Origin: Lachnospiraceae bacterium
Lineage (GTDB): Bacteria; Bacillota; Clostridia; Lachnospirales; Lachnospiraceae
Assembly (NCBI GenBank): GCA_017469935.1
Contig: JAFUFL010000016.1
Location: 1 to 64,000 of the forward strand
DNA length: 64,000 nucleotides
Direction of reading: 5' to 3'
The notes under the pieces were generated by a model. The model worked only from the letters and a program-made list of their open reading frames with translations. It was not told the origin of the DNA and did not search any database. Made by a program: the position numbers and the translations under genes. This document shows, in pieces, positions 1 to 64,000 of the stretch. Numbering within the stretch: the stretch's first letter is position 1; each line of letters opens with the position of its first letter.

Positions 1-138
1 AGCACCGTGCGGGTTAAGCGAAGGCCGTTTAGGTGCATTTGCTCAAAGAACAAATATTCCGTTGTGTGGGCTCAATTTAGATCTGCGTCAAAAATAATTA
101 TAACCTAAATGTAGTGTGCTTGCCATAGTTTTAGTCAG
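1..138. other. Intergenic, no gene seen
   Basis: No convincing coding frame or RNA gene is visible between the window edge and the palindrome that follows. The sequence is mixed in composition and may be the 3' flank of a gene outside the window. Confidence 0.4.
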
Positions 139-204
139 GTGTGTCAGGGGCACGTATCAGGTGACACAATTAAATGTGTCACCTGATACGTCCCCCTGAC
201 ACAC
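139..204. repeat. REP-like palindrome
   Basis: Two 29-nt arms (139-167 and 176-204) are reverse complements with one mismatch and are separated by an 8-nt AT loop. The arms carry GTGTCAGGGG and CGTATCAGGTGACAC. A related half-copy (GTGTCAGGGGGACG) sits at 62682-62695. This resembles REP palindromes mobilised by Y1 (RAYT-type) transposases. No such transposase is present in the window. Confidence 0.75.
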
Positions 205-345
205 GTCAGACCGGCCTACGAACTTAAACGTTTAAATTTTTTCTCAAAACTCCGTGGAAGAACTCCTCTCACTCCGTAAGAAGCTTATGTACAAACGAAA
301 ACGAAGAGAAAGAAATAAGCAACCTACGAAAGAAGGAGTTTTGAA

Positions 346-1518
346 ATGAGAAAAATGAATTGCAAATTACTCGCGGCCGCGCTGGTCGCGATTCAGATAA
401 CAGCTGCCGCAATGCCCATGTGTGCAATGGCCTGCGAGACCGAGCAGGCTGAGACCGCACAGGAGCAGACGGAGATGGTCGAAGAGATCACGGAAATGCT
501 TGAAGAAACCGCGGAGAAAACGGAGGAGCCCGCCGAGGCCGAAGCGAAGGAAGAAAAGGCTGACGAAGCGATCGCAGAGAAGACCGCCGAGGAGACGGAG
601 GAAGCCGCTGACGCAGAGGCCGAGCCGGCAGAAGAGGCAGAAGAAAAGGATGCACCGGCAGCAGAGCAGCAGGCAGAAGAAGAGGAACAGCCTGCCGCAG
701 AGGAAGCGGAAGAGGAAAAGAATTCCGAAAATCCCGAGCAGGGGAAGGCTTTTGAGCAGACAGTGACCGTTGACCGTGTCAAGATCAAAGTGACCGCCGA
801 AGAAGGCGCCTTTGAAGAAGGAGCGAAGTTGTCCGTTGTCAGAGTCCCTTCCACGCAGCTCAAGCAGGTGGAGAACGCAGTATGCGACGCCCGCGCAAAG
901 GACGAGCTCGTGAAAATGGCGTACGCCTTTGATATCAAGGTCCTGGGGCAGGACGGAAAGATCCTCAAGCCGGCCGACGGAAAGAAGGTCAAGGTATCTT
1001 TTGAAACAGAAGAAGCCGCTGACGCGGGCCTTAACGCAGTTGTCTATCACATCCTCACTGCTGACAACACGATTACGGCAAAGAAGCTCGTCACCACAAT
1101 GAACAGAACAGCCAAAGCGGCGGAGGCACAGACAGACGGATTTTCCTATTACGTAGTTGAGTTTGTCGCGAAGACTGCGGAAAACAATGAAAGCGCGAAA
1201 ACGGAGGAGGATCCTGCCGCGAAGGACACGGCTAAGACCGCTGCTGAGAAGCAGGAGGTCAAAAAAGAGACAAAAACTGAGTCTGAGACAAAGAAAGAGT
1301 CCGAAGTAAAGAAAGAGAAGCGGGACGAAAAAAAGACTGCGGCTAAGGACACCAAGAACAAAAAGACGGAAAACAAGAAGACGGAGAAAGCAAAGGCAAA
1401 CACCCAAAAGAGCCCCAAGACAGGCGACACAAGCAATGCGATCTTCTGGATCGCCATGAGCACTCTCGCAGCCGGCGGGATCATGGGCCTGCTCTTCTTC
1501 CGCAAAAAACAAATCTGA
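346..1518 (+). CDS. Sortase-anchored acidic surface protein
   Basis: 390-residue surface protein. A signal peptide occupies residues 1-29 (hydrophobic core, AMA before Cys30). Residues 31-140 are an extremely Glu/Ala-rich stretch and 276-355 a Lys/Glu/Thr-rich stretch, both expected to be extended and wall-spanning. Between them, about 141-275, lies a compact beta-rich domain of a type common in Clostridial surface proteins, with no function I can name. The C-terminus has a sortase signal: SPKTG at 356-360 in place of LPXTG, a hydrophobic segment, then RKK. The start ATG follows AAGGAG with 7-nt spacing. A strong terminator follows, so it appears monocistronic. The role could be adhesion or a stalk; the sequence does not decide. 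Confidence 0.85.
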   Translation: MRKMNCKLLAAALVAIQITAAAMPMCAMACETEQAETAQEQTEMVEEITEMLEETAEKTEEPAEAEAKEEKADEAIAEKTAEETEEAADAEAEPAEEAEEKDAPAAEQQAEEEEQPAAEEAEEEKNSENPEQGKAFEQTVTVDRVKIKVTAEEGAFEEGAKLSVVRVPSTQLKQVENAVCDARAKDELVKMAYAFDIKVLGQDGKILKPADGKKVKVSFETEEAADAGLNAVVYHILTADNTITAKKLVTTMNRTAKAAEAQTDGFSYYVVEFVAKTAENNESAKTEEDPAAKDTAKTAAEKQEVKKETKTESETKKESEVKKEKRDEKKTAAKDTKNKKTENKKTEKAKANTQKSPKTGDTSNAIFWIAMSTLAAGGIMGLLFFRKKQI

Positions 1519-1563
1519 AAAATAACAGTCCTATAATTTTATAACGGTTTTCACATTGACACG

Positions 1564-1599
1564 CTGCCATCGGAGTTAGCTCCGGTGGCAGTAGTTTTT
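1564..1599 (+). terminator. Rho-independent terminator of surface protein gene
   Basis: A 12-bp stem (1564-1575 with 1580-1591, one G-T pair) with a TTAG loop is followed by a T-rich tail ending in five Ts. Confidence 0.9.
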
Positions 1600-1642
1600 G
1601 GTTTCCGCTATTAAAAAAGGACTTCGGAGGCAAAAAAAGCAC

Positions 1643-1683
1643 AAAAAAAAGAGGTATCCGACTTTCTCGTCATCGGATACCTC
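1643..1683 (-). terminator. Minus-strand terminator
   Basis: An 11-bp perfect stem (GAGGTATCCGA, 1651-1661 with 1673-1683) is followed on the minus strand by eight Ts (1650-1643). It ends the small minus-strand unit that starts near 1795. Confidence 0.85.
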
Positions 1684-1709
1684 TATTCGGAAAAAGTTTG
1701 CAATTTCAT
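1683..1709 (-). CDS. Octapeptide ORF in orphan small transcript
   Basis: ATG at 1709 opens an 8-codon ORF (MKLQTFSE) whose TAG stop touches the terminator stem. A perfect GGAGGT ribosome binding site (1717-1722) lies 7 nt upstream. It sits in a unit with its own promoter and terminator, and no gene follows on this strand. It could be a leader peptide left behind by gene loss, or the unit could act as a small RNA. Whether the peptide is made is inference. Confidence 0.45.
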   Translation of the reverse strand: MKLQTFSE

Positions 1710-1800
1710 TTACGTGACCTCCTTTTTTAAGATTCAGTTGAATTCGAGTTCTATAAATCGTATAGGCTGATCAACCGTTTTCTTTTCTTTTGATAAGTCT

Positions 1801-1828
1801 ATTATACTAAAGTTCTGAAAATAGTCAA
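1801..1828 (-). promoter_or_regulatory. Sigma-70 promoter of small minus-strand unit
   Basis: On the minus strand TTGACT (1828-1823) and a perfect TATAAT (1806-1801) are separated by 16 bp. The predicted start near 1795 gives a transcript of about 150 nt ending at the 1643 terminator. Confidence 0.7.
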
Positions 1829-2048
1829 TATAAAATTAAAATATCTGAAAATACAGACTTTCGCAAACAATTATACGCACAATATTTTGCCGCTTTACCG
1901 GCGCACAGAGCAGATGCCGCAGCAGACGAAAAGGTACATATAGATTATCGGCAGCGACTGAGTGTATAATTTACCTTAAGCGGGGAGATTGACACCTCTG
2001 CAGGCACAGCGGCTTTGATTATACAGGTTCTGTATATAGGAGATCATT

Positions 2049-3827
2049 ATGAGAATAAAAGATGCGATCACAGCCATGCAGCTCGGAAAGAAAAAGCAGG
2101 TGACGGTGCGCGAACTCAGCACCATTTGGAGCGAACAGTCCGATGACGGCCCGCAGGCGATGCCGCTGCCCGAATACCCCAGGCCGCAGCTGCGGCGAAA
2201 GGACTGGACCTGCCTCAACGGATGGTGGGAGTACGGGATCTGTCCCGCCGAAAGCGCGGGGAAGGCATCCCGGGGAGAAGCCGACGGCAAAATACTGGTT
2301 CCTTTTTCGCCTGAGACAAGGCGGTCCGGCGTGGGCAGAACGCTGCAGCCGGGGGAGACGCTCTGGTACAGGAAAAAGATTGAAGATCCGCATCTGGCGA
2401 AGGGCAGACGGCTCCTCCTTCACTTCGGCGCGGTGGATGAGCGCTGTGCGGTGTATTGGAACGGCCATAAGGTCGGGAGCCACAGAAACGGCTATCTCGC
2501 GTTTTCTTTTGACGTCACGCAGCTGCTGCGGCCCGGCGACAATGAGCTGAAGGTCCTGGTCCGGGATGACACGGATGAAGGAAACGAATGCCGCGGCAAA
2601 CAGACGCTGGAACCGGGCGGCATGTTTTATCACGCACAGAGCGGCATCTGGCAGACGGTATGGCTGGAGACGGTCCCGGAAGTCTCTCTCGAGGAACTGA
2701 TGATCACGCCGTATCCGGAAAAAGAGGCGGTGGAGCTGAAAATGGCCTTCCGCGGAGAGCCGGAGGACGGCGCGCAGGTGCGGATCTACGTCGATGAGAG
2801 CGGGGAAGGGATCTCGACCCCTCTCGGGCGCGAAGTCACCGCCTGCATCCCTGTCCCGCAGCCGCGCCTGTGGAGCCCCGAGCACCCCGAGCTGTATTCG
2901 CTGCGGATCGAGGCGGGAGAAGATGTGGTCGAGAGCTATTTTGCCATGCGCTCTTTTGGCGTAGGAACGGACGCGGAAGGGACGACGCGCCTTTTGCTCA
3001 ACGGAAAGCCCTATTTCTTCCACGGCGTCCTGGACCAGGGCTACTGGCCGGAGAGCCTGATGACACCGCCCGCGGACGAAGCGCTCGTCTATGATATCGA
3101 GCAGATGAAGGCGCTGGGCTTTAACATGCTTCGCAAGCATGTCAAAATAGAGTGCGACAGATGGTACTATCACTGCGACAGGATCGGAATGGTGGTCTGG
3201 CAGGACATGGTCAACGGCGGAGGGCCCGTGCAGACGCTCCTGGAGACTTATCTGCCCACGATCTTCCCGGCCATCGGGAATCATCTGCCGGATCACTACT
3301 ACAAACTCTTCGCGAGAGAGGACGAGAAGGCGCGAAGGCGCTATGAGAGAGACCTTCTGCGCATGATCCGGCAGCTCCGCAATCACCCCTGCATCGGGCA
3401 GTGGGTCCCCTTCAATGAGGGATGGGGGCAGTTCGACGCGCTTCGGATCACGGAGAAGATCAAAAAAGAGGATCCCTTAAGGCCCGTCGACCACGCCAGC
3501 GGCTGGTTCGACCAGGGAGGCGGAGACGTGCGCAGCGTCCACAACTACTTCCGGCCGCTCACGGTCCAAAAAGAGAGGCGCGCGTTCGTGATCTCCGAAT
3601 ACGGCGGGATCAACTGCCAGATCGGGGAGCATACCATGAACGAAGAAGTGTACGGCTACCAGGCCGCCGGAGCCGAAGAGTTCCCGCAGCAGTTTGCGGA
3701 TAAGATGGCGGAGATCCGGGCGCTGGAAAAGGAAGGGCTTTGCGGAGCCGTGTACACGCAGGTGTCCGATATCGAAGAGGAGACAAACGGGCTCCTGACT
3801 TACGACCGAAAGGTGTGTAAGGTGTGA
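2049..3827 (+). CDS. Glycoside hydrolase family 2 (beta-galactosidase/beta-glucuronidase-like)
   Basis: 592-residue GH2 enzyme without a signal peptide, so probably cytoplasmic. The N-terminal jelly-roll contains the typical LNGWWEY and LWYRKKI motifs, followed by an Ig-like domain and the TIM barrel. The acid/base is Glu457 in FNEGWGQ and the nucleophile is Glu517 in ISEYGG, both intact. It should cleave a terminal beta-glycoside; the sequence does not settle galactose versus glucuronate or another sugar. The length suits the compact GH2 subgroup. The start is supported by AGGAGAT upstream; a later in-frame ATG (MQLGKK) is a weaker alternative. The kinase gene begins 43 bp downstream. Confidence 0.9.
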   Translation: MRIKDAITAMQLGKKKQVTVRELSTIWSEQSDDGPQAMPLPEYPRPQLRRKDWTCLNGWWEYGICPAESAGKASRGEADGKILVPFSPETRRSGVGRTLQPGETLWYRKKIEDPHLAKGRRLLLHFGAVDERCAVYWNGHKVGSHRNGYLAFSFDVTQLLRPGDNELKVLVRDDTDEGNECRGKQTLEPGGMFYHAQSGIWQTVWLETVPEVSLEELMITPYPEKEAVELKMAFRGEPEDGAQVRIYVDESGEGISTPLGREVTACIPVPQPRLWSPEHPELYSLRIEAGEDVVESYFAMRSFGVGTDAEGTTRLLLNGKPYFFHGVLDQGYWPESLMTPPADEALVYDIEQMKALGFNMLRKHVKIECDRWYYHCDRIGMVVWQDMVNGGGPVQTLLETYLPTIFPAIGNHLPDHYYKLFAREDEKARRRYERDLLRMIRQLRNHPCIGQWVPFNEGWGQFDALRITEKIKKEDPLRPVDHASGWFDQGGGDVRSVHNYFRPLTVQKERRAFVISEYGGINCQIGEHTMNEEVYGYQAAGAEEFPQQFADKMAEIRALEKEGLCGAVYTQVSDIEEETNGLLTYDRKVCKV

Positions 3828-3870
3828 GCTCTGATCAAATACGGGAAACGCTGTCAGAAAGGAACATAAG

Positions 3871-6800
3871 ATGGAGATCATTAGCGACAGATATGAACTG
3901 AGAAAAGAGATTCGCCGAGGCGGCTTTGGCGTCACCTGGTACGGATGGGATAAAAGCCTGGATATGCCTGTGGCTATCAAGGAGTTCTCGGATCCGGATC
4001 CGGATCACCGCAGTAAATTCCTGAGAGAGGCGAGGACACTGGCCCAATTCTCCGGCTGCCGCGGCATTGTCAACGTTCGGGATTTCCTTCAGACACAGGA
4101 TAAGGTATACATGGTCATGGAATACCTGGATGGAGAAGATCTGAGCACCTATGTCGACAAGAAGGGCCGGCTGAGCTTTGCGGAGACAATGCGGCTTCTG
4201 AACCCTGTCATGGATGTGCTGATGAAGCTTCACGCGGCCGATATGCTGCACCGGGACGTCAGTCCGGACAACATACGGCTCACCGGCGACGGCGAGGTCA
4301 AACTGCTTGACTTCGGCTCAGCTGCCAGTATGACAAGTGAAAACCTGACCAGAACAATTACGGTTAAGCCCGGTTATGCTCCCATCGAGCAGTATTCGGG
4401 CGCGGCGCAGCAGGGCCCCTGGACGGATGTCTATTCCCTGTGCGCGACGATTTATAAATGTATTACGGGAAGAAAACCGGCGGATTCACTGGTCAGGTCT
4501 TTCCATGACGAGGTGGAGATGCCTTCGGCGCTGGGGGCCGATCTGAGCCCTGAGGAAGAAAAAGTCCTTATGAAAGGGTTCAGCATCCAGCCCATTAACA
4601 GGTACGCCACGATTGGTGCGCTCAGAGAAGCGCTGGAGAACGCGAAAAAGACGGCCGGATCGGAACAGGAAAACCGGAGGACGGAGGACCTGGCCGCGCT
4701 GGCCTTCTCGGATGAGGTCGATCCGGTGCCGGCTCCCGTAAATGCGACAAGGGCGGAGGATCAAAGGTACGCAGGGCCCTATGCGGGCACGGCTTTCGCG
4801 GGGGGATCCGCAGCGTCCGCCGCAGGCACAACGCCTGCCGGAAGCACAACGCCTGCCGGAAGTACAGCGTCTGCCGGAAGCACGGCGTCCGCAGGGGGCA
4901 CGGCTTCGGCAGCACCTGCCGGAAGTGCGGGTTCCGGCAATAAGCCTGCCGGAAGAACGGTTTTCGGTAAAAAGCCTGCCGAAAATACAGTTTCCGACAA
5001 AAAGCCCGCGGAACAAAAATCCGCAGCAGAAGCAGGGACAAAAAAGAAAAAAATCGGAGTCATCGTTCCTGCCTTACTGGGCCTTTTGCTGATCGCCGGA
5101 ATAGCGGCCTTTATTCTGCGCGGCAACGGAGGAGGCGGCGGGGGAATACCGCTCGTCACCGGCGGAGTGCCGGAAAACGCCTCTTATACCAGCGGAAACA
5201 GTTATATAAGCTTTAAGGATAAGGAGATCACGCAGCAGGATTTTGATTTTATAAACAGTCAGGAGAAGATTAATAATGTCAGTTTTTACAGCTGCCAATT
5301 ATCGGATGACATGATTCGCGGCATGAAGGAACTGACGAGAGTGGATACGGTCTTATTCTATAGCTGCGAGGGGTTCAGCTCTCTGGATCCCCTGGCGGAA
5401 ATGCCTGCGCTGAAAGACATTACCCTGTCCGTGAACCGGGAGAAGAAACTTGAGGGAGACACTCTTTTCACCAAAGATTTCCCTCAGCAGGTGACGACTC
5501 TTGACATTGACGCTGAGGATATCTCGGGATCGACAGAGTTCATGAGGCACTTCACGGGGCTCACAAGGCTGACATTTGATATTGCGGCCGACGGCAAGGA
5601 TATGTCCTTCCTCGATGCGATGCCCGGGCTCGTGTACTTATATATCAGATGTCAGTCCATGGATGAGGAGGACTGCAGCCATTTGAGCGGCCATCCGGAT
5701 TTGCAGAGGGCCACCTTTGAAGAATCCCGCATGGCGAATCTGGACTGGGCAAAAGAGTGCTCGCAGCTGTACCATCTCGAAGCGGCAAACAGTCTGATCA
5801 CGGACCTCACTCCTTTAGCGGATCATCAGGATCTGCAGAATGTCTATTTGTCCGGCGCGCCGGTGAGCGATCTCAGCCCTCTCGCAAGCTGCCCGAATCT
5901 GACAGCATTGATCATCGATCATTCCGAAGTGGAAAGCCTTGCCCCTCTCGCCGGTCACAAGGAGCTGAGAAAGCTTGATATCGGCTATTGCCATGTGTCT
6001 GACCTCAGTCCGCTGTCGGATGACACAGCGCTCTCTTCCCTGGCGGCCGCGAAGAATCAGATCACGACCCTGACGCCGCTTGCAACCTGCACGCAGCTCG
6101 AATCAATCAATGTCAACGGAAATGAGCTCAGCGACCTGGAAGGATGTGAAGAACTGATCAAGCTGATCTCTCTTTTTGCGGCGGACAATCACATCAGCAG
6201 TATTGACGCAATTCGCAACTGCGCGCTGCTGGCGACAATTCAGCTGTCGAATAATGAGATTTCGGACATTTCCGCGATCAATAATGATTTTACGCAGCTT
6301 ACGCTTATTGATATTACGGATAACGAAGTCTCCGATCTGAGCGCGCTGGCTTCCTGCGCGAAGCTGTCGGCGATCGCGGCGGCCAACAACAGGATCACTT
6401 CCTTAAGAGGCCTGGAAAACAAGCCGGAACTTATGGCGGTCCTCATTTCCGGAAACAGTGTGTCGGATCTGAGCCCTCTGAAAGGATCGCTTACCAAGCT
6501 TTCCTATCTGGATATCGGAAACAACCAGGTGTCCGGCATTTCGATCCTTAAGGATCTGAGCGTAAAAAATATCTGGCTGCTCATGGAGAACAACAAGATC
6601 TCCGACCTGAGCGTCCTGCCGGAGCTCCTGAGTTATCAGGATTTGATTTTCTACGGAAATCCGATTAAAGATGCCTCCTTCGCAAAGGAGATGAAAAATG
6701 CATACTTTACCTGTGATCTCTATCTGACTTACCACAGCAGCATAGATTATAAGAGCATCGGAGAGAGCGCGTTCCAAAGCAATACTTTCCTGGTCGATGT

Positions 6801-6972
6801 TCCGGCGGACAAAAAAGCGTCCGTGCTCAAGTCTTTCCTGGAGGGAAGCAGCTTCAGGGAGCCCACCTTCATGACCGCGGAACAGGCGGACATAGAGATG
6901 GCGCAGACCCGGAAGGAGATCAGGCAAAAAATCGTGGGAGACACGATGGAAAAGGAAGAAGAGTCGAACTAA
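3871..6972 (+). CDS. Transmembrane Ser/Thr protein kinase with LRR ectodomain
   Basis: 1033-residue receptor-like kinase. Residues 5-265 form a complete Hanks-type kinase: glycine loop RRGGFG, Lys37 in AIKEF, HRD loop with Asp129 and Asn134, DFG Asp147. A low-complexity Ala/Gly/Ser/Thr/Pro repeat linker (270-385) leads to a single membrane helix (about 396-415) and a poly-Gly hinge. The outer part holds many internalin-type repeats of 21-22 residues with the pattern (D)LSPLxxxxxLxxLxLxxN/ xVSD. So the kinase is inside and the LRR domain outside. Most bacterial kinases of this class use PASTA or other ectodomains; an LRR ectodomain is unusual. Start has AGAAAGGAACATAAG upstream. It lies directly before a double-FHA ABC ATPase, the likely phospho-partner. 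Confidence 0.92.
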   Translation: MEIISDRYELRKEIRRGGFGVTWYGWDKSLDMPVAIKEFSDPDPDHRSKFLREARTLAQFSGCRGIVNVRDFLQTQDKVYMVMEYLDGEDLSTYVDKKGRLSFAETMRLLNPVMDVLMKLHAADMLHRDVSPDNIRLTGDGEVKLLDFGSAASMTSENLTRTITVKPGYAPIEQYSGAAQQGPWTDVYSLCATIYKCITGRKPADSLVRSFHDEVEMPSALGADLSPEEEKVLMKGFSIQPINRYATIGALREALENAKKTAGSEQENRRTEDLAALAFSDEVDPVPAPVNATRAEDQRYAGPYAGTAFAGGSAASAAGTTPAGSTTPAGSTASAGSTASAGGTASAAPAGSAGSGNKPAGRTVFGKKPAENTVSDKKPAEQKSAAEAGTKKKKIGVIVPALLGLLLIAGIAAFILRGNGGGGGGIPLVTGGVPENASYTSGNSYISFKDKEITQQDFDFINSQEKINNVSFYSCQLSDDMIRGMKELTRVDTVLFYSCEGFSSLDPLAEMPALKDITLSVNREKKLEGDTLFTKDFPQQVTTLDIDAEDISGSTEFMRHFTGLTRLTFDIAADGKDMSFLDAMPGLVYLYIRCQSMDEEDCSHLSGHPDLQRATFEESRMANLDWAKECSQLYHLEAANSLITDLTPLADHQDLQNVYLSGAPVSDLSPLASCPNLTALIIDHSEVESLAPLAGHKELRKLDIGYCHVSDLSPLSDDTALSSLAAAKNQITTLTPLATCTQLESINVNGNELSDLEGCEELIKLISLFAADNHISSIDAIRNCALLATIQLSNNEISDISAINNDFTQLTLIDITDNEVSDLSALASCAKLSAIAAANNRITSLRGLENKPELMAVLISGNSVSDLSPLKGSLTKLSYLDIGNNQVSGISILKDLSVKNIWLLMENNKISDLSVLPELLSYQDLIFYGNPIKDASFAKEMKNAYFTCDLYLTYHSSIDYKSIGESAFQSNTFLVDVPADKKASVLKSFLEGSSFREPTFMTAEQADIEMAQTRKEIRQKIVGDTMEKEEESN

Positions 6973-7028
6973 GACAGTGTGTCACATGAGAAAAGGAAAA
7001 ATACCGGGAAAAGCCGGCAGGGAGCATA

Positions 7029-8687
7029 ATGGATAAGACGGAAGTTTTCAGGGCCGATCAGACCGGCAGGCCGTATCTTGCGGCGTTTCATGCTTATGGT
7101 CATATAGGGGATTATGAACTCACGGGCCGCATGCGGCTTGGTCGGACAGGGGGCAGCGGGCAGGCACAGATCGGGGTGCCTGTTCCCAGCGTGTCCTCTC
7201 TTCACGGTGAGTTCGGCACCGCCCAGGGACACTGGTTCTACAGAGATCTGGGCAGCAAAAACGGATCGAGGATCAACGGAAAGACGCTCACGTCGGTTCA
7301 CGAGATGCGGGACGGCGATATTTTGACAGTTGTTCCGAGGGACGATGAGCAGGGAGAGCCGGCTTTTGCGGGCATCTTCGTCAGGCTTGGGGACGGGGAA
7401 GAGCTGATCTGGCGAAAGATCAGGCTCGTTCCGGGGATGGACGCCATCCGCATCGGCCGGCAGGAGAGCAGCCTGTCTCCGGAGGATCCCGCGCTTTCCG
7501 GAAGACACGCCCTCTTCCGATACGGAAGCGACGGTCTCAGCGTGCTGGACGAAGGGAGTCTGAACGGGGTGATCGTAAACGGGGAGCGGTGCGATATGCG
7601 TCAGCTCAGGCCGCTGGATGTCGTCAGGCTGGGGCGGTCACTCTGGGTCGTTACGGAAGACGTTCTCTGGGCAGGAGAGATCCGCGCGGCCGCGAAGGAC
7701 GTCCCGAGAGAGCGCGCGGCAGGTTACGGAGACTCCGCTCCGGCAGTGCGTCCGATATCGGCGCGGACACCCGTGAAGGATACGCCGGCCGCGCCTGTCC
7801 GGACCGCAGCAGCGAAAGAGCCGGTTCCGGTGTCTGAGACGGCCGGGAACAGCGGCGACAGACTTGTGATCGACATAAACGAGCGAAGCGTGTGGAAAAA
7901 TTTCAAAAAGCGCGTTCTGCTCAGCGATATCCGCCTGACGGTGGAGCCGGGCGATATGGTTCTGATCCTGGGCGGATCCGGAGCCGGCAAGTCGACGTTT
8001 ATAAAGGCAGTCATGGGCTACGATAAGGCCGAGGGAACCATCCGATACGGCGACAGGGACGTCTATAAAGACTATGAGGATATGAAGCATGAGATCGGCT
8101 ATGTCCCGCAGCAGGATCTTGTTCGTCCCAGTGACAATGTGAAGGATACGCTCATGGCCGCTGCGGGGATTCGTATGCCAGGCGATTCCACCTTACAGCA
8201 GCAGGAGGAGCGGGTCGAGTGGCTGATGGAGGTCCTGGGGCTCACGGCAGAGAAGGACAATCTGATCGGCTCGATCAGCGGAGGCCAGAAAAAGCGGGTC
8301 AGCATCGGGATTGAGCTGGCCGCGGACCCGGCGCTGTTCTTTCTGGATGAGCCGGACTCGGGCCTGGACGGTCCTACGGCCGGCAGTCTCATGGAGCAGC
8401 TTCGATCGATCGCGGATCTGGGCAAAATAGTGATGGTGATCACGCACTCACCCGACAGGGCTTTCCATCTCTTTACAAAGGTGATCGTCCTCGGAAAAAC
8501 GGAGGACAATGTGGGGCACCTGCTCTTTTTCGGCACGCCGTCCGAGGCGCTTTCCTTCTTCGGGACGGACAGGCTCGAGACGATCGTCCGCCGGATCAAC
8601 AGTGTTTCGGAAGGCGGGGAAGGTCTGGCCGATCACTATTATTCAAGTTATTTGCAGTGGGAGGCAGAGCATGGCAGCAGACAATAA
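7029..8687 (+). CDS. Double-FHA ABC transporter ATPase
   Basis: 552 residues. Two forkhead-associated phosphothreonine-binding domains (about 25-110, with GSKNGSRING, and about 135-215, with SGRHALF and GSLNGVIVNG) precede an ABC ATPase. The ATPase has Walker A GGSGAGKS (from 315), signature SGGQKKR (417-423), Walker B FFLDEPDSGLD and the ITHS switch histidine. The order FHA-FHA-ABC resembles mycobacterial Rv1747, which is regulated by the kinase PknF. Here the membrane part is a separate gene that overlaps by 17 bp. With the kinase immediately upstream, phosphorylation-dependent control of export is a strong inference. Start ATG follows GGGAGC. The Ala/Pro-rich region 216-275 is a linker. 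Confidence 0.93.
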   Translation: MDKTEVFRADQTGRPYLAAFHAYGHIGDYELTGRMRLGRTGGSGQAQIGVPVPSVSSLHGEFGTAQGHWFYRDLGSKNGSRINGKTLTSVHEMRDGDILTVVPRDDEQGEPAFAGIFVRLGDGEELIWRKIRLVPGMDAIRIGRQESSLSPEDPALSGRHALFRYGSDGLSVLDEGSLNGVIVNGERCDMRQLRPLDVVRLGRSLWVVTEDVLWAGEIRAAAKDVPRERAAGYGDSAPAVRPISARTPVKDTPAAPVRTAAAKEPVPVSETAGNSGDRLVIDINERSVWKNFKKRVLLSDIRLTVEPGDMVLILGGSGAGKSTFIKAVMGYDKAEGTIRYGDRDVYKDYEDMKHEIGYVPQQDLVRPSDNVKDTLMAAAGIRMPGDSTLQQQEERVEWLMEVLGLTAEKDNLIGSISGGQKKRVSIGIELAADPALFFLDEPDSGLDGPTAGSLMEQLRSIADLGKIVMVITHSPDRAFHLFTKVIVLGKTEDNVGHLLFFGTPSEALSFFGTDRLETIVRRINSVSEGGEGLADHYYSSYLQWEAEHGSRQ

Positions 8688-9486
8688 GGGAGCAAAGGAA
8701 TCATCATTCGTCAGACAGGTCGCCGTCTGCCTGAGCCGCTGCAGAAGGGCTTTTATTAACGAAAACGGCTGGAAGCTCATCGTCTCGGTAGGCCTCATCA
8801 TGCTGCTGATCTCCACCGTAACGGGAGAGGATCTCTTTGTGACGGACAAGGCGACGCGCAACGGCTGTTTTGCCCTGATCTGCGCCTGCATCTGGACCGG
8901 CATCTTTAACTCGATCCGGACGGTGTGCAAGGAGCGGGACATCATCAAGCGGGAGCACCGCACCGGCCTTCGCATGTCTTCTTATGTGGTGGCGCACGTG
9001 ATCCATGAGGGAATGCTGTCGCTGGTCGAATCTCTTCTGGCGACGATTGTGATCTGGCTGGTAAACAGGAGCCACTTTATAGAAAACGGCGTGATCCTTC
9101 CCTCCATCCTGGAGCTGTGGATCTGCTTTTTCCTGATCATCTTCGCCTCGGACATTTTCGCCATGATGATCTCTTCCATAGTGACAAATGAGAATACGGC
9201 GATGACCGTCATGCCTTTTGCGCTGATCGTACAGATGATCTTCGCCGGTGTGGTGTTCGAGCTGGAAGGGATCACGGAGAAACTCTCTTACGGGACGATC
9301 AGCCGCTGGGGAATGAACGGACTCTGTGCCATTTCCAATTATAATAAGCTGACTTTTTTTTCGTATGTCAAGGAGTGGGAGTCGACCCCGGAAAATGTCG
9401 CCAAAATATGGCTGGTCCTTCTGGGTTTTGTCGTACTTAACGCAGTGCTGTCCTGGGCAGCACTGTTATTTGTGGACCGGTACTGA
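8671..9486 (+). CDS. ABC-2 type permease partner of FHA-ABC ATPase
   Basis: 271-residue integral membrane protein with about six hydrophobic helices and the cytoplasmic CKERDIIKREHRTGLR segment typical of ABCG-like ABC-2 permeases. The ATG at 8671 lies inside the end of the ATPase gene (17-bp overlap), so translation is coupled and the two proteins should form one transporter. An upstream in-frame extension lies wholly within the ATPase gene and is rejected. The substrate cannot be read from sequence; ABCG-like systems export lipids, peptides or wall precursors. Confidence 0.88.
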   Translation: MAADNKGAKESSFVRQVAVCLSRCRRAFINENGWKLIVSVGLIMLLISTVTGEDLFVTDKATRNGCFALICACIWTGIFNSIRTVCKERDIIKREHRTGLRMSSYVVAHVIHEGMLSLVESLLATIVIWLVNRSHFIENGVILPSILELWICFFLIIFASDIFAMMISSIVTNENTAMTVMPFALIVQMIFAGVVFELEGITEKLSYGTISRWGMNGLCAISNYNKLTFFSYVKEWESTPENVAKIWLVLLGFVVLNAVLSWAALLFVDRY

Positions 9487-9603
9487 GGCGTGCGGCGGCC
9501 TGCACGGCCGGCCTCACCGGAATTATCGAAACGGCGCGTAAACCCCGGCCGACGACAGTCGTCCGTGGGTACATCGCGACCATACTATTGGGAGGTGAAC
9601 GAA

Positions 9604-10605
9604 ATGTTTGGGAATGCGAAGGCTTTTGCGGAACTTAAGGAAATAAGTGTTGCGGATATAGGACCGCTGCGGATCGGCCAGGTGGAAAACCGGGAAGCGG
9701 CAACGGGAATGACGGTCCTGATCTCGGAGGAAGGCATGCGGGCCGGACTGGATGTCAGAGGCGGAGGCCCGGCTTCCAGAGACAGCCAGATTCTTAATCC
9801 GCTCATGGCGGCGCAGAAGATCCACTCGGTCGTCCTTTCGGGCGGCAGTGCGTTCGGACTGGGCGCGGCCAACGGAGTTATGAAGTTCCTTGAAGAAAAG
9901 GATATAGGATTTGACACGGGCGTGGCCAAGGTCCCGCTCGTGGTACAGTCGGATATCTTCGATCTCTCTGTCGGACCGGCGAACGTCCGCCCGGACGCCG
10001 AAATGGGCTATGCGGCCGCCAAGGCAGCTTTCGAATCCCCGAATTACAGGGACGGCAATTACGGCGCGGGCTGCGGCGCATCGGTCGGCAAGGCCGGCGG
10101 CATGGAGACGGCAATGAAAACCGGCGTCGGAAGCTATGCCGTGCAGATCGGAGAGCTGAAGCTGGGGGCAATCGTAGTGCTCAATGCCCTGGGAGATATC
10201 TATGACTGGAAGAGCGGCAGGCAGATCGCGGGCCTTCTCAGTGAGGATAAGAGTGAGCTCGCAAGTACGATGCAGATCATGTGCCGCTCCATCGAGGTGA
10301 TCGACAACAAGTTCACGGGCAATACGACGATCGCGGTAATCATCACAAACGCGCACTTTGAAAAGGCGCAGCTGTGCAAGATCGCCGGGATGGGACACGA
10401 CGGATACGCCAGGTCCATTAATCCGGTGCACACTTCCGCGGACGGAGACAGCATTTATGCCGTGTCTGTGGGAGAAGTGGCGGCCGACCAGGACCTGGTG
10501 GGAGCGCTCGGCGCACAGGTCCTGAGCGAAGCGATCGTCCGCGCCGTCACATCCGCCGAAAGTGCTTACGGACTGTCATGCGCCAAGGATCTCGGATTTG
10601 TCTGA
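9604..10605 (+). CDS. P1-family (DmpA-like) aminopeptidase
   Basis: 333-residue member of the self-processing P1/DmpA family (L-aminopeptidase/D-esterase). Recognisable segments are ISEEGMRAGLDVRGG, VLSGGSAFGLGAANGVM, the Gly-rich GNYGAGCGASVGKAGG and the processing site GNTT, where cleavage before Thr241 would expose the N-terminal nucleophile of the beta subunit. No signal peptide is present, so it is cytoplasmic. The start at 9604 is chosen because GGGAGGTGA precedes it; an upstream open extension of 38 codons lacks a ribosome site. It is 117 bp after the ABC permease and could be co-transcribed, but that is uncertain. The substrate is probably a small peptide or amide. Confidence 0.88.
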   Translation: MFGNAKAFAELKEISVADIGPLRIGQVENREAATGMTVLISEEGMRAGLDVRGGGPASRDSQILNPLMAAQKIHSVVLSGGSAFGLGAANGVMKFLEEKDIGFDTGVAKVPLVVQSDIFDLSVGPANVRPDAEMGYAAAKAAFESPNYRDGNYGAGCGASVGKAGGMETAMKTGVGSYAVQIGELKLGAIVVLNALGDIYDWKSGRQIAGLLSEDKSELASTMQIMCRSIEVIDNKFTGNTTIAVIITNAHFEKAQLCKIAGMGHDGYARSINPVHTSADGDSIYAVSVGEVAADQDLVGALGAQVLSEAIVRAVTSAESAYGLSCAKDLGFV

Positions 10606-10713
10606 GAAGCGGACAAAAGAGAGCGGGCGGCACTTTATGGAAGAGGCCGGGGGAGACCCTCTTTCATATTCGGACCGGACAGGAGAAATAAGGAAAAAAA
10701 GCAGAAATATGTA

Positions 10714-10742
10714 TTGAAATTGCGAGCAGAGTAGGCTACAAT
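10714..10742 (+). promoter_or_regulatory. Sigma-70 promoter of ferritin-like gene
   Basis: TTGAAA (10714-10719) and TACAAT (10737-10742) are separated by exactly 17 bp, 57 bp before the start codon. Confidence 0.75.
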
Positions 10743-10799
10743 AAGATTGCGCACAATCAAACGGATAGCAATTTATCTACAGTATAAGGAGGGTACATC

Positions 10800-11255
10800 A
10801 TGGCAAAAGATAAGGTAATCGCAGGACTTCAGACAATCGTGACAGATCTCGCACAGCAGGCAGACGGACATCAGATCCAGTCCAGGATCTTCGCGAGCAA
10901 GGGATTCACCAAGCTGGCGGACAAGTACGCAGAGCACGCAGAAGAAGAGCGCGGCTATGTGGATAAGTGCATCGACCGCCTTCTGGATTTTGGCTGTGAA
11001 GTTAAGCTGGAAGCGAAGAAGGAAGCTCCGGTTTACACGGATCCTGTAGATTGGGTCAAGTATGACCTTGAGGTTTCCAAGGCAGGACTTGCATGGCTCA
11101 AGGAAATCACCGAAGCGGCGCGTGACGACTATAAGACCTTCGATATTTTGAAGGCTTATTATATGGATGAAGAGGAAGATATGTACTGGGGAGAGGCCCA
11201 GCTCGAGCTGATCGACTGCATCGGCAAGAAGAACTGGCTCCTGCAGCAGATCTGA
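10800..11255 (+). CDS. Bacterioferritin/ferritin-like protein
   Basis: 151-residue all-helical protein with the ferritin-like pattern of spaced acidic and histidine residues (AEHAEEERGYVDK near residues 43-55, MDEEEDMYWGEAQLELID near the C-terminus). It probably oxidises and stores iron or binds a di-metal centre; I cannot tell bacterioferritin from a general ferritin-like protein. The start follows AAGGAGGG. A good sigma-70 promoter lies upstream. A glutathione peroxidase gene follows 88 bp downstream, which suggests a joint oxidative-stress role. The codons look optimised, suggesting high expression. Confidence 0.75.
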   Translation: MAKDKVIAGLQTIVTDLAQQADGHQIQSRIFASKGFTKLADKYAEHAEEERGYVDKCIDRLLDFGCEVKLEAKKEAPVYTDPVDWVKYDLEVSKAGLAWLKEITEAARDDYKTFDILKAYYMDEEEDMYWGEAQLELIDCIGKKNWLLQQI

Positions 11256-11288
11256 TCGCACCGGGCGCGGGAGAGACTGCGAACGAGA

Positions 11289-11317
11289 CGCGGCGGCTCG
11301 CTCTGCGAGCCTTGAAT
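11289..11317. repeat. GC-rich dispersed repeat, copy 1
   Basis: CGCGGCGGCTCGCTCTGCGA followed by GCCTTGAAT. The inner GGCTCGC/GCGAGCC forms a hairpin. The same element recurs at 28516-28552 and 53351-53387, always between genes. Confidence 0.7.
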
Positions 11318-11343
11318 TGTCAAAGAAAATGGAGGGATGAACA

Positions 11344-11883
11344 ATGATCTATGATTACACGATTACAACCGGCAAGGGTGAGCAGCTGAGCCTTTCCGAC
11401 TTCAAGGGCAAAGTCATCATGGTCGTGAACACTGCAACGGGATGCGGATTTACCCCGCAGTATGCACCGATCGAGCAGATGTACAAGGACTATCATGACA
11501 AGGGCCTGGAGATCCTGGACATCCCTTGCAACCAGTTCGGCGGACAGGCACCCGGCACGGACGAGGAGATCCATGAATTCTGCACGATCCACTTCAACAC
11601 GACCTTCCCGCAGATGAAGAAAGCGGATGTCAACGGCGAGAATGAGCTGCCGCTGTACACCTACCTGAAGAGCCAGAAGGGATTTGAAGGGTTCGGTGAG
11701 CACCAGTACAAGGCGCTTCTGGAGAAGATGTTCTCCGAGGCGGATCCGGACTGGGACAAGAAGCCGGATATCAAGTGGAATTTCACGAAGTTTATCATCG
11801 ACCGCGACGGAAATGTTGTCGCCCGCTTTGAGCCGACAGCGGATATGGCGGAAGTTGAGGCCTGTGTGAAGTCTCTGCTGTAA
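11344..11883 (+). CDS. gpxA: Glutathione peroxidase (thiol peroxidase, BsaA/GpxA type)
   Basis: 179-residue Gpx-family enzyme. The peroxidatic residue is Cys34 in NTATGCGFTPQY (cysteine, not selenocysteine); the catalytic Gln lies in CNQFGGQAPG and the Trp-Asn pair in KWNFTKF. Bacterial Cys-type enzymes normally use thioredoxin to reduce hydroperoxides. No signal peptide. The start follows GGAGGGATGAAC. A bidirectional terminator separates it from the convergent GMC oxidoreductase gene. It is next to a ferritin-like gene, fitting peroxide and iron defence in an anaerobe. Confidence 0.93.
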   Translation: MIYDYTITTGKGEQLSLSDFKGKVIMVVNTATGCGFTPQYAPIEQMYKDYHDKGLEILDIPCNQFGGQAPGTDEEIHEFCTIHFNTTFPQMKKADVNGENELPLYTYLKSQKGFEGFGEHQYKALLEKMFSEADPDWDKKPDIKWNFTKFIIDRDGNVVARFEPTADMAEVEACVKSLL

Positions 11884-11926
11884 GAAGACGGCGGCTTGAT
11901 CCGGAACTGAATAAAATACGCAGAAT

Positions 11927-11963
11927 AAAAAAGTGTGCGCTGATTATCGGCGCACACTTTTTT
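11927..11963. terminator. Bidirectional terminator
   Basis: Stem AAGTGTGCGC/GCGCACACTT (11931-11940 with 11950-11959) is flanked by an A-run on the left and a T-run on the right. It serves both the peroxidase gene and the convergent minus-strand operon. Confidence 0.9.
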
Positions 11964-11968
11964 GCTGC

Positions 11969-13258
11969 TTAATTTTCTTTTATGGCCCGCGCCACGCGCA
12001 GCGCCGATGCCATGATCGTGAGGATCGGAGGCATTCCGGCGGACCGGGGAAGGATAGTGGCGTCAGCCACATAGAGGTTATCCGGAAGAGACGGATCATG
12101 CATGGAAGAGACCGTCTGAGGAGTGAGCGGGAGCATGCCTCCCGGGTGGCCGGCGTTTAACGTGCCGAGGAAAGCCTCTTCTCTTCGAATGCCCAGGCGC
12201 TCCAGGACCAGAAGGCTCTTCTCGATGCCGTCTCCCAGCCGCGCGTGATCGGCCCGGGTCATCGGTTTGCGGATGCCCCCCACGTCTACGGTTCCGCGGC
12301 TGTCATCCGACATCTTGATCATAACGCTGACAAGATCCTTCATGGGATGGCGCCAGTCCTTGTTGAAGAAGAAACTGAGGTAATCCATGTAAGGAGACAG
12401 CATATAGCCGTCATGTCTGCTGTAGAAAGGCATCAGGAGCTGTCTGCTCTGAGAGAAATTCTCGCGGACGGCCGCCACGCAGAGAACGGGGTCCACGAAC
12501 AAAGTCTTTTCACAGGGGATTCTTGAATTTTCGAGGATGACCGGGGTCCCGAAACCGCCGGCCGCCAGGACGACAATGTCGGCTTCAAAGCGCACTTTCT
12601 TAAGGCCCTGCCATGCGTTGACGGCGTGGACGGTCCGCCCTGAGATATCCAGATCGGTGACGCGGCAGTCGGTCACGAGCTTTGCGCCTTTGCGGACAGC
12701 TTCCGAGACCAGGTCCCTGGTGTCCCACTTTATGTCGGTCGGACATCCGATTGCGCAGTGGCCGCAGTTCGCGCAGTGCTCTTTTTTGAGAAATTTGGGC
12801 GTAGGCTGCGGATCAAATCCAAGCTCCTCAAAGGCCCGGAACATCTCTCTTGTCGCCGGATTCCAGTATTTCTCATGTTCGGTCGTGATCGGAAGCCTGC
12901 TGTAAAGTTCTTCGAACTCGGCGTCCAGGTTCAGTCCGATCTCCGCAAGGACATGGTCGGCGCGCACGGCGTTGCCGGTGGCCAGGGTCGTTGTGCCGCC
13001 CAGGCCGATCCCGTTGACCATGATCATGGTATCGGCTTTTCGCACCTGCATATTGGGGAGAAGCAGGCGGATCATTCTCTCATCGAGAAAGAGGCCTGTT
13101 TTTCTCAGCCCCGCGAATTGATCGATGGAAAGTGAGAAAGGTTTGAACTTTCCGCCCGCTTCCAGAATGGTCACATCATAGTTTCCCTGAAGCTTTTCGG
13201 CGACGGCGGCGCCGCCCGCTCCCGTTCCGACAACGATCACGGATTTTCTTCTGTTCAT
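11969..13258 (-). CDS. GMC-family FAD oxidoreductase
   Basis: 429-residue flavoprotein with an N-terminal FAD Rossmann motif (VGTGAGGAAVAEKL) and C-terminal GMC signature (GGMLPL, DATILPRSAGMPP). It oxidises an alcohol or ring hydroxyl. It carries a cysteine cluster, CANCGHCAIGC, at about residues 168-178, as in long-chain alcohol oxidases and related GMC enzymes; this could bind metal. It is the last gene of the minus-strand operon. The ATG at 13258 follows AGGAGG, which lies inside the end of the upstream gene (TGAaATG junction), so translation is coupled. A 35-codon upstream extension is rejected on that basis. The substrate is unknown, but the operon suggests a fatty or aryl alcohol/aldehyde. 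Confidence 0.87.
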   Translation of the reverse strand: MNRRKSVIVVGTGAGGAAVAEKLQGNYDVTILEAGGKFKPFSLSIDQFAGLRKTGLFLDERMIRLLLPNMQVRKADTMIMVNGIGLGGTTTLATGNAVRADHVLAEIGLNLDAEFEELYSRLPITTEHEKYWNPATREMFRAFEELGFDPQPTPKFLKKEHCANCGHCAIGCPTDIKWDTRDLVSEAVRKGAKLVTDCRVTDLDISGRTVHAVNAWQGLKKVRFEADIVVLAAGGFGTPVILENSRIPCEKTLFVDPVLCVAAVRENFSQSRQLLMPFYSRHDGYMLSPYMDYLSFFFNKDWRHPMKDLVSVMIKMSDDSRGTVDVGGIRKPMTRADHARLGDGIEKSLLVLERLGIRREEAFLGTLNAGHPGGMLPLTPQTVSSMHDPSLPDNLYVADATILPRSAGMPPILTIMASALRVARAIKEN

Positions 13259-13259
13259 T

Positions 13260-13889
13260 TCAGTTCCTCCTGTAAACGGCCTGACAGGCCGGGCAGCCTT
13301 CGGTGAGGCGCCTTGTAAAGGTGAGGGATCCGCCTCCGAAGATTCCGCATATGATCCCCGCATCCATGCCGGACATGACGGCGCACATCTGCGGCGTATA
13401 ACAGCGGCTGAAGGAGCAGCGGGGAATAGTGATCTCTCCGGGCATGGACCCGACTATTTGTATGTCGATATTTTTGTACAGGAGCCGGATCAGGCGGGTC
13501 CTGGCGGCGTCATTTGTCATACCCGGCAGTTTCCCCAGCATTCGGCCCGCGGCAAAGGCTTTCCGATACATAGCTTTTCGCAGGAGCGCGAGCTCTTTGC
13601 CGCTCCTGTTTTGCAGGCAGGACACGGTATACCGCTGATACTCGCGCAGACAGGCCTTTCTTGTGCCCCGGCAGGGCAAAATAGAGAATCCCTTCTCGGA
13701 TCCCGCGCCGCGAGCGGCGGATCTGTCCGCGCCGGGCAGCGCGGCGTCCTTCATGGCGGAGGCTGTCAGCCCCATTAGCACACGGATCTCCAGAACTGCA
13801 AGCTTTTCCGGCATCTTCCGCTCGAGGCTCCCCGCGTAGAGCGGACAATATTTTGACCGATCAGCCTCGGTAAAACGCTTCGATTTCAT
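13260..13889 (-). CDS. Cys-containing protein of unknown function, possibly V4R/ATC-hydrolase-like
   Basis: 209 residues, basic N-terminal half, and a C-terminal half with conserved-looking features: ITIPRCSFSRCYTPQMC, then GMDAGIICGIFGGGSLTF and a final CPACQAVY. This arrangement recalls the small V4R or L-2-amino-thiazoline-4-carboxylate hydrolase folds, but I do not claim it. Start ATG follows GGAGGAG with 9-nt spacing and overlaps the end of the fused reductase-ligase gene by 29 bp. It overlaps the ribosome site of the GMC gene. The tight coupling implies that it works with both enzymes. Confidence 0.6.
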   Translation of the reverse strand: MKSKRFTEADRSKYCPLYAGSLERKMPEKLAVLEIRVLMGLTASAMKDAALPGADRSAARGAGSEKGFSILPCRGTRKACLREYQRYTVSCLQNRSGKELALLRKAMYRKAFAAGRMLGKLPGMTNDAARTRLIRLLYKNIDIQIVGSMPGEITIPRCSFSRCYTPQMCAVMSGMDAGIICGIFGGGSLTFTRRLTEGCPACQAVYRRN

Positions 13890-16590
13890 CTCTGTAGTGC
13901 TCCTCCACGACGGCGCGCCGCACCTTGAGATTGGGCGTGAGCTCGCCGGCCGCTATGCTGAGCGGCTTTTCAATGACTTTCCATTTGCGGACCTGCTCCG
14001 GATGGGAGAGGGTCTGATTCATCTTCTCAATTCGGTCCGCCATGTCCGGGACATCCGCCTCCGTCCAGAGGAGCGCGGTGCAGAAGGGCCGGTTCTCGCC
14101 GATCAGGACGGCCTCCGATACGCCGGGGATATCCTTAAGTTTTTCTTCGACCTTGGGGCAGTTTATGTTCTTGCCGTAAGAGGTGATGATCATCTCTTTT
14201 TTGCGCCCGGTCAGGTATATGTGGCCCGTTTCATCGACCCGCCCCAGGTCGCCGCTGCGAAGGACGCCGCCGGAGATGCTGTCGGTCTTAAGGCCGTAGT
14301 AGCCGAGGCATACTTGCGGGCCCTTGACGATCAGCTCGCCGTCCGGCATGACCGTAACTTCCGTCTCCGGAAGGGGCGTGCCGATGGACGGGATGATGTT
14401 GTCCCCGAGCCGGTTTATGGTGATGAGCGGAGCCTCCGTCTGGCCGTACGCGTTGTGGATCTCGATCCCGAGCCGGCGGAAATTCATAAGGAGTTCCTCG
14501 CTTATGGGGGCGGAACCCACGATGAGCTGCGAGCACGCGTCCAGGCCGGCCTTTTTCAGGACCGTTCTCTTTACGACCGCGCCGAGAAGATCCCTGGCGG
14601 GGCCATCCTTCATGGCCAGGTACCGGGCGCCCGCTGGATTGCCTTCGATCTGCTGCCAGAGCTTTTCATAGAATCTCGGCACGGAGAAGAATACGGTGGG
14701 CCGCACCTGAGGGAGAGAGTCGGTCAGCTTGTCGAAGTCATTGAGATAGTAGAACTTCACCGGGCAGTGCATGTAGTAGGGGGCGTACGAAGCCAGGATC
14801 CCTTCTACGACGTGGCTGAGCGGCAGGAAGGAGAGATAGCGCATCTCGTGCTGCTTCTCCCTCCAGGGAAGGAGGGCGGTGAGCACCCGGCCCATCCACT
14901 GAAGCTGGCCCGCGTTAAACATGACGCCCTTGGGCTCCCCGGTGGTCCCGGAAGTGTAGCGGATCGTCGAGAGGTCGCCGGGATCCACCGTCACATCGGG
15001 CAGGGCGGCGCTCCGGCGCTGCTCTTTGCTGCCCAGAAACTCCTGCCAGGTTATAACCGTCTTAAGGCGGGGCCTGATCTGACGCGCGTTGGAGAAGCTG
15101 ATCAGTGTGACGTCGCTCCCCAGATCGTCGATTTGCTTCATGATCCTGCGGTCGCCGACAAAGAGCCAGGAGGCGCCGCTTTTCTGCAGCAGAATATCGA
15201 CTTCGGCGGCGGGCGTGGTGTAATAGATCGGGACGCTGACCGCGCCGACCAGCCCGATCGCTATATCCAGGGCAAAATAGTCCGTGCAGTTGTTGCCTGT
15301 GAGAGCGACTTTACAGCCCTTGCGCACGCCGAGGCGTTCCAGCGCCGCCGCTATGACGACGATCTTGCGCCGCATCCGCTCTCCGGTGGTCCTCTTCAGG
15401 CCTTTTTCCGACACGTCAAAATATTCCACCGGCGCAGACCTGCTCTGCTGGCGAAAAAGAACCTGCTCAAAGACATTTCGATCTGTCGCGTGCAGGAAAT
15501 TGCAGCGGCAGGCGTAGTCCAGGATCTTGTCTATATAGCTGTGCCAGTCCGGGTCGTCCCGGCCCAGGAGCTTTTCGGTGCCGGTCCTGTCGAAGACCCG
15601 GTCATCATAGAAATAGGGCGTCAGTGCCAGAAGATTGGAAAAGAGCTGTCTGTGCTTCTCCTCCTGCCGCCGATTGTGCAGAGCGCCCCCGTATTTCAGA
15701 AAAGGCGCCGGAATAAAGACGGGCCTCTTGATCTTGACGTTCAACTCCCGCTCTGCCCATCCGCAGACGTAGTCGGCCAGCTCGCCGGCCTGCGGCATCC
15801 CGTCCTCGGGAGCGGTCAGATGAAAGCAGGCATTCAGAGCTTCCCCGCTCTCCATGAGGCGCACGACGCTTCCCGCGACGTAATCGGCGGGAACGATGTT
15901 GAGCTTCTTGCGGGCGGAGACAGGGATGACGGGGAGTTTCTCCTGCAGCATGAGCTTCAGGACATAATAGATCGTGTTGAAAGATCTGGTCCTGCCGGTC
16001 TGCGAGCTTCCGATGATCATACCGGGGCGGCAGATCGTATAAGGCAGCCCCGAACCGCGGACGATCCTCTCGGCGTCCGCCTTGCTCTCTTCATAATAAG
16101 TCGAATACGTATCCGGAAGGGGATCGGTCTCCATGATGCGCCCGTTCCTGTCGCCGGCCACGTAGGCTGTGGAGATGTGGACGAAGCGCTGCAGGCTCCC
16201 GGCCTCCAGCAGGCGCCGCGCATAGGAAACGACATTCGCCGTTCCTTCCGTGTTGACCTTGCGGAGAGCACTGCGCGCGTTCTGAACGCCGGTCTCGGCC
16301 GCCGTGTGGACCACAAAAGCCACCTCAGAGGTCAGTTTTTCGCTTGTCTCTTCGGTTATTCCCAGATTCGGGAGCGTGATATCGCCGCAAACGACCTTGA
16401 TCCTGTCTCCGATGGCCGCGATGAGCGCGGGCTCCTCCCACCAGAAGGAGCGAAGGCGGCAGATCGCTTTTTCTTCATTTTCTGCCCGCACGAGGGCATA
16501 GACCGGACGGCTGCCGGCAGTTATAAGTTCTTTTATGATTTCTGTTCCCAGAAGCCCGGTGGCTCCGGTGAGGAAAACGGCTGTACTCAT
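13861..16590 (-). CDS. Fused thioester reductase / long-chain acyl-CoA synthetase
   Basis: 909 residues in two enzymes. Residues 1-~370 are an extended SDR of the male-sterility/thioester-reductase type: TGATGLLG NADP motif and the active-site pair in YYEESK. Residues ~380-909 are an AMP-forming acyl-adenylate ligase: P-loop YTSGTTGEPKGV, AYGQTEAP, GDLGRVDETG and hinge TGRKKEMII, closest in flavour to FadD15-type synthetases. Known carboxylic acid reductases have ligase-carrier-reductase order; here the reductase is first and there is no carrier domain. The likely reaction is acid to acyl-AMP or acyl-CoA to aldehyde or alcohol. The start at 16590 is favoured by GGAG upstream; an extension of 12 codons is possible. 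First gene of the operon. Confidence 0.88.
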   Translation of the reverse strand: MSTAVFLTGATGLLGTEIIKELITAGSRPVYALVRAENEEKAICRLRSFWWEEPALIAAIGDRIKVVCGDITLPNLGITEETSEKLTSEVAFVVHTAAETGVQNARSALRKVNTEGTANVVSYARRLLEAGSLQRFVHISTAYVAGDRNGRIMETDPLPDTYSTYYEESKADAERIVRGSGLPYTICRPGMIIGSSQTGRTRSFNTIYYVLKLMLQEKLPVIPVSARKKLNIVPADYVAGSVVRLMESGEALNACFHLTAPEDGMPQAGELADYVCGWAERELNVKIKRPVFIPAPFLKYGGALHNRRQEEKHRQLFSNLLALTPYFYDDRVFDRTGTEKLLGRDDPDWHSYIDKILDYACRCNFLHATDRNVFEQVLFRQQSRSAPVEYFDVSEKGLKRTTGERMRRKIVVIAAALERLGVRKGCKVALTGNNCTDYFALDIAIGLVGAVSVPIYYTTPAAEVDILLQKSGASWLFVGDRRIMKQIDDLGSDVTLISFSNARQIRPRLKTVITWQEFLGSKEQRRSAALPDVTVDPGDLSTIRYTSGTTGEPKGVMFNAGQLQWMGRVLTALLPWREKQHEMRYLSFLPLSHVVEGILASYAPYYMHCPVKFYYLNDFDKLTDSLPQVRPTVFFSVPRFYEKLWQQIEGNPAGARYLAMKDGPARDLLGAVVKRTVLKKAGLDACSQLIVGSAPISEELLMNFRRLGIEIHNAYGQTEAPLITINRLGDNIIPSIGTPLPETEVTVMPDGELIVKGPQVCLGYYGLKTDSISGGVLRSGDLGRVDETGHIYLTGRKKEMIITSYGKNINCPKVEEKLKDIPGVSEAVLIGENRPFCTALLWTEADVPDMADRIEKMNQTLSHPEQVRKWKVIEKPLSIAAGELTPNLKVRRAVVEEHYRDEIEAFYRG

Positions 16591-16615
16591 GACGCACTCC
16601 AATAATTTTTCGCAA

Positions 16616-16663
16616 TTAATTACCACACAATTAAAAAGTACCAGATATAGAATCCATAGTCAA
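16616..16663 (-). promoter_or_regulatory. Promoter and candidate operator of reductase-ligase operon
   Basis: On the minus strand TTGACT (16663-16658) and TACTTT (16640-16635) are 17 bp apart. Just downstream of the -10 is a perfect inverted repeat TTAATT-N7-AATTAA (16616-16634), well placed for a repressor. Confidence 0.5.
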
Positions 16664-16783
16664 TGTGCACCGGCGCCCGAACAGAGTGCCGGCGCCGTGA
16701 ATACCAAGAAAATACTGTGATTCTCAGACGGCAGATGGTATCATTCAGTATGGGAGAATCTGATTGAGGGAGACTTTAACGTT

Positions 16784-17818
16784 TTGAAAAAAGGTAAAGA
16801 TGGCAGGCAGGGGCCGGGAGAACTGGCAGAAAATATATATTTTATCGTATTGCCTTTGCTGTGCATCGCTTCGCTCATGAGAGGATGCGGAGCGAGGAGC
16901 GCGGAGATCACGCAGTCGAAGCAGCAGACGGTCTCGGAGACTGTCACAGAGCAGCAGTATGGGACGGAAGATCCGGGTGAGACGCCGCAGGATGCAGCCG
17001 GGCAGCAGGAGGAAGCCGGGGAGACGGCGGGGCAACAAGCGCAGGAGGAAGGTTCCGCAGAGCAGTCGGCGCAGTCGGAAAGTGTGCCGCCGACCCCTGT
17101 CAGGACCGAGGGGGAACGCAGGAATCCCTATGACCCCACTAAATTTTCCTACGTGGATGAGACGTCGGACAATATAACCTATCAGGATGAGAACTATGAG
17201 TCCCTGCAGGGAATCGACGTCTCGGACCACCAGGGCGAGATCGACTGGAAAGCCGTCGCGGACGCGGGCTATGAGTTCGTCTTCGTGCGCGCGGGCTTTC
17301 GCGGTTATGGCGATGAGGGCACCCTCAACGAGGACACCATGGCCATCGAGTATATGAGGGACGCGGAGAAAGCGGGCCTCGAAGTCGGCGCCTACTTTTT
17401 CTCGCAGGCGATCGACGAAGAAGAGGCGGCGGAGGAAGCGCGTTTTGCGGCGGATATTATAAAGCGGTCGGGAGTGAAGATGACACTGCCGCTGGTCTAT
17501 GACCCGGAACTTGCGGGCGGCAGCGCGGGGCGCGCCAACAATCTCTCCCGCGAGCAGGTGTGCAGCAACGCGCTCGCTTTCAAGAGAGCGGCGGAAGAAG
17601 AGCTGCACTGCAAAGTCGCCCTGTACACCAACCTCTTCTGGGAGAACACCTATTTTGACGTCGAGACACTGGACCAGTTTGAGATCTGGTACGCGGATTA
17701 TGAGCCGGTCCCCCAGACGAATTACACCTTTACGTGGTGGCAGTATACGGAAACCGGAGAGGTCCCCGGAATCAAGGGAGCCATGGATATAAATCTGTGG
17801 CTCAGAAGAGTCGACTGA
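16784..17818 (+). CDS. Membrane-anchored GH25 muramidase
   Basis: 344 residues. An N-terminal hydrophobic segment (about 18-33) acts as an anchor or signal. A Gln/Glu-rich low-complexity region runs to residue 115. The GH25 barrel starts at GIDVSDHQGEIDW and contains FVRAGFRGYG, a YDPE motif and ITFTWWQY-like ending (YTFTWWQYTETG). It should cleave peptidoglycan between MurNAc and GlcNAc. Translation starts at a TTG (16784), preceded by GAGGGAG; no suitable ATG exists near. The LMRGC sequence is a poor lipobox, so lipidation is doubtful. The DUF362 gene begins 55 bp downstream. Confidence 0.85.
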   Translation: MKKGKDGRQGPGELAENIYFIVLPLLCIASLMRGCGARSAEITQSKQQTVSETVTEQQYGTEDPGETPQDAAGQQEEAGETAGQQAQEEGSAEQSAQSESVPPTPVRTEGERRNPYDPTKFSYVDETSDNITYQDENYESLQGIDVSDHQGEIDWKAVADAGYEFVFVRAGFRGYGDEGTLNEDTMAIEYMRDAEKAGLEVGAYFFSQAIDEEEAAEEARFAADIIKRSGVKMTLPLVYDPELAGGSAGRANNLSREQVCSNALAFKRAAEEELHCKVALYTNLFWENTYFDVETLDQFEIWYADYEPVPQTNYTFTWWQYTETGEVPGIKGAMDINLWLRRVD

Positions 17819-17873
17819 CCGGGAATCAGAAAAACAGGGAATCAGAAAGACATAGAATCAGAAAGGAAACAGG

Positions 17874-19010
17874 ATGATTGGCAAAAATCAAATCTGGAAA
17901 ATTTACGGAACAGCGTTTAAGGATATGACCAAAGAGCTGCTCGTCAAGACGGAGCTTGCGGACCTCATCGGAGACAGAAAGGCCAGGGTCGCCATCAAGC
18001 CGAACCTGGTAGTCGCCTCTCCGGCCGAGTTCGGCGGCACGACGCACCCCGAGGTGGTGGCGGGCATCGTCGAATATCTGCAGGAGAATCAGTTCGAGAA
18101 CATTACGATCGTCGAGGGCTCCTGGGTGGGCGACCGGACATCGGACGCCTACAAATATTGCGGCTACAAGGAACTGTGTGAGAAATATGATGTTCCTTTC
18201 GTGGACGGACAGAAGCAGAGGTGGCACGAAGTGAACTGCGCCGGTATGAAGCTGAACGTCATCGACTATGTGGACAAGATCGACTTCCTGATCAACGTGC
18301 CGGTGGTCAAGGGCCACTGCCAGACCAAAATGACCTGTGCGCTCAAGAATCTCAAGGGACTTCTCCCCAACACGGAGAAATCCCGCTTCCACCGCATGGG
18401 GCTGCACAAGCCGATCGCGCACCTGCAGGCCGGCATACACCAGGATTTCATCGTGATCGACCACATCTGCGGCGACTATGACTTTGAAGAGGGAGGAAAT
18501 CCCGTCGTGCGCAACTGCGTGATGGCGGCGCTGGACCCGGTCCTTGTGGACAGCTATGCCTGCAGCCTTCTGCAGTACACGCCGGATGAGGTCCCCTATG
18601 TGCGCATGGCGGAGAAGCTGGGGATCGGAACGGCCGACCTTGACTCCGCGCAGATCATTGATCTCGGCGGTTTTCACGGATACGCCGGAAAAGAGATGCA
18701 GGAAGATTATCCGAGAAAACACAAGCTTCTGGAAGTCTCCTATGCCGTTGAAGAAGTGGACTCCTGCAGCGCCTGCTACGCGAGTCTTGTCGGCGCCCTG
18801 TGGAGACTCAAGGAGGAGGGCCTTCTCGAGATGCTCGATACGCCGATCGGCATAGGCCAGGGCATGCAGGGAAAGACCGGAAAGCTGGGCGTGGGCAAGT
18901 GCACGAAGGACTTCGACGTGTGCATCATGGGATGTCCGCCGGACGAAGAGAAGATCTATCAGGAACTGAGGGCGTATATCGGACGGGACAAAAGCAGCCC
19001 TGCCTTATGA
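17874..19010 (+). CDS. DUF362 domain protein
   Basis: 378-residue DUF362 protein: IKPNLV near residue 43, THPEVVAGIVEYL, VEGSWVGD, INVPVVKGH and KNLKGLLP are family hallmarks. Many members are fused to ferredoxin domains; this one ends instead with scattered Cys residues (SCSACY, KCTKDFDVCIMGCPP) that might bind a metal. The function of the family is unknown; an iron-sulfur or redox association is often suggested. GGAAACAGG lies upstream of the start. The WYL regulator begins 52 bp after the stop. Confidence 0.85.
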   Translation: MIGKNQIWKIYGTAFKDMTKELLVKTELADLIGDRKARVAIKPNLVVASPAEFGGTTHPEVVAGIVEYLQENQFENITIVEGSWVGDRTSDAYKYCGYKELCEKYDVPFVDGQKQRWHEVNCAGMKLNVIDYVDKIDFLINVPVVKGHCQTKMTCALKNLKGLLPNTEKSRFHRMGLHKPIAHLQAGIHQDFIVIDHICGDYDFEEGGNPVVRNCVMAALDPVLVDSYACSLLQYTPDEVPYVRMAEKLGIGTADLDSAQIIDLGGFHGYAGKEMQEDYPRKHKLLEVSYAVEEVDSCSACYASLVGALWRLKEEGLLEMLDTPIGIGQGMQGKTGKLGVGKCTKDFDVCIMGCPPDEEKIYQELRAYIGRDKSSPAL

Positions 19011-19062
19011 GTAAAGAGGGCCTCTCAGGCAGAGCGGTCTGTGACCGCGGGGGTGACAGAAG

Positions 19063-20043
19063 ATGGCGAAATTCAACAATCACAAGCTGGCGCTCCTGTA
19101 TATGATGCGGGAGCTGCTGCAAAAGACGGATGAGGAGCACGCGCTCAACGCGACGGACCTGATCAAGGCGCTGGAGGGCTATAACTGCGAGGCGGACCGG
19201 CGGACGATCTACAGCAACGTGGAAATCCTGCAGGAGTATGGCCTGGATGTGATCAAAAAAGAGAACGGCCAGGGATACTACATCGGTTCGAGAGAGTTCG
19301 AGCTGCCGGAACTCAAGCTTCTGGTGGACTCCGTGCAGTCCTCCAAATTCATCACGGAGAAGAAATCGCGGGAGCTGATCGGAAAGCTCATGCGGCTGGC
19401 GGGCGAGCAGAAGGCAAAGCAGCTCAACCGCTCGGTCTTTATCCGGAACCGCATGAAGACCGGCAACGAAAAGGTCTACTACAACGTGGATGCGCTGCAT
19501 GAGGCCATGAACCGGAACCGCCAGATCAGGTTCAAATACGGCGAGTGGAACACCGGAAAACAGCTGGTCATGAAAAAGGGCGGCAGGGAATATTTTGTCA
19601 GCCCCTGGGCGCTCACCTGGGACGACGAGAACTATTACCTGATCGCTTTCGATGAGGAAGCGGGCATCATCAAGCACTACCGCGTGGACAAGATGCTCGA
19701 TATCGCCCTGACGGACCGGGAGAGGGTCGGACAGGAGGCCTTTGCGGATTTTGACCTGGCGGCCTTCTCCAAGAAGACGTTCGGCATGTTCGGCGGGCCG
19801 GATGCGGATGTGGTACTGCGGTGCGAGGAGAGCCTGGTCGGCGTGATCATCGACCGGTTCGGCAGGGAGACCGCCATCGTGCCGGAGGACGGAGGGCACT
19901 TTCATGTGCGCGTCACCATCGCGGTGAGCCCGCAGTTCTACGGCTGGGTGACGGGAATCGGGTCGGGGATCGAGATCGTTTCACCGGCTCATGTGCGCGA
20001 GGGTTACAGAGATTATCTGCAGACGATACTGGCAAAGTATTGA
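19063..20043 (+). CDS. WYL-domain transcriptional regulator (copy 1)
   Basis: 326 residues. The N-terminal winged HTH (ATDLIKALEGYNCEADRRTIYSN) is followed by a WYL ligand-sensing domain (YYNVDALHEAMNRNRQIRFKY, YFVSPWALTWDDENYYLIAF, YRVDKML) and the WCX C-terminal extension. A second protein of the same architecture is encoded at 56176-57210. WYL regulators sense nucleotides or other small ligands and repress or activate neighbouring genes. The target is unknown. GGGGGTGACAG precedes the ATG. Confidence 0.9.
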   Translation: MAKFNNHKLALLYMMRELLQKTDEEHALNATDLIKALEGYNCEADRRTIYSNVEILQEYGLDVIKKENGQGYYIGSREFELPELKLLVDSVQSSKFITEKKSRELIGKLMRLAGEQKAKQLNRSVFIRNRMKTGNEKVYYNVDALHEAMNRNRQIRFKYGEWNTGKQLVMKKGGREYFVSPWALTWDDENYYLIAFDEEAGIIKHYRVDKMLDIALTDRERVGQEAFADFDLAAFSKKTFGMFGGPDADVVLRCEESLVGVIIDRFGRETAIVPEDGGHFHVRVTIAVSPQFYGWVTGIGSGIEIVSPAHVREGYRDYLQTILAKY

Positions 20044-20098
20044 GCCGATGAGCGGCAGGGGATCCCGGCAAGGCGCCGGGAAGAGAGAGGCAATGAGG

Positions 20099-21349
20099 AT
20101 GAAAAAATATTTGGCAGCTGTTTTGATCCCGGTTCTGTGCGCGGCTCTGTTCGTGACCGGATGCGGAAGCAGCGCGGCCGGAGCGGGAACCGCTGCGAAA
20201 GCTGCGTCCCATACAAAGGCAGAGGAGTACTTGTGGGAATATTTTGGCATCGAACCGGGCCGTGAAGCTTCCCTGCAGAATGTCAACGGGATGATCGCGG
20301 CGCTGGGCGGCGAGCAGATTGAAGCAGAGACCCTGACCGACGGGGCAGTGATCAAAGCCGGGCTGAAGATCGCGGGGCTGGAGGAGCTGGCGCTTACCTA
20401 CATCAGTGATGAGGCGCCGGACAAGGCCGCAAAGGTCCTGGAAAAAGCCGGGATCAAGACGGAGGAAGAGTACGCGCCCTATACGGCCTGCGCCGTGGAC
20501 CTGGATCTGTATTCGAAAGAGGAGGCGCTTGACGCGGAGGAGTTCTTTTATCAGTGCGCGGAGATCGCGGGAAGAGGGCGCCACTATCTGGGACGCGTCA
20601 GCGACGATGACCTGATGGAGCAAATGTCGTCGATGATGAACAGCATGGTCATCTTTGACAACGAAGAGCTGTCAAAGCTCGGGACAGAGCTGGTCATGGA
20701 CGGAGTCGTCACGGGGTACGGTCTCAAATACGCGGGGTATGACGCGAATTTCCTCGATTCCTACTCGCTCAGGTACAGCCACAGCGACTATCGGCACGCG
20801 GTGCAGCTGATCGGACTGTTAAGGAGCGAGGGAATGGACGGTTACGTGCAGATCGAGCCCAAGGTATCGGTCTATGAGTATCTGCCCGAGTGGGGCACGC
20901 CGGATATTCCTTCTCCGACATACGCGGTGGAAAAGCAGGAAAACGGGCGTTATCTCTGCAGCTGCGTGGAGTATGACCTGATGATCGAGTTTGACACGGC
21001 CGAGGAAAAAGAGAGATTCCACGGCGTGATCGAAGCCTACGCCAAAAAATACGATGACAGGGTCGACAAGGACGGCAATGTGACCGCGCGGCTCCTGAAA
21101 GAGTCCTGGTGGCAGCCGCTTTACAGTTCCGGTACTCCCATGGACGATCCGGAGTTTACGGAGATGATCGACAATGTTGTCTATGACAGGACGGGCAGAT
21201 ATTCGATCCATTCCTTCTCCCTTCCGGAAAGAGCGTCGGATTTCGCAGACCGGGCGGCGAAGATCGCGCCGGACCTGAGCATGAGCCCGTTTAAGATCTA
21301 CGTAAACCCCGCCTTTAAGAGGTATATCACAGGGGAGGACCATCAGTAA
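20099..21349 (+). CDS. Lipoprotein of unknown function
   Basis: About 416 residues. A lipoprotein signal peptide (KKYLAAVLIPVLCAALFVTGC) places the lipidated Cys near residue 20. The mature part is acidic and shows no motif I recognise; YLWEYFGIEP and later WGTPDIPSPTYAVEKQ might help a family search. The ATG at 20099 lies 8 nt from GAGAGAGG; an ATG two codons upstream is nearly as good. It follows the WYL gene by 55 bp on the same strand. A sequence of this size could bind a substrate or inhibit an enzyme, but the function is not known. Confidence 0.7.
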   Translation: MKKYLAAVLIPVLCAALFVTGCGSSAAGAGTAAKAASHTKAEEYLWEYFGIEPGREASLQNVNGMIAALGGEQIEAETLTDGAVIKAGLKIAGLEELALTYISDEAPDKAAKVLEKAGIKTEEEYAPYTACAVDLDLYSKEEALDAEEFFYQCAEIAGRGRHYLGRVSDDDLMEQMSSMMNSMVIFDNEELSKLGTELVMDGVVTGYGLKYAGYDANFLDSYSLRYSHSDYRHAVQLIGLLRSEGMDGYVQIEPKVSVYEYLPEWGTPDIPSPTYAVEKQENGRYLCSCVEYDLMIEFDTAEEKERFHGVIEAYAKKYDDRVDKDGNVTARLLKESWWQPLYSSGTPMDDPEFTEMIDNVVYDRTGRYSIHSFSLPERASDFADRAAKIAPDLSMSPFKIYVNPAFKRYITGEDHQ

Positions 21350-21480
21350 GCGGGGCGCCGTCCGGCGGAAGAAGGCGGGTAGGGAAATGCCGCCTTCAAA
21401 CGGAAAAAAGTTCGGAAAAAGTACGGAAAAACACAGGAACATGCCGGACTTTTTGCCAAGTTGTCCATTTTATGGTCGAA

Positions 21481-21496
21481 CTTGTCTATGTACAAG
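21481..21496 (+). promoter_or_regulatory. Candidate operator upstream of KDPG aldolase
   Basis: CTTGTCTATGTACAAG is a 5-bp inverted repeat with a 6-bp spacer, 73 bp upstream of the KDPG aldolase start. The TTGT-N6-ACAA form fits sites bound by GntR/FadR-type sugar-acid regulators. Confidence 0.45.
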
Positions 21497-21569
21497 GAGG
21501 CCTATAAAGGATAAAATAGTAGTAGTTTTAGGCACATCAGCTGCAAATAAAAAGGAGATGTATAGCAAA

Positions 21570-22208
21570 ATGAAAGATTTTAAGGCGGAATTCAGAAAAA
21601 TTGGTATTGTTCCCGTAGTAGTATTGGATGACGCGAAGGATGCGGCGCCTCTTGCAAAGGCACTCACAGAGGGCGGCCTTCCCTGCGCAGAGGTTACATT
21701 CCGTACCGCGGCGGCGGCAGATGTGATCAAGATCATGACAGAAGAATATCCCGATATGCTGGTTGGCGCAGGCACAGTCCTGACAACCGAGCAGGTTGAC
21801 CGCGCGATCGCTTGCGGCGCAAAGTTCATCGTAAGCCCCGGCCTCAACCCCGAAGTCGTGAAATACTGCCTGGACAAGGGCATCCCGGTAACTCCCGGCA
21901 CACAGACTCCCAGCGAGATGGAGCAGGCACTTGCTCTCGGCCTTGACTTTGTCAAGTTCTTCCCCGCAGAGCCCGCAGGCGGCCTCAAGATGATCAAGGC
22001 TGTCGCAGCTCCTTATGTAAACCTGAGCTTCATGCCCACCGGCGGCATCAACGCCAACAACGTAAGAGATTATCTTGCCTATGACAGAATCGTAGCCTGC
22101 GGCGGCAGCTGGATGGTTCCGAAGAAGCTTGTTAACGAAGGCAAGTTCGACGAGATCAAGGCTCTGGTAGCAGAGGCAGCAGCAATCGTTAAGGAAGTCC
22201 GCGGCTGA
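21570..22208 (+). CDS. eda: 2-dehydro-3-deoxyphosphogluconate (KDPG) aldolase
   Basis: 212-residue class I aldolase that splits KDPG into pyruvate and glyceraldehyde 3-phosphate. Schiff-base Lys129 lies in DFVKFFPAE and catalytic Glu41 in AEVTFRT; VGAGTV and MPTGGIN are also intact. The ATG at 21570 is preceded at 12 nt by AAAGGAG; an ATG at 21558 abuts that site and is unlikely. The KDG kinase gene follows 39 bp later, so the two form the lower part of the hexuronate/ketogluconate pathway. A palindromic operator candidate lies upstream. Codon use (GGC, AAG, CGT) suggests strong expression. Confidence 0.95.
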   Translation: MKDFKAEFRKIGIVPVVVLDDAKDAAPLAKALTEGGLPCAEVTFRTAAAADVIKIMTEEYPDMLVGAGTVLTTEQVDRAIACGAKFIVSPGLNPEVVKYCLDKGIPVTPGTQTPSEMEQALALGLDFVKFFPAEPAGGLKMIKAVAAPYVNLSFMPTGGINANNVRDYLAYDRIVACGGSWMVPKKLVNEGKFDEIKALVAEAAAIVKEVRG

Positions 22209-22247
22209 TCATTTGCCGGTAATAAGACAATTAGGAGGGAAGAAATT

Positions 22248-23345
22248 ATGAAATTTGATCTTAAACCTGAGGGAACTTATAAGTATGACGCAGTCAGCCT
22301 CGGAGAAGTAATGCTTCGTCTTGATCCCGGCGAAGGCCGTATCCGCACAGCTCGTTCTTTCCGCGCATGGGAAGGCGGCGGCGAGTACAACGTTATTCGC
22401 GGCCTGCACAAGTGCTTCGGCATGAACACCGCTGTTATCACTGCTTTTGCCGATAACGAAGTCGGCAAGCTGATGAAGGATTTCATCGAGCAGGGCGGCG
22501 TAGGCACAGACCTGATCTACTGGAAGAAGACTGACGGTATCGGCAGAATCTGCAGAAACGGCCTGAACTTCACCGAGAGAGGCTTCGGCATCCGCGGCGC
22601 TATGGGCTGCTCCGACAGAGCAAACACTGCAATCTCTCAGGCTACTCCCGAAGATTTCGATTTCGAGTACATCTTCGGCACACTCGGCGTTCGCTGGCTG
22701 CACACCGGCGGTATCTATGCAGCTCTTTCCGAGCAGGCATGCGAGACCGTTATCGCGGCTTGCAAGACCGCTAAGAAGTACGGCACATTCGTATCCTATG
22801 ACCTCAACTATCGTCCTTCCATGTGGAGCGCGATCGGCGGCCTTGCAAAGGCTCAGGAAGTCAACAAGGAAGTTGCCAAGTATGTCGACGTCATGATCGG
22901 CAACGAGGAAGACTTCACGGCATGCCTCGGCTTTGCAATCGAAGGCAACGATGAGAACCTCAAGGAACTCAACATCGACGGTTACAAGAAGATGATCGGC
23001 GAGGCAGCTAAGACCTATCCTAACTTCAAGGCTGTTGCCACCACTCTTCGTACCGTTAAGACCGCTACCGTTAACGACTGGAAGGCTCTTTGCTGGGCAG
23101 GCGGCGAGATCTACATGTCCAAGGAGTACAACGGACTTGAGATCATGGACCGCGTAGGCGGCGGCGATTCCTTCGCATCCGGCCTTGTTTACGGCCTGAT
23201 GACAACCGGCGATCCCGAGAAGGCTGTCAACTACGGTGCAGCTCACGGCGCACTGGCTATGACAACTCCCGGCGATACCTCCATGGCTACTGTTGACGAA
23301 GTCGAAGGCATCATGGGCGGCGCAGGTGCAAGAGTTAAGAGATAA
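22248..23345 (+). CDS. kdgK: 2-keto-3-deoxygluconate kinase (PfkB family)
   Basis: 365-residue ribokinase-like enzyme that phosphorylates KDG to KDPG, the substrate of the upstream aldolase. The PfkB signature VGGGDSFASGLVYGL holds the catalytic Asp; SLGEVMLRLDPGEG and EGGGEYN form the sugar site. AGGAGGG precedes the ATG. It forms an operon with eda. Upper-pathway genes (uxaA/uxuA type) are not in the window, so they must lie elsewhere. Highly biased codons suggest abundant protein. Confidence 0.93.
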   Translation: MKFDLKPEGTYKYDAVSLGEVMLRLDPGEGRIRTARSFRAWEGGGEYNVIRGLHKCFGMNTAVITAFADNEVGKLMKDFIEQGGVGTDLIYWKKTDGIGRICRNGLNFTERGFGIRGAMGCSDRANTAISQATPEDFDFEYIFGTLGVRWLHTGGIYAALSEQACETVIAACKTAKKYGTFVSYDLNYRPSMWSAIGGLAKAQEVNKEVAKYVDVMIGNEEDFTACLGFAIEGNDENLKELNIDGYKKMIGEAAKTYPNFKAVATTLRTVKTATVNDWKALCWAGGEIYMSKEYNGLEIMDRVGGGDSFASGLVYGLMTTGDPEKAVNYGAAHGALAMTTPGDTSMATVDEVEGIMGGAGARVKR

Positions 23346-23381
23346 TACAGGTTTGCGAATGCTAAAGGAATTTCAGAGTAT

Positions 23382-23412
23382 TTGATGAAATTTTCATGAG
23401 ATGGTGTATAAT
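23382..23412 (+). promoter_or_regulatory. Promoter of candidate structured RNA
   Basis: A perfect TATAAT (23407-23412) is seen; the -35 is weak (TTGATG with 19-bp spacing). It is placed correctly to start a transcript at about 23420. Confidence 0.5.
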
Positions 23413-23418
23413 TATAAA

Positions 23419-23606
23419 AGCGGCGTCAGCCGCACATCATCTTTGTCCCGGTCTCAGGGACAGACAAGATTTCGGTTATGTGGAACACCACAGAGAGGGG
23501 GATTCTCTGCAAGGTGGGCCTATACATAATATGTGACTCCTTGATAGCGGAAAAGGGGGCGTTTTCACGAGACACTGCGGTGCGGCGTGGGAGCGCCTCT
23601 TTTTCT
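23419..23606 (+). ncRNA. Candidate structured non-coding RNA, about 185 nt
   Basis: A stand-alone unit with promoter and strong terminator and no ORF preceded by a ribosome site. Visible helices: GCGGC-GTCA-GCCGC at 23420-23433; GTCCC/GGGAC at 23445-23461; a long interrupted rod made of TTATGT/ACATAA, CCAC/GTGG and AGAGA/TCTCT between 23475 and 23530; and a 13-bp terminal stem (23557-23569 with 23586-23598) followed by five Ts. It is too long for a simple terminator and does not look like tRNA, SRP RNA, RNase P or tmRNA. 6S RNA and the raiA-type RNA are the candidates to test first. The family is not identified. Confidence 0.55.
23557..23604 (+). terminator. Terminator of structured RNA
   Basis: A 13-bp GC-rich stem with G-T pairs, a 16-nt loop and a tail of five Ts at 23600-23604. 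Confidence 0.85.
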
Positions 23607-23640
23607 GCGCGTTAGCAATGAGCCATGCGCATATGTATGC

Positions 23641-23712
23641 AAAAAAAGGGCGCTGCCCCGGCCAATGATATGACTCCCTTCCGGGCAGTCATGATCAGCC
23701 GGTGCAGCACCC
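23641..23712 (-). terminator. Terminator of minus-strand membrane protein gene
   Basis: A long, nearly complete hairpin (about 25-bp arms, 23648-23674 with 23688-23712) followed on the minus strand by seven Ts (23647-23641). Confidence 0.85.
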
Positions 23713-23731
23713 TTCTCAATTCTGCTTATGA

Positions 23732-24490
23732 TTATTCGGGCATTTTGTCGTAGCGCAGTCTGAGTATTCTCTCTTTGTTCTCCGACAATTCCTTGTCGAC
23801 TGTCGCTTCATACGTCGCAAGCACCGTTTTGCCCCAGTCCTTGCGGTACTTATATGCTCTGGCCGTGAAGATGGCGCCCAATACCAGATAACCAATGCAA
23901 TACGGCCATTCGCCGGTATGTGCAAAGATCAGTATGAGGACCCCGACCAGGACCAGCATATAAAATGCAACTGCCAGCTGTTCATAAAATGTGGCCGACT
24001 CGCTCAGCCGGCTGGCCTTGCTGCCGTTGCCCTTGATCGAATTGCTGTAATCGCAATAATCGAAGAAGTAATTGCACATATCCGGGTCATTCGGATCAAA
24101 CTCGCCCAGGCCCTTTTGCTTGAACAGATCGGAAGCCAGTTTAATGATCCCTTTCCGTCTGTAGCTATTTGTCAGGACGGTTATGCCCGGCGCGGGTCCT
24201 TCTGTCTTTTCGACGTCGGCCAGGCACCCGTTCATGACACTTCTTTTGAGGGCCTTGAACAGATACTCCTGAAGGCATTGCAGCGCATTGCCGATGATAT
24301 AACACGCAACGCATATTATAATTCCTTTTTCAATATCATTTTCCAGTCCGAGCTTTGCGAAAAATATGTTGGGCGTATACAGGTCCAGCAGAGACGATAT
24401 TCCGTACAGGAGTACGCCGCCGGAAAGAATAACGTTAAAGAAACCAATAATGTTCAGCTTATCAACTATGCCGGTTGCTATTTTATCCAT
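23732..24490 (-). CDS. Four-helix membrane protein of unknown function
   Basis: 252 residues with two hydrophobic helix pairs (about 12-36 and 53-75; about 165-185 and 192-212) around a soluble middle domain containing TNSYRRKGIIKLASDLF and DMCNYFFDYCDYSNSIKG. The C-terminus is basic and helical. I do not recognise a family. The ATG at 24490 has AAAGGA upstream. It stands alone with its own terminator between the RNA and the iorA gene. The pattern of paired membrane helices around a soluble domain is seen in some defence effectors, but nothing else here supports that role. Confidence 0.65.
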   Translation of the reverse strand: MDKIATGIVDKLNIIGFFNVILSGGVLLYGISSLLDLYTPNIFFAKLGLENDIEKGIIICVACYIIGNALQCLQEYLFKALKRSVMNGCLADVEKTEGPAPGITVLTNSYRRKGIIKLASDLFKQKGLGEFDPNDPDMCNYFFDYCDYSNSIKGNGSKASRLSESATFYEQLAVAFYMLVLVGVLILIFAHTGEWPYCIGYLVLGAIFTARAYKYRKDWGKTVLATYEATVDKELSENKERILRLRYDKMPE

Positions 24491-24653
24491 ATAAAATCCT
24501 TTAAAAGTGGCGTGGAATGAGGTGCGCCCCATTCCCGGTTTTTTCTGCTATATCGACTATTATACATATCTTTTTTCAGATCATCAATCTCAGACTCGGG
24601 AATAAAGCAGGGACATGAAAGGGGATCCGGACAGCGCGCCTGCAAAGAAGAAA

Positions 24654-24682
24654 TTGTATTCGTCACGTCAATGTGGTAAAGT
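24654..24682 (+). promoter_or_regulatory. Candidate promoter of ior-paaK operon
   Basis: TTGTAT (24654-24659) and TAAAGT (24677-24682) are 17 bp apart, 58 bp upstream of iorA. Confidence 0.4.
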
Positions 24683-24740
24683 GTATCTGTCTATGCATAT
24701 GGAAAATCTACTTAGATAACAACATAAATGAGGTACTGTT

Positions 24741-26627
24741 ATGCACAAAGAATTTCTAATGGGCAACGAGGCGATCGCGCTGGGGGCGCTCGCCGCGGGC
24801 GTGAACCTGGTCTCCGGCTATCCGGGTACGCCGTCGACGGAAGTACTCGAGACGATCGCAAAGAGAAATCCGGGCAATGTATATGTGGAGTGGTCGATCA
24901 ATGAAAAGGCGGGCATGGAAGTGGCTGCAGGCGCGGCCTACACGGGAGCCCGCGCGCTGGTGACCATGAAGCAGGTCGGCCTGAATGTGGCGTCCGATCC
25001 TCTGATGAGCCTTGAATATATCGGCGTCAAGGGAGGCATGGTAGTGCTTGTGGCGGACGATCCGGGCCCGATCTCCTCCCAGACGGAGCAGGATACACGG
25101 ACTTTCGGAATGTTCTCCAAAGTGCCGGTGTTTGATCCGGCGTCTGTGGCGGAAGCTTATGAGATGATCCAGGAAGCTTTTGACTTCTCGGAAAAGTACG
25201 GAACGCCCGTATTCTTCCGCGCGACCACGAGAGTGGATCATGGTTACGAGGCAGTCGAGGTCAAGGATCCCGCAGAGTATTATGTCAATAAGCCGGAAGG
25301 ATTTGTGAAGGACCCGTCCAGATGGGTCATCTTCCCCAGGCTGTCCGTAAAGAATCACGCGCTGATCGAGAAGAGAAACGCACAGCTTAAGGATATCCTC
25401 TCGGACTATCCCCGGAATCAGATTCTGAAGGAAGCCGAACCTGCCGGATGTCGCAAGGGAATCGCGACCCACGGCGTCAACTTCATGTATACGCTGGACT
25501 CCCTGCACGGGAGAGACGCCCGCGTCATGAGAGTGGCGACGCCCTTCCCCTTCCCGGAAAAGCTGGCGCTGGACTTCCTCGAAGGACTCGATGAAGTTCT
25601 GTGCGTAGAGGAGCTGGATCCCGTGATCGAGCGCGCGCTCACATTCATCTGCGGCAAGTTCGGCCTCAAGGTGAGGATCCGCGGCAAGCTCACCGGCGAT
25701 ATTCCGCCCTCAGGGGAGAATTCCATGGAGATCGTCGGGAATGCGCTGACGCAGTTCCTTGGAGAAACTGCCGGGAACGGTGCGCAGTCTGAAGGCGGCA
25801 ATGTTTTGCCCCAGCCGCCGGCCCTGCCCGTCAGGCCTCCGGTGCTGTGCGCGGGATGTCCCCACAGGGCTTCTTTCTATGCGGTCAAGGCCGCCATGCG
25901 CGGGAAGAAGACCATTTACTGCGGCGATATCGGCTGCTATACGCTGGGAAACGCCGCGCCTCTGGATATGTGCGACACCTGCCTCTGCATGGGCGCAGGC
26001 ATCGGCATCGCGCAGGGCGTGGGACATATTGAACCGGATACCAAATGTTTTGCATTCGTAGGAGACTCCACTTTCTTCGCTTCGGGGATCACGGAGACGA
26101 TCAACGCCTTTTACAATCAGGCGGATATGACTCTGGTCGTTCTGGACAATTCGACGACCGCTATGACCGGCCACCAGCCGCATCCGGGAACCGGACGCAC
26201 GGTGATGGGCCAGATCGTGGAGAAGGTCAGCATCGAGAAGGTCCTCAGAGCGATCGGCCTCAAAGTGGTGGAGACAGTGGATCCGCTGGATTACGCGCTC
26301 TCCGTGGAGACGGTAAAGCGCGTCGCGGACGAGCCCGGCGTCAAGGCCATCATCTTCCGGTCGCCCTGCATTGCGATCTCCAAGCCCAAGGGACACTCCC
26401 GCGTGGATCCCGACAAGTGCATCGCCTGCGGCAAATGCATCCGGGAACTGGGGTGCCCGGCGCTCATTCTGGGTGAAGACGGCAAAAAAGCGAAGATCGA
26501 CACTTCCATGTGCACCGGCTGCACGCTCTGCGAGCAGCTCTGCCCGGTGAAGGCGATCTCGGGCGGTAATAAAAACGACACGGCGATTCCCGGTGAAGAC
26601 CTGCAGAAAGGAGGCCGTCATGAGTAA
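24741..26627 (+). CDS. iorA: Indolepyruvate:ferredoxin oxidoreductase, alpha subunit
   Basis: 628-residue TPP- and iron-sulfur-dependent enzyme that oxidatively decarboxylates aryl-pyruvates (from Trp, Phe, Tyr) to aryl-acetyl-CoA with ferredoxin. N-terminal pyrimidine-binding part (GNEAIALGALAAGVNLVSGYPG), central TPP-binding part (GDIGCYTLG, GDSTFFASG) and a C-terminal 2[4Fe-4S] domain (CIACGKCIRELGCP and CTGCTLCEQLCP). It overlaps iorB by 8 bp (ATGAGTAA), as usual for this pair. Oxygen-sensitive anaerobic amino-acid metabolism is implied. Confidence 0.96.
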   Translation: MHKEFLMGNEAIALGALAAGVNLVSGYPGTPSTEVLETIAKRNPGNVYVEWSINEKAGMEVAAGAAYTGARALVTMKQVGLNVASDPLMSLEYIGVKGGMVVLVADDPGPISSQTEQDTRTFGMFSKVPVFDPASVAEAYEMIQEAFDFSEKYGTPVFFRATTRVDHGYEAVEVKDPAEYYVNKPEGFVKDPSRWVIFPRLSVKNHALIEKRNAQLKDILSDYPRNQILKEAEPAGCRKGIATHGVNFMYTLDSLHGRDARVMRVATPFPFPEKLALDFLEGLDEVLCVEELDPVIERALTFICGKFGLKVRIRGKLTGDIPPSGENSMEIVGNALTQFLGETAGNGAQSEGGNVLPQPPALPVRPPVLCAGCPHRASFYAVKAAMRGKKTIYCGDIGCYTLGNAAPLDMCDTCLCMGAGIGIAQGVGHIEPDTKCFAFVGDSTFFASGITETINAFYNQADMTLVVLDNSTTAMTGHQPHPGTGRTVMGQIVEKVSIEKVLRAIGLKVVETVDPLDYALSVETVKRVADEPGVKAIIFRSPCIAISKPKGHSRVDPDKCIACGKCIRELGCPALILGEDGKKAKIDTSMCTGCTLCEQLCPVKAISGGNKNDTAIPGEDLQKGGRHE

Positions 26628-27210
26628 GAACATCATTTTGTGCGGCGTCGGCGGGCAGGGCACTATTTTGGCATCGAGGCTGATCGCGACGGCGGCCATG
26701 GACAGAAAAATCCCTATCAAGACCGCAGAGACCATCGGAATGGCGCAGCGCGGCGGCAGTGTTTTCAGCCACCTGCGGCTGGGTGATGGAACAAATTCCC
26801 CGCTGATCGGCAAGGGCGAAGTGGACCTGATCATCGGCTTTGAGCCGGGCGAGACGGTCCGGCAGCTTCCTTTCCTGAAGAAAGGCGGCGCAGTGGTCGT
26901 CAGCAGCAGGCCGGTGATGCCGGTGAGCGCCATGATCGGCCAGTCAAATTACGATGCGGACGCCATGATCGAGTATCTGAAAGCGCACGTGGAGCGCCTG
27001 ACGATCGTGGACGCGGATAAGGCCGCTAAGGAGCTGGGCAGCGCCAAAGTATTGAACGTCGTACTTCTGGGAGCCGCCCTCAGGAGCGGAGAGCTGGGGC
27101 TCAGCGAGGAAGATCTGGAGAACGCGGTGCGCGAGAGAGTGCCGGAGAAATTCCTCGAATTAAATAAAAAAGCACTGTCCTGGTGCATGGAGGTAAAAAA
27201 TGCAAATTAA
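26620..27210 (+). CDS. iorB: Indolepyruvate:ferredoxin oxidoreductase, beta subunit
   Basis: 196-residue gamma-type domain of the 2-oxoacid oxidoreductase family, with GVGGQGTILASRLIATAA and ETIGMAQRGGSVFSHLR, which bind CoA. The ATG at 26620 follows GGAGG within the end of iorA. It overlaps paaK by 11 bp. It forms the functional enzyme with IorA. Confidence 0.95.
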   Translation: MSKNIILCGVGGQGTILASRLIATAAMDRKIPIKTAETIGMAQRGGSVFSHLRLGDGTNSPLIGKGEVDLIIGFEPGETVRQLPFLKKGGAVVVSSRPVMPVSAMIGQSNYDADAMIEYLKAHVERLTIVDADKAAKELGSAKVLNVVLLGAALRSGELGLSEEDLENAVRERVPEKFLELNKKALSWCMEVKNAN

Positions 27211-28435
27211 TGAGAAGCAGCTGGCACAGGTAAACAATCAGATTAAGCGTCTGATCGCCGCAGACAATTTCTACGGAAAGCGCCTCAAAGAGGCGGGCAT
27301 CGACCATGTCGAGAGCGTGGAGGATTTCTTAAATCTTCCTTTTTCCGAGAAGCAGGACCTGCGCGAGGCGTATCCGCTGGGACTGATGACCTGCAAGGAA
27401 GACGAAGTGGTCAGGATCCACTCTTCTTCGGGCACGACGGGAATGCCTGTCATCATTCCCTATACCGCCAAAGACGTGGATGACTGGGGCGAGATGTTCA
27501 AGCGCTGCTATGAATTCGCGGGCATCACGAAAGAGGACCGTATCCATATCACGCCCGGCTACGGCCTGTGGACAGCGGGAATCGGTTTCCAGAACGGCTG
27601 CGAGAAGCTCGGCGCCATGGCCATCCCCATGGGACCCGGCAACACCGAGAAACAGCTGCAGATGATGATGGACCTGAAATCGACCGTCCTGTGTGCGACG
27701 TCCTCATACGCGCTGCTTCTGGCCGAGGAGATCGAGAAGAGGGGCATCGCCGACAAGATCCACCTCAAGAAGGGCGTCATCGGCTCGGAGCGCTGGGGCG
27801 AGAAGATGCGCAAGCGCATCTCCACGGAGCTCGGCATAGAGCTTTACGATATTTACGGCCTGACGGAGATTTACGGCCCCGGTATCGGCATCAACTGCAA
27901 ATATGACACCGGCATGCACTACTGGGACGACTATCTGTATCTCGAGATCATCGATCCGCAGACCGGCAAGAACGTTCCCGACGGCGAGTGGGGCGAGATC
28001 GTCATCACGACGCTTGTCAAGGAGGGCGCGCCGCTCATCCGCTTCCGCACGCACGACCTCTCCAGGATCATTCCGGGCGAGTGCCCTTGCGGCAGCAAGT
28101 TCCCCCGCATCGACGTGATCACCGGCCGAAGCGACGACATGATGAAGATCAAGGGCGTCAACGTGTTCCCCAAGCAGATCGAGGAGATCCTGGGAACCTT
28201 CCCCGAGCTGTCCAGCGAGTACCAGATCCGCATCTCCCACCTCGACGGCAAGGACAGTATGCGTATCTATGTCGAGACCAGCGGCAGCAACGACTTCAAG
28301 GCCCTGCAGCAGAAGGTCGCGGCAGCGGTCAAGAGCAAGATCGGCTTCACGCCCATCGTCTACGTGGTGGAGCTCGGTTTCCTGCCCCGAAGCGAGAAGA
28401 AGTCCAAGAGGGTCATCGACGAGAGATTCCAGTGA
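27200..28435 (+). CDS. paaK: Phenylacetate-CoA ligase-like enzyme
   Basis: 411-residue AMP-forming ligase of the PaaK family: HSSSGTTGMPVIIPYT P-loop, DIYGLTEIYGPGIG, FRTHDLSRI and TGRSDDMMKIKGVNVFP hinge. It interconverts aryl-acetate and aryl-acetyl-CoA. As the third gene of the iorAB operon (overlapping iorB by 11 bp) it probably either activates exogenous aryl-acetates for reductive aryl-pyruvate synthesis or releases aryl-acetate from the CoA ester; the direction is not shown by sequence. Such linked genes are common in anaerobes. Confidence 0.92.
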   Translation: MQINEKQLAQVNNQIKRLIAADNFYGKRLKEAGIDHVESVEDFLNLPFSEKQDLREAYPLGLMTCKEDEVVRIHSSSGTTGMPVIIPYTAKDVDDWGEMFKRCYEFAGITKEDRIHITPGYGLWTAGIGFQNGCEKLGAMAIPMGPGNTEKQLQMMMDLKSTVLCATSSYALLLAEEIEKRGIADKIHLKKGVIGSERWGEKMRKRISTELGIELYDIYGLTEIYGPGIGINCKYDTGMHYWDDYLYLEIIDPQTGKNVPDGEWGEIVITTLVKEGAPLIRFRTHDLSRIIPGECPCGSKFPRIDVITGRSDDMMKIKGVNVFPKQIEEILGTFPELSSEYQIRISHLDGKDSMRIYVETSGSNDFKALQQKVAAAVKSKIGFTPIVYVVELGFLPRSEKKSKRVIDERFQ

Positions 28436-28467
28436 TAACACAGGGGGGCAAGCCCCCACTGTGTTAT
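28435..28467 (+). terminator. GC-rich hairpin after paaK
   Basis: An inverted repeat built on ATAACACAG and GGGGC around an AA loop directly follows the paaK stop. The T tract is short, so termination is likely but not certain. Confidence 0.5.
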
Positions 28468-28469
28468 TT

Positions 28470-28552
28470 GATGCACACGCGTGCGGGAAGGAAGATGCTG
28501 CCCTTCGGGCAGCCCGCACGCGGCGCAGCGGCTCGCTCTGCGAGCCTTAAAT
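28470..28552. repeat. GC-rich dispersed repeat, copy 2 (long form)
   Basis: Begins GATGCACACGCGTGCGGGAA, contains a nested hairpin (CGCGTGCGGG with CCCGCACGCG enclosing GCTGCCC/GGGCAGC), and ends with GGCTCGC-TCT-GCGAGCCTTAA. The start recurs at 40029 and the end at 53351 and 11289. It looks like a small intergenic mobile element family. Confidence 0.65.
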
Positions 28553-28564
28553 GTGAACATGATG

Positions 28565-28595
28565 AAAAAAGACAGGCGCGGGCGCCTGTCTTTTT
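28565..28595. terminator. Terminator hairpin
   Basis: GACAGGCGC/GCGCCTGTC stem (28571-28579 with 28582-28590), A-run before and five Ts after, so usable in both directions. Confidence 0.85.
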
Positions 28596-28598
28596 GAT

Positions 28599-28643
28599 AT
28601 ACTGTAATTATTCAGCACCCCGGGTGCTGAATAATTACAGTAT
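28599..28643. repeat. 45-bp perfect palindrome of the ATTATTCAGCACCCC family
   Basis: Arms of 22 nt (28599-28620 with 28622-28643) are exact reverse complements around one base. The arm core TAATTATTCAGCACCCCGG equals the end of the MITE-like element at 62774 and the solo copy at 56104. Confidence 0.85.
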
Positions 28644-28673
28644 TCGTTATCTAGATTCGCAGCAGGAGGTAAT

Positions 28674-30092
28674 ATGAAAGTCTGTCTTTTAAACGAGTCC
28701 TTTCCGCCTGTGATTGACGGAGTAGTCAACGTACTCATGAATTACGCCAATTATATGATGAGCGATTTCGGCGCCCAGATCGAGGTCGGAACGCCCAGAT
28801 ATCCGGATGGCAAATATGACGAATACCCTTACAAGGTGGTCGCTTATCCCAGTTTCGACACGTCCGCGCAGACCAACGGATACCGCACCGGGAACCCTCT
28901 GGTCGGAGAGGCGGTTTCGGAGCTGGCAGATTTCGGCCCCGATATCATTCACACCCACGGTCCCGCGTCGGCGACGGTCGTGGCGCGCCTTGTGCGCGAG
29001 ATGACGGGTGCGCCGATCATCTTTACCTATCACACGAAATATGACATCGATATCCGAAGAGCCGCCAAAATAGACCTGATTGCCGAGGAGACGATCAAGG
29101 CCATGGTCGGCAATATCGAGGCCTGCGATGACATCTGGGTCGTCAGCGACGGGGCCGGCAAATCGCTGAAGGCGCTCGGTTTTCAGGGCGACTACCGCGT
29201 CATGAACAACGGCGTCGATTTTGCCAAGGGCAGAGTGGACAAGGAAGCCGTCGACAAGGCGACGGCCGGCTATGATCTGCCGAAAGACGTCCCTATGTTT
29301 TTGTACGTCGGCAGGCTCATCAACTACAAGAATCTTCCCCTGATCCTGGACGCGCTGAAAATTCTGGCGGACAGCGGACAGGACTTCCGCATGGTCTTTA
29401 TAGGAAAAGGCCCGGACAAAGAGGCGCTTGAGCAGAAAGCCGAGGAGCTTGGGCTGATGGGCGGGGAGAACCCCAAGGTCTTCTTCACCGGCCCGATCTA
29501 CGACCGCGACGTACTGCGCGCGTGGAACACAAGAGGCGATCTCTTCCTGTTTCCGTCCACCTTCGACACCAACGGGCTGGTCGTTCGTGAGGCGGCGGCC
29601 TGCGGGCTGGCCAGCGTACTGATTAAGGACTCCTGCGCGGCGGAAGGCATCACGGACGACCGCAACGGCTTTATCATCGAGGAGTCCGCGGAGGCAATGG
29701 CGCAGCTCCTGATGAGAGTCTGCAAAGACCTCAATCACGTGCACGACGTGGGACAGCACGCGATGGACGAGATCTACCTCTCCTGGCAGGAATGTGTGGC
29801 GAAGGCCTATGAGCGCTATCAGTATATTCTTGCCAGAAAGAAGATCGGCGCGATGCCCTCCCGCAAGAAACAGTTCACCGACAATATGGTCAGGATGGTC
29901 GCGAGGGCAATGGAAGAGACGCACAAGGCGCGTATGAATGTTAAGGAAGCAGTGGGCGATATGCGCGCCAAAGCGCTGGATATGGTGGAGTATACCCAGG
30001 CGGAGATGCGCTCTCTGGACAGCCAGAAGCTTCGCTGGAATGACGTTGTGGAAGACTTGTGGACAGAAGCGGAGGAGCTTTTCAGGAAGTGA
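28674..30092 (+). CDS. GT4-family glycosyltransferase
   Basis: 472 residues. The GT-B fold is indicated by the N-terminal NESFPPVIDGVVNVLMNYA, HTHGP and TYHTKYDID segments and by C-terminal YVGRLINYKNL, FIGKGPD and the EX7E-like STFDTNGLVVREAAACG. Closest in style to processive diacylglycerol glucosyltransferases and other nucleotide-sugar transferases that build glycolipids. A C-terminal helical tail of about 70 residues (after YILARKK) has coiled-coil character. AGGAGG precedes the ATG. It overlaps the next GH13 gene by 4 bp (GTGA), so the pair is translated together. Confidence 0.88.
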   Translation: MKVCLLNESFPPVIDGVVNVLMNYANYMMSDFGAQIEVGTPRYPDGKYDEYPYKVVAYPSFDTSAQTNGYRTGNPLVGEAVSELADFGPDIIHTHGPASATVVARLVREMTGAPIIFTYHTKYDIDIRRAAKIDLIAEETIKAMVGNIEACDDIWVVSDGAGKSLKALGFQGDYRVMNNGVDFAKGRVDKEAVDKATAGYDLPKDVPMFLYVGRLINYKNLPLILDALKILADSGQDFRMVFIGKGPDKEALEQKAEELGLMGGENPKVFFTGPIYDRDVLRAWNTRGDLFLFPSTFDTNGLVVREAAACGLASVLIKDSCAAEGITDDRNGFIIEESAEAMAQLLMRVCKDLNHVHDVGQHAMDEIYLSWQECVAKAYERYQYILARKKIGAMPSRKKQFTDNMVRMVARAMEETHKARMNVKEAVGDMRAKALDMVEYTQAEMRSLDSQKLRWNDVVEDLWTEAEELFRK

Positions 30093-31807
30093 AAAAGCAA
30101 TATGATTTTCGGAAGATGTCTTTCTATCAGATCTGGATCCGGAGCTTTTGCGACGGAAACGGCGACGGGATCGGCGACCTGTACGGCGTCTACGACAAGC
30201 TGGAATATATCAAAGAGCTCGGCGTGGACGGCATCTGGTTCAGCCCGATCTACCCTTCGCCCAACGCGGATTACGGATATGACATCTCCGATTACAAGAA
30301 CATACATCCCGAATACGGGACGCTGGAGCAGTTCAAAAAAGTGCTGGACCGCGCGCATGAGCTGGGGCTCAAAGTGCTGCTGGATCTGGTGATCAATCAC
30401 ACCTCGGACGAGCATCCCTGGTTCATAGAGAGCTGCAAGGGAGGCAAGGACAACCCCTACAGCGACTATTACATCTGGCGCGAGCCCCGCTTCAAAGGCG
30501 AGGAGAAGCTTCCGCCCAACAACTGGTACAGCCAGTTTGAGGGGATCGCCTGGGAGTACAACGAGCAGAGAGAACAGTACTATCTTCACGTTTTTGCCAA
30601 AAAACAGCCGGACCTGAACATGGACAACCCCAAAGTCCGCGAAGAGGTCAAGAGCATCATGCGCTTCTGGCTGGATATGGGCGTGGACGGATTCAGGGAG
30701 GACGTCATCAACTTCATCTCCAAGAACCCGGATATGCCGGACGGCTGGTCCTTTGTGCCCGCGATCAACGGACTGCCCTTTTACAAGGACGGGCCCAACC
30801 TGCACAAATACCTGGAAGAGTTCCGGCAGGTGGCGCGCGAGTACGGCGCCGTGCAGATCGGAGAGGCACCCTTTACATCCGTGAAGACAGCCCTTACCTA
30901 CATAGGCGGCCGCAAGAGGGTCCTGGACATGCTGATCCAGTTTGACACCATGTTCGCGGACTGCTTCATGACCGAGTACATCTATCACGGCTTCCGGCTG
31001 CGCAAGCTCAAGAGCGCTTTTCGCCGCTGGCAGTACGGCCTGCAGGGAAAGGCCTGGTTTGCGCTGTACCTGGAGAACCACGACCACCCGCGCGTCGTGA
31101 GCAGATACGGAAATCTGCGCTGGTGGAAAGAGTCGGGTTCGATGCTCGCGGCCTGCTATATTTTGCAGAGGGGGACGCCCTTCCTGTACCAGGGGCAGGA
31201 GCTGGGCATGACCAACATCGCGCTCAATTCCATCGACAAGTACATCGATGTGGCCGCGAAAAATGCCTATAATTCCTTCTTCCTGAAGGATTCGGTGGAG
31301 CGCAGGCTCGAGCGCATTCATGTGTCGACCCGTGACTCGGCGAGGACGCCGGTGCAGTGGACGGACGGCAAAAATGCGGGATTTACGACCGGAAATCCGT
31401 GGTTTTATGTCAATCCCAACTACTCGTTCATAAATGCCGCGTCGGAGGACAAAGATCCGCGCAGTATCCTGAATTTCTACAGGCGGTGCCTTGCGCTGAG
31501 AAAGCACAGCCGGACGCTGCTCTTTGGAACCTATCGGGAATACTTCCCCCAGAGCAGCAAAATATTCATGTACGAGAGAAAGTATACGGATAAAGCAAAC
31601 GGGCTGGAGGAGAGGATCCTTGTGGTCTGCTCCTTCGACGCGCATGACCGTTCCTACCGCATGCCGAGAGGATATAATTACAAGAAGGGAAGACTGATCC
31701 TGGACAATTATATCTCCGAAGAAGAGATGAAAAACGGAGCAACGGCGCAGCCCTGCGAGCTGAGGCCTTATGAGGTTCAGGTGTGGAAATTCCGCAAAAA
31801 GCTGTGA
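30089..31807 (+). CDS. GH13 oligo-1,6-glucosidase/alpha-glucosidase
   Basis: 572-residue GH13 enzyme of the oligo-1,6-glucosidase group. Catalytic nucleophile Asp205 (DGFREDVINF), acid/base Glu259 (QIGEAP) and Asp332 (NHDHPR) are present. Val206 right after the nucleophile is the residue linked with alpha-1,6 preference in isomaltases. The start is a GTG at 30089 inside the upstream stop codon, with GGAGGAG 11 nt before; a GTG 10 codons further upstream is less well placed. Cytoplasmic. Coupling to a GT4 glycosyltransferase suggests a link between glucan turnover and glycosylation. Confidence 0.92.
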   Translation: MKKQYDFRKMSFYQIWIRSFCDGNGDGIGDLYGVYDKLEYIKELGVDGIWFSPIYPSPNADYGYDISDYKNIHPEYGTLEQFKKVLDRAHELGLKVLLDLVINHTSDEHPWFIESCKGGKDNPYSDYYIWREPRFKGEEKLPPNNWYSQFEGIAWEYNEQREQYYLHVFAKKQPDLNMDNPKVREEVKSIMRFWLDMGVDGFREDVINFISKNPDMPDGWSFVPAINGLPFYKDGPNLHKYLEEFRQVAREYGAVQIGEAPFTSVKTALTYIGGRKRVLDMLIQFDTMFADCFMTEYIYHGFRLRKLKSAFRRWQYGLQGKAWFALYLENHDHPRVVSRYGNLRWWKESGSMLAACYILQRGTPFLYQGQELGMTNIALNSIDKYIDVAAKNAYNSFFLKDSVERRLERIHVSTRDSARTPVQWTDGKNAGFTTGNPWFYVNPNYSFINAASEDKDPRSILNFYRRCLALRKHSRTLLFGTYREYFPQSSKIFMYERKYTDKANGLEERILVVCSFDAHDRSYRMPRGYNYKKGRLILDNYISEEEMKNGATAQPCELRPYEVQVWKFRKKL

Positions 31808-31844
31808 GATTTTTGGACAATCAGAACATAAGGGAACTAAAGAT

Positions 31845-33590
31845 ATGAGTGGAACAGAAATATTTGGATTGATTACGGGAATGCTGGGCGGGCTTGCGCT
31901 GTTCATGTTCGGCATGAACGTGATGAGCGACACACTGACGCAGCTCGCAGGCGGGAAACTCAGCGGCCTGATCGATAAGATCACCGCAAACCGCTTTGCC
32001 GGCTGGGCATTTGGCACGATTCTGGCGGTATTTGTGCAGTCATCGGTTACGACGGTAATGGTCGTCGGACTTGTCAACTCGAGTATTATGACGGTGGCGC
32101 AGTCCGCAGGCGTTATGATCGGAGCCAATCTCGGGACGACGGCAACGGCCTGGCTCCTGAGCTTAAACTCGCTGGGCGGCTCTTTCTGGCTGCAGCTCCT
32201 CAAGCCGTCCTCCTTTACGCCTTTCCTGGCCATCGGAGGCGTTGTATTCCTGATGTTTGCCAAGGGTGACAAACAGAGGTCGATCGGTACGATCGTCGTG
32301 GGCTTTTCCGTCATGATGATCGGTATGGATATGATGAGCGATTCTGTGGCGCCGCTGCAGAATGTCCCTGCCTTCAACCAGATGATGCTGCGCGCTACGA
32401 ACCCTTTCATCGGCGTGCTTGTGGGAATTGCCTGTACGCTCATGATCCAGAGCTCGGCGGCCGCCATCGGTATTCTGCAGGCTCTCGCAATGTCTGTAGG
32501 AGTTACCTACGGGATGGCGATTCCGATCGTGTGCGGCGCGCAGCTGGGAACCTGTCTCACAGCGATCCTTGCGTCGCTAAGCGGCGGCAACAAGGGCAAA
32601 AGAGCGGCGCTGGTCCACCTCAGCTACAACCTGATCCGAAATACGATATTCCTGATAGTTTTCAGCATCCTGTCCGGTATGTTCAGCTTTGCTTTTCTCA
32701 GTCAGGAGAGCGGAGCGGTCGGAATCGCTGCCTTCCACACGCTGATCAACCTGGTGGGGAGCGCGGTATTCCTGCCTCTGACAAGACCTCTTGTCAAGCT
32801 GGTGCACATTATCCTTCCCTTCAACGCGGCGGAGAAAGAAGAAGAAGCAGATACACTTACCATTCTCAATCCTCTGTTTCTGCAGAACCCCGCATTCGCG
32901 ATCGATCAGGTCAGGACTGCCTCTTTCATGCTGGCAGATGTGGTACAGGAATACTATGATGCTTATCTGGATATGATCGACAAGAACCTGGATGAGAAGT
33001 CCGAGGAAATGAAGCATCTGGATACCAAGGCGGATCACTATGTGAGCCAGATCAGAAAATACTGCATACGCCTCTCCGAACACAGGATGCATGACGCGGA
33101 CGCCAGAAATCTCGCCTTTTTGAGCAGCGTTGTGAACAACTGCGCGGAAATGGCGGATAAGATCGGGTTCATGGAGGAGTCCTTTACGGGGCTCAAGAAG
33201 AAGGGTGACAGTTTCTCCGAGGAAGCGAGGAAGGACCTGAGCACATTCGGAAGCGCTGTCCAGGAAATACTGGAAGCAACCGTGCACGACTACGCGACGC
33301 AGAATACAAGGCTTGCAGGTACCGTGCAGGTTTACAGGGAGATCATCACGGACCTCCTGGGCCGGATCAACAGAAGAAATGTAAGAAGACTCCACAACGG
33401 CGAGTGCAGCCCGGACGGCAGCAGGGCCTTCTCGGAGATCTGTACCGGATATGAGCGGATCATCGACCGCTGTGACAGCATTGCCAGACATATCCTTCTG
33501 AATGCCGGAGAGAAGGCTCCGGAACCTACGCAGGAGCAGTATGAGAGGATTAAGGCTCTCTTCAATGACAAGTTTTCGGAGCTGGAGTGA
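31845..33590 (+). CDS. Na/Pi cotransporter family protein with PhoU-like domain
   Basis: 581 residues. Two inverted halves of the NptA family (GLALFMFGMNVMSDTL, QSSVTTVMVVGLVNSS; later QSSAAAIGILQALAMS) with about nine membrane helices are followed by a cytoplasmic PhoU-like helical domain (about 355-570). It should import phosphate with sodium. The ATG at 31845 has AAGGGA upstream; the 25-codon upstream extension overlaps the GH13 gene and is rejected. Confidence 0.92.
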   Translation: MSGTEIFGLITGMLGGLALFMFGMNVMSDTLTQLAGGKLSGLIDKITANRFAGWAFGTILAVFVQSSVTTVMVVGLVNSSIMTVAQSAGVMIGANLGTTATAWLLSLNSLGGSFWLQLLKPSSFTPFLAIGGVVFLMFAKGDKQRSIGTIVVGFSVMMIGMDMMSDSVAPLQNVPAFNQMMLRATNPFIGVLVGIACTLMIQSSAAAIGILQALAMSVGVTYGMAIPIVCGAQLGTCLTAILASLSGGNKGKRAALVHLSYNLIRNTIFLIVFSILSGMFSFAFLSQESGAVGIAAFHTLINLVGSAVFLPLTRPLVKLVHIILPFNAAEKEEEADTLTILNPLFLQNPAFAIDQVRTASFMLADVVQEYYDAYLDMIDKNLDEKSEEMKHLDTKADHYVSQIRKYCIRLSEHRMHDADARNLAFLSSVVNNCAEMADKIGFMEESFTGLKKKGDSFSEEARKDLSTFGSAVQEILEATVHDYATQNTRLAGTVQVYREIITDLLGRINRRNVRRLHNGECSPDGSRAFSEICTGYERIIDRCDSIARHILLNAGEKAPEPTQEQYERIKALFNDKFSELE

Positions 33591-33599
33591 GGTGCGGGA

Positions 33600-33740
33600 G
33601 TGTTGGAACTGTACCGTCCGGCTTTACAGGGCGAGTGCCGCCGGAGGGATCTCCGGGATGAGGCGTTCAAGGAGTGCAGGGAGCTTAAAACAATCGTAAT
33701 CCCTGCCGGGACAGTCAGGATTGAAATGAGGAGGGTGTTT
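33600..33740 (+). pseudogene. Remnant of BspA-type leucine-rich-repeat protein
   Basis: In one frame the translation includes DEAFKECRELKTIVIPAGTV, the sequence pattern of BspA (LRR_5) repeats. Nothing before or after continues it, so this is a fragment of a surface LRR gene. Confidence 0.45.
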
Positions 33741-34872
33741 ATGAAATCTTGGAAAATCGCATTGGCCTTAGGGATGTCGGCACTGGTGCTGAGCGGCTGC
33801 GGAGGGAAGGGGAACTCTTCGTCTGAATCTGATTCTGCGCAGGTATGTCCCGCATACTATTTCGATTTTGAAAACGAGTCTTTTTACTATGTCGATAATG
33901 CCCTGGCTAAGAAGCCGAAATCATATCCGTTCCCGTCTGATTATTTATTTAGTAACGCGAAAGGGTGTATAACGGAAGATGGAAAATGGATCTATGTATA
34001 TGGCAACTGTTACAGGGCTCGGTAAATTGGACTGCGGAGAGTACGATCATAACAACTCAAAATTTGAAATTAACAGTAATGGCGAATTATTTATAGCACT
34101 TAGAAAGAAGGAAATATTAGGTTGGTCAGGACATTACAAGGATTACTATACAATCTATAGGACTGACGGCGGATCGGTCAAAGAAGTGGTTGAAAAGGCA
34201 ATACATCCACATTTCTCCAATGGGTTCTGCATGTATAATAAGCTTGACGATGAGGAGGAGAAATTATTCTGTATAACCGGCAACGAAAATGAGACGGAAC
34301 TGCAGGGATTCAACGGCGAACTCTATTTTATGCGTGAGACAGAAGACGGCAGCACTATTTTGTTCGAATTAGATGAGACAACTTATTATGCCAAAAGAGA
34401 CAACCTTACACTAACAGATGCTAAACAAACAGACGGTGACGTTTCATTATTCTATTTCGTCGGAAATGTCCCCTATTTTAAACAGAACGGAAATCTGTAC
34501 TGTATAAAAGACGGAGAGCTTTCTCTTGCAGTAGAAGGAATAGACAAATATAAAGACGTTAAAATTGCGGAAGATGGCTGTATCATTATCGGATGGATGG
34601 ACGGAGATAATCATGCTTTCTCTTTTTATAAAAACGGAGAACAAATTGGCGAGATTTCAGGACCGAGTATATACGAAGGATCGCATTATATAGCTGACAG
34701 CACCTTTGTCTATTGCGATAATAAAGAGGGTGGAAGTTTCTTGGATATTACGACTCATGTTGTTCACCTCAGTCCCAAAGGAGTTAAGATGGTGAATGAG
34801 TTTCCCGGCGGGTCGTTTTTCTGCTTCAAGAAACCGTTCACAGAAAATTTGGAGCATTATTACGTTTACTGA
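33741..34872 (+). pseudogene. Frameshifted lipoprotein gene
   Basis: ATG at 33741 (GGAGG 7 nt upstream) opens a lipoprotein signal (ALALGMSALVLSGC) and an acidic domain, but the frame stops at 34025. A second frame from about 34000 continues seamlessly (GLGKLDCGEYDHNNSKFEIN...) to 34872. Removing one base near 34006 (in GGCAACTGTTACAGG) joins them to about 377 residues. The second part looks like repeated beta-strands (NGELYFM, NGNLYCIKDGELSL), a DUF5050/propeller-like pattern. AT-richer than its neighbours. A sequencing error is the alternative. Confidence 0.7.
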
Positions 34873-34954
34873 TTCCTGATGAAGGTAAAGGGCTGCCGCT
34901 CACATCCGGCACTAGATGACAGGGAGGTCGTTCCCGTAAACGAAGATTGAAAAG

Positions 34955-34990
34955 CTGCAGATCGTATATTCAATACGGTCTGCAGTTTTT
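34955..34990 (+). terminator. Terminator after frameshifted lipoprotein gene
   Basis: CTGCAGATCGTAT/ATACGGTCTGCAG stem followed by seven Ts. On the minus strand it is followed by CTTTTC and may also end the tRNA array. Confidence 0.85.
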
Positions 34991-34995
34991 TTGAG

Positions 34996-35082
34996 CGCCG
35001 CTCCCGGGTCCCGACCCCGGATGCCGGACAAGCCGGCCCCTGCTTAGCAGGCAGGTGCATTTGCCAATTCTGCCAGAGCGGC
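34996..35082 (-). tRNA. tRNA-Ser (GCT)
   Basis: Acceptor GCCGCTC/GAGCGGC, anticodon stem CCTGC/GCAGG around loop CTGCTAA (anticodon GCT), long variable arm and a T arm with GTCGGGA loop region. 87 nt, standard class II. CCA is not encoded. Confidence 0.9.
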
Positions 35083-35088
35083 GGAAAG

Positions 35089-35160
35089 CGGAGATGGAGG
35101 GACTCGAACCCTCAAAACCCCGCTTTTGAGGCGGGTACGTATTCCATTCCGTCACTCCTG
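35089..35160 (-). tRNA. Short tRNA-like sequence, anticodon CAA (Leu-type), atypical
   Basis: Anticodon stem CCCGC/GCGGG with loop CTCAAAA reads CAA; T arm GAGGG-TTCGAGT-CCCTC is perfect; the D-arm ACGGAATGGAATACGT resembles that of the tRNA-Leu(CAG) at 49786. But the variable region is only about 5 nt, where leucine tRNAs need a long arm, and the acceptor stem shows only GGAG/CTCC pairing. Degenerate or functionally unusual. Confidence 0.45.
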
Positions 35161-35165
35161 TATAG

Positions 35166-35240
35166 TACCTCTGGCGGGATTCGAACCCGCAAAAGCCCGG
35201 ATCCTTAGCCCGGCGCATATTCCAGTTCTGCTACAGAGGC
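35166..35240 (-). tRNA. Short tRNA, anticodon AAG (Leu-type), class I size
   Basis: Acceptor GCCTCTG/CAGAGGT, anticodon stem CCGGG/TCCGG with loop CTAAGGA (anticodon AAG), T arm GCGGG-TTCGAAT-CCCGC. A good cloverleaf of about 75 nt with a 6-nt variable region. The genuine class II tRNA-Leu(AAG) is at 49676 and shares the loop. Confidence 0.65.
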
Positions 35241-35294
35241 ATATTCTGTTTTGGCTTCTCAGCCATAATGCGAGAATGCGGATATACCGCATAG

Positions 35295-35368
35295 TGCTTC
35301 CGAAGGGAGTTGAACCCTCACTGAGCCGGGTTTAAACCGGTTTCCTCTTCCAATTGGGATACGGGAGC
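35295..35368 (-). tRNA. Short tRNA, anticodon TAA (Leu-type), class I size
   Basis: Acceptor GCTCCCG/CGGAAGC with one mismatch, anticodon stem CCGG/CCGG with loop TTTAAAC (anticodon TAA), T arm GAGGG-TTCAACT-CCCTT. 74 nt with a short variable region. A leucine anticodon in a class I body is abnormal. Confidence 0.6.
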
Positions 35369-35375
35369 AAAACAG

Positions 35376-35459
35376 TGGGCAGGGAAGGACTCGAACCTTC
35401 GGTGTTTCTGATGTAACGGATTTACAGTCCGCCGCCCTCGCCGCTAGGCATACCTGCCC
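35376..35459 (-). tRNA. tRNA-Tyr (GTA)
   Basis: Acceptor GGGCAGG/CCTGCCC, anticodon loop CTGTAAA (GTA) on stem GCGGA/TCCGT-like, long variable arm, T arm with TTCGAGT. 84 nt, typical bacterial class II tRNA-Tyr. First gene of the array. Confidence 0.92.
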
Positions 35460-35462
35460 ATA

Positions 35463-35499
35463 AAAATGACCGCCTGCGCGGAGTGCTCCGTACAGGCGG
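35463..35499 (-). terminator. Terminator/attenuator between small ORF and tRNA array
   Basis: CCGCCTG/CAGGCGG enclosing CGGAG/CTCCG (35470-35499), followed on the minus strand by TCATTTTTA. It lies between the 39-residue ORF and tRNA-Tyr, so it could attenuate the array. Confidence 0.65.
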
Positions 35500-35529
35500 C
35501 CTGACAATCGATGAATCATCATGAAAAGT

Positions 35530-35649
35530 CTATTTACGCCATCGTTTGATCGGAGTATTCTCACACGCCAAAAGGACCTTACTGCCGGAGAGCAGAAGGG
35601 ACAGATAGAGAACGTATGAGCTTGATAAAACAGTGTTGCGTGTCGTCAT
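35530..35649 (-). CDS. 39-residue small hydrophobic protein upstream of tRNA array
   Basis: ATG at 35649 after AAAGGAAAAGGATC encodes 39 residues: a polar start (MTTRNT), a hydrophobic segment (VLSSSYVLYLSLLLSGSKVL) and a basic tail (IKRWRK). The next element downstream is a terminator hairpin and then five tRNA genes. It may be a leader peptide for the array or a small membrane protein. I find no family for it. Confidence 0.5.
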   Translation of the reverse strand: MTTRNTVLSSSYVLYLSLLLSGSKVLLACENTPIKRWRK

Positions 35650-35725
35650 AGTCTTGATCCTTTTCCTTTCGCAGATTTCTGAGTGTGATACAGGGATTTT
35701 TCCCTTGCCATACTAACAATATACG

Positions 35726-35754
35726 GCGGATTGTATGAGTTGTCATTCTATCTG
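35726..35754 (-). promoter_or_regulatory. Promoter of small ORF/tRNA array
   Basis: On the minus strand ATGACA and TATATT are separated by 17 bp, about 80 nt before the 39-residue ORF. The first transcribed region contains a GGGAAAAATCCC hairpin. Confidence 0.5.
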
Positions 35755-35759
35755 TAGTA

Positions 35760-36128
35760 TAAACCAGGATGGTCGTATTTCAGGCCAGCTTGGTTGCGGA
35801 CGTGTTTTTGTTGGTGAATGTGATGTAATGCCCCCGGAAACACTGCACTCTCTGATCTCGAAAGAAGACGTGACATCACCGCCTTCCATTCTTTCTCGCT
35901 GCGCCATGCGACAAAATATGCCGATACCCCAGAGGTCGGTTTCGAAACGAAACCACCCGATCACGCTTCGAAACGAAACCGCCTGCTTACGCTTCGCAAC
36001 CGGACGCCTTGCTTTCCTCTTTTTGTGCTGATAGGATAATCGTACAGAGTCGACGCTGTGCAGCAACAAGCAACAAAAAAGCAGAAGAGATCGTTCACAA
36101 GATACAACTAAGGAGGCGCCAATAGAAA
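35760..36128. other. Intergenic region without supported gene
   Basis: About 370 bp. The only notable feature is a direct repeat of TTCGAAACGAAACC at about 35940 and 35967. Open frames here lack ribosome sites and recognisable sequence. Confidence 0.4.
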
Positions 36129-36596
36129 ATGGATAAGATCGATCGTACGATACTGGAACTTATCAAGGACAATGGGCGCATGAGTTATTCCGAGATTGGG
36201 AAAGCCGCGGGACTCTCCCGCGTGGCGGTAAAGAAGCGCATGGATGCGATGGAGAAGGCCGGCGTGATCCGGGGCTATCGGGCAGTGATCGATGAGGAGA
36301 AGGCCCGGGAAGGGATCCGCTACACGATCGACATTGAAGCAATCCCCGAGGAGTACGCGGAAGTGGTCAGGGTTCTGCGCGCGGACCGCAAGCTGGAAGC
36401 AATCTACAGCACGACCGGCGAGTGCAGGATCCACTGCCTCGGCCGAAGCGCCAACCCTTCGACGATGGAGGCACATGTGAATTATCTCTTCAACCACACG
36501 AAAGGGATCCGGAAGATCAGTTGGCATATTCTGCTTTCGGATCTCAAGAGGACGGAAGGAGAGAGCGTCGATGATGGAGAGAAAAAGAGAGTGTAG
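36129..36596 (+). CDS. Lrp/AsnC-family transcriptional regulator
   Basis: 155 residues. HTH (DKIDRTILELIKDNGRMSYSEIGKAAGLSRVAV pattern, residues 2-45) followed by an AsnC-type ligand-binding RAM domain (YTIDIEAIPEEYAEVVRVL, ending VNYLFNHTKGIRKIS). It should sense an amino acid or related metabolite. AAGGAGGCGCC lies upstream. The gene overlaps the alpha-CTD-like gene by 26 bp, so the two proteins are made together. Confidence 0.9.
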   Translation: MDKIDRTILELIKDNGRMSYSEIGKAAGLSRVAVKKRMDAMEKAGVIRGYRAVIDEEKAREGIRYTIDIEAIPEEYAEVVRVLRADRKLEAIYSTTGECRIHCLGRSANPSTMEAHVNYLFNHTKGIRKISWHILLSDLKRTEGESVDDGEKKRV

Positions 36597-36927
36597 AGAG
36601 CTTCACGAAATTTGCAGCCGCCTGGGAAACCTGGGAAGGCGCCTGCGATTCCCGGTCTATCTGGGGAAGGAACTATTGGAAACGCCCATCGAGGAGCTGG
36701 AACTGTCGGTCAGGTCCTTCAACTGCCTGCGGAGGGCCGGAATAGCCACATTGGGAGATCTGGTGCAAAATATCGACACTCGCGAGGATCTTCTGAAGAT
36801 TCGCAATCTCGGAAGAAGGAGCGCGGACGAGATCATGGATGCGATCATGGAGTATCAGTACACTATTTTGCCGGATGGAGCAAAGAAAAAATATCTGGAC
36901 AGAATAATGGAGCTGAACCGGCCATAG
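36571..36927 (+). CDS. Free-standing RNA polymerase alpha C-terminal-domain-like protein
   Basis: 118 residues. Residues 35-100 match the alpha-CTD helix-hairpin fold: PIEELELSVRSFNCLRRAGI, TLGDLVQ and LLKIRNLGRRSADEI, including the NLG residue set used for DNA and UP-element contact. The N-terminal domain needed for polymerase assembly is absent. The start at 36571 follows AAGGAG. As the product is coupled to an Lrp regulator, it may act as an accessory factor, an adaptor to UP elements or a decoy. That role is inference; the domain identity is firm. Confidence 0.82.
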   Translation: MMERKRECRELHEICSRLGNLGRRLRFPVYLGKELLETPIEELELSVRSFNCLRRAGIATLGDLVQNIDTREDLLKIRNLGRRSADEIMDAIMEYQYTILPDGAKKKYLDRIMELNRP

Positions 36928-36950
36928 CAGGGACCTTAAGATATAAGAAA

Positions 36951-37000
36951 GAGTGATGACATTATATCCTGAAGAAGGAATTATGTCATCACTCTTTTTT
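36951..37000 (+). terminator. Terminator of lrp/alpha-CTD operon
   Basis: 12-bp perfect stem GAGTGATGACAT/ATGTCATCACTC followed by six Ts. Confidence 0.92.
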
Positions 37001-37151
37001 CTTTCACCGAAGATAGGTTGATGATAAAAGCAGATGAAAGCTCCTTATTGCCATCATGGCGATAGGGGCTTTATATTTTGATTCTGATTCTACTTCTAAA
37101 AACTGCTAATCGGAATTATGTCGACAAAACGATTAAATTCAGAAAAAGCTC

Positions 37152-37685
37152 GTGGTATTATATAATCGAAAATTAGTCGACAAGTTGATTAGATTCCGGA
37201 GAGCTGAGATGATCTACAAACGAGAAAAATATCTAAACAAACTGATTAAGTACTTTGAGTACCCATCAAAATACTACTGTACCGATGTGGGCCTCAGAAA
37301 TGTTAGATTAGGTCTCAGGCAACAGGAGGAGACCCATATCATGGAAAACATCATCTATAACGAATTGATATCAAGAGGATATGCTGTTGATATAGGAAAT
37401 GTTGCGATCGTAGAGCGCAACAAAGAAGGCAAACGCACGCAGAAGAATCTTGAAGTAGATTTTATCGCTCGTAAAGGAAGCAAAAAGTATTATATACAAT
37501 CAGCACTGAGTATGGATGATAAGGAAAAGGAGAAAGCAGAAATCAGAGCGCTTCTTGCAATAGATGATTCGTTCAAAAAAATAGTTGTTTCGAAATCATA
37601 TGGAAAAAGCTGGACAGATGAAAATGGGATACTTAGATTAGGTATTTATGATTTTCTTTTGGATGAATCCAGCTTGGACAGATAA
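37152..37685 (+). pseudogene. C-terminal fragment of DUF4143-type ATPase
   Basis: About 177 residues matching the C-terminal DUF4143 half of AAA_14 ATPases: YFEYPSKYYCTDVGLRN, IMENIIYNELISRGYAVDIG and LEVDFIARKGSKKYYIQSA. The N-terminal Walker motifs are missing upstream, and the GTG start has no good ribosome site. AT-rich relative to its surroundings. A decayed remnant, probably acquired. Confidence 0.7.
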
Positions 37686-37871
37686 ACTTATTATTGTTGC
37701 GCACAGGGAACGACGTCGAGGTTGTTTTTGCATGGAGCCATAGAGCCGACGTTTTTCCACTAGCTATCCACATTCAAAAAGGAATGATTTGTGATATCCG
37801 CCGACAGGTCGGCGATTTGGTTCGAGACTATCTCAAAAAGTATGGGTTCCAAAGAAGAAGATATGTGGGGC

Positions 37872-39158
37872 TCAAAACGTTATAAAGACCCTTTGTATTT
37901 TTTCAGCAGTTGCTTCCCTGATCTCAGCAATCTCGGCATAATTCATCCACTTTTCCAGACAGGCCTGAATTTCTGAGATGATCTGTTCTGCTTCCGCTTT
38001 TTTTATCCCCATGTTTCCTGCAGCAGCAAGGAGATCCTGTCTGAGAATATCTGTACGCTTTCCGTTTACAGTCATCTGGTGTGTTCCGGTCCACATACCG
38101 TCCGGATTATAGGCATAAGTCATATCATAAGCCGGAGAAAGATACCATTTTCCACGCCGGTCCATAAGAAACGAAACATCTTTGACATGATCATCCTGAT
38201 TTCGGGCAAGGACATTAAACACCATCCGGCGAAAGAACTGACAGATCTCTGTGCCTGAGAGGCGGAGTTGCCGCATTACCTGAGCTGCCTGCTCATAGCT
38301 GTATACGCCGGGCTGGTTGAAATCAAAGTGTGCCATGCCGCCCAATGACTGCATATGGAATTTTGCACCTGTTACTGGATCGCGGTCAAAGCGACGAGTC
38401 ATGAAATGATAACGGCCGCTTTCTTCGTACAACCGACATTCGTTCATCAGAATCCCCGCTTCTTTCGCCATCAGATAGTAAGCATATTCAATCCTCGTGT
38501 ACTGAGGGCTGTCCTCTCCTTCCTTGTCGCCGTTTTTACTGACGCCATCAAATTTGATCAGCCAGTATTCATACCCTTTTCCGGCATCAATCTGGCCGGA
38601 ACGGATGTCTCCGGTCTTTGGGTTCCAGGCAATAACTGCTTTTGCTCTTGCGCCGCCAGCTGACGTCCCCACCCGGATGATTTCCTGCATGGCATTTTTG
38701 CCGATGACAATATGCATATCCTCACGGGAACGAAGAATATCGGAAGCCAGCTGTACGAGGGCATCAATTTGAATTGAGTTCGATTCAGCAGAGCTCGGCC
38801 CTCTGGCTGGCACGTATTCAAGAGCTCCCATTCCGCGGCTGCCGGTGTAGCAAAGCCGTTCAACCGGGTCAAAAGACGAGGGGCTCCGCCCCTGGCTTCG
38901 CAGCCAGGCATCGATAACCGCATTTCCGAATTTATCCGGCAGGCTGTCGGCAAGGAGTCCCGGAAGACCATGAAAACTTTGTCTGGCAAGTTCAGGGAAT
39001 GTGTAAACACGCCTTGAGAGCGGCATGACAATAGGCGCCACTTCAATCCCGGAAGTCAGAAAGGTGGGTTCATATTCAAAAGAACCCAGACCGGTTTCGC
39101 TGTCAAAAACAACTGTTCCGATTTTCGTTCCCCATAAATAAACTTCTGCCGCGGTCAC
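37872..39158 (-). CDS. hipA: HipA-family toxin kinase
   Basis: 428-residue HipA-type Ser/Thr kinase. N-terminal barrel domain (VYLWGTKIGTVVFD, FHGLPGLLADSLPDKFGN), then the kinase core with FNVLARNQDDHVKDVSF catalytic loop and LSPAYDM metal-binding motif. HipA toxins usually phosphorylate glutamyl- or other aminoacyl-tRNA synthetases and induce dormancy. The start overlaps the stop of hipB by 4 bp (ATGA). It looks intact. Location beside gene fragments fits a mobile toxin-antitoxin unit. Confidence 0.92.
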   Translation of the reverse strand: MTAAEVYLWGTKIGTVVFDSETGLGSFEYEPTFLTSGIEVAPIVMPLSRRVYTFPELARQSFHGLPGLLADSLPDKFGNAVIDAWLRSQGRSPSSFDPVERLCYTGSRGMGALEYVPARGPSSAESNSIQIDALVQLASDILRSREDMHIVIGKNAMQEIIRVGTSAGGARAKAVIAWNPKTGDIRSGQIDAGKGYEYWLIKFDGVSKNGDKEGEDSPQYTRIEYAYYLMAKEAGILMNECRLYEESGRYHFMTRRFDRDPVTGAKFHMQSLGGMAHFDFNQPGVYSYEQAAQVMRQLRLSGTEICQFFRRMVFNVLARNQDDHVKDVSFLMDRRGKWYLSPAYDMTYAYNPDGMWTGTHQMTVNGKRTDILRQDLLAAAGNMGIKKAEAEQIISEIQACLEKWMNYAEIAEIREATAEKIQRVFITF

Positions 39159-39505
39159 TCTTCATCCCCCCATTTCCAGCCGGACTGTGTCTGCACGGTA
39201 GTTGCTGCTTTGCTTCTGACCCGTTCGCGCTGCTTTCCAAGTGCTGCAATTTCACTTGGACGTGGACCCTGTTCCGGGATCATGATATCAAGATTCTGAA
39301 GCTGGCCCAATGCACGGAGTACATCAATCACAGTGGAGAAAGAGACATCGTTTCCGTTTTCCAGGTTGCTGATCGTTCGCTGAGAGAGATTTGTCAAACG
39401 GGCCATTTCTTTTTGTGTGACATCCATGGCGATACGAGCGGCTTTAATTCGACTTCCGAGTTCTGAAAGAACTTCATTGGTCGAGGAATAATACATAATC
39501 TTCAC
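39155..39505 (-). CDS. hipB: HipB-like antitoxin
   Basis: 116 residues. XRE-type HTH (GSRIKAARIAMDVTQKEMARLT...LSQRTISNLENG) and a C-terminal tail rich in basic residues. GTG start at 39505 with GGAGGTGA seven nucleotides upstream. It neutralises HipA and represses its own promoter, which carries a palindrome overlapping the -35 element. Confidence 0.9.
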   Translation of the reverse strand: MKIMYYSSTNEVLSELGSRIKAARIAMDVTQKEMARLTNLSQRTISNLENGNDVSFSTVIDVLRALGQLQNLDIMIPEQGPRPSEIAALGKQRERVRSKAATTVQTQSGWKWGDEE

Positions 39506-39523
39506 AAAATCACCTCCGGTAAA

Positions 39524-39560
39524 ACTATACCTGAAATAATTGTAAAATGCAATATATTGC
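39524..39560 (-). promoter_or_regulatory. hipBA promoter with overlapping operator
   Basis: On the minus strand TTGCAT (39552-39547) and TATAGT (39529-39524) are 17 bp apart. The perfect 12-bp palindrome GCAATATATTGC (39549-39560) overlaps the -35 and is a good HipB site candidate. Confidence 0.7.
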
Positions 39561-39569
39561 GTGATAAGT

Positions 39570-40020
39570 GGAATTTAATTATATAAAGAGTAATATCATG
39601 CTTTTAAATTCGTCGCTAGATTTAACGTGGGAAAGTGAGCGAGGAGATGGCCATCGGGGGAAGACCCAATTACAGAACTGTTGTGCTTTTAATATCTCTG
39701 TAAAGGGGCCTACCCTAATGACGAGGAGATACCGGGAAAATGAGAAGGACAGCGACTCCACTTCTGGAAGATGATGTCCTTCGCGCAATGTCGACCTTGA
39801 TTTGAACTCTGCGGGCTGTTGACGCCAATGTTGGACTATACAGGTCTTTTGGGGGCCGCCTCTTCAGTATTAATGCCTATGATCCAACATTAGAATTATA
39901 TGCATTGATTTCAGTGCTATTTCCTGCCATACTATATTGAACATGGGGCACTCAGAGAAAAGTGCCGCTATGATCCAACAGACAAGATCAGATCCCCAAA
40001 ACGGGAAGCACTCGCAAACG
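39570..40020. other. Intergenic region without supported gene
   Basis: About 450 bp between the divergent hipBA and lipoprotein genes. Short open frames are present but lack ribosome sites and homology. Possibly decayed DNA. Confidence 0.4.
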
Positions 40021-40028
40021 AAAGAAAT

Positions 40029-40052
40029 GATGCACACGCGTGCGGAAAGGAA
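40029..40052. repeat. Partial copy of GC-rich dispersed repeat
   Basis: GATGCACACGCGTGCGGAAA matches the start of the repeat at 28470 almost exactly. Confidence 0.5.
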
Positions 40053-40062
40053 AGGCAGGCTT

Positions 40063-41793
40063 ATGAGGAGCTCAAAGAGAAGCACGTTAATCGGTATGTG
40101 TATCAATGTGGTGTTCTGTGCCGCACTGTTGGCAGGATGCGGAGGGGGCGGCAGCTCTTCAGCCGGTCCTGCGGACAGCAATGCAGCGAAGCAGACTGTA
40201 CATGAAGAGACAGTGATTCATGCAGATCCGCCGGTGAACCCGATGTTCGAGGCACATTATAGACTGACAGGTGAAACCCATGAGGAATGGATGAGCCAGG
40301 TCACAAATCCCGCTTTTACACAGAGAACAGAAGTATATGACAGAATAGAGAATGTAATAGAGGAGCCGGTCATGCTCTCGGTGCTGCCGGTCTCCTGGGA
40401 CGGCGGCCGTATTCTTGACCTCGAGAGGATCCACGAGGGCAATGGAGAACATACCCATTATCCGTATGGACTTAATTTTTCCGTCGATTTTCAGGACGCG
40501 GACGGAAATAAGATGTTTCATTCAGATGACAGATATAAAGAGAAGGCAGAAGCGCTCCGGAAAACACACCCGGAATATCAGGGTCTGTTCTGGTGTGAGC
40601 TCAGATACTCGGCGCAGGATAACGACGATTACTATTATAAGCGTTACTTGTATGACGTAGAAGGAGATGAGCTGGTCCTCACGCCGGTGGAATATAATTT
40701 CCTGGATGCGGAAACCGGAAATATTCTCTTTATTGAAGGCGCCCCGCAGGAGCGGTTCCAATACGAATTCAGGGACGGCAAGATGGTGCTGCGGCAAGGG
40801 GACTGTGAAGCGCCACTTATCAATTCAATGGAAGCTTATCAGATCGATAAAAATAAAAAGCCGGATGATTGGCTGAGAGTTTTTGAAGGTATCAGCCGTG
40901 TGGGCTATGATATGGTCGATGATATTTACTATATCCACTTCACCAAAGCTGATCCGAAAGATCACGACAAAATCACTTATTTGGAACTGCAATTCAGCGA
41001 CGGAACCAGCGTGACGGCCAATGACGCCTGGGAAGATAATAATCTCGTGCCGGGCAGCCGTGTGCAGGCGGAGTCATATGGGAACTATGTCCGGATTACC
41101 TGGGATAAAAAGGACCGGCAGAAGGAAGGCGAAGAGACGCCGGGCGAGCTGGAATTTCAATATATCGACCTGGGTTCCGGCAATGTATCCGGGCGTGACG
41201 GTCTGATCCTTGTACGGGACGGTAAGGTCTATCAGTACAATTCCAACTATGACTTATATTTTCAGCGAGGAGTGGCAAACAATTATACAGAAGGATCCCA
41301 GGAGCTCACGGAGACTTCAGCGGAGAAGCTGCTGGAAAAACAAAAAAAAGTGATTGAGAGACTGCTGGATGCGTTTAAGCGTTCGGGAATTGAGGTCCAG
41401 GTCGATGAGGAGTTCGGCACTGTCCGGTTTGACGCCAATATTCTCTTTGAAAAGGCCTCGGCAGAACTGTCTGAAGAGGGAACGGAAATTCTTGATTCCT
41501 TCGCGGAAGTATACGCAGCTGTTATGGAAGAAGCGGTGAAAGATGATCTGATCACGACCGTCATGATCGACGGATATGCGGACCCGGACGGAGACTATGA
41601 CTACAACCTGGATCTGTCACAGCGCCGCGCGGAAGCCGTGAGATCTTACTGTGTTGAAAAGGCGCCTTCACTGGAAGCCATTTCAAAGGCAGAGGGTCAC
41701 TCTTTTGACAACCTGATCCTGCTTGAAGACGGAAGCATTGATAAAGACGCATCGAGACGTGTCGAATTCAGATTTATCCTGAAAGCGGACTGA
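40063..41793 (+). CDS. Lipoprotein with C-terminal OmpA/MotB-like domain
   Basis: 576 residues. Signal peptide with lipobox LLAGC places the lipidated Cys near residue 26. The middle is an unrecognised acidic region. The C-terminal 130 residues match the OmpA/MotB peptidoglycan-binding fold: VRFDANILFEKASAELSEEG, MIDGYADPDG and NLDLSQRRAEAVRSYC, ending SRRVEFRF. The DAP-binding Asp and Arg positions are present. OmpA domains on lipoproteins of Gram-positive-type cells are less common; it presumably anchors a membrane lipoprotein to the wall. ATG at 40063 follows AAGGCAGG; a 42-codon upstream extension is rejected. Confidence 0.8.
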   Translation: MRSSKRSTLIGMCINVVFCAALLAGCGGGGSSSAGPADSNAAKQTVHEETVIHADPPVNPMFEAHYRLTGETHEEWMSQVTNPAFTQRTEVYDRIENVIEEPVMLSVLPVSWDGGRILDLERIHEGNGEHTHYPYGLNFSVDFQDADGNKMFHSDDRYKEKAEALRKTHPEYQGLFWCELRYSAQDNDDYYYKRYLYDVEGDELVLTPVEYNFLDAETGNILFIEGAPQERFQYEFRDGKMVLRQGDCEAPLINSMEAYQIDKNKKPDDWLRVFEGISRVGYDMVDDIYYIHFTKADPKDHDKITYLELQFSDGTSVTANDAWEDNNLVPGSRVQAESYGNYVRITWDKKDRQKEGEETPGELEFQYIDLGSGNVSGRDGLILVRDGKVYQYNSNYDLYFQRGVANNYTEGSQELTETSAEKLLEKQKKVIERLLDAFKRSGIEVQVDEEFGTVRFDANILFEKASAELSEEGTEILDSFAEVYAAVMEEAVKDDLITTVMIDGYADPDGDYDYNLDLSQRRAEAVRSYCVEKAPSLEAISKAEGHSFDNLILLEDGSIDKDASRRVEFRFILKAD

Positions 41794-41843
41794 CAATCTC
41801 ACAAATCGCTAACAAAAAACGCATAAGAAAACGTATAGAAAAA

Positions 41844-41886
41844 ATCCCTGCGGCTCCGATATACATCAGGACCCGCAGGGATTTAT
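41844..41886 (+). terminator. Terminator of OmpA-like lipoprotein gene
   Basis: ATCCCTGCGG/CCGCAGGGAT stem followed by a short T-rich tail (TTATT). Confidence 0.7.
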
Positions 41887-42110
41887 TCATAGTTTCTTTC
41901 ATGCAGCCCGTTGCACAGGCCGCCCGCTCAGCGCTCCCTCACAGGAACACTCACTGGAACTCTCACAGGAAAAGATCACTCACGCTTTTACGAGGGGCGG
42001 AAAATGGAGTATGATAAAACCGAGATTGGCTCGATCACTGATTCTGCTAATCAACCCCATATTTTCCTGGCCGGCTTGTCAGCGGTACCTAAAGAGCAGA
42101 ATAAATCAAA

Positions 42111-43091
42111 ATGAAAAAAGTATTGAGAGCAATTACGATTATAACTATGTCCGCACTGATTCCGGTTTCGCTGTATCTTTGTCTGGTTGTGCATTTTTTG
42201 GAAACAGGGTTCATAGGAGCCTGTGTCTTTCAGGCACTTTTGTTGCTATTAGTGCTCAATAAGCCTGGAATCCTTTTCTCGGTGCAAATCGGATTCATGA
42301 CAGGATTACCGCTGCTTCTATTTGGGTTCTATCTTATGTGTGTGACCGCATCACCTTATTATATGATTTATGGCGTCTTCCTGCTGGCTTTGATTTGCAG
42401 TTACACAGGCTATAAGTGGACTAAAGAAAGGCTTCTGGAACATATATCGGTTCTGTCGAAAGGCAAATTGGATGCAAAAATCCGAGCAGTAACGCTATAT
42501 ATTCGCTCCGGTGGAAAGCTCCTGTTCACCATTGGTGCCATTGTGGCATCTACTTTTCTTTTTATTGGAGGGCTGTTGCCGTTACCGAAAGACTCATTCC
42601 TGATGCCCTTCCTGCGAGTATCGGCCTTTTATATTGGATATATGGCAATCCTCATTATAGCAGAAAGAAAAAGAATCCATTTCGGAGATTCATGCATCCG
42701 GGTTTTGGCGGATTCGGGAACGTTGGAGCAGGTAGCAAACGATTTCACTGCAGCAAAAGATTATCTGTGGGGCTCTGTGCGGGGCGGGGATTCTTATGTA
42801 TACGGATACCATGCCGGCTGGATCTTTCCCTACAATCAAGAATCTGAAATGCGACTGACAGAGGGGAGCGGCCGTGGAGGCACCGGATGGCAGCTGAAAA
42901 TAGTTGTTGGACAGAAGGAATACTTCTTACACAGTGAAATGTTAGGAAAGGCAAAAGACTCAAAAGTCAGAGAACAATTTAAGAATGAAGTATATCCATT
43001 GTTTTTACAAATCCGGACAGTTTCACCTTGCGTGCTCAGGGTGATTGATCTGGATGGGAAGGTATCTGGTCCAAAGGCTTTTCTGGGTTAG
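42111..43091 (+). CDS. Polytopic membrane protein of unknown function
   Basis: 326 residues. Four helices in the first 100 residues and two more at about 140-190, then a soluble C-terminal domain (about 195-326) containing GDSYVYGYHAGWIFPYNQE and GTGWQLKIVVGQKEYFLHSE. I recognise no family. The ribosome site is weak (AAAGAGCAG). No partner is evident nearby. AT-richer than the core genes. Confidence 0.65.
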   Translation: MKKVLRAITIITMSALIPVSLYLCLVVHFLETGFIGACVFQALLLLLVLNKPGILFSVQIGFMTGLPLLLFGFYLMCVTASPYYMIYGVFLLALICSYTGYKWTKERLLEHISVLSKGKLDAKIRAVTLYIRSGGKLLFTIGAIVASTFLFIGGLLPLPKDSFLMPFLRVSAFYIGYMAILIIAERKRIHFGDSCIRVLADSGTLEQVANDFTAAKDYLWGSVRGGDSYVYGYHAGWIFPYNQESEMRLTEGSGRGGTGWQLKIVVGQKEYFLHSEMLGKAKDSKVREQFKNEVYPLFLQIRTVSPCVLRVIDLDGKVSGPKAFLG

Positions 43092-43194
43092 AAATGTGCG
43101 GATCACACGCCGTAACTTTTTACCTGTAATGGGGGCTGATATTTGGAGTAAAGAAATGTGTGAACTAAAGAGTTAGGTACGGAGCTGTGAGTCG

Positions 43195-43216
43195 GAGAGG
43201 CGGCGAAAGCCGCCTC
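43195..43216. other. Intergenic hairpin
   Basis: GAGGCGGC-GAAA-GCCGCCTC is a perfect 8-bp stem with a GAAA tetraloop. No T tract follows. Confidence 0.5.
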
Positions 43217-43354
43217 GGCACATAAATATTTGCGAAATCCCATGGTATGACAATGATTGCGGAAAAGTCAGGATGACAAGATCCCGACATTTCGATACGG
43301 CTGGGAACCTACCGTTACAGCAGGCCAAAATACATATACTGGAGGAATAATACT

Positions 43355-43540
43355 ATGTGGAATATGATTTGGCCATTAGTGCTGATCGTGGGATCGAATT
43401 GTTTTTACAATATCTGCACTAAATCTATGCCGGATGGGGCAAACACATTTGGTGCACTTACGGTCACCTATCTGGTTGGCACGGTGCTTTCGGCAGTACT
43501 TTTTGTAGTGAGCGTAAAACCAGCCGGGGTATTAAACTTG
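43355..43540 (+). pseudogene. Truncated EamA/DMT-family permease
   Basis: A perfect GGAGG site and ATG open a frame that begins like a DMT transporter (MIWPLVLIVGSNCFYNICTK, then GALTVTYLVGTVLSAVLFVV) but stops matching after two membrane helices, where it meets the terminator of the opposite-strand gene. The remaining eight helices are lost. Truncation by rearrangement. Confidence 0.7.
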
Positions 43541-43550
43541 GACAAACAAA

Positions 43551-43581
43551 CCTCCCGAAGTTATGCATGGACTTCGGGAGG
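43551..43581 (-). terminator. Terminator of zinc-ribbon gene
   Basis: CCTCCCGAAGT/ACTTCGGGAGG stem; followed by TTTGTTTG on the minus strand and TTTTCC on the plus strand. Confidence 0.75.
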
Positions 43582-43587
43582 TTTTCC

Positions 43588-44325
43588 TCAATCATAATGC
43601 CTGCGGCCTCTTCCGGATGGTCCACCGTGACCGGAATGCTCGCCGCCGGAAGGCCTGCCGTTTCCGGGGGTGTTCTGGTGGGGCCTGTTGGCGGGTGCTT
43701 TATGGCTGGGGTCCGGTTTTCTGATCGTACGGCGTGGCGTAAGCGGTTCCGTATTAAGACGCGGACGGAAATTTCTGTGGTACGCAGGCGGGGCAGGATC
43801 ATACCGTAGGTGGAATAGCCTTTCTAAAAGAGAAGGTTTCTTATAGCGGCGATAAGAAGTGATCCGGTTGGCAACTGTCAGGGCACCGATGATCGCAGCT
43901 GCGCCGGCCAGAAGGTTTCCGCTGTTGTCAAAAATCGAGGAGGTCGCATTGCCTGTCAGGTCGACATATTTATCCTCTCGATCCGTGACAGAGACTTGCA
44001 TGCCGTATTCGGTAAACATTTGAGCAACTGTAGCCGCCTCTTCAGCGGTAAGATTCTCTCCGACAACAACAGGAGCCATGTTTACCAGATTGGCGGATTC
44101 AGCATCGGTATAGCCGAAAACATCCTCCAGTAGGTCTCCGGCCATCACGGCATTGCAGTTTCCCCGGGACACAAGTACCAGGTTATACCGGTTGGAAGAC
44201 TGGGCGGTTGAGACCGCTTTGTTCATGAGAGAAAATGAAGTGGTTGTTTTCTGTTGTGCACCTCCGCAGTAGGGACAGAAGTTAACCTGTTCATTCAGTT
44301 CTGCTCCGCAGTTTTTGCAATACAT
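43588..44325 (-). CDS. Zinc-ribbon protein with L7/L12-CTD-like domain
   Basis: 245 residues. N-terminal zinc ribbon with CKNC and CPYC pairs (residues 3-21). Residues 45-115 follow the pattern of the ribosomal protein L7/L12 C-terminal domain: NRYNLVLVSRG, ESANLVNMAPVVV, LTAEEAATVAQMFTEYGMQV. A hydrophobic segment LLAGAAAIIGALTVAN lies near 145-162 and the C-terminus is a long basic, Pro/Gly/His-rich tail. GGGAGG precedes the ATG. The function is unknown; the L7/L12 fold suggests binding to a translation GTPase or another protein. Not a ribosomal protein itself. Confidence 0.7.
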   Translation of the reverse strand: MYCKNCGAELNEQVNFCPYCGGAQQKTTTSFSLMNKAVSTAQSSNRYNLVLVSRGNCNAVMAGDLLEDVFGYTDAESANLVNMAPVVVGENLTAEEAATVAQMFTEYGMQVSVTDREDKYVDLTGNATSSIFDNSGNLLAGAAAIIGALTVANRITSYRRYKKPSLLERLFHLRYDPAPPAYHRNFRPRLNTEPLTPRRTIRKPDPSHKAPANRPHQNTPGNGRPSGGEHSGHGGPSGRGRRHYD

Positions 44326-44618
44326 TGTTCGTCCTCCCTTTCGTTTATCGTTTTTCTCATTCTACAAGTGAAACCTTAGTGGAACCTAAGAATCTTATGC
44401 AGATGTGAATTCAAAATAAGGAAAAAGTGGATAGACAACAATGAGCCGCAGGGAGGCGAAGTGACCTGTCGACATGGCTCAATGCGTTGATCTTGCTATG
44501 CGAAGACAAGATGACAAGCAGACATCGAGAGCTTTCTCCCAATCGGGCCCCCGGCAGACTAGATGCAGGATACAAACGCCCCAGTAGTAGGGGGCATTTG
44601 TACTCTCACGCTGGAATC

Positions 44619-45158
44619 ATGGAAAAAAGTGTGATACGTTGGATGCAGGACCATCCGAAAAGGTATGATTCCATGGAAGTTTTCTGGCTCCTCAAAGCAA
44701 TGCAGCACAAAAGCTGGGGCATCCCTATCAGTGAGATCTCGGGAATACGAAATCACGAGTATACGGTGAACACGGAACAGTTTCTCGGAGATGAAATCCG
44801 TCGTATTAAGGCGGATCTGCGTTACCGGGAGCTTCTGGTACAGAGACTGGAAGAGCTGCAGATGAATACGCTGCTTAGTACAAGGAATGTTGGTTGTTTT
44901 TGGGTGGAGCATATTTCTGACGCATATTATTACCACCTTGTGACGAGCCACGGGGACGAGTACGAACGGATCAATCTCTCGGAAACAAGCAGTTCTTTCG
45001 TTTTCTCAGAGCAGCATCTGCCGTTTGTTGACAGCGGATTGGCAGTGAAGAACGGCGGGATTAAATGGGAACTGGGTGTACAGGAGAAATATGCCGCGTC
45101 ATTTGCTGAGGAGCTCCCGGAAGACTTTTTTTATAAAAAGATGACTTGCATTCTGTGA
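44619..45158 (+). CDS. Hypothetical protein
   Basis: 179 residues, soluble, with no motif I know. It contains WGIPISEISGIRNHEYTV and FFYKKMTC. The start is uncertain because no clear ribosome site precedes the ATG at 44619; the open frame extends 44 codons upstream through an unconvincing sequence. Codon use is less biased than the core genes. It could be a real accessory gene or a truncated one. Confidence 0.45.
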   Translation: MEKSVIRWMQDHPKRYDSMEVFWLLKAMQHKSWGIPISEISGIRNHEYTVNTEQFLGDEIRRIKADLRYRELLVQRLEELQMNTLLSTRNVGCFWVEHISDAYYYHLVTSHGDEYERINLSETSSSFVFSEQHLPFVDSGLAVKNGGIKWELGVQEKYAASFAEELPEDFFYKKMTCIL

Positions 45159-45422
45159 CAGGATATTTGTTCTTATATTATCCGGATCATAACGGATATT
45201 ATGGATCAGGCAATGCCTTTGGATGTATCAACTACGCGTTTTGATTCTTACTATAGAATATGTTTTTTCTTTTGTGATGCGGATGATATGTGTGTATTTC
45301 CACAAGAACCTGAGATTAAACGGGTTAGCATGATGTCACTTCTCTGATAGAGTGGAGTGTGGTAATGTAGGATTTAAAGTACATATAATGTGTAAGGAAG
45401 GGTAAAAAAGAGGCGATAAGAT

Positions 45423-46616
45423 ATGTTTGATTTGTTGATGTTGATTAGTTTAATACCATATTTTGCAGGTTTCTATGCACATAGAAATCTGTATTTCTGG
45501 ACATGGTATGAGGGAGAACTTGAAGAAGCTTTGGTAGTAATGATATTATTCTGGCTCATTAGCTTTTTTCCTGTCTTGGACGAATGTTTATCTGAAGATG
45601 GAATTCTTATGAAAATTGTACTTGTATTAAGCACGCTCATTAATGGTTGCGTGTTTATTCAGCACGTCGGACCATGGGCGCTTGCCAGGATCATTACAGA
45701 AGATGGATTCCAAATAATACCCTTTCTTAAGATAATTGGCCCGTTGGTATTAATTGCTGTATATTTCATTTATGAATCGTTACCTAAAAAATCGAAAAAC
45801 ATCAAATATAAATATAGTGATGTCTGGGAAGATCAAATATTTGTTCGGTTAGAAATGATTTGTTGGGGTATCGGCATTTTTTTTGGCACATGCGTTATTA
45901 TATGCCTTTTCAATTCTATGCCGGAAACAATTAATGTTGGCGGGCTCTCGCTTGGCGTAATACCCGGTTTCATGGGCTATAAAATAAATACTTTTGGCAG
46001 TGGGTCGGAAGCATGGGCTAAGATGCTTTCAGAAGGCTTTGTGCAGCCGACATGGTCAAATATTCCAGATTGGACACTGAGGTTGAAGATAGTCGCTGTC
46101 ATTTCACTTGTATTTCTTCTTCTTTCATTTACGGTGGTGATAATTCGGTCAGTGATGGAAGGAGAATTCTTTGATAAAGTGCTTACATTGTGCACAGGAA
46201 CCATAGCATATGTTTATTTCGTGTATGCGTTTCTTATAGCAAGACGAGAAATATTTATGCATTGTTTTCTTTGGAATCTTGCGGGTGAAAGCATGTTTGC
46301 TTTTGCTCAAAGCATGATTATATTTATTCCTTTTGCGTTTATTTTCTCAACAAATAACAGCACACAGAATGGGGTGGAGCAGAATTCTGGAGGATCCATG
46401 AGTGATGCTTTGGAGAGCTATAATGCAACCAAGAGAGATTATGATATCGCATCTCTTCCGAATAGGATATTCTATAATGATACGGCGTATTATTATCAAA
46501 GTGGGGTACATCCTAGAATATACCGCAGTTATGAAGGAGACGAGATATTAATCTATCATTGTACGATACACGGAGATTCTGCTCAGACCAATATCGGTCA
46601 GATTATGCTTCGTTGA
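45423..46616 (+). CDS. AT-rich polytopic membrane protein of unknown function
   Basis: 397 residues with about seven to eight hydrophobic helices (for example LLMLISLIPYFAGFY, FFGTCVIICLF, VVAISLVFLLLSFTVVII-type segment) and a soluble C-terminal tail of 80 residues (SMSDALESYNATKRDYDIA). A GAGGCG site precedes the ATG. Strongly AT-rich compared with the rest of the window, a sign of horizontal acquisition. No family recognised. Confidence 0.6.
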   Translation: MFDLLMLISLIPYFAGFYAHRNLYFWTWYEGELEEALVVMILFWLISFFPVLDECLSEDGILMKIVLVLSTLINGCVFIQHVGPWALARIITEDGFQIIPFLKIIGPLVLIAVYFIYESLPKKSKNIKYKYSDVWEDQIFVRLEMICWGIGIFFGTCVIICLFNSMPETINVGGLSLGVIPGFMGYKINTFGSGSEAWAKMLSEGFVQPTWSNIPDWTLRLKIVAVISLVFLLLSFTVVIIRSVMEGEFFDKVLTLCTGTIAYVYFVYAFLIARREIFMHCFLWNLAGESMFAFAQSMIIFIPFAFIFSTNNSTQNGVEQNSGGSMSDALESYNATKRDYDIASLPNRIFYNDTAYYYQSGVHPRIYRSYEGDEILIYHCTIHGDSAQTNIGQIMLR

Positions 46617-46849
46617 TTAACAGGGCAACAGGATGAGGCGGGAATTAAGGTGAAGAACTTCTGAGGGAATCCGTAAGAAAAGAGGAAGAATAGTGACTGC
46701 AGAGGAAGAAAAAGAAAGGAAGCTATAATTGAGTCGATATAACCTAATCTGCCCCGGGTCACACTTCTGGCGTTTTCCGGCGTACGCAAGAGTCAACAAT
46801 TCGCTTCCGCGCTGAATACTACCCAGTACGTTCCAAGCTGAGGACTACC

Positions 46850-47569
46850 ATGACCAACCAATTTATTCGAAGCGCCATGATCGACTGGCGCAAAATAGCG
46901 TCTGACAGCTACCTTCGCTCCATCCCTTCCATCAGCAGCGCTGAGCAGATTGATTTCGAGCAGTCGGTCACCTTTTTCGTCGGTGAAAACGGCAGCGGAA
47001 AATCTACCCTGCTGGAAGCGATCGCGGTCGCTTATGGCTTCAACCCCGAAGGCGGCACAAGAAATTACAATTTCTCGACCTACGATTCCCATTCGGAACT
47101 GCACAGTGCCATCCGCCTTTCCCGCAGCGTTCGCAGGCCTGTCTACGGATACTTCCTCCGCGCGGAGAGTTTCTACAATGTCGCAACAATGGAGGACGAG
47201 TACAGCAGAGGACCCGGCGGTATTCCGCAGCACTACCACGAGAAATCCCACGGGGAGAGTTTTCTGGCATTGGTTCAGAATTCCTTCCGCGAGAACGGGA
47301 TCTACCTTCTCGACGAACCGGAAGCAGCTCTGTCTCCCCAGCGGCAGCTTACGCTGCTCGTGGAAATTCACCGCTGTGCGCAGGGAGGCGCTCAATTCAT
47401 CATTGCCTCTCACTCGCCCATCCTGCTCGGACTGCCCGGCGCTCAAATTCTCTCTTTTGACGGCGGTGTGATCCATCCCTGTTCCTATGAAGAGACCGAG
47501 AGTTATCAGGTAACCGAAGTTTTCATCAATCACAGGGAACACTTGCTCCATAATCTGTTGGAGAAGTGA
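46850..47569 (+). CDS. AAA ATPase, SMC/RecF-like
   Basis: 239-residue small ABC-type ATPase: Walker A GENGSGKST (near residue 46), a Q-loop-like region, signature-like HGESF, Walker B IYLLDEPEAALS and the switch His in ASHSP. The short form with a degenerate helical insertion is common among stand-alone AAA_21/AAA_23 proteins linked to DNA or defence functions. No partner nuclease is visible. GAGG lies upstream of the start. A bidirectional terminator follows. Confidence 0.85.
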   Translation: MTNQFIRSAMIDWRKIASDSYLRSIPSISSAEQIDFEQSVTFFVGENGSGKSTLLEAIAVAYGFNPEGGTRNYNFSTYDSHSELHSAIRLSRSVRRPVYGYFLRAESFYNVATMEDEYSRGPGGIPQHYHEKSHGESFLALVQNSFRENGIYLLDEPEAALSPQRQLTLLVEIHRCAQGGAQFIIASHSPILLGLPGAQILSFDGGVIHPCSYEETESYQVTEVFINHREHLLHNLLEK

Positions 47570-47607
47570 TCCTGCTGAGATTGTCGTCGCGCTTTACATT
47601 ATTCAAT

Positions 47608-47638
47608 AAAAAATCCGGCCTTCCGGCCGGATTTTAAA
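47608..47638. terminator. Bidirectional terminator
   Basis: AATCCGGCC-TTCC-GGCCGGATT stem flanked by A-run and T-run. Confidence 0.88.
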
Positions 47639-47706
47639 CTCTTTTTTGGGGACGTCGAGGTTCATAAATGCGACATCCCGTTCTTTTTGCACACGTGTGC
47701 ATCTTA

Positions 47707-47793
47707 TCAGGTGATCGCCTGCATTCCCATGCTCAGCATCGCAGCGATTCCAATCACCCAGTAAATAATCTTATATATTCTTGCTACTGCCAT
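47707..47793 (-). CDS. 28-residue hydrophobic small protein
   Basis: ATG at 47793 follows GGAGGAG and encodes MAVARIYKIIYWVIGIAAML and a short tail: one membrane helix. It begins 3 nt after the stop of the 35-residue ORF. The size and helix resemble small membrane toxins or regulators. Real translation is likely from the strong ribosome site. Confidence 0.55.
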   Translation of the reverse strand: MAVARIYKIIYWVIGIAAMLSMGMQAIT

Positions 47794-47796
47794 CGC

Positions 47797-47904
47797 TCAC
47801 TCCTCCTCTGCCATGTACTCTTCATACTCGGCCTCACTGGCAAACAAAATGTAGCGGCCGTTAACCAAACCCATGTAACCGTTTCCATTAAGATATCCCT
47901 TCAT
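47797..47904 (-). CDS. 35-residue small protein
   Basis: ATG at 47904 follows AAGGAGG. The sequence MKGYLNGNGYMGLVNGRYIL continues into an acidic tail (EYEEYMAEEE). The pattern GLVNGRYILFASEAEYEEYM recalls very small proteins common in Clostridial mobile elements; no function is known to me. It forms a two-gene unit with the 28-residue protein. Confidence 0.6.
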   Translation of the reverse strand: MKGYLNGNGYMGLVNGRYILFASEAEYEEYMAEEE

Positions 47905-47972
47905 AGCAGACCTCCTTACTAAGCATTGAAACTGTTGCTCTCTTCTTGTTTTCTTCTATGATTTGATTCTAC

Positions 47973-48016
47973 TCGAACAGGTGTACATTTGTTTGTACAG
48001 GTCGAACGTTTGTTTC
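47973..48016. promoter_or_regulatory. Possible LexA/DinR-like boxes
   Basis: CGAACGTTTGTTTC (48003-48016) differs from the Gram-positive SOS box CGAACRNRYGTTYC at one position. A weaker half-site, CGAACAGGTGTACA, is at 47973-47986. They lie between the divergent small-ORF unit and the double-glycine gene. The -10 of the latter is TATAAT at 48087. Confidence 0.4.
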
Positions 48017-48035
48017 CGAATTCTTTCGGGATCCG

Positions 48036-48052
48036 GCGGGCTGAATAATTAC
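48036..48052. repeat. Solo end of ATTATTCAGC repeat family
   Basis: GGCGGGCTGAATAATTA is the reverse-complement form of the repeat ends seen at 28605, 56104 and 62774. Confidence 0.5.
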
Positions 48053-48131
48053 GAAATAACCATGGAATTCCGTCCACGCAAAAGTATATAATAATATAAA
48101 GAGCACACACCTTTTAGAAAGGAGAATTAAA

Positions 48132-48428
48132 ATGAGCGAAATGATGGATAAAATGAATGCAGAAGAGCTTAACGAAGTTACCGGCGGCGTTGGCAGACAG
48201 GAGATTATCGTAAAAGCTATCACACCGATCTGGGTAAAGGTTACAGCATCCAGCCTTAACTGCAGATATACCCCCAACGGACCGATTGCCAAGACCTACG
48301 AGTACGGCCACAAGCTGAAAGTCGACGGAATCACTGATGATGGCAAGTGGTACAGACTGCTGATCAATGATCCTCGCGGCGGCACCTGCTATGCTTTCAT
48401 CTACAAAGAGTACACCAAGAAGATCTGA
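48132..48428 (+). CDS. Double-glycine leader protein with SH3-like core (copy 1)
   Basis: 98 residues. The leader MSEMMDKMNAEELNEVTGG ends in GG (18-19), the type cleaved by C39 peptidase ABC exporters. The 79-residue core resembles a bacterial SH3 domain: VTASSLNCRYTPNGPIAKTY, GHKLKVDG, GKWYRLLI, with two cysteines (44 and 86) that may form a disulfide. Paralogue at 50014 differs by seven substitutions and one inserted residue. GGAG precedes the ATG. No exporter or immunity gene is adjacent. SH3b folds often bind peptidoglycan, so a secreted wall-binding protein or bacteriocin-like role is plausible but unproven. Confidence 0.8.
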   Translation: MSEMMDKMNAEELNEVTGGVGRQEIIVKAITPIWVKVTASSLNCRYTPNGPIAKTYEYGHKLKVDGITDDGKWYRLLINDPRGGTCYAFIYKEYTKKI

Positions 48429-48498
48429 TCATGATTTCGGACTTGTTTATGAGTCTTCTGACATAAGCGCTTGATTGGCGCGCCAATAATGAGCATTA

Positions 48499-48535
48499 AA
48501 AGAGGGGCTGTCACATTGTGACAGCCCCTCTCAAG
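48499..48535 (-). terminator. Terminator of sigma factor gene
   Basis: GAGGGGCTGTCAC-ATT-GTGACAGCCCCTC perfect 13-bp stem followed on the minus strand by TTTTAAT. Confidence 0.8.
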
Positions 48536-48539
48536 TGAT

Positions 48540-49493
48540 TTACGCGAGATAATCGCGAAGGCTTCTGTGTTTGTGTACCTGGCGCATCAGGAGTTTTCTG
48601 AGCGCCTTGGCCTCGATCTGGCGAATTCTCTCGCGGGTGAGGCCGTAAATCTGTCCCAGTTCATCCAGGGTCTTTTCCCTGCCGTCGTCCAGCCCGAACC
48701 GAAGGCGCAGGATCGCCTCTTCGCGAACGGTAAGGCAGTCGAAGAGCCCGACAACGGATTCCCTCATGGAGGAGGCGACAGCCGCCGCCTCGGGTTCGGG
48801 GGAGCCCTCGTCACGGATGTAATCGCTCAGCTGGCTGTCCTGTTCTTCTCCGACAGGTGTGTCAAGGGAGACGGCATCCATGGAGTAATTCAGGAGCGTA
48901 TCAACCTGCTCGACGGGCATATCGAGCTTCTCGGCGATGTCTTCCGGAGTAACTTCCCTGCCGAGAGTCTGGGAGAGTTCCCGCATGGCGCGCCGGACTT
49001 TATTGATCCGCTCGCACTGATGAACCGGGATCCGGATGATTCGGGATTTATCGTTGATGGCGCGGGAAATCGCCTGTCTGATCCACCAGGTGGCGTAGGT
49101 GGAAAACTTGAACCCTTTCCTGTAATCAAATTTGTCGACCGCTTTCATAAGGCCGATGTTTCCTTCCTGAATCAGGTCCAGGAAGGAGTAGGTAGAGCGC
49201 CTGTATCTTTTGGCAATGTTTACAACAAGCCGGAGATTTGCCTGCGCAAGCTGCTCGCGGGCGTAAGTATCGCCGGCCTCGATGCGCTTCGCCAGTGCGA
49301 TCTCTTCCTCGGCGCTAAGAAGAGGGTAGGTGCTGATCTCTTTAAGGTAGAGCCGTACGGAATCGGAGACAGCGAGGTCTTCCGCGGTATAAAGAGCTTC
49401 ACTGTCCGTGTCGCAGTCAATACCATCAGTAATCTCGTCAAAATCGTCGTCGATTAACAGGGGGGATGTGGTTTTGATCTCTTCTGCAGACAT
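48540..49493 (-). CDS. Sigma-70 family RNA polymerase sigma factor (RpoD-like)
   Basis: 317 residues with sigma regions 1.2 (DSVRLYLKEISTYPLLSAEEE), 2 (LRLVVNIAKRY, DLIQEGNIGLMKAVDKFDY, FSTYATWWIRQAI), 3 and 4 (LRLRFGLDDG, YGLTRERIRQIE). Region 1.1 is absent, so it is a short RpoD-like or group 2 factor; the primary sigma factor is normally longer. ATG at 49493 follows AAAGGAG. It is flanked by the two double-glycine genes and by tRNA-Leu genes. Its regulon cannot be read from here. Confidence 0.92.
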   Translation of the reverse strand: MSAEEIKTTSPLLIDDDFDEITDGIDCDTDSEALYTAEDLAVSDSVRLYLKEISTYPLLSAEEEIALAKRIEAGDTYAREQLAQANLRLVVNIAKRYRRSTYSFLDLIQEGNIGLMKAVDKFDYRKGFKFSTYATWWIRQAISRAINDKSRIIRIPVHQCERINKVRRAMRELSQTLGREVTPEDIAEKLDMPVEQVDTLLNYSMDAVSLDTPVGEEQDSQLSDYIRDEGSPEPEAAAVASSMRESVVGLFDCLTVREEAILRLRFGLDDGREKTLDELGQIYGLTRERIRQIEAKALRKLLMRQVHKHRSLRDYLA

Positions 49494-49631
49494 ATAACTC
49501 CTTTCGAAAACAGTTGATGTGACATAAGACCGTATTAGAAATGCGGAGTGGAAACTGTCGGTGACAGCTTCTAAAAAAACAGACGAGGAAAAAACAATAA
49601 AATTACAAAAAAACATTGGGACGAGATACAA

Positions 49632-49671
49632 AAAGCCCGGATTCATTGAATGCTCAATGATTCCGGGCTTT
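49632..49671 (-). terminator. Terminator of tRNA-Leu pair
   Basis: 18-bp stem AAAGCCCGGAT(T)CATTGA with TCAATGATTCCGGGCTTT around ATGC, followed on the minus strand by TTGTATC and T-rich sequence. Confidence 0.85.
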
Positions 49672-49675
49672 ATGA

Positions 49676-49759
49676 TGCGGAAGATGGGACTTGAACCCAC
49701 ACGGTGTATCCACCACAAGATCCTTAGTCTTGCTCGTCTGCCAGTTCCGACACTTCCGC
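49676..49759 (-). tRNA. tRNA-Leu (AAG)
   Basis: Acceptor GCGGAAG/CTTCCGC, anticodon stem CAAGA/TCTTG with loop CTAAGGA (AAG), long variable arm, T arm with TTCAAGT. 84 nt, standard class II. Confidence 0.93.
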
Positions 49760-49785
49760 GTATTCCTGCAATGTGTTACAGAAGA

Positions 49786-49868
49786 TGCAGGAGATGGGAC
49801 TTGAACCCACACTATGTTGCCATAACAGGCACCTGAAGCCTGCGCGTCTGCCATTCCGCCACTCCTGC
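49786..49868 (-). tRNA. tRNA-Leu (CAG)
   Basis: Acceptor GCAGGAG/CTCCTGC, anticodon stem CAGGC/GCCTG with loop TTCAGGT (CAG), long variable arm, TTCAAGT in the T loop. 83 nt, standard class II. Confidence 0.93.
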
Positions 49869-50013
49869 GAACAGAGGATATTGTACCGAAAACGGGGGGA
49901 AATGTCAAATAAATTTTTTTGTGGAATTTTCGCCCGGCGGCTGTATATATATGTGTAAGGCAAAAAACAATGTTTTAACGGTCAGACAGACCCGCACAAA
50001 AAGGAGATAAAAA

Positions 50014-50313
50014 ATGAGCGATATGATGGAAAACAAGATGAATGCAGAGGAACTGGATCAGGTTACCGGCGGCGTAGGAAGACAGGAGATCTCGGTAAAA
50101 GCGATCACCCCGATCTGGGTAAAGGTCACGGCTTCGAGCCTGAACTGCAGATATACTCCCGACGGACCGATCGCCAAGACCTATGAGTACGGCCACAAGC
50201 TGAAAGTCGACGGCATCACCAGCGACGGCAAGTGGTACAGACTGCTGATCAACGATCCCCGCGGCGGCACCTGCTACGCATTCATTTACAAAGAATATAC
50301 CAAGAAGATCTGA
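50014..50313 (+). CDS. Double-glycine leader protein with SH3-like core (copy 2)
   Basis: 99 residues, leader MSDMMENKMNAEELDQVTGG, core almost identical to copy 1 (3 changes in 79 residues) with the same two cysteines. Synonymous differences are much more frequent than amino-acid changes, so the core seems to be under purifying selection. AAAAAGGAG precedes the ATG. TATATA lies upstream. It is separated from copy 1 by the sigma gene and two tRNA genes, all on the other strand. A terminator follows. Confidence 0.8.
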   Translation: MSDMMENKMNAEELDQVTGGVGRQEISVKAITPIWVKVTASSLNCRYTPDGPIAKTYEYGHKLKVDGITSDGKWYRLLINDPRGGTCYAFIYKEYTKKI

Positions 50314-50363
50314 TCAAAAAAGCGTATGCGCGAAGCGCTTCGTGACACAGATAAATAAGACCG

Positions 50364-50398
50364 GCCTCCGGCTCCATTGTGAGTACGGAGGCTGTTTT
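50364..50398 (+). terminator. Terminator after second double-glycine gene
   Basis: GCCTCCG (50364-50370) pairs with CGGAGGC (50386-50392) and TGTTTTTG follows. Confidence 0.75.
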
Positions 50399-50449
50399 TG
50401 TGCTATAGTAAAAGGAACAAATGGCAGAAAAGTTTCTTGGAGGTGGACT

Positions 50450-51232
50450 ATGTATGCACTTGTCACCGGTGCCAGTGCCGGAATCGGCCTGGAAATCGCC
50501 AAATATCTTGCAGTAAAAGGGTACGATCTGATCCTGACAGCGAGACGGGAGGAACGTCTGCAGAAACTGCGCGGACAGATTCTAAACAAATATCCGGACA
50601 GGAAGGTCCTGGTCATTCCCGCGGACCTCTCGAAGCGGGAGGAATGCGTGCGCCTGTTCGAGGAGTGCTGCGCGCAGGCCGGAAGCCAAAATATTGATTT
50701 CGTTGTCAATAATGCCGGAATGGGCGTGTACGGACTCTTTCTCGATACGGACCTGGAGAAGGAACTGACGCTTATTGATCTCAACGTGACGTCGGTCCAT
50801 ATTTTGTCCAAGCTGTTTCTGAGAGAAATGGTGAAGAACGGCCGCGGCGTGCTGCTCAACGTCGGCTCCTGCGCGGGATTTACGTCGGGCCCGACCTTTT
50901 CGAGCTATTACGCGTCCAAGAATTATGTGGTGAGGCTGACAGAGGCGATCCACGAGGAGCTGCGGCAGGCCGGCAGCCCTGTGAAAGTCTGCTGTCTGTG
51001 TCCGGGACCGGTGGACACGGCCTTCAATAAAAACTCGGGCGTCCTTGTATCGGGCAGGCAGATCACGGCGAAGCAGGCTGCGAGAGAAGGCGTGGACGGT
51101 GCTCTGTCCGGCAAAATGCTGGTCATACCGGGCACAAAGATGAAGCTCGTGACGGTAGGATCGCACCTTCTCGGCGAACACCTGTCGACGGTGATCAATT
51201 ACCATATTCAGAAGAAAAAGGCCGGGAAATGA
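50450..51232 (+). CDS. SDR-family NAD(P)-dependent oxidoreductase
   Basis: 260-residue classical short-chain dehydrogenase: TGASAGIG cofactor motif, NNAG, catalytic Ser-Tyr-Lys in GS..SSYYASKN, and PGPVDTAF. Probably cytoplasmic reduction of a ketone or aldehyde. GGAGGTGG precedes the ATG at 50450; the 36-codon upstream extension passes through the preceding terminator and is rejected. Substrate unknown. Confidence 0.93.
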   Translation: MYALVTGASAGIGLEIAKYLAVKGYDLILTARREERLQKLRGQILNKYPDRKVLVIPADLSKREECVRLFEECCAQAGSQNIDFVVNNAGMGVYGLFLDTDLEKELTLIDLNVTSVHILSKLFLREMVKNGRGVLLNVGSCAGFTSGPTFSSYYASKNYVVRLTEAIHEELRQAGSPVKVCCLCPGPVDTAFNKNSGVLVSGRQITAKQAAREGVDGALSGKMLVIPGTKMKLVTVGSHLLGEHLSTVINYHIQKKKAGK

Positions 51233-51370
51233 GCCGCGCGGCGCGGACGGCAAAGGGCGATTTTCAGGATTTTCGCCTGCGGGGCGACAAATTTCCGATC
51301 AGAAACAAGTACAATAGGTGCATGAAGGTCATGTAAGCAAAGAGAGTTCGGATTCGGAAAGGAGAACGAT

Positions 51371-53344
51371 ATGAAAAAAGGGATCGATTGGAATCGTTGC
51401 AGTAAGGAAGAGCGAGACTATTACGACTATTATCGCAGCCTCGGATACGATGAGCGCACGGCGACTGTCCTGGCGCTGTTTACGTATGGAAGTTACAGGG
51501 ATGCGAAAACGACTATAGATACGCGATATCAGAGGATTCTTGGACAGCAGTCGGGAATAAACAACGTTGGGGAGACGGAGTCGGTTCGCGGCAGATTCGA
51601 CAGGCTGCTGCACAGTGTCACTGCGCCCGCGTCCTCGCGTAAGAGCAGCAATATGTCATCGGGCGCGCCCGGAGCGAAAGCTTCATTAGACGCCCCGTCA
51701 TTTTTGCGATCGGCAAGGCCTGCGCCGAGTCCCGTGCGGGGATCTTCTGCCGGCAAGGAACACGCGCTGAGAGTGGAAAGGTTTGAGGCGGAAGAGAGCA
51801 GCATGTCGGCTCCCGTGGAGGCATACGCGTCCGCCCCCATGGATTTTATGGCCGGCCCTGCGCCGAGCAGTACGGCTTCTTTTACAGGAGCGCTTCCGAG
51901 CCCCGTGCTGTTCGCCGGAAGGCAGATGGAGACAGATGAATACGATCCCATAGAGGAGAAGGAATTCCGCAATGCTTTCGTCAATATGACTTCCACGTTC
52001 CGGATGACGACCAACACGGCGTCCGCCGGCGTGGTCCTCAACCAGCTCCGCAGCGACCGCCGCATTGATACAAGCATGGTAAGGATCGAGGAGATGCTCA
52101 ACTATTTCCGCTATCAGAGCGAGAAGCCCGAGGCGGAGAAATTTAAGATCTCCCATGAGCTGAGCGCTTCCACGGGCGGCAAGAAACTCCTGTATATCAA
52201 TGTACAGGGGAAGGAAGAGGTGAAGGAGCGCCAGAATATTGTGATCCTGCTGGACGTCTCCGGCAGTATGAGCGGCAACGCGAAGAAGACGCAGGCTATG
52301 GTCGCTACGATCATCAGCAAGCTCAAGGCCGGCGATAAGCTGAGCCTTGTCACATACAGTTCAAGGGACGAAGTTGTTCTCAAGGGAATGAGGATCTGGG
52401 AAGAGGCGGACAAGATCAAGGCACTGGAGGCTTTGCTGGGCCTTGCGATCTTTGGCGGCACCTACGGATCCGCCGGCATCGAGACGGCCTATGAGATCGG
52501 CAAAGAGGAGTATGTGGAAGGCGGCAACAACCAGGTGATCCTGATCACGGACGGGGATCTGAATTTTGGCATCACGGACCGGGGCGGCCTCGAGGAGCTG
52601 ATCGAGGAGAAGAAAAAGAGCAATCTGTTCCTCAGTGTGATCGGCACAGGTCTGTACAATTACAAGGATGACAAACTGGAGACGCTTGCAAAGCACGGAA
52701 ACGGCGTCTATCGCACGGTCAATAATCTCGCGGACGTGAAAAAATGCATCGACGAAGAGTACGCGTCGCTGGTCAATGTCATCGCCAAGGACGTGAAGGC
52801 GCAGATCGAGTTCAACCCGGAGGTGGTTGAGAGCTATCGGCTGCTGGGCTTTGAGAACAGGGAGATCAGCCACGAAGATTTTGTGAACGACAAAGTGATC
52901 TCCGAACCTTTTGGCTCGGGCGGTTACGGCGTCGCGCTCTATGAACTGGTCCTGCGGGGGAGCGGAAAACCGGTGGAGAGCGGATCCAAGTACGCGAAGG
53001 TCGTGACGACGGGTTCTTCCGAGCTGGGAACCGTGAAGGTCCGATATAAGGAGCCGCTGGAGGACACGAGCAAGGAGATCGAGTACGCGATTCCTTCCGT
53101 GGAGGAGATCTATACGGATAATCTCAGGCTCGCCTATGTGGTCTATGTATGCGCGGAGAAACTCCGGGGATCCGACAAGATCACGGAGGAGGATGTGAAG
53201 AAGGCGCAGAAGTTCTGCGATGAACTGGGAGCGGAGATCAGAGAGATGAACAAGGCAGATCTTTACAAGCTGCCCGAGATCCTCAGGCGGACGGCAAGAG
53301 AGCTGCACGTGGGAATTGATTCTGATACGGCTTTCGACTGGTAA
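51371..53344 (+). CDS. YfbK-like von Willebrand factor type A protein
   Basis: 657 residues. A unique N-terminal region (YDYYRSLGYDERTATVLALF, 1-60) and a disordered Ala/Pro/Ser-rich stretch (100-190) precede the VWA_N helical segment (IDTSMVRIEEMLNYFRY), the VWA domain with MIDAS D295-x-S297-x-S299 (LLDVSGSMSG), and the C-terminal DUF3520 region. It resembles E. coli YfbK but lacks a visible signal peptide. The metal site should bind a partner protein; the partner is unknown. AAAGGAGAACGAT precedes the ATG. The CdaR gene follows 62 bp later across a dispersed repeat. Confidence 0.88.
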   Translation: MKKGIDWNRCSKEERDYYDYYRSLGYDERTATVLALFTYGSYRDAKTTIDTRYQRILGQQSGINNVGETESVRGRFDRLLHSVTAPASSRKSSNMSSGAPGAKASLDAPSFLRSARPAPSPVRGSSAGKEHALRVERFEAEESSMSAPVEAYASAPMDFMAGPAPSSTASFTGALPSPVLFAGRQMETDEYDPIEEKEFRNAFVNMTSTFRMTTNTASAGVVLNQLRSDRRIDTSMVRIEEMLNYFRYQSEKPEAEKFKISHELSASTGGKKLLYINVQGKEEVKERQNIVILLDVSGSMSGNAKKTQAMVATIISKLKAGDKLSLVTYSSRDEVVLKGMRIWEEADKIKALEALLGLAIFGGTYGSAGIETAYEIGKEEYVEGGNNQVILITDGDLNFGITDRGGLEELIEEKKKSNLFLSVIGTGLYNYKDDKLETLAKHGNGVYRTVNNLADVKKCIDEEYASLVNVIAKDVKAQIEFNPEVVESYRLLGFENREISHEDFVNDKVISEPFGSGGYGVALYELVLRGSGKPVESGSKYAKVVTTGSSELGTVKVRYKEPLEDTSKEIEYAIPSVEEIYTDNLRLAYVVYVCAEKLRGSDKITEEDVKKAQKFCDELGAEIREMNKADLYKLPEILRRTARELHVGIDSDTAFDW

Positions 53345-53350
53345 AATGAT

Positions 53351-53387
53351 GCACGCGGCGCAGCGGCTCGCTTCGCGAGCCTTGAAT
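53351..53387. repeat. GC-rich dispersed repeat, copy 3
   Basis: GCACGCGGCGCAGCGGCTCG then CTTCGCGAGCCTTGAAT. Near-identical to 28516-28552. Degenerate relatives are visible at about 57251 and 59440. Confidence 0.7.
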
Positions 53388-53406
53388 ACAGGGGGGATGT
53401 CCCGGC

Positions 53407-54561
53407 ATGATAGAGGCGGAACTGGCAAGGCGATTTATAGAGCAGGTCACGCAGTACACGGAATACAATATCAACATTATGGATGAGAAGGGTGTGATCA
53501 TAGCAAGCCGGGATCCGGAGCGAGTCGGCACCTATCACGAAGTGGCGGACCGCATCATACACGGCACGGGGGACGTGATCGTGGTCCATGATGACAGGAC
53601 CTATCCGGGGGTGCTCCCGGGCATCAATATGGCGATTCTCCATGAAGGGCGAAAGGAAGGGGTCGTCGGTGTGACCGGTGACCCCGACAAGATCCGGGAC
53701 GTGGCGATGATCACGCGCATGGCGATGGAGGCTATGCTCCGGTATGAAAAGCAGCAGGAGCAGATCCGCCTGCGCAGAACCAGAAAGGAACATTTTCTGA
53801 GTCTTTTGACCCAGGGACAGTACGCGGATTCCACAGAGATCCGGGGCATCGCGAGGCAGCTCGAGTACGATGAGGAACTTGTGAGAGTGCCGGTGCTGTG
53901 CAGGCTCCGAAGGCCGAAGGAGGAAGACGGCAGCAGCCGGAGGATCCCGCCGGCGGAGGACGTCCTGGAGGTGCTGCGAAGAGGAAAGGGCCACTGGAGG
54001 CAGGACTTCAGCTACGTGATCGACGAGACCCACCTGCTGGTCTTCAAGACAGTGAAGGTAGACGGCCGCAGGAACCTGACGGATTATCGGGAGGAGATTG
54101 AGGAGTATCTGGAATACATCCGCAGGTGGCTGTCGGACAAGGGCGTCAAGGCGGTATTCTATGTGGGTTCGCTCCAGAAAAGGTTTTCCCAGTACTACTA
54201 CGCGTACCGCCACTGCAAATGGCTGGAGTCCCATGTAAGCACTCCGGGGGAAGTCCTTTTCTTTTCGGACTATATCAAGGAGTATTTCCGGACGCTGATC
54301 CCCAGGCAGGAGCTGCAGCAGGTCTTCTATATTTACGGCACCGAGATCGGCGAGGATCTGCGCAGGCAGTTCGTCCAGCTGATCGGCGCACTGGAGGATA
54401 CGAACTATAATCTCTCGGAAGCGGCCAGGGAGCTCTATGTTCACAAGAACACGCTGGTCTACCGATACAACAAAATGAAGGAGTATCTGGGGGCGGATCC
54501 GCTGGAGAGCGCGGACGACCGAAGATTTATGGAACTTCTGTATTTCTATCTGGCAAAATAG
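53407..54561 (+). CDS. cdaR: CdaR-type sugar-diacid regulator
   Basis: 384 residues. N-terminal diacid recognition domain (ARRFIEQVTQYTEYNINIMDEKG, YPGVLPGINMAIL, GVTGDPDKIRDVA), middle GGDEF-like region and C-terminal PucR-type HTH (NYNLSEAARELYVHKNTLVYRYNK). In enterobacteria CdaR activates genes for galactarate, glucarate and glycerate use. The glycerate kinase gene lies next downstream and is the obvious target. A terminator separates the two, so glycerate kinase has its own promoter. Confidence 0.93.
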   Translation: MIEAELARRFIEQVTQYTEYNINIMDEKGVIIASRDPERVGTYHEVADRIIHGTGDVIVVHDDRTYPGVLPGINMAILHEGRKEGVVGVTGDPDKIRDVAMITRMAMEAMLRYEKQQEQIRLRRTRKEHFLSLLTQGQYADSTEIRGIARQLEYDEELVRVPVLCRLRRPKEEDGSSRRIPPAEDVLEVLRRGKGHWRQDFSYVIDETHLLVFKTVKVDGRRNLTDYREEIEEYLEYIRRWLSDKGVKAVFYVGSLQKRFSQYYYAYRHCKWLESHVSTPGEVLFFSDYIKEYFRTLIPRQELQQVFYIYGTEIGEDLRRQFVQLIGALEDTNYNLSEAARELYVHKNTLVYRYNKMKEYLGADPLESADDRRFMELLYFYLAK

Positions 54562-54598
54562 TGAGCCGGAAAAAGTCACATCATAAAGGTATATTAAA

Positions 54599-54650
54599 AG
54601 CGAACGCCAGTTTTGTGTCAAAAACACAAGATAGGGCGTTCGTTTTTATT
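54599..54650 (+). terminator. Terminator of cdaR
   Basis: GCGAACGCC pairs with GGCGTTCGT; an inner TTTTGTGT/ACACAAG hairpin lies within the loop. Five Ts follow. Confidence 0.85.
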
Positions 54651-54670
54651 ATGCGGTTCTTTGCCGTATC

Positions 54671-54691
54671 TCATTTTCTGCCATAAAATGA
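54671..54691 (+). promoter_or_regulatory. Candidate CdaR operator
   Basis: TCATTTT-N7-AAAATGA is a perfect inverted repeat 40 bp before the glycerate kinase start. Confidence 0.45.
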
Positions 54692-54730
54692 AACTACAAG
54701 AAGAGAGAAACAGAACAAGGGAGGTAGACA

Positions 54731-55873
54731 ATGAAACTTGTATTTGCGTCGGATTCTTTTAAGGGAACACTTTCCAGCGAGCAGACGGTGGAGCTTCTGA
54801 CCAAGGCGGCACACGAGGTGTTCGGGCCCTGCGAGACTTTCGGAGTTCCGGTAGCGGATGGCGGAGAGGGCACCACGGATGCGGTGATCCTTGCCAGAAA
54901 AGGCCAGAAGATCTATGAAGAGGTCCACGGACCGCTGATGGAGACGGTTATGGCCTATTACGGAAGACTGAGCGACAAGGAAGCGGTCCTCGAGATGGCG
55001 CAGGCCTCCGGACTTCCCATGGTGCCCGAGGAGCTGAGAAATCCCCTCAATACGACAACCTACGGAACCGGAGAACTGGTCAAGGCGGCTCTGGACGCCG
55101 GCTACACGGATCTCTCCATCGCGATCGGCGGCTCCGCCACCAATGACGGCGGCATGGGATTTGCCAGCGCCCTCGGTGTTCGTTTCCTGGACGCGGACGG
55201 GAATGTCCTCGAGGGCAAGGGGAGCGAACTCGAGAAAGTAGCTCACATCGACGTCAGCGGCCTTGACGAGAAAGCAAAGAAGGCGCATTTCACCGTGATG
55301 TGCGATGTCACGAACCCGCTCTGCGGAAAAGACGGCGCCACCTTTACCTTCGGAAAGCAGAAGGGCGGCACGCCGGAAATCCTGGAGCGCCTGGAGAAGG
55401 GCATGTGCAACTACCGCGACGTGATCATTGGGGAGTTCGGGATCAATCCCGACGATACGCCCGGAACCGGAGCGGCGGGCGGCCTCGGCGCAGCGCTGAA
55501 GATCTTCCTGAACGCGGAGATGAAGTCTGGCATTGAGACGGTCCTGGACCTGATCGACTTTGATAAGATCCTGGAGGGCGTCGACCTGGTCGTGACCGGC
55601 GAGGGAAGAACGGACTGGCAGAGCTGTTTTGGCAAGGTGATGCAGGGCGTCGGCGACAGAGCAAAGAAGTACGATATTCCGGTGACAGCGCTCTGCGGCG
55701 GCCTGGGCAAAGGATATGACCAGATTTATGAGCACGGCATTGACTCGATCATGACGACCGTGGACGGCCCGATGCCGCTGGCAAAGGCGCTTGAGAAGGC
55801 GGAGGATCTGTATTATAAGGGCGCGATCCGCATGTTCCGCATGGTGCGCGCGGGAATGAGGCTGCAGGGCTGA
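54731..55873 (+). CDS. glxK: Glycerate 2-kinase
   Basis: 380-residue glycerate kinase of the GlxK/GarK family: KLVFASDSFKGTLSS, PVADGGEGTTDA, AIGGSATNDGGMGFASALG and VTGEGRTDWQSCFGK. It phosphorylates D-glycerate to 2-phosphoglycerate, feeding lower glycolysis. AGGGAGG precedes the ATG. Control by the adjacent CdaR is likely. It connects with the KDG/KDPG genes in a sugar-acid degradation theme. Confidence 0.96.
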   Translation: MKLVFASDSFKGTLSSEQTVELLTKAAHEVFGPCETFGVPVADGGEGTTDAVILARKGQKIYEEVHGPLMETVMAYYGRLSDKEAVLEMAQASGLPMVPEELRNPLNTTTYGTGELVKAALDAGYTDLSIAIGGSATNDGGMGFASALGVRFLDADGNVLEGKGSELEKVAHIDVSGLDEKAKKAHFTVMCDVTNPLCGKDGATFTFGKQKGGTPEILERLEKGMCNYRDVIIGEFGINPDDTPGTGAAGGLGAALKIFLNAEMKSGIETVLDLIDFDKILEGVDLVVTGEGRTDWQSCFGKVMQGVGDRAKKYDIPVTALCGGLGKGYDQIYEHGIDSIMTTVDGPMPLAKALEKAEDLYYKGAIRMFRMVRAGMRLQG

Positions 55874-55937
55874 AATTTTTGACGAAAAGACATCTAACCC
55901 ATTTGAAGACTAAGCGGTATTACAGAAAGGATAAAAA

Positions 55938-56024
55938 ATGGAAGCACAGTTCACAACATTGGGAGCACCGGCGGGAGGCCGTTTTTTTTACGTCAGGATT
56001 TGCGGGGTGAAAAAACTGAAATAA
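55938..56024 (+). CDS. Possible 28-residue small ORF
   Basis: ATG at 55938 follows AGAAAGGATAAAA and encodes MEAQFTTLGAPAGGRFFYVR plus eight more residues. A run of eight Ts inside the ORF after CGGCGGGAGGCCG could act as a terminator of the kinase gene. No homology recognised; weakly supported. Confidence 0.3.
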   Translation: MEAQFTTLGAPAGGRFFYVRICGVKKLK

Positions 56025-56103
56025 TTAGCGTTTCCGGAGTCATAAGGAAGAAATATATTGTAAAAGCTATGTAAATTTATCAAAATAACAGATATAATCT
56101 ATT

Positions 56104-56127
56104 TAATTATTCAGCACCCCGGAAAAA
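56104..56127. repeat. Solo end of ATTATTCAGCACCCC repeat
   Basis: TAATTATTCAGCACCCCGG plus AAAAA is identical over 24 bp to the left end of the element at 62774, but no right end or internal palindrome follows here. Confidence 0.75.
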
Positions 56128-56175
56128 TTACCAATTCACTAACCGGCGACAGCCAAAAAGAACTTGGAGGTTCCC

Positions 56176-57210
56176 ATGACAAATATACGCAACAAACAGA
56201 GACCTTTTCGAATGCTGAAATATTTGTTTGAAAACACGGACGAGGATCACCCCGTTTCAACCCCCGAGCTGGTGAAGATCTTCAGTGCGGAGGACGCCCA
56301 CGCGTCCAGAAAAACTGTAAAGGATGATATCGACGTCCTGGTCGGAGAGGGATTCGATATCGTGACGGTCAAGAGCACGCAGAACTCTTTTTTCCTGGCG
56401 AGCCGCGGATTTGAGATCCCGGAGATCAAGCTGCTGATCGATGCGGTCTGTTCTTCCCGGTTCATCTCCAAGGAGAAGAGCGACGCGCTGGTGGGGAAGC
56501 TGACCCGCTTAGTCAGCAAACATCAGTCACAGAGAATCACCCGTCATCTCTATATGGCAGACCGCCTCAAAGCGGACAATTATCAGATCTACTATATCGT
56601 GGACTCGATCACGGACGCCATCAACAGAGGGAAGAAGCTCTGTTTTCAGTATGTGGAGTACGACGCGGATAAGAACAAGCAGCTTCGCCATGGCGGGGCA
56701 AAATATTATGTGAGCCCTTACGCACTGGTCTGGGATGACAATCATTACTACATGTGCGGTTATTCGGACGCCAGGCAGAAAATCGTGAATTTCCGTGTAG
56801 ACCGCATGCTGAACACAGGGATGCTGGAAGAGGACGCCGTTCCCATCCCCGAAGGAATTACTATGGAGGAGTACGTGCAGCATCAGTTCCGCATGTTTGC
56901 GGGCGACGAGGTGCAGGTGGTCCTGGAGTGTCAGAGCGATATGATGAAGTACATCGTCGACCAGTTCGGCGAGGAGGTGGAGACCTGGAGGACTTCGGAG
57001 GACACGTTCTGCGCAAGAGTGAATGTGGCGGACAGCCCGACATTCTACGGCTGGGTGTTCCCTTTCGAAGGAAAGGTAAAAATAGTGGCGCCCGAAACGA
57101 TCCGCGACAAGTACAGGGAAATGGTGACACAGGCGGCGGCGAATCTGTTTGAACCGACTTCAGAGCAGACTTCGGAACAGACCCCGGAGCAGACACCTGC
57201 AGACACATGA
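56176..57210 (+). CDS. WYL-domain transcriptional regulator (copy 2)
   Basis: 344 residues. Winged HTH (HASRKTVKDDIDVLVGEGFD), WYL domain (YYIVDSITDAINRGKKLCFQY, YYVSPYALVWDDNHYYMCGY, FRVDRML) and WCX extension (SPTFYGWVFPFEG). Same architecture as the protein at 19063 and clearly homologous throughout. It ends in a Thr/Gln/Glu repeat (SEQTSEQTPEQTP). ATG at 56176 follows GGAGG. It precedes the LytTR/histidine kinase pair; its target is unknown. Confidence 0.9.
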   Translation: MTNIRNKQRPFRMLKYLFENTDEDHPVSTPELVKIFSAEDAHASRKTVKDDIDVLVGEGFDIVTVKSTQNSFFLASRGFEIPEIKLLIDAVCSSRFISKEKSDALVGKLTRLVSKHQSQRITRHLYMADRLKADNYQIYYIVDSITDAINRGKKLCFQYVEYDADKNKQLRHGGAKYYVSPYALVWDDNHYYMCGYSDARQKIVNFRVDRMLNTGMLEEDAVPIPEGITMEEYVQHQFRMFAGDEVQVVLECQSDMMKYIVDQFGEEVETWRTSEDTFCARVNVADSPTFYGWVFPFEGKVKIVAPETIRDKYREMVTQAAANLFEPTSEQTSEQTPEQTPADT

Positions 57211-57295
57211 GCTGAGCAAATACCTCTTTCATCTGCTATAATGAGAAAGACGGCTCGTTCTGCGGGCCTCGTGCTCAAGGGGGGATTGAGAACAT

Positions 57296-57997
57296 ATGCT
57301 GCATATAGCGATTGTGGAAGATGAAGAGAGATATGCCGCGGAGCTGGAAGAATTTGTTCGACGCTATGGCGAGGAGACAAAGCGCCAGATCAAGGTGACG
57401 CAGTATCAGGACGGGGAAGACCTGGTCGAGGATTACAAGGGCGGCTTTGATATTTTGCTGATGGACATCCAGATGAAATTTATGGACGGAATGACGGCGG
57501 CGGAGAAGATCCGGGAGCGGGACCAGGAAGTCCAGATCATATTTATAACCAACCGGAATGATTACGCGATCCGCGGCTATGAGGTGGATGCGCTGGACTA
57601 TGTGCTCAAGCCGGTGAGCTACTACATCTTTGCCAAAAAACTGGACAAGGCCGTCTCGAGGATGGAGAGCAGAGAGGAATCCGTTCTGACCATCAGTACC
57701 AAAACCGGACTGCGCAGGATCAGGACGACCGATCTGTACTACGTGGAGAGCGAGGGGCACAACCTGATCTATCACACGAAGAAGGGCGACTTTGTGACGC
57801 GGGAGCGGATGGGAGACGCGGAGAAGTTTCTCTCGGACAAAGGCTTTTTCAGGAGCAACAAGTGCTACCTGGTCAACCTGCAGCATGTCGAGGGAATTGT
57901 CGACGGGTGCTGCGAGATCGGGGGAGAAAAGCTCCTGATCAGCCGGGCCAGGAGAAACGAGTTCATGACTGCGCTTACCAGGCAGTTCAGCGACTGA
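57296..57997 (+). CDS. LytTR-family response regulator
   Basis: 233 residues. Receiver domain with acidic pocket IVEDEE and phospho-acceptor Asp in ILLMDIQMKFMDG, plus Lys in LKPVSYYIF; C-terminal LytTR DNA-binding domain (TTDLYYVESEGHNLIYHTKKG, FFRSNKCYLVNLQHV). AgrA-like. The partner kinase gene begins 73 bp downstream. No AgrB/AgrD pair is visible, so the signal is unknown. Confidence 0.94.
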   Translation: MLHIAIVEDEERYAAELEEFVRRYGEETKRQIKVTQYQDGEDLVEDYKGGFDILLMDIQMKFMDGMTAAEKIRERDQEVQIIFITNRNDYAIRGYEVDALDYVLKPVSYYIFAKKLDKAVSRMESREESVLTISTKTGLRRIRTTDLYYVESEGHNLIYHTKKGDFVTRERMGDAEKFLSDKGFFRSNKCYLVNLQHVEGIVDGCCEIGGEKLLISRARRNEFMTALTRQFSD

Positions 57998-58070
57998 CCG
58001 AGTGCGCTGTATGAGGCGGGGCGGCTTCGGGAGCGGCCCCGAACCTTGTGCGGCGTCTTTGGGAGAGAGA

Positions 58071-59420
58071 ATGGATACGATTGCGACGACATTTCCGGAT
58101 ATTCCGAGAATCTATACAGCTATTGCGGAGTGGGCGGCCTGCCTGCTCTTTATTTTCTTTATGCCGCGCAAATACGATAAGGCGATGACGGCCGGGATCG
58201 CCGCGGGATTTCTTGTCCTGCAGTGTTTCTTTCTGGTCGTGACGGCCAATGCGCCGCTTCTTTTATGGATTCCCTGCATGCTGATTGCTTTTGGGCTGAT
58301 GTTCGCTTTTTTGGCGCTGTGTATGGACTACCCGTACCATATCTGTCTTTACTACACGCTCTTGTCTATTGTGACGGCCGAGTTTATGGCCAGTGTGGGC
58401 TGGCAGATCGTGCGGGGATGCTATCGGGCTTACAGCGGGATGAACCGGTTTATCGCCGCGGCGGTCATGGCAATCGTCTATGGGCTGGTCCTTGCGGTGA
58501 TCGGCTGGATCGAGCGGAGGACGCTTGAAGCGCAGCTGGAGGTGAGAGTGCAGTGGCAGGACCTGATCCCGCCGGCCATCGTCGTGCTGGCGACCTTCGC
58601 CATCAGTAACCTGGGATTTGCGCTCAACATTTTCGCAGAGGGGAAGGCAGTTGACGCCGACCTGTTCAACACGCGCACGCTGGTGGACCTGGGAGGTCTG
58701 GTGCTGCTCTACGCGGTGCGCCTTAGGCTGATCGGGATCCAGGCGCAGCGGGAGCTGGAGCGGATTCAGACGATCCTGAACGCGCAGTATGAAAAATACA
58801 GAAACGCGCGGGAAGCCATCGATATGGTGAATTTCAAGTACCACGACCTCAAGCACCAGATCGCGGGCCTCAAGGCGGAGATGGATCCGGAGAAGAGAAT
58901 GCAGGCGATCGAGGAGATGGAGGAGCAGCTGGAGGAGTACAGGCCTGAGCGGCAGACCGGAAATCCGGTTCTGGACGCTATTTTGTCAGGTAAAGAGGCG
59001 CAGATCCGCGCACTGGGCATCGCCTTCACGTGCGTCGCGGACGGAGCGCTGATCTCCCCCATGCACGTGGTGGACATCTGTACGATCTTCGGAAATGCGC
59101 TGGAGAACGCGATCGAGTGCGAGGCGACCGTGCAGGAGCGGGGCCGGCGCTGGATCCACATGCTGGTGACCGAGAAAAAGGGCTTCGTCTACACGGAGAT
59201 TTCCAATTACTGCGAGGGCGAGATCGCGATGAAGGACGGCCTTCCGGTGACCACCAAGGAGGACCGGAAGATGCACGGCTACGGAGTGCGCAGCATCCGC
59301 TATGCGGCGGCCAAATACGGCGGATCCGCCACTTATGAGCAGGGAGATGAGCAGTTCGCGGTCAAAATATTGATTCCCAAACCGATCACGCAGAGCGACA
59401 GACATAATCCGGTGCTGTGA
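58071..59420 (+). CDS. GHKL sensor histidine kinase (AgrC-like)
   Basis: 449 residues. Six membrane helices in the first 230 residues, a coiled-coil linker (LERIQTILNAQYEKYRNARE), phospho-acceptor His in FKYHDLKHQIAGLK and GHKL ATPase with N box GNALENAIEC and G box GYGVRSIRYAA. It senses an extracellular signal and phosphorylates the upstream LytTR regulator. ATG at 58071 follows GGGAGAGAGA; the 23-codon upstream extension is rejected. A strong terminator lies downstream. Confidence 0.93.
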   Translation: MDTIATTFPDIPRIYTAIAEWAACLLFIFFMPRKYDKAMTAGIAAGFLVLQCFFLVVTANAPLLLWIPCMLIAFGLMFAFLALCMDYPYHICLYYTLLSIVTAEFMASVGWQIVRGCYRAYSGMNRFIAAAVMAIVYGLVLAVIGWIERRTLEAQLEVRVQWQDLIPPAIVVLATFAISNLGFALNIFAEGKAVDADLFNTRTLVDLGGLVLLYAVRLRLIGIQAQRELERIQTILNAQYEKYRNAREAIDMVNFKYHDLKHQIAGLKAEMDPEKRMQAIEEMEEQLEEYRPERQTGNPVLDAILSGKEAQIRALGIAFTCVADGALISPMHVVDICTIFGNALENAIECEATVQERGRRWIHMLVTEKKGFVYTEISNYCEGEIAMKDGLPVTTKEDRKMHGYGVRSIRYAAAKYGGSATYEQGDEQFAVKILIPKPITQSDRHNPVL

Positions 59421-59489
59421 GCGCTGGCAGATGGTGATCGCACAGGGCGCGGCGAGCCTTGAACAGAAACGGAAAAGACGGCAATTTGT

Positions 59490-59540
59490 GCCTGACTATG
59501 TACGGTTTATGCCAGAAACCGCACATTGTCGGGCTTTTTT
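59490..59540 (+). terminator. Terminator of histidine kinase gene
   Basis: Long stem GCCTGACTATGTACGGTTT with AAACCGCACATTGTCGGGC (few mismatches) and six Ts. Confidence 0.9.
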
Positions 59541-59608
59541 GGTAATATATGATATATAAATTTGCTGATTTTGTAACAGACAACACGGACAATAGAGAAG
59601 GAGGATCA

Positions 59609-62038
59609 ATGAAGCATCAGAATTTGATTGATCAGCTTACTTTGGAGGAAAAGGCGGCCCTGCTGGGCGGCAAGGGGGAATGGGACTCCAGAGATATCCC
59701 CAGACTTAATATTCCGTCTATGATCATGTCGGACGGCCCTCACGGACTTCGGAGACAGGCGGGCGCGGGCGATCACCTGGGCCTCAACGCGTCTCTTCCG
59801 GCGACCTGCTTCCCGACGGCGGCCACCATGGCCGGCAGCTGGGACAGAGAGCTGGGCACCGAGGTCGGCGTCGCCCTGGGCGAAGAGGCCAAGGCGATGG
59901 GTGTCAATATTTTGCTCGGACCCGGTATGAATATCAAGAGGAACCCGCTCTGCGGACGAAATTTCGAATATTTCTCAGAGGATCCCTATCTGGCGGGCAA
60001 GATGGCGGCCTCTTATGTAAAGGGCATCCAGAGCCAGGGCGTCTATTCCTGCATCAAGCATTTCGCGGTCAACTCCCAGGAGGAGCGCCGCATGGCGATG
60101 AACGCGGTCGTGGATGAGCGGACACTGCGCGAGATCTATCTGGCGGGGTTCGAGATGGCCATCGACGAGGCGAAGCCGGGCGCCCTTATGACGTCCTACA
60201 ACCAGGTAAACGGCGAGTACGCCAATGAGAGCATGCATCTGCTCAAAGACATTCTCCGCGGCGAGTGGGGCTACGACGGATTTGTGGTCTCCGACTGGGG
60301 CGGCGCCAACGATCATGTCACGGCCGTCAAGGCCGGCTCCGACCTGGAGATGCCCGCGCCCGGACTGGGCAGCGCGAGAGAGCTGGTGGAGGCAGTAAAG
60401 AACGGAAGCCTCTCCATGGAAGATCTGGACGCGCGCGTCGACGAGCTTCTGGACGCAGTGCTGACGACGACCGAGGCGGCCAAGGGCCACAGCGAGGAGT
60501 TCGATATGGCGGCGCACCATGCGCTGGCCAGGAAAGCGGCTTCCCAGTGTGCGATCCTGCTCAAGAACAATGGCGGCATCCTTCCTCTGAAGGCGGGCAC
60601 CAAGGTCGCGGTGGTAGGTGATTTTGCCTTCCAGCCCAGATATCAGGGAGCCGGTTCTTCCATGGTCAATTCCACCAAGGTGGAGACGATCGAGGAGCTG
60701 ATCGGCGCGGAGCCGGATCTGCATGTCACGGCCATGTGCCACGGCTACAAGAGAAGCGGCGAGGCGGACAGCGCGCTGCTCAGCGAGGCCGTCAAGGCGG
60801 CGGAAGGCGCGGATGTAGTCCTGTACTTCTTCGGCCTGGACGAGATGAGTGAGTCCGAAGGCCTTGACCGCACGCATATGCACATTCCGAAGGTACAGAT
60901 CGACGTCCTGCGCGCGATGGCAAAGGTCAATCCCAACGTGGTCGGCGTGATCAGCGCCGGTTCCTCCATCGAGATGGAGTGGGAGGACTCCCTGAAGGCT
61001 ATCCTGCACGGCTATCTGACGGGCCAGGCGGGCGCGGGCGCCATGCTCGACATCCTCACCGGACGCGTCAACCCTTCCGGAAAGCTGGCGGAGACCTATC
61101 CCATGATCTATGAGGAGACGCCTTCGAGCCCTTACTATCCCGCAAAACAGAGAAATTCCGATTACAGGGAAGCGCTGTTTGTCGGCTATCGCTATTTTGA
61201 CACATTTGATAAGAAGGTCCGCTATCCCTTCGGATTCGGCCTCTCCTATACAACCTTCGAGTACTCCGACCTCAAGGTGGACGACAAGGGCGTGACTTTC
61301 ACGGTCAAGAACACCGGATCCCGCGACGGCGCGGAAGTGGCGCAGCTCTATGTGGGCCTTCCGGACGCCAAAATACCACGCGCCCGCAAGGAGCTCAAGG
61401 GCTTTGCCAAGGTCTTCCTGGCGGCAGGGGAGTCCAAGACTGTCGAGATCCCATTCGACCGCTTCACCTTCCGCTACTGGAACGTGAAGAAGAACGGCTG
61501 GACGGTCGAGGGCGGCACCTACGCGATCAGCGTGGGCAGCAGTGTGGAAGACATCCGCCTGGAAGGAAGCCTTGAAGTGGCCGGCGAAGCGGCTCCCGCC
61601 CCTTACGACGAGTCGAAGCTGACCGCTTACAGAGAGGGCAGGATCCTGGAGATCCCGGACGAGGCCTTCGCGGAGCTTCTGGGCGGCCCGATTCCGGACG
61701 GCAGCTGGACGAGCGAGCTGGGCGAGAACGACGCGATCTGCCAGCTGGTCAACGCAAAGAGCGGATTGGCGCGCTTCGTCTACAAGCAGCTCGAGAAGAA
61801 GAAACAGGAAGCGGAAGCGGCCGGAAAGCCCGACCTGAACGTTCTGTTCATCTACAACATGCCTTTCAGGGCCATCGGCAAAATGACCGGCGGCCAGGTC
61901 GACAAGAAGATGGTGGACGGCATGGTGGACGCCGTGAACGGGCATCTCTTCCGGGGACTCGGCAAAGTAATCGGCGGCTACTTCTCCAATATGAGCGCCA
62001 ACAAGAAATATGAGAAGAAACTGAAGGGAGATAAGTAA
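59609..62038 (+). CDS. GH3 beta-glucosidase
   Basis: 809-residue GH3 enzyme, no signal peptide. Barrel domain with GPGMNIKRNPLCGRNFEYFSEDP, CIKHFAVNSQE and nucleophile Asp229 (VVSDWGG); the second alpha/beta domain begins near 300 and is followed by a fibronectin-III-like domain (TFTVKNTGSRDGAEVAQLYV). The last 90 residues form an additional helical tail (MPFRAIGKMTGGQVDKKMVD...) seen in some Clostridial GH3 proteins. It should release terminal beta-glucose from oligosaccharides. AAGGAGG precedes the ATG at 59609. It is followed after 3 bp by the GtrA-like gene. Confidence 0.95.
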   Translation: MKHQNLIDQLTLEEKAALLGGKGEWDSRDIPRLNIPSMIMSDGPHGLRRQAGAGDHLGLNASLPATCFPTAATMAGSWDRELGTEVGVALGEEAKAMGVNILLGPGMNIKRNPLCGRNFEYFSEDPYLAGKMAASYVKGIQSQGVYSCIKHFAVNSQEERRMAMNAVVDERTLREIYLAGFEMAIDEAKPGALMTSYNQVNGEYANESMHLLKDILRGEWGYDGFVVSDWGGANDHVTAVKAGSDLEMPAPGLGSARELVEAVKNGSLSMEDLDARVDELLDAVLTTTEAAKGHSEEFDMAAHHALARKAASQCAILLKNNGGILPLKAGTKVAVVGDFAFQPRYQGAGSSMVNSTKVETIEELIGAEPDLHVTAMCHGYKRSGEADSALLSEAVKAAEGADVVLYFFGLDEMSESEGLDRTHMHIPKVQIDVLRAMAKVNPNVVGVISAGSSIEMEWEDSLKAILHGYLTGQAGAGAMLDILTGRVNPSGKLAETYPMIYEETPSSPYYPAKQRNSDYREALFVGYRYFDTFDKKVRYPFGFGLSYTTFEYSDLKVDDKGVTFTVKNTGSRDGAEVAQLYVGLPDAKIPRARKELKGFAKVFLAAGESKTVEIPFDRFTFRYWNVKKNGWTVEGGTYAISVGSSVEDIRLEGSLEVAGEAAPAPYDESKLTAYREGRILEIPDEAFAELLGGPIPDGSWTSELGENDAICQLVNAKSGLARFVYKQLEKKKQEAEAAGKPDLNVLFIYNMPFRAIGKMTGGQVDKKMVDGMVDAVNGHLFRGLGKVIGGYFSNMSANKKYEKKLKGDK

Positions 62039-62041
62039 TTT

Positions 62042-62608
62042 ATGAAGGAATTTATGGACAACTTCGCGCAGAAGCACCCCAAAGCGGCGCAGTGGATCCG
62101 CGAAGGCGGTCTCTTTATCATCTTCAGCTATGTGGTTACTTTCATCAAATATCTTCTGCTGACGTTCCTGCCCGGATTCTACAGAGGAATCGTGGGCGAC
62201 GTAGAGTGGGTGTGGCCCGGCATTAAGACGCAGCTGTTCGGCGTTCCTTTTACGCTGGCCATCATCGGAAACAGCCTCGCGGACGGCGGACTTGCCTTTA
62301 CACTGGCAAACTACACCTCCATCATCCTGGGCGAGTGCATCAACTTCCCGCTGCAGAGAAATGTCACATTCCGCAGCAAAGGACCTCTGGGACCGCAGAT
62401 CTTCTTCCATGCGCTGGGCACGATCGGCGTCATGCTGATCATGAACCTGTTCACCTGCATCTGGAACCCCGTCACGGCGGCCTTCGGCATTCCGGACGCG
62501 GTCCGCAACATCGTGACCACGGTCGCGACAGGCGGTGTGGCGATGGTTATTATATTTGCGATTGATAAGACGATTTTTGCTCCCGGGTTTGGGGAGAAGA
62601 AGAAATAA
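62042..62608 (+). CDS. GtrA-like membrane protein
   Basis: 188 residues with four membrane helices and the GtrA-family motif ECINFPLQRNVTF. Related proteins are thought to move prenyl-linked sugars across the membrane. The ATG lies 3 bp after the GH3 stop; the upstream GAAGGGAGATAA serves as its ribosome site. The coupling with GH3 is unusual for a flippase-like protein and suggests a glycan-linked role. Confidence 0.8.
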   Translation: MKEFMDNFAQKHPKAAQWIREGGLFIIFSYVVTFIKYLLLTFLPGFYRGIVGDVEWVWPGIKTQLFGVPFTLAIIGNSLADGGLAFTLANYTSIILGECINFPLQRNVTFRSKGPLGPQIFFHALGTIGVMLIMNLFTCIWNPVTAAFGIPDAVRNIVTTVATGGVAMVIIFAIDKTIFAPGFGEKKK

Positions 62609-62631
62609 GAAGAAATAAGAAGTGTCTGAGT

Positions 62632-62667
62632 AAAGCCGGCGTCAGGGGGGACCCTGGCGCCGGCTTT
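62632..62667 (+). terminator. Terminator of GH3/GtrA operon
   Basis: AAAGCCGGCGTCAGGG pairs with CCCTGGCGCCGGCTTT (one G-T), loop GGGA. Short T tail. Confidence 0.8.
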
Positions 62668-62670
62668 GTT

Positions 62671-62695
62671 ATGTGTCAGGTGTGTCAGGGGGACG
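62671..62695. repeat. Half-copy of REP-like element
   Basis: ATGTGTCAGGTGTGTCAGGG then GGACG matches one arm of the palindrome at 139-204; the other arm is missing. Confidence 0.6.
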
Positions 62696-62773
62696 AACCC
62701 GCAAAAAGACTGAAAACAACGGTATTTATTGCAATTTTAATTTTTAGGAGTATGCTATAAGGAGCAATTTTTT

Positions 62774-62935
62774 TAATTATTCAGCACCCCGGAAAAAAGA
62801 TTCAAATAAGGTCCGGGGAGCTAGCTCACCGGACCTTATTTGAATCTTTTTTCCGGGGCGGACAAGGCGCGGAGCGCCTCTGGACGCCTAAAGTCCCGAA
62901 TGCGAAGCATTTGGGACGTGGGGCTGAATAAATTA
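62774..62935. repeat. MITE-like element with 68-bp palindrome
   Basis: Ends TAATTATTCAGCACCCC (62774-62790) and GGGGCTGAATAAATTA (62920-62935) are imperfect inverted repeats. Inside are a 28-bp perfect-arm palindrome (62789-62816 with 62829-62856; the loop GAGCTAGCTC is itself palindromic) and a second hairpin GTCCCGAATGC/GCATTTGGGAC (about 62893-62916). No coding capacity. The ends recur at 28605, 48036 and 56104. Confidence 0.75.
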
Positions 62936-62971
62936 TCATTTTTATAATTATTCAAATAGACGGGAGACGTT

Positions 62972-63430
62972 ATGGCGATACTGCTGTTCCTTCTGTGGAT
63001 CATATGGAATGGAAAGGTAAATGCGGAAATCCTCCTTTTCGGCGTCGCACTGACTGTACTTGTACTGGTATTTGCTATAAAGGTGCTGGGGTACAGTTTG
63101 AAGAGCGAGCGGCGGTTCTGGAGGAATTTTCCGCTTTTTTTGTGTTATGTATTTGTGCTGGTGCGGGAAATCTTTGCGGCAGCGTGGGCAGTGGCCCGGG
63201 TGGCATACAGTCCCGGCGGGAAGCCCGAGCCGGTCATAGTGGAATTTCACTCCGGTCTCCCGACAGACTTCCAGAATGCTCTTTTGGCAAACTCAATTAC
63301 GCTGACGCCGGGGACGTTTACCCTTGTGCAGGAGGGAGACCGCTTTGTAGTGCACTGCCTGCGCAGGGAATACGCGGAAGGGATTGAGGATTCGGCTTTT
63401 GTGCGGCTGATTGGGAAGGTGAAGGTTTGA
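62972..63430 (+). CDS. mrpE: Mrp-type Na+/H+ antiporter subunit E
   Basis: 152 residues. Two N-terminal membrane helices, then the conserved REIFAAAWAVARVAYSPGG and FHSGLPTDFQNALLANSITLTPGTFTL segments of MnhE/MrpE. Part of a multi-subunit cation/proton antiporter. GGGAGACGTT precedes the ATG. The last 33 bp are the first unit of a 40-bp tandem repeat that continues beyond the stop. The gene order E-F is usual; A-D must lie elsewhere or be absent. Confidence 0.93.
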   Translation: MAILLFLLWIIWNGKVNAEILLFGVALTVLVLVFAIKVLGYSLKSERRFWRNFPLFLCYVFVLVREIFAAAWAVARVAYSPGGKPEPVIVEFHSGLPTDFQNALLANSITLTPGTFTLVQEGDRFVVHCLRREYAEGIEDSAFVRLIGKVKV

Positions 63431-63512
63431 CTCGGTGTTTGTGCGGCCAACCGGAAAGGTGAAGGTTTGACTCAGCGTTTGTGCGGTCGATCGGGAAGGT
63501 GAAGGTTTGATG
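63398..63512. repeat. 40-bp tandem repeat, three copies
   Basis: Units start at 63398, 63438 and 63478 with TTTGTGCGG and carry GG(G/A)AAGGTGAAGGTTTGA. The first unit is the end of mrpE; the third carries the ribosome site and start of mrpF. The period is exactly 40 bp. Confidence 0.85.
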
Positions 63513-63842
63513 AAAATAGAACAAGCTTATCAGATTTTATATGGAGGGGCGCTGATCGTGCTCATCCTGTTCATAGGACTTATGGTCATCCGCTCGATCA
63601 TCGGGCCGCGCAGTACGGACCGGATCCTTTCAGTAAACATGCTGGGGACCATGACCATCTGCTCGATCGCTATTTTGTCCGTTCTGCTGGACGAAGGATA
63701 TCTGGCGGATGTGGCGCTGATCTACGCGATGATCAGTTTTGTGGCGGTTCTGATGATGGCGTCTGTGTTCGTGCCTTCGAGGCCGAAGGCGCCGGAGCTA
63801 GATGGGGATGAAAAAGAAGAGGAAGCTCGCTTGAGAGATTAG
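63510..63842 (+). CDS. mrpF: Mrp-type Na+/H+ antiporter subunit F
   Basis: 110 residues with three membrane helices: ALIVLILFIGLMVIRSIIGP, the family motif GPRSTDRILSVNMLGTM and ALIYAMISFVAVLMMA. The ATG at 63510 uses the GGGAAGG in the third tandem repeat unit; a TTG one codon earlier is possible. The acidic C-terminal tail ends at the start of a second short tandem repeat. Confidence 0.92.
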   Translation: MKIEQAYQILYGGALIVLILFIGLMVIRSIIGPRSTDRILSVNMLGTMTICSIAILSVLLDEGYLADVALIYAMISFVAVLMMASVFVPSRPKAPELDGDEKEEEARLRD

Positions 63843-63882
63843 CCTTGGTGAGAGATTGGCTCTGGTGAGAGATTAGTCCTCG
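63831..63882. repeat. 17-18 bp tandem repeat at mrpF 3' end
   Basis: Three units of (T)TGAGAGATT(A/G)G(C/T)C(T)T(G)G at 63831, 63849 and 63866. As with mrpE, the gene's terminal codons and stop have been duplicated. Confidence 0.75.
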
Positions 63883-64000
63883 TGCCGGAATTGAACGCAG
63901 ACGTCGATTTTCGGTTTTTGCGGTTGTTGTGAACGGTAAGCTGATCATTTTTTTTGCCATATGCCTCTTTTAAATCCCTTCTTCGGTGGATATTCCACTG
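63883..64000 (+). other. Window edge, next gene not identifiable
   Basis: mrpG would be expected next. A GTG at 63931 opens only 14 codons (VNGKLIIFFAICLF) before a stop. No MrpG sequence is seen in the remaining 118 bp. Confidence 0.4.

Follow-up and report, generated by a model that had tools for sequence, protein, structure and literature searches.

The analysed window, a stretch of 64,000 nucleotides from the genome of an uncultured Lachnospiraceae bacterium, contains two genes on its forward strand that code for proteins of 98 (copy 1, 48132..48428, with family matches in the genus) and 99 residues (copy 2, 50014..50313). Both open reading frames exist as described in the initial annotation, whose start at position 47973 is located about 160 bases upstream of the gene of copy 1. 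Each protein combines a double-glycine (GG) leader, comprising 19 residues in copy 1 (48132..48188, with Val at position -4, Leu at -7 and Met at -12) and 20 residues in copy 2 (50014..50073), with a core of 79 residues (48189..48425 and 50074..50310, respectively), for which profile comparisons indicate a resemblance to bacterial SH3 domains. Upstream of both open reading frames, the motif AAAGGAG reads as a ribosome-binding site, which on the forward strand encompasses GAAAGGAG in copy 1 (48117..48124) and AAAGGAG in copy 2 (50000..50006). The interval between the copies contains the gene of a sigma-70 family factor (48540..49493), with regions 1.2, 2, 3 and 4 detected by Pfam, and two tRNA-Leu genes, all on the reverse strand as initially annotated, with the sigma gene regarded as context and not counted as part of the system. 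An inverted repeat with 15-base arms (48501..48531), read by eye where copy 1 and the sigma gene converge, is perhaps a transcription end common to both; it is absent from the output of a terminator scan that demands a run of T. A promoter scan identified 3 sites compared to 2.5 in shuffled sequences.

The cores of both copies differ at three of 79 residues. Their comparison by the method of Nei and Gojobori revealed 24.5 differences at 53 synonymous and 5.5 at 184 nonsynonymous sites, corresponding to a dN/dS of 0.042, and both copies thus appear to be constrained as proteins, in line with the early impression that both are functional. The search for additional copies that had been proposed initially revealed three more in the genome and a sixth, divergent GG-SH3 gene on contig C99. 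The window pair belongs to a dispersed set of six or more GG-SH3 genes and the window does not contain a self-contained system. Within the genus, we found 52 matches to one of the window proteins (P0001) in 19 out of 61 genomes, a recurrence that exceeds chance, with copy numbers differing among species. The cores are conserved rather than hypervariable (57-93% identity to the first sequence of the alignment) and two cysteines, already noticed in the window pair, are conserved in 31 and 30 of the 32 aligned members; a disulfide bridge may be formed. At one locus (L009), the sigma gene is bracketed as in the window and the protein is 100% identical. In genome G045, match positions likewise place two family matches about 2 kb apart. 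The loci L010-L027 carry one copy each, with several of them ending near the gene. A phage or plasmid origin was considered and rejected, P0001 being without a match in collections of either kind, and a search for family relatives in viral contigs returned 45 pattern matches, none of which was confirmed.

The proposed SH3-like nature of the core was recovered on the level of profiles. Neither of the two window proteins (P0001, P0002) shows an SH3 match in single-protein scans of Pfam and NCBIfam, and a PDB search with a single protein yielded a chance match only. Within the family, 8 of 32 members match the SH3 profile PF08239 at E<=1 (best 1.3e-5), with the best of all 32 reaching 25.7 bits compared to a curated cut-off of 27. 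The top three matches of a profile search of the PDB were an amidase chain (E 0.0012), a phage lysin (0.0083) and an SH3b protein (0.08), followed by unrelated proteins or eukaryotic SH3 domains at E >=0.2. A profile-profile comparison of the core with ten SH3_3 domains from this genome gave a score of 30.8, while 40 column shuffles reached at most 15.4, and its similarity to the bacterial SH3 profile spans about 55 residues; a comparison with one prophage lysozyme tail was uninformative (P 0.11). By profile, the core is thus SH3-like. Relatives outside of the genus were labelled by reading as SH3 domains in long proteins resembling wall hydrolases and, in other Lachnospiraceae genera, as tandem repeats consisting of SH3 domains only, which follow a hydrophobic, signal-like N-terminus.

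In the leader, all 32 family members contain the Gly-Gly pair, a hydrophobic residue at position -12 and Leu at -7, and position -4 is occupied by Val in 31 cases and Ala in one. The recognition rule of C39 peptidases, with Gly-Gly behind hydrophobic residues at -4, -7 and -12, thus holds for 31-32 of the 32 members at every position, as the initial assignment of a GG leader implied. The same three positions are read by LahT, ComA and PCAT1 (PMC10885120, PMC6959990). When scanned over the whole genome at E values up to 10, the generic leader model TIGR01847 identified six places, all of which are GG-SH3 genes (the five copies and the gene on C99). Three of the six reach the curated cut-off, with E values of 0.12 to 2.6 that are weak singly, and in 14 control genomes the model found matches in six and exceeded its cut-off in one. 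The model PF10439 recognized the leaders with E values of 0.2-0.5, under its cut-off, and no leader of the NHLP or Nif11 type was detected when both window proteins were scanned with Pfam and NCBIfam. The view that an SH3-like core is unusual cargo for a GG leader is supported.

As noted initially, the window lacks a C39 exporter, and the profile PF03412 does not find such a domain anywhere on its contig. The lack of a C39 peptidase in the entire genome had been named as an argument against the proposal. Instead, we identified three such domains on other contigs, two of which belong to peptidase/ABC transport systems of the NHLM type (C32 and C68). Their ABC1 subunits score 913 and 898 bits with TIGR03796 (cut-off 853). 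In C32 the ABC2 subunit also exceeds its cut-off, whereas in C68 it reaches 682 of 709 bits, and this system consequently corresponds to an NHLM transporter only in part. In the C39 domains of both systems, the spacing of catalytic residues (Q-x5-C and H-x15-D) is the same as the one that PMC12184118 quotes for PCAT1. ABC1 of C32 is preceded by a short HlyD-like partner that matches 52 of 421 model positions. No gene for GG cargo was seen beside either system, a view that for C68 reaches only about 190 bases before ABC1 on the upstream side, where the contig ends. The remaining C39 gene (C89), encoding a protein of 152 residues among prophage-like genes, was set aside.

We then compared the distribution of the family and the transporter in the 61 genomes of the genus. 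Since ABC transporters resemble each other, with TIGR03796 matching every one of the 61 genomes and 14 controls at E<=0.001, only matches above the cut-off were counted. Such matches are found in 18 of 19 genomes holding the family and 13 of 42 others (Fisher one-sided P 2e-6, uncorrected for kinship). The exception (G007) contains a transporter fragment at a contig end, so that all 19 holders carry the transporter, whereas its presence in 13 genomes without the family indicates that it has other uses. A physical link is found in related species, where the gene of a second GG-SH3 family (family 2) resides co-directionally beside HlyD, ABC1 and ABC2 in 8 of 39 above-cut-off loci. In two more of these loci, a family-2 gene is located about 0.9 kb away on the opposite strand and about 8 kb away, respectively, and two others encode a PepSY-type protein with a GG leader. 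On the sequence stretches that surround the 39 transporters, which are short in some cases, no gene of the window-type family (family 1) was found. In two genomes (G054, G024), a gene of this family stands in tandem with one of family 2. The core profiles of both families show marginal similarity (21.8 compared to a maximum of 21.6 in 100 shuffles), whereas family 2 compares well to the SH3 profile (38.9, maximum of 16.4 in 100 shuffles); it does not retain the cysteine pair. Family 2 also coincides with the transporter (25 of 28 holders and 6 of 33 others), a count to which we assign less weight since some longer SH3 proteins were included among its holders. The initial idea of an undescribed secreted system has in this way become visible in sister species, although not in the window. 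Genes for STAS, RsbW-like and SpoIIE-phosphatase proteins are located near many transporter loci, suggesting that the transport system is somehow regulated. By reading, no modification enzyme was recognized in the gene lists of the loci L119-L126. The corresponding genome search covered YcaO and LanC-like proteins; it returned no YcaO match and one stand-alone LanC-like gene (C88, 468-472 residues) among unrelated genes.

We propose, with a probability of about two-thirds, that the window genes encode secreted, unmodified single domains of the SH3 type, which are exported by an NHLM-type transporter encoded elsewhere in the genome and bind to the wall or a surface. The C39 peptidase domain of the system on C32, C68 or both would bind the leader and cut the precursor after Gly-Gly, whereupon the core of 79 residues would leave the cell. 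SH3 domains of bacterial secreted proteins bind the wall or surface, and the exported core may act in a similar manner. The window proteins would be members of a small, dispersed cargo set rather than classical bacteriocins. The pairing of the transporter with the window proteins, as well as cleavage, export, wall binding and function, are features that we infer. The gene arrangement in related species points to a peptide exporter whose trimmed and secreted products would be domains of the wall-binding type instead of an antibiotic peptide.

A narrower form of this proposal, in which the domains coat the producer as abundant structural proteins or serve it as adhesins, is conceivable but tentative. 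It would resemble MAM of Faecalibacterium, a protein of 135 residues with a GG leader that has been proposed as cargo of a PCAT and exceeds all other envelope proteins of its host in abundance (PMC12184118), and it would be consistent with the tandem SH3-only proteins of other Lachnospiraceae genera. However, MAM is predicted to be helical and SH3 domains are not mentioned in the same study, which limits the likeness to an analogy of route. That the exported core would instead harm neighbouring bacteria appears unlikely. Although such a role as bacteriocin would agree with the below-cut-off resemblance of the leader to bacteriocin leader models, the naming of NHLM transporters as bacteriocin exporters and the variable copy number among species, the cores lack hypervariability and match exclusively SH3-type profiles and no lytic or pore-forming family. 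By reading, no immunity-like partner was recognized beside the copies of this genome, and the window genes do not show the class II layout of a precursor adjoined by exporter and immunity genes.

Even less probable is an uncut leader, which would leave the proteins inside the cell with the GG helix docking on a C39 domain as regulator. Cleavage is predicted from a sequence pattern, and a regulatory role could be reconciled with the STAS, RsbW-like and SpoIIE-phosphatase genes, but mere binding would not require the invariant Gly-Gly, and relatives of the core reside in long proteins of extracellular appearance. We regard as very improbable that the core is post-translationally modified, for example at its cysteines, to form a RiPP. 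NHLM transporters were defined from clusters of modified peptides (PMC2887384) and a LanC-like gene is present, but the latter stands alone among unrelated genes, no YcaO match was found in the genome, no modification enzyme was recognized by reading at the loci L119-L126 and family 2 does not contain this cysteine pair.

If the preferred reading of exported SH3-type domains is extended, NHLM transporters in this group of Lachnospiraceae could serve as a general export route for small, unmodified folded domains, including SH3, Cys4 zinc-ribbon-like and PepSY proteins with similar GG leaders, that is partly controlled by a STAS/RsbW/SpoIIE partner switch and dresses the cell surface instead of making antibiotics, a generalization to which we assign somewhat less than even odds. 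Annotations call NHLM-type transporters bacteriocin exporters, and modified peptides are what genome miners look for in their vicinity. If plain domains were also exported, many small GG proteins and exporters for which no peptide is obvious would belong to a protein secretion route that escapes predictors of Sec signal peptides, and it would raise the question whether a domain of SH3 size, folded or unfolded, can pass through a peptidase/ABC transporter. Among the matches listed in a wording-dependent search of the open literature (titles, abstract starts and passages), we found no treatment of SH3 proteins with a GG leader. The designation as undescribed is nevertheless only partly right, with MAM being a published cargo of protein size proposed for such a transporter.

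The leader pattern is shared with class II bacteriocins (PF10439, TIGR01847, TIGR03949), but the core is longer, SH3-like and conserved, and neither an adjoining exporter nor an immunity partner was seen. With the NHLM/NHLP group (TIGR03794, TIGR03796, TIGR03797; PMC2887384), the system shares two ABC subunits that exceed or approach the cut-offs, a HlyD-like partner in front (C32) and a GG-type leader on the proposed cargo. It differs by the short HlyD protein of C32, by leaders of about 18-24 residues that are neither NHLP nor Nif11 and by a single protein domain as cargo, with no modification enzyme recognized. PCAT1 and its substrate CtA (PMC6959990) share a GG cargo of about 90 residues, leucines at -7 and -12 and identical catalytic spacing, but CtA is described as unstructured inside PCAT1 and the passages describing it do not refer to an SH3 domain, whereas the cargo described here is SH3-like. 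MAM and its PCAT (PMC12184118) similarly combine GG cargo of protein size with a peptidase-containing ABC transporter proposed for its export in a gut Firmicute, although MAM is reported to be exclusive to Faecalibacterium, whereas here an SH3-type domain occurs in several dispersed copies. Finally, the cores show profile similarity over about 55 residues to PF08239 domains of secreted wall enzymes and lysins, where these accompany an enzyme or repeat in tandem within a long protein, while here the domain stands alone behind a GG leader.

The two double-glycine (GG) leader genes of the window are located on the forward strand at positions 48132-48428 and 50014-50313, both being open reading frames with a good ribosome-binding site. 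Their products (P0001 and P0002) contain a leader of 19 or 20 residues with Gly-Gly at its end, followed by a 79-residue core that differs at three positions between the copies, and on the opposite strand between them reside a sigma-70 factor gene and two tRNA-Leu genes, as accurately described in the initial annotation. When compared by the Nei-Gojobori method, the cores display 24.5 differences at 53 synonymous and 5.5 at 184 nonsynonymous sites (dN/dS 0.042). The genes are real and under selection. Bracketing of the sigma factor gene by two copies is found in the window and at the fetched locus L009; L010-L027 contain one copy per locus, with several loci ending near the gene. Upstream of copy 1, two tiny adjacent reading frames of 35 and 28 residues are present on the reverse strand (47707-47904), the first of which is preceded by an AAGGAGG site.

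The source genome (3.55 Mb in 111 contigs) harbors five copies of this protein family, termed family 1, comprising the window pair, two in tandem on contig C16 that are 75 and 71% identical, and a single copy on C78 that is 60% identical. A scan of the whole genome with the generic GG-leader model TIGR01847 at E-values up to 10 identified six places, namely these five copies and a gene on contig C99, with three of the six reaching the cut-off and E-values ranging from 0.12 to 2.6. The C99 gene, whose relatives we refer to as family 2, encodes a GG leader and then another SH3-like domain, matched by the bacterial SH3 model PF08239 with an E-value of 0.011, under the cut-off. The source genome therefore contains at least six dispersed GG-SH3 genes. 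Searching genome contigs with P0001 returned 19 loci, all in MAGs labelled as Lachnospiraceae, and family 1 occurs in 19 of the 61 sampled genomes of the same genus, with 52 matches. Among 299 sampled Lachnospiraceae genomes, nearly all of different genera, full-length members are confined to the source genome, and 15 other genomes contain weak matches, with E between 1e-6 and 1e-3, within frames of at least 281 residues.

We read the window core as an SH3-type domain on the basis of profile comparisons. P0001 alone finds no SH3 match in Pfam. With E<=1, PF08239 matches 8 of 32 family-1 members; the strongest match (E 1.3e-5) falls under the curated cut-off. The family-1 profile run against PDB sequences ranks an amidase chain first (9kz1, E 0.0012), a phage lysin second (5d74, E 0.0083) and an SH3b protein third (8b2h, E 0.08); the 13 further matches listed are unrelated proteins or eukaryotic SH3 domains at E >= 0.2. 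When the 32 cores are compared as a profile with ten SH3_3 domains of the source genome, the score is 30.8, and 40 column shuffles reach at most 15.4. Of the 32 members, 31 keep the cysteine C44 and 30 keep C86, and a disulfide between the two is possible. The member at L042 keeps the first cysteine and has lost the second, so that such a bond is not required throughout the family.

The leader carries the hallmarks of a substrate of peptidase-containing ABC transporters (PCATs). In the 32 aligned members Gly-Gly is invariant, position -7 is always Leu and -12 is always one of L, I, M and V; 31 members have V at -4 and one has A. These are the positions read by LahT, ComA and PCAT1 (PMC10885120 and PMC6959990). 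Reading of the aligned N-termini revealed no Sec-type hydrophobic stretch. PF03412 identifies three C39 peptidase domains in the source genome, two of which belong to NHLM systems on C32 and C68. The former comprises ABC1 (TIGR03796, 913 bits, cut-off 853), ABC2 (TIGR03797, 712 bits, cut-off 709) and a short HlyD-like protein matched by TIGR03794 over 52 of 421 positions, the latter ABC1 (898 bits), about 190 bases downstream of a contig end, and ABC2 (682 bits, just under the cut-off). Both ABC1 proteins have kept, as read from their sequences, Q-x5-C and H-x15-D, the catalytic spacing of PCAT1 as quoted in PMC12184118. The third C39 domain, on C89, constitutes a 152-residue protein amid genes that read as prophage-like. 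YcaO has no match in the source genome, and its one LanC-like gene is unlinked; at L204:4381-5787 (contig C88) it stands alone amid genes reading like sulfur amino-acid metabolism, with no precursor recognised nearby.

A matching exporter is present in the genome and co-occurs with family 1. TIGR03796 exceeds its cut-off in 31 of the 61 same-genus genomes, in 18 of 19 family-1 holders versus 13 of 42 non-holders (one-sided Fisher P 2e-6, with genomes counted regardless of kinship), and the exceptional holder, G007, contains a contig-end fragment covering positions 1-520. We scanned the neighbourhoods of all 39 ABC1 loci over the cut-off and some weaker ones, many of them ending at contig ends, with cargo profiles built in this analysis. 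At eight of the 39 (L119-L126), a family-2 GG-SH3 gene adjoins HlyD-ABC1-ABC2 in the same direction, with no modification enzyme recognised on reading their gene lists. At L128 such a gene is located on the opposite strand, some 0.9 kb from ABC2, and at L127 one is found about 8 kb off; weaker GG-SH3 matches (50 and 42 bits) adjoin the under-cut-off transporters of L159 and L160. No family-1 gene was found on any of the 39 stretches, many of which are cut by contig ends; in genomes G054 and G024 a family-1 gene is in tandem with a family-2 gene.

Other GG-leader proteins are encoded at sister loci. At L120-L124, the gene in front of the SH3 gene encodes one whose four C-terminal cysteines read like a zinc ribbon (e.g. 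L120:5185-5493, L121:518-859), and a similar protein is the sole GG cargo seen at L132 (10254-10550), with faint matches further off at L139 and L143; those of L120 and L132 match no Pfam family over cut-off. The genes directly behind ABC2 at L152:5041-5282 and L158:9738-10004 each combine a GG leader with a PepSY-type domain (PF03413, E 5.7e-14 for L158, the one run), which adds a third small-domain type to the NHLM route. L133 encodes long-leader peptides, Nif11-type by reading, and at the remaining transporter loci, including both of the source genome, no cargo-profile match adjoins the transporter. Among 54 fetched stretches, 51 of which were chosen for a transporter, 23 contain a STAS-domain (RsbV-like) gene (e.g. 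L028:8469-8765), found by sequence pattern with Pfam run on single examples, and six of the 23 also have an RsbW-like gene or fusion. These genes suggest a partner-switch control of the export system.

The same kind of SH3 domain appears to get outside the cell by two routes, as judged from its domain contexts: as GG-SH3 proteins, and as tandem or embedded domains of larger proteins. At E<=1e-4, the family-2 profile finds matches in 14 of the 299 Lachnospiraceae genomes, including the source genome; those at L172, L173 and L178 are GG-SH3 proteins, and L195, L174, L176, L177 and L188 encode proteins, each about 300-450 residues long, in which a hydrophobic, signal-like N-terminus is followed by three to five SH3 copies. 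In G141, of another genus, seven family-2 matches with E below 1e-24 are distributed over contigs C13, C25, C36, C76, C90 and C94, some at contig ends. Relatives of the window core outside the genus, examined in 10 of 15 cases, are embedded in long proteins, the majority of them resembling wall hydrolases on reading. Clean core profiles of families 1 and 2 show a marginal similarity (21.8, with a maximum of 21.6 in 100 shuffles), and the family-2 profile including the leader matches one C16 copy (E 5e-6). The two families may represent independent captures of SH3 domains.

Most likely, the GG-SH3 precursor would be made in the cytoplasm and dock with its leader helix on an NHLM transporter's C39 domain, where it would be cut at Gly-Gly, and the core would pass out to act as a wall- or surface-binding domain. 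This presumed export route corresponds to the one described for NHLM/PCAT systems (PMC2887384); the cargo of one of them, PCAT1, is described as unstructured in the transporter cavity (PMC6959990). We found no description of GG-leader SH3 proteins on this route in the open literature searched. Functionally, the closest precedent is the Faecalibacterium protein MAM, a 135-residue GG-leader protein described as its host's most abundant envelope protein (PMC12184118). The difference from both NHLM/PCAT systems and MAM lies in the cargo, which consists of single SH3 domains here and of other small domains at sister loci, and the GG-SH3 genes are best filed as GG-leader/PCAT export with SH3-type cargo.
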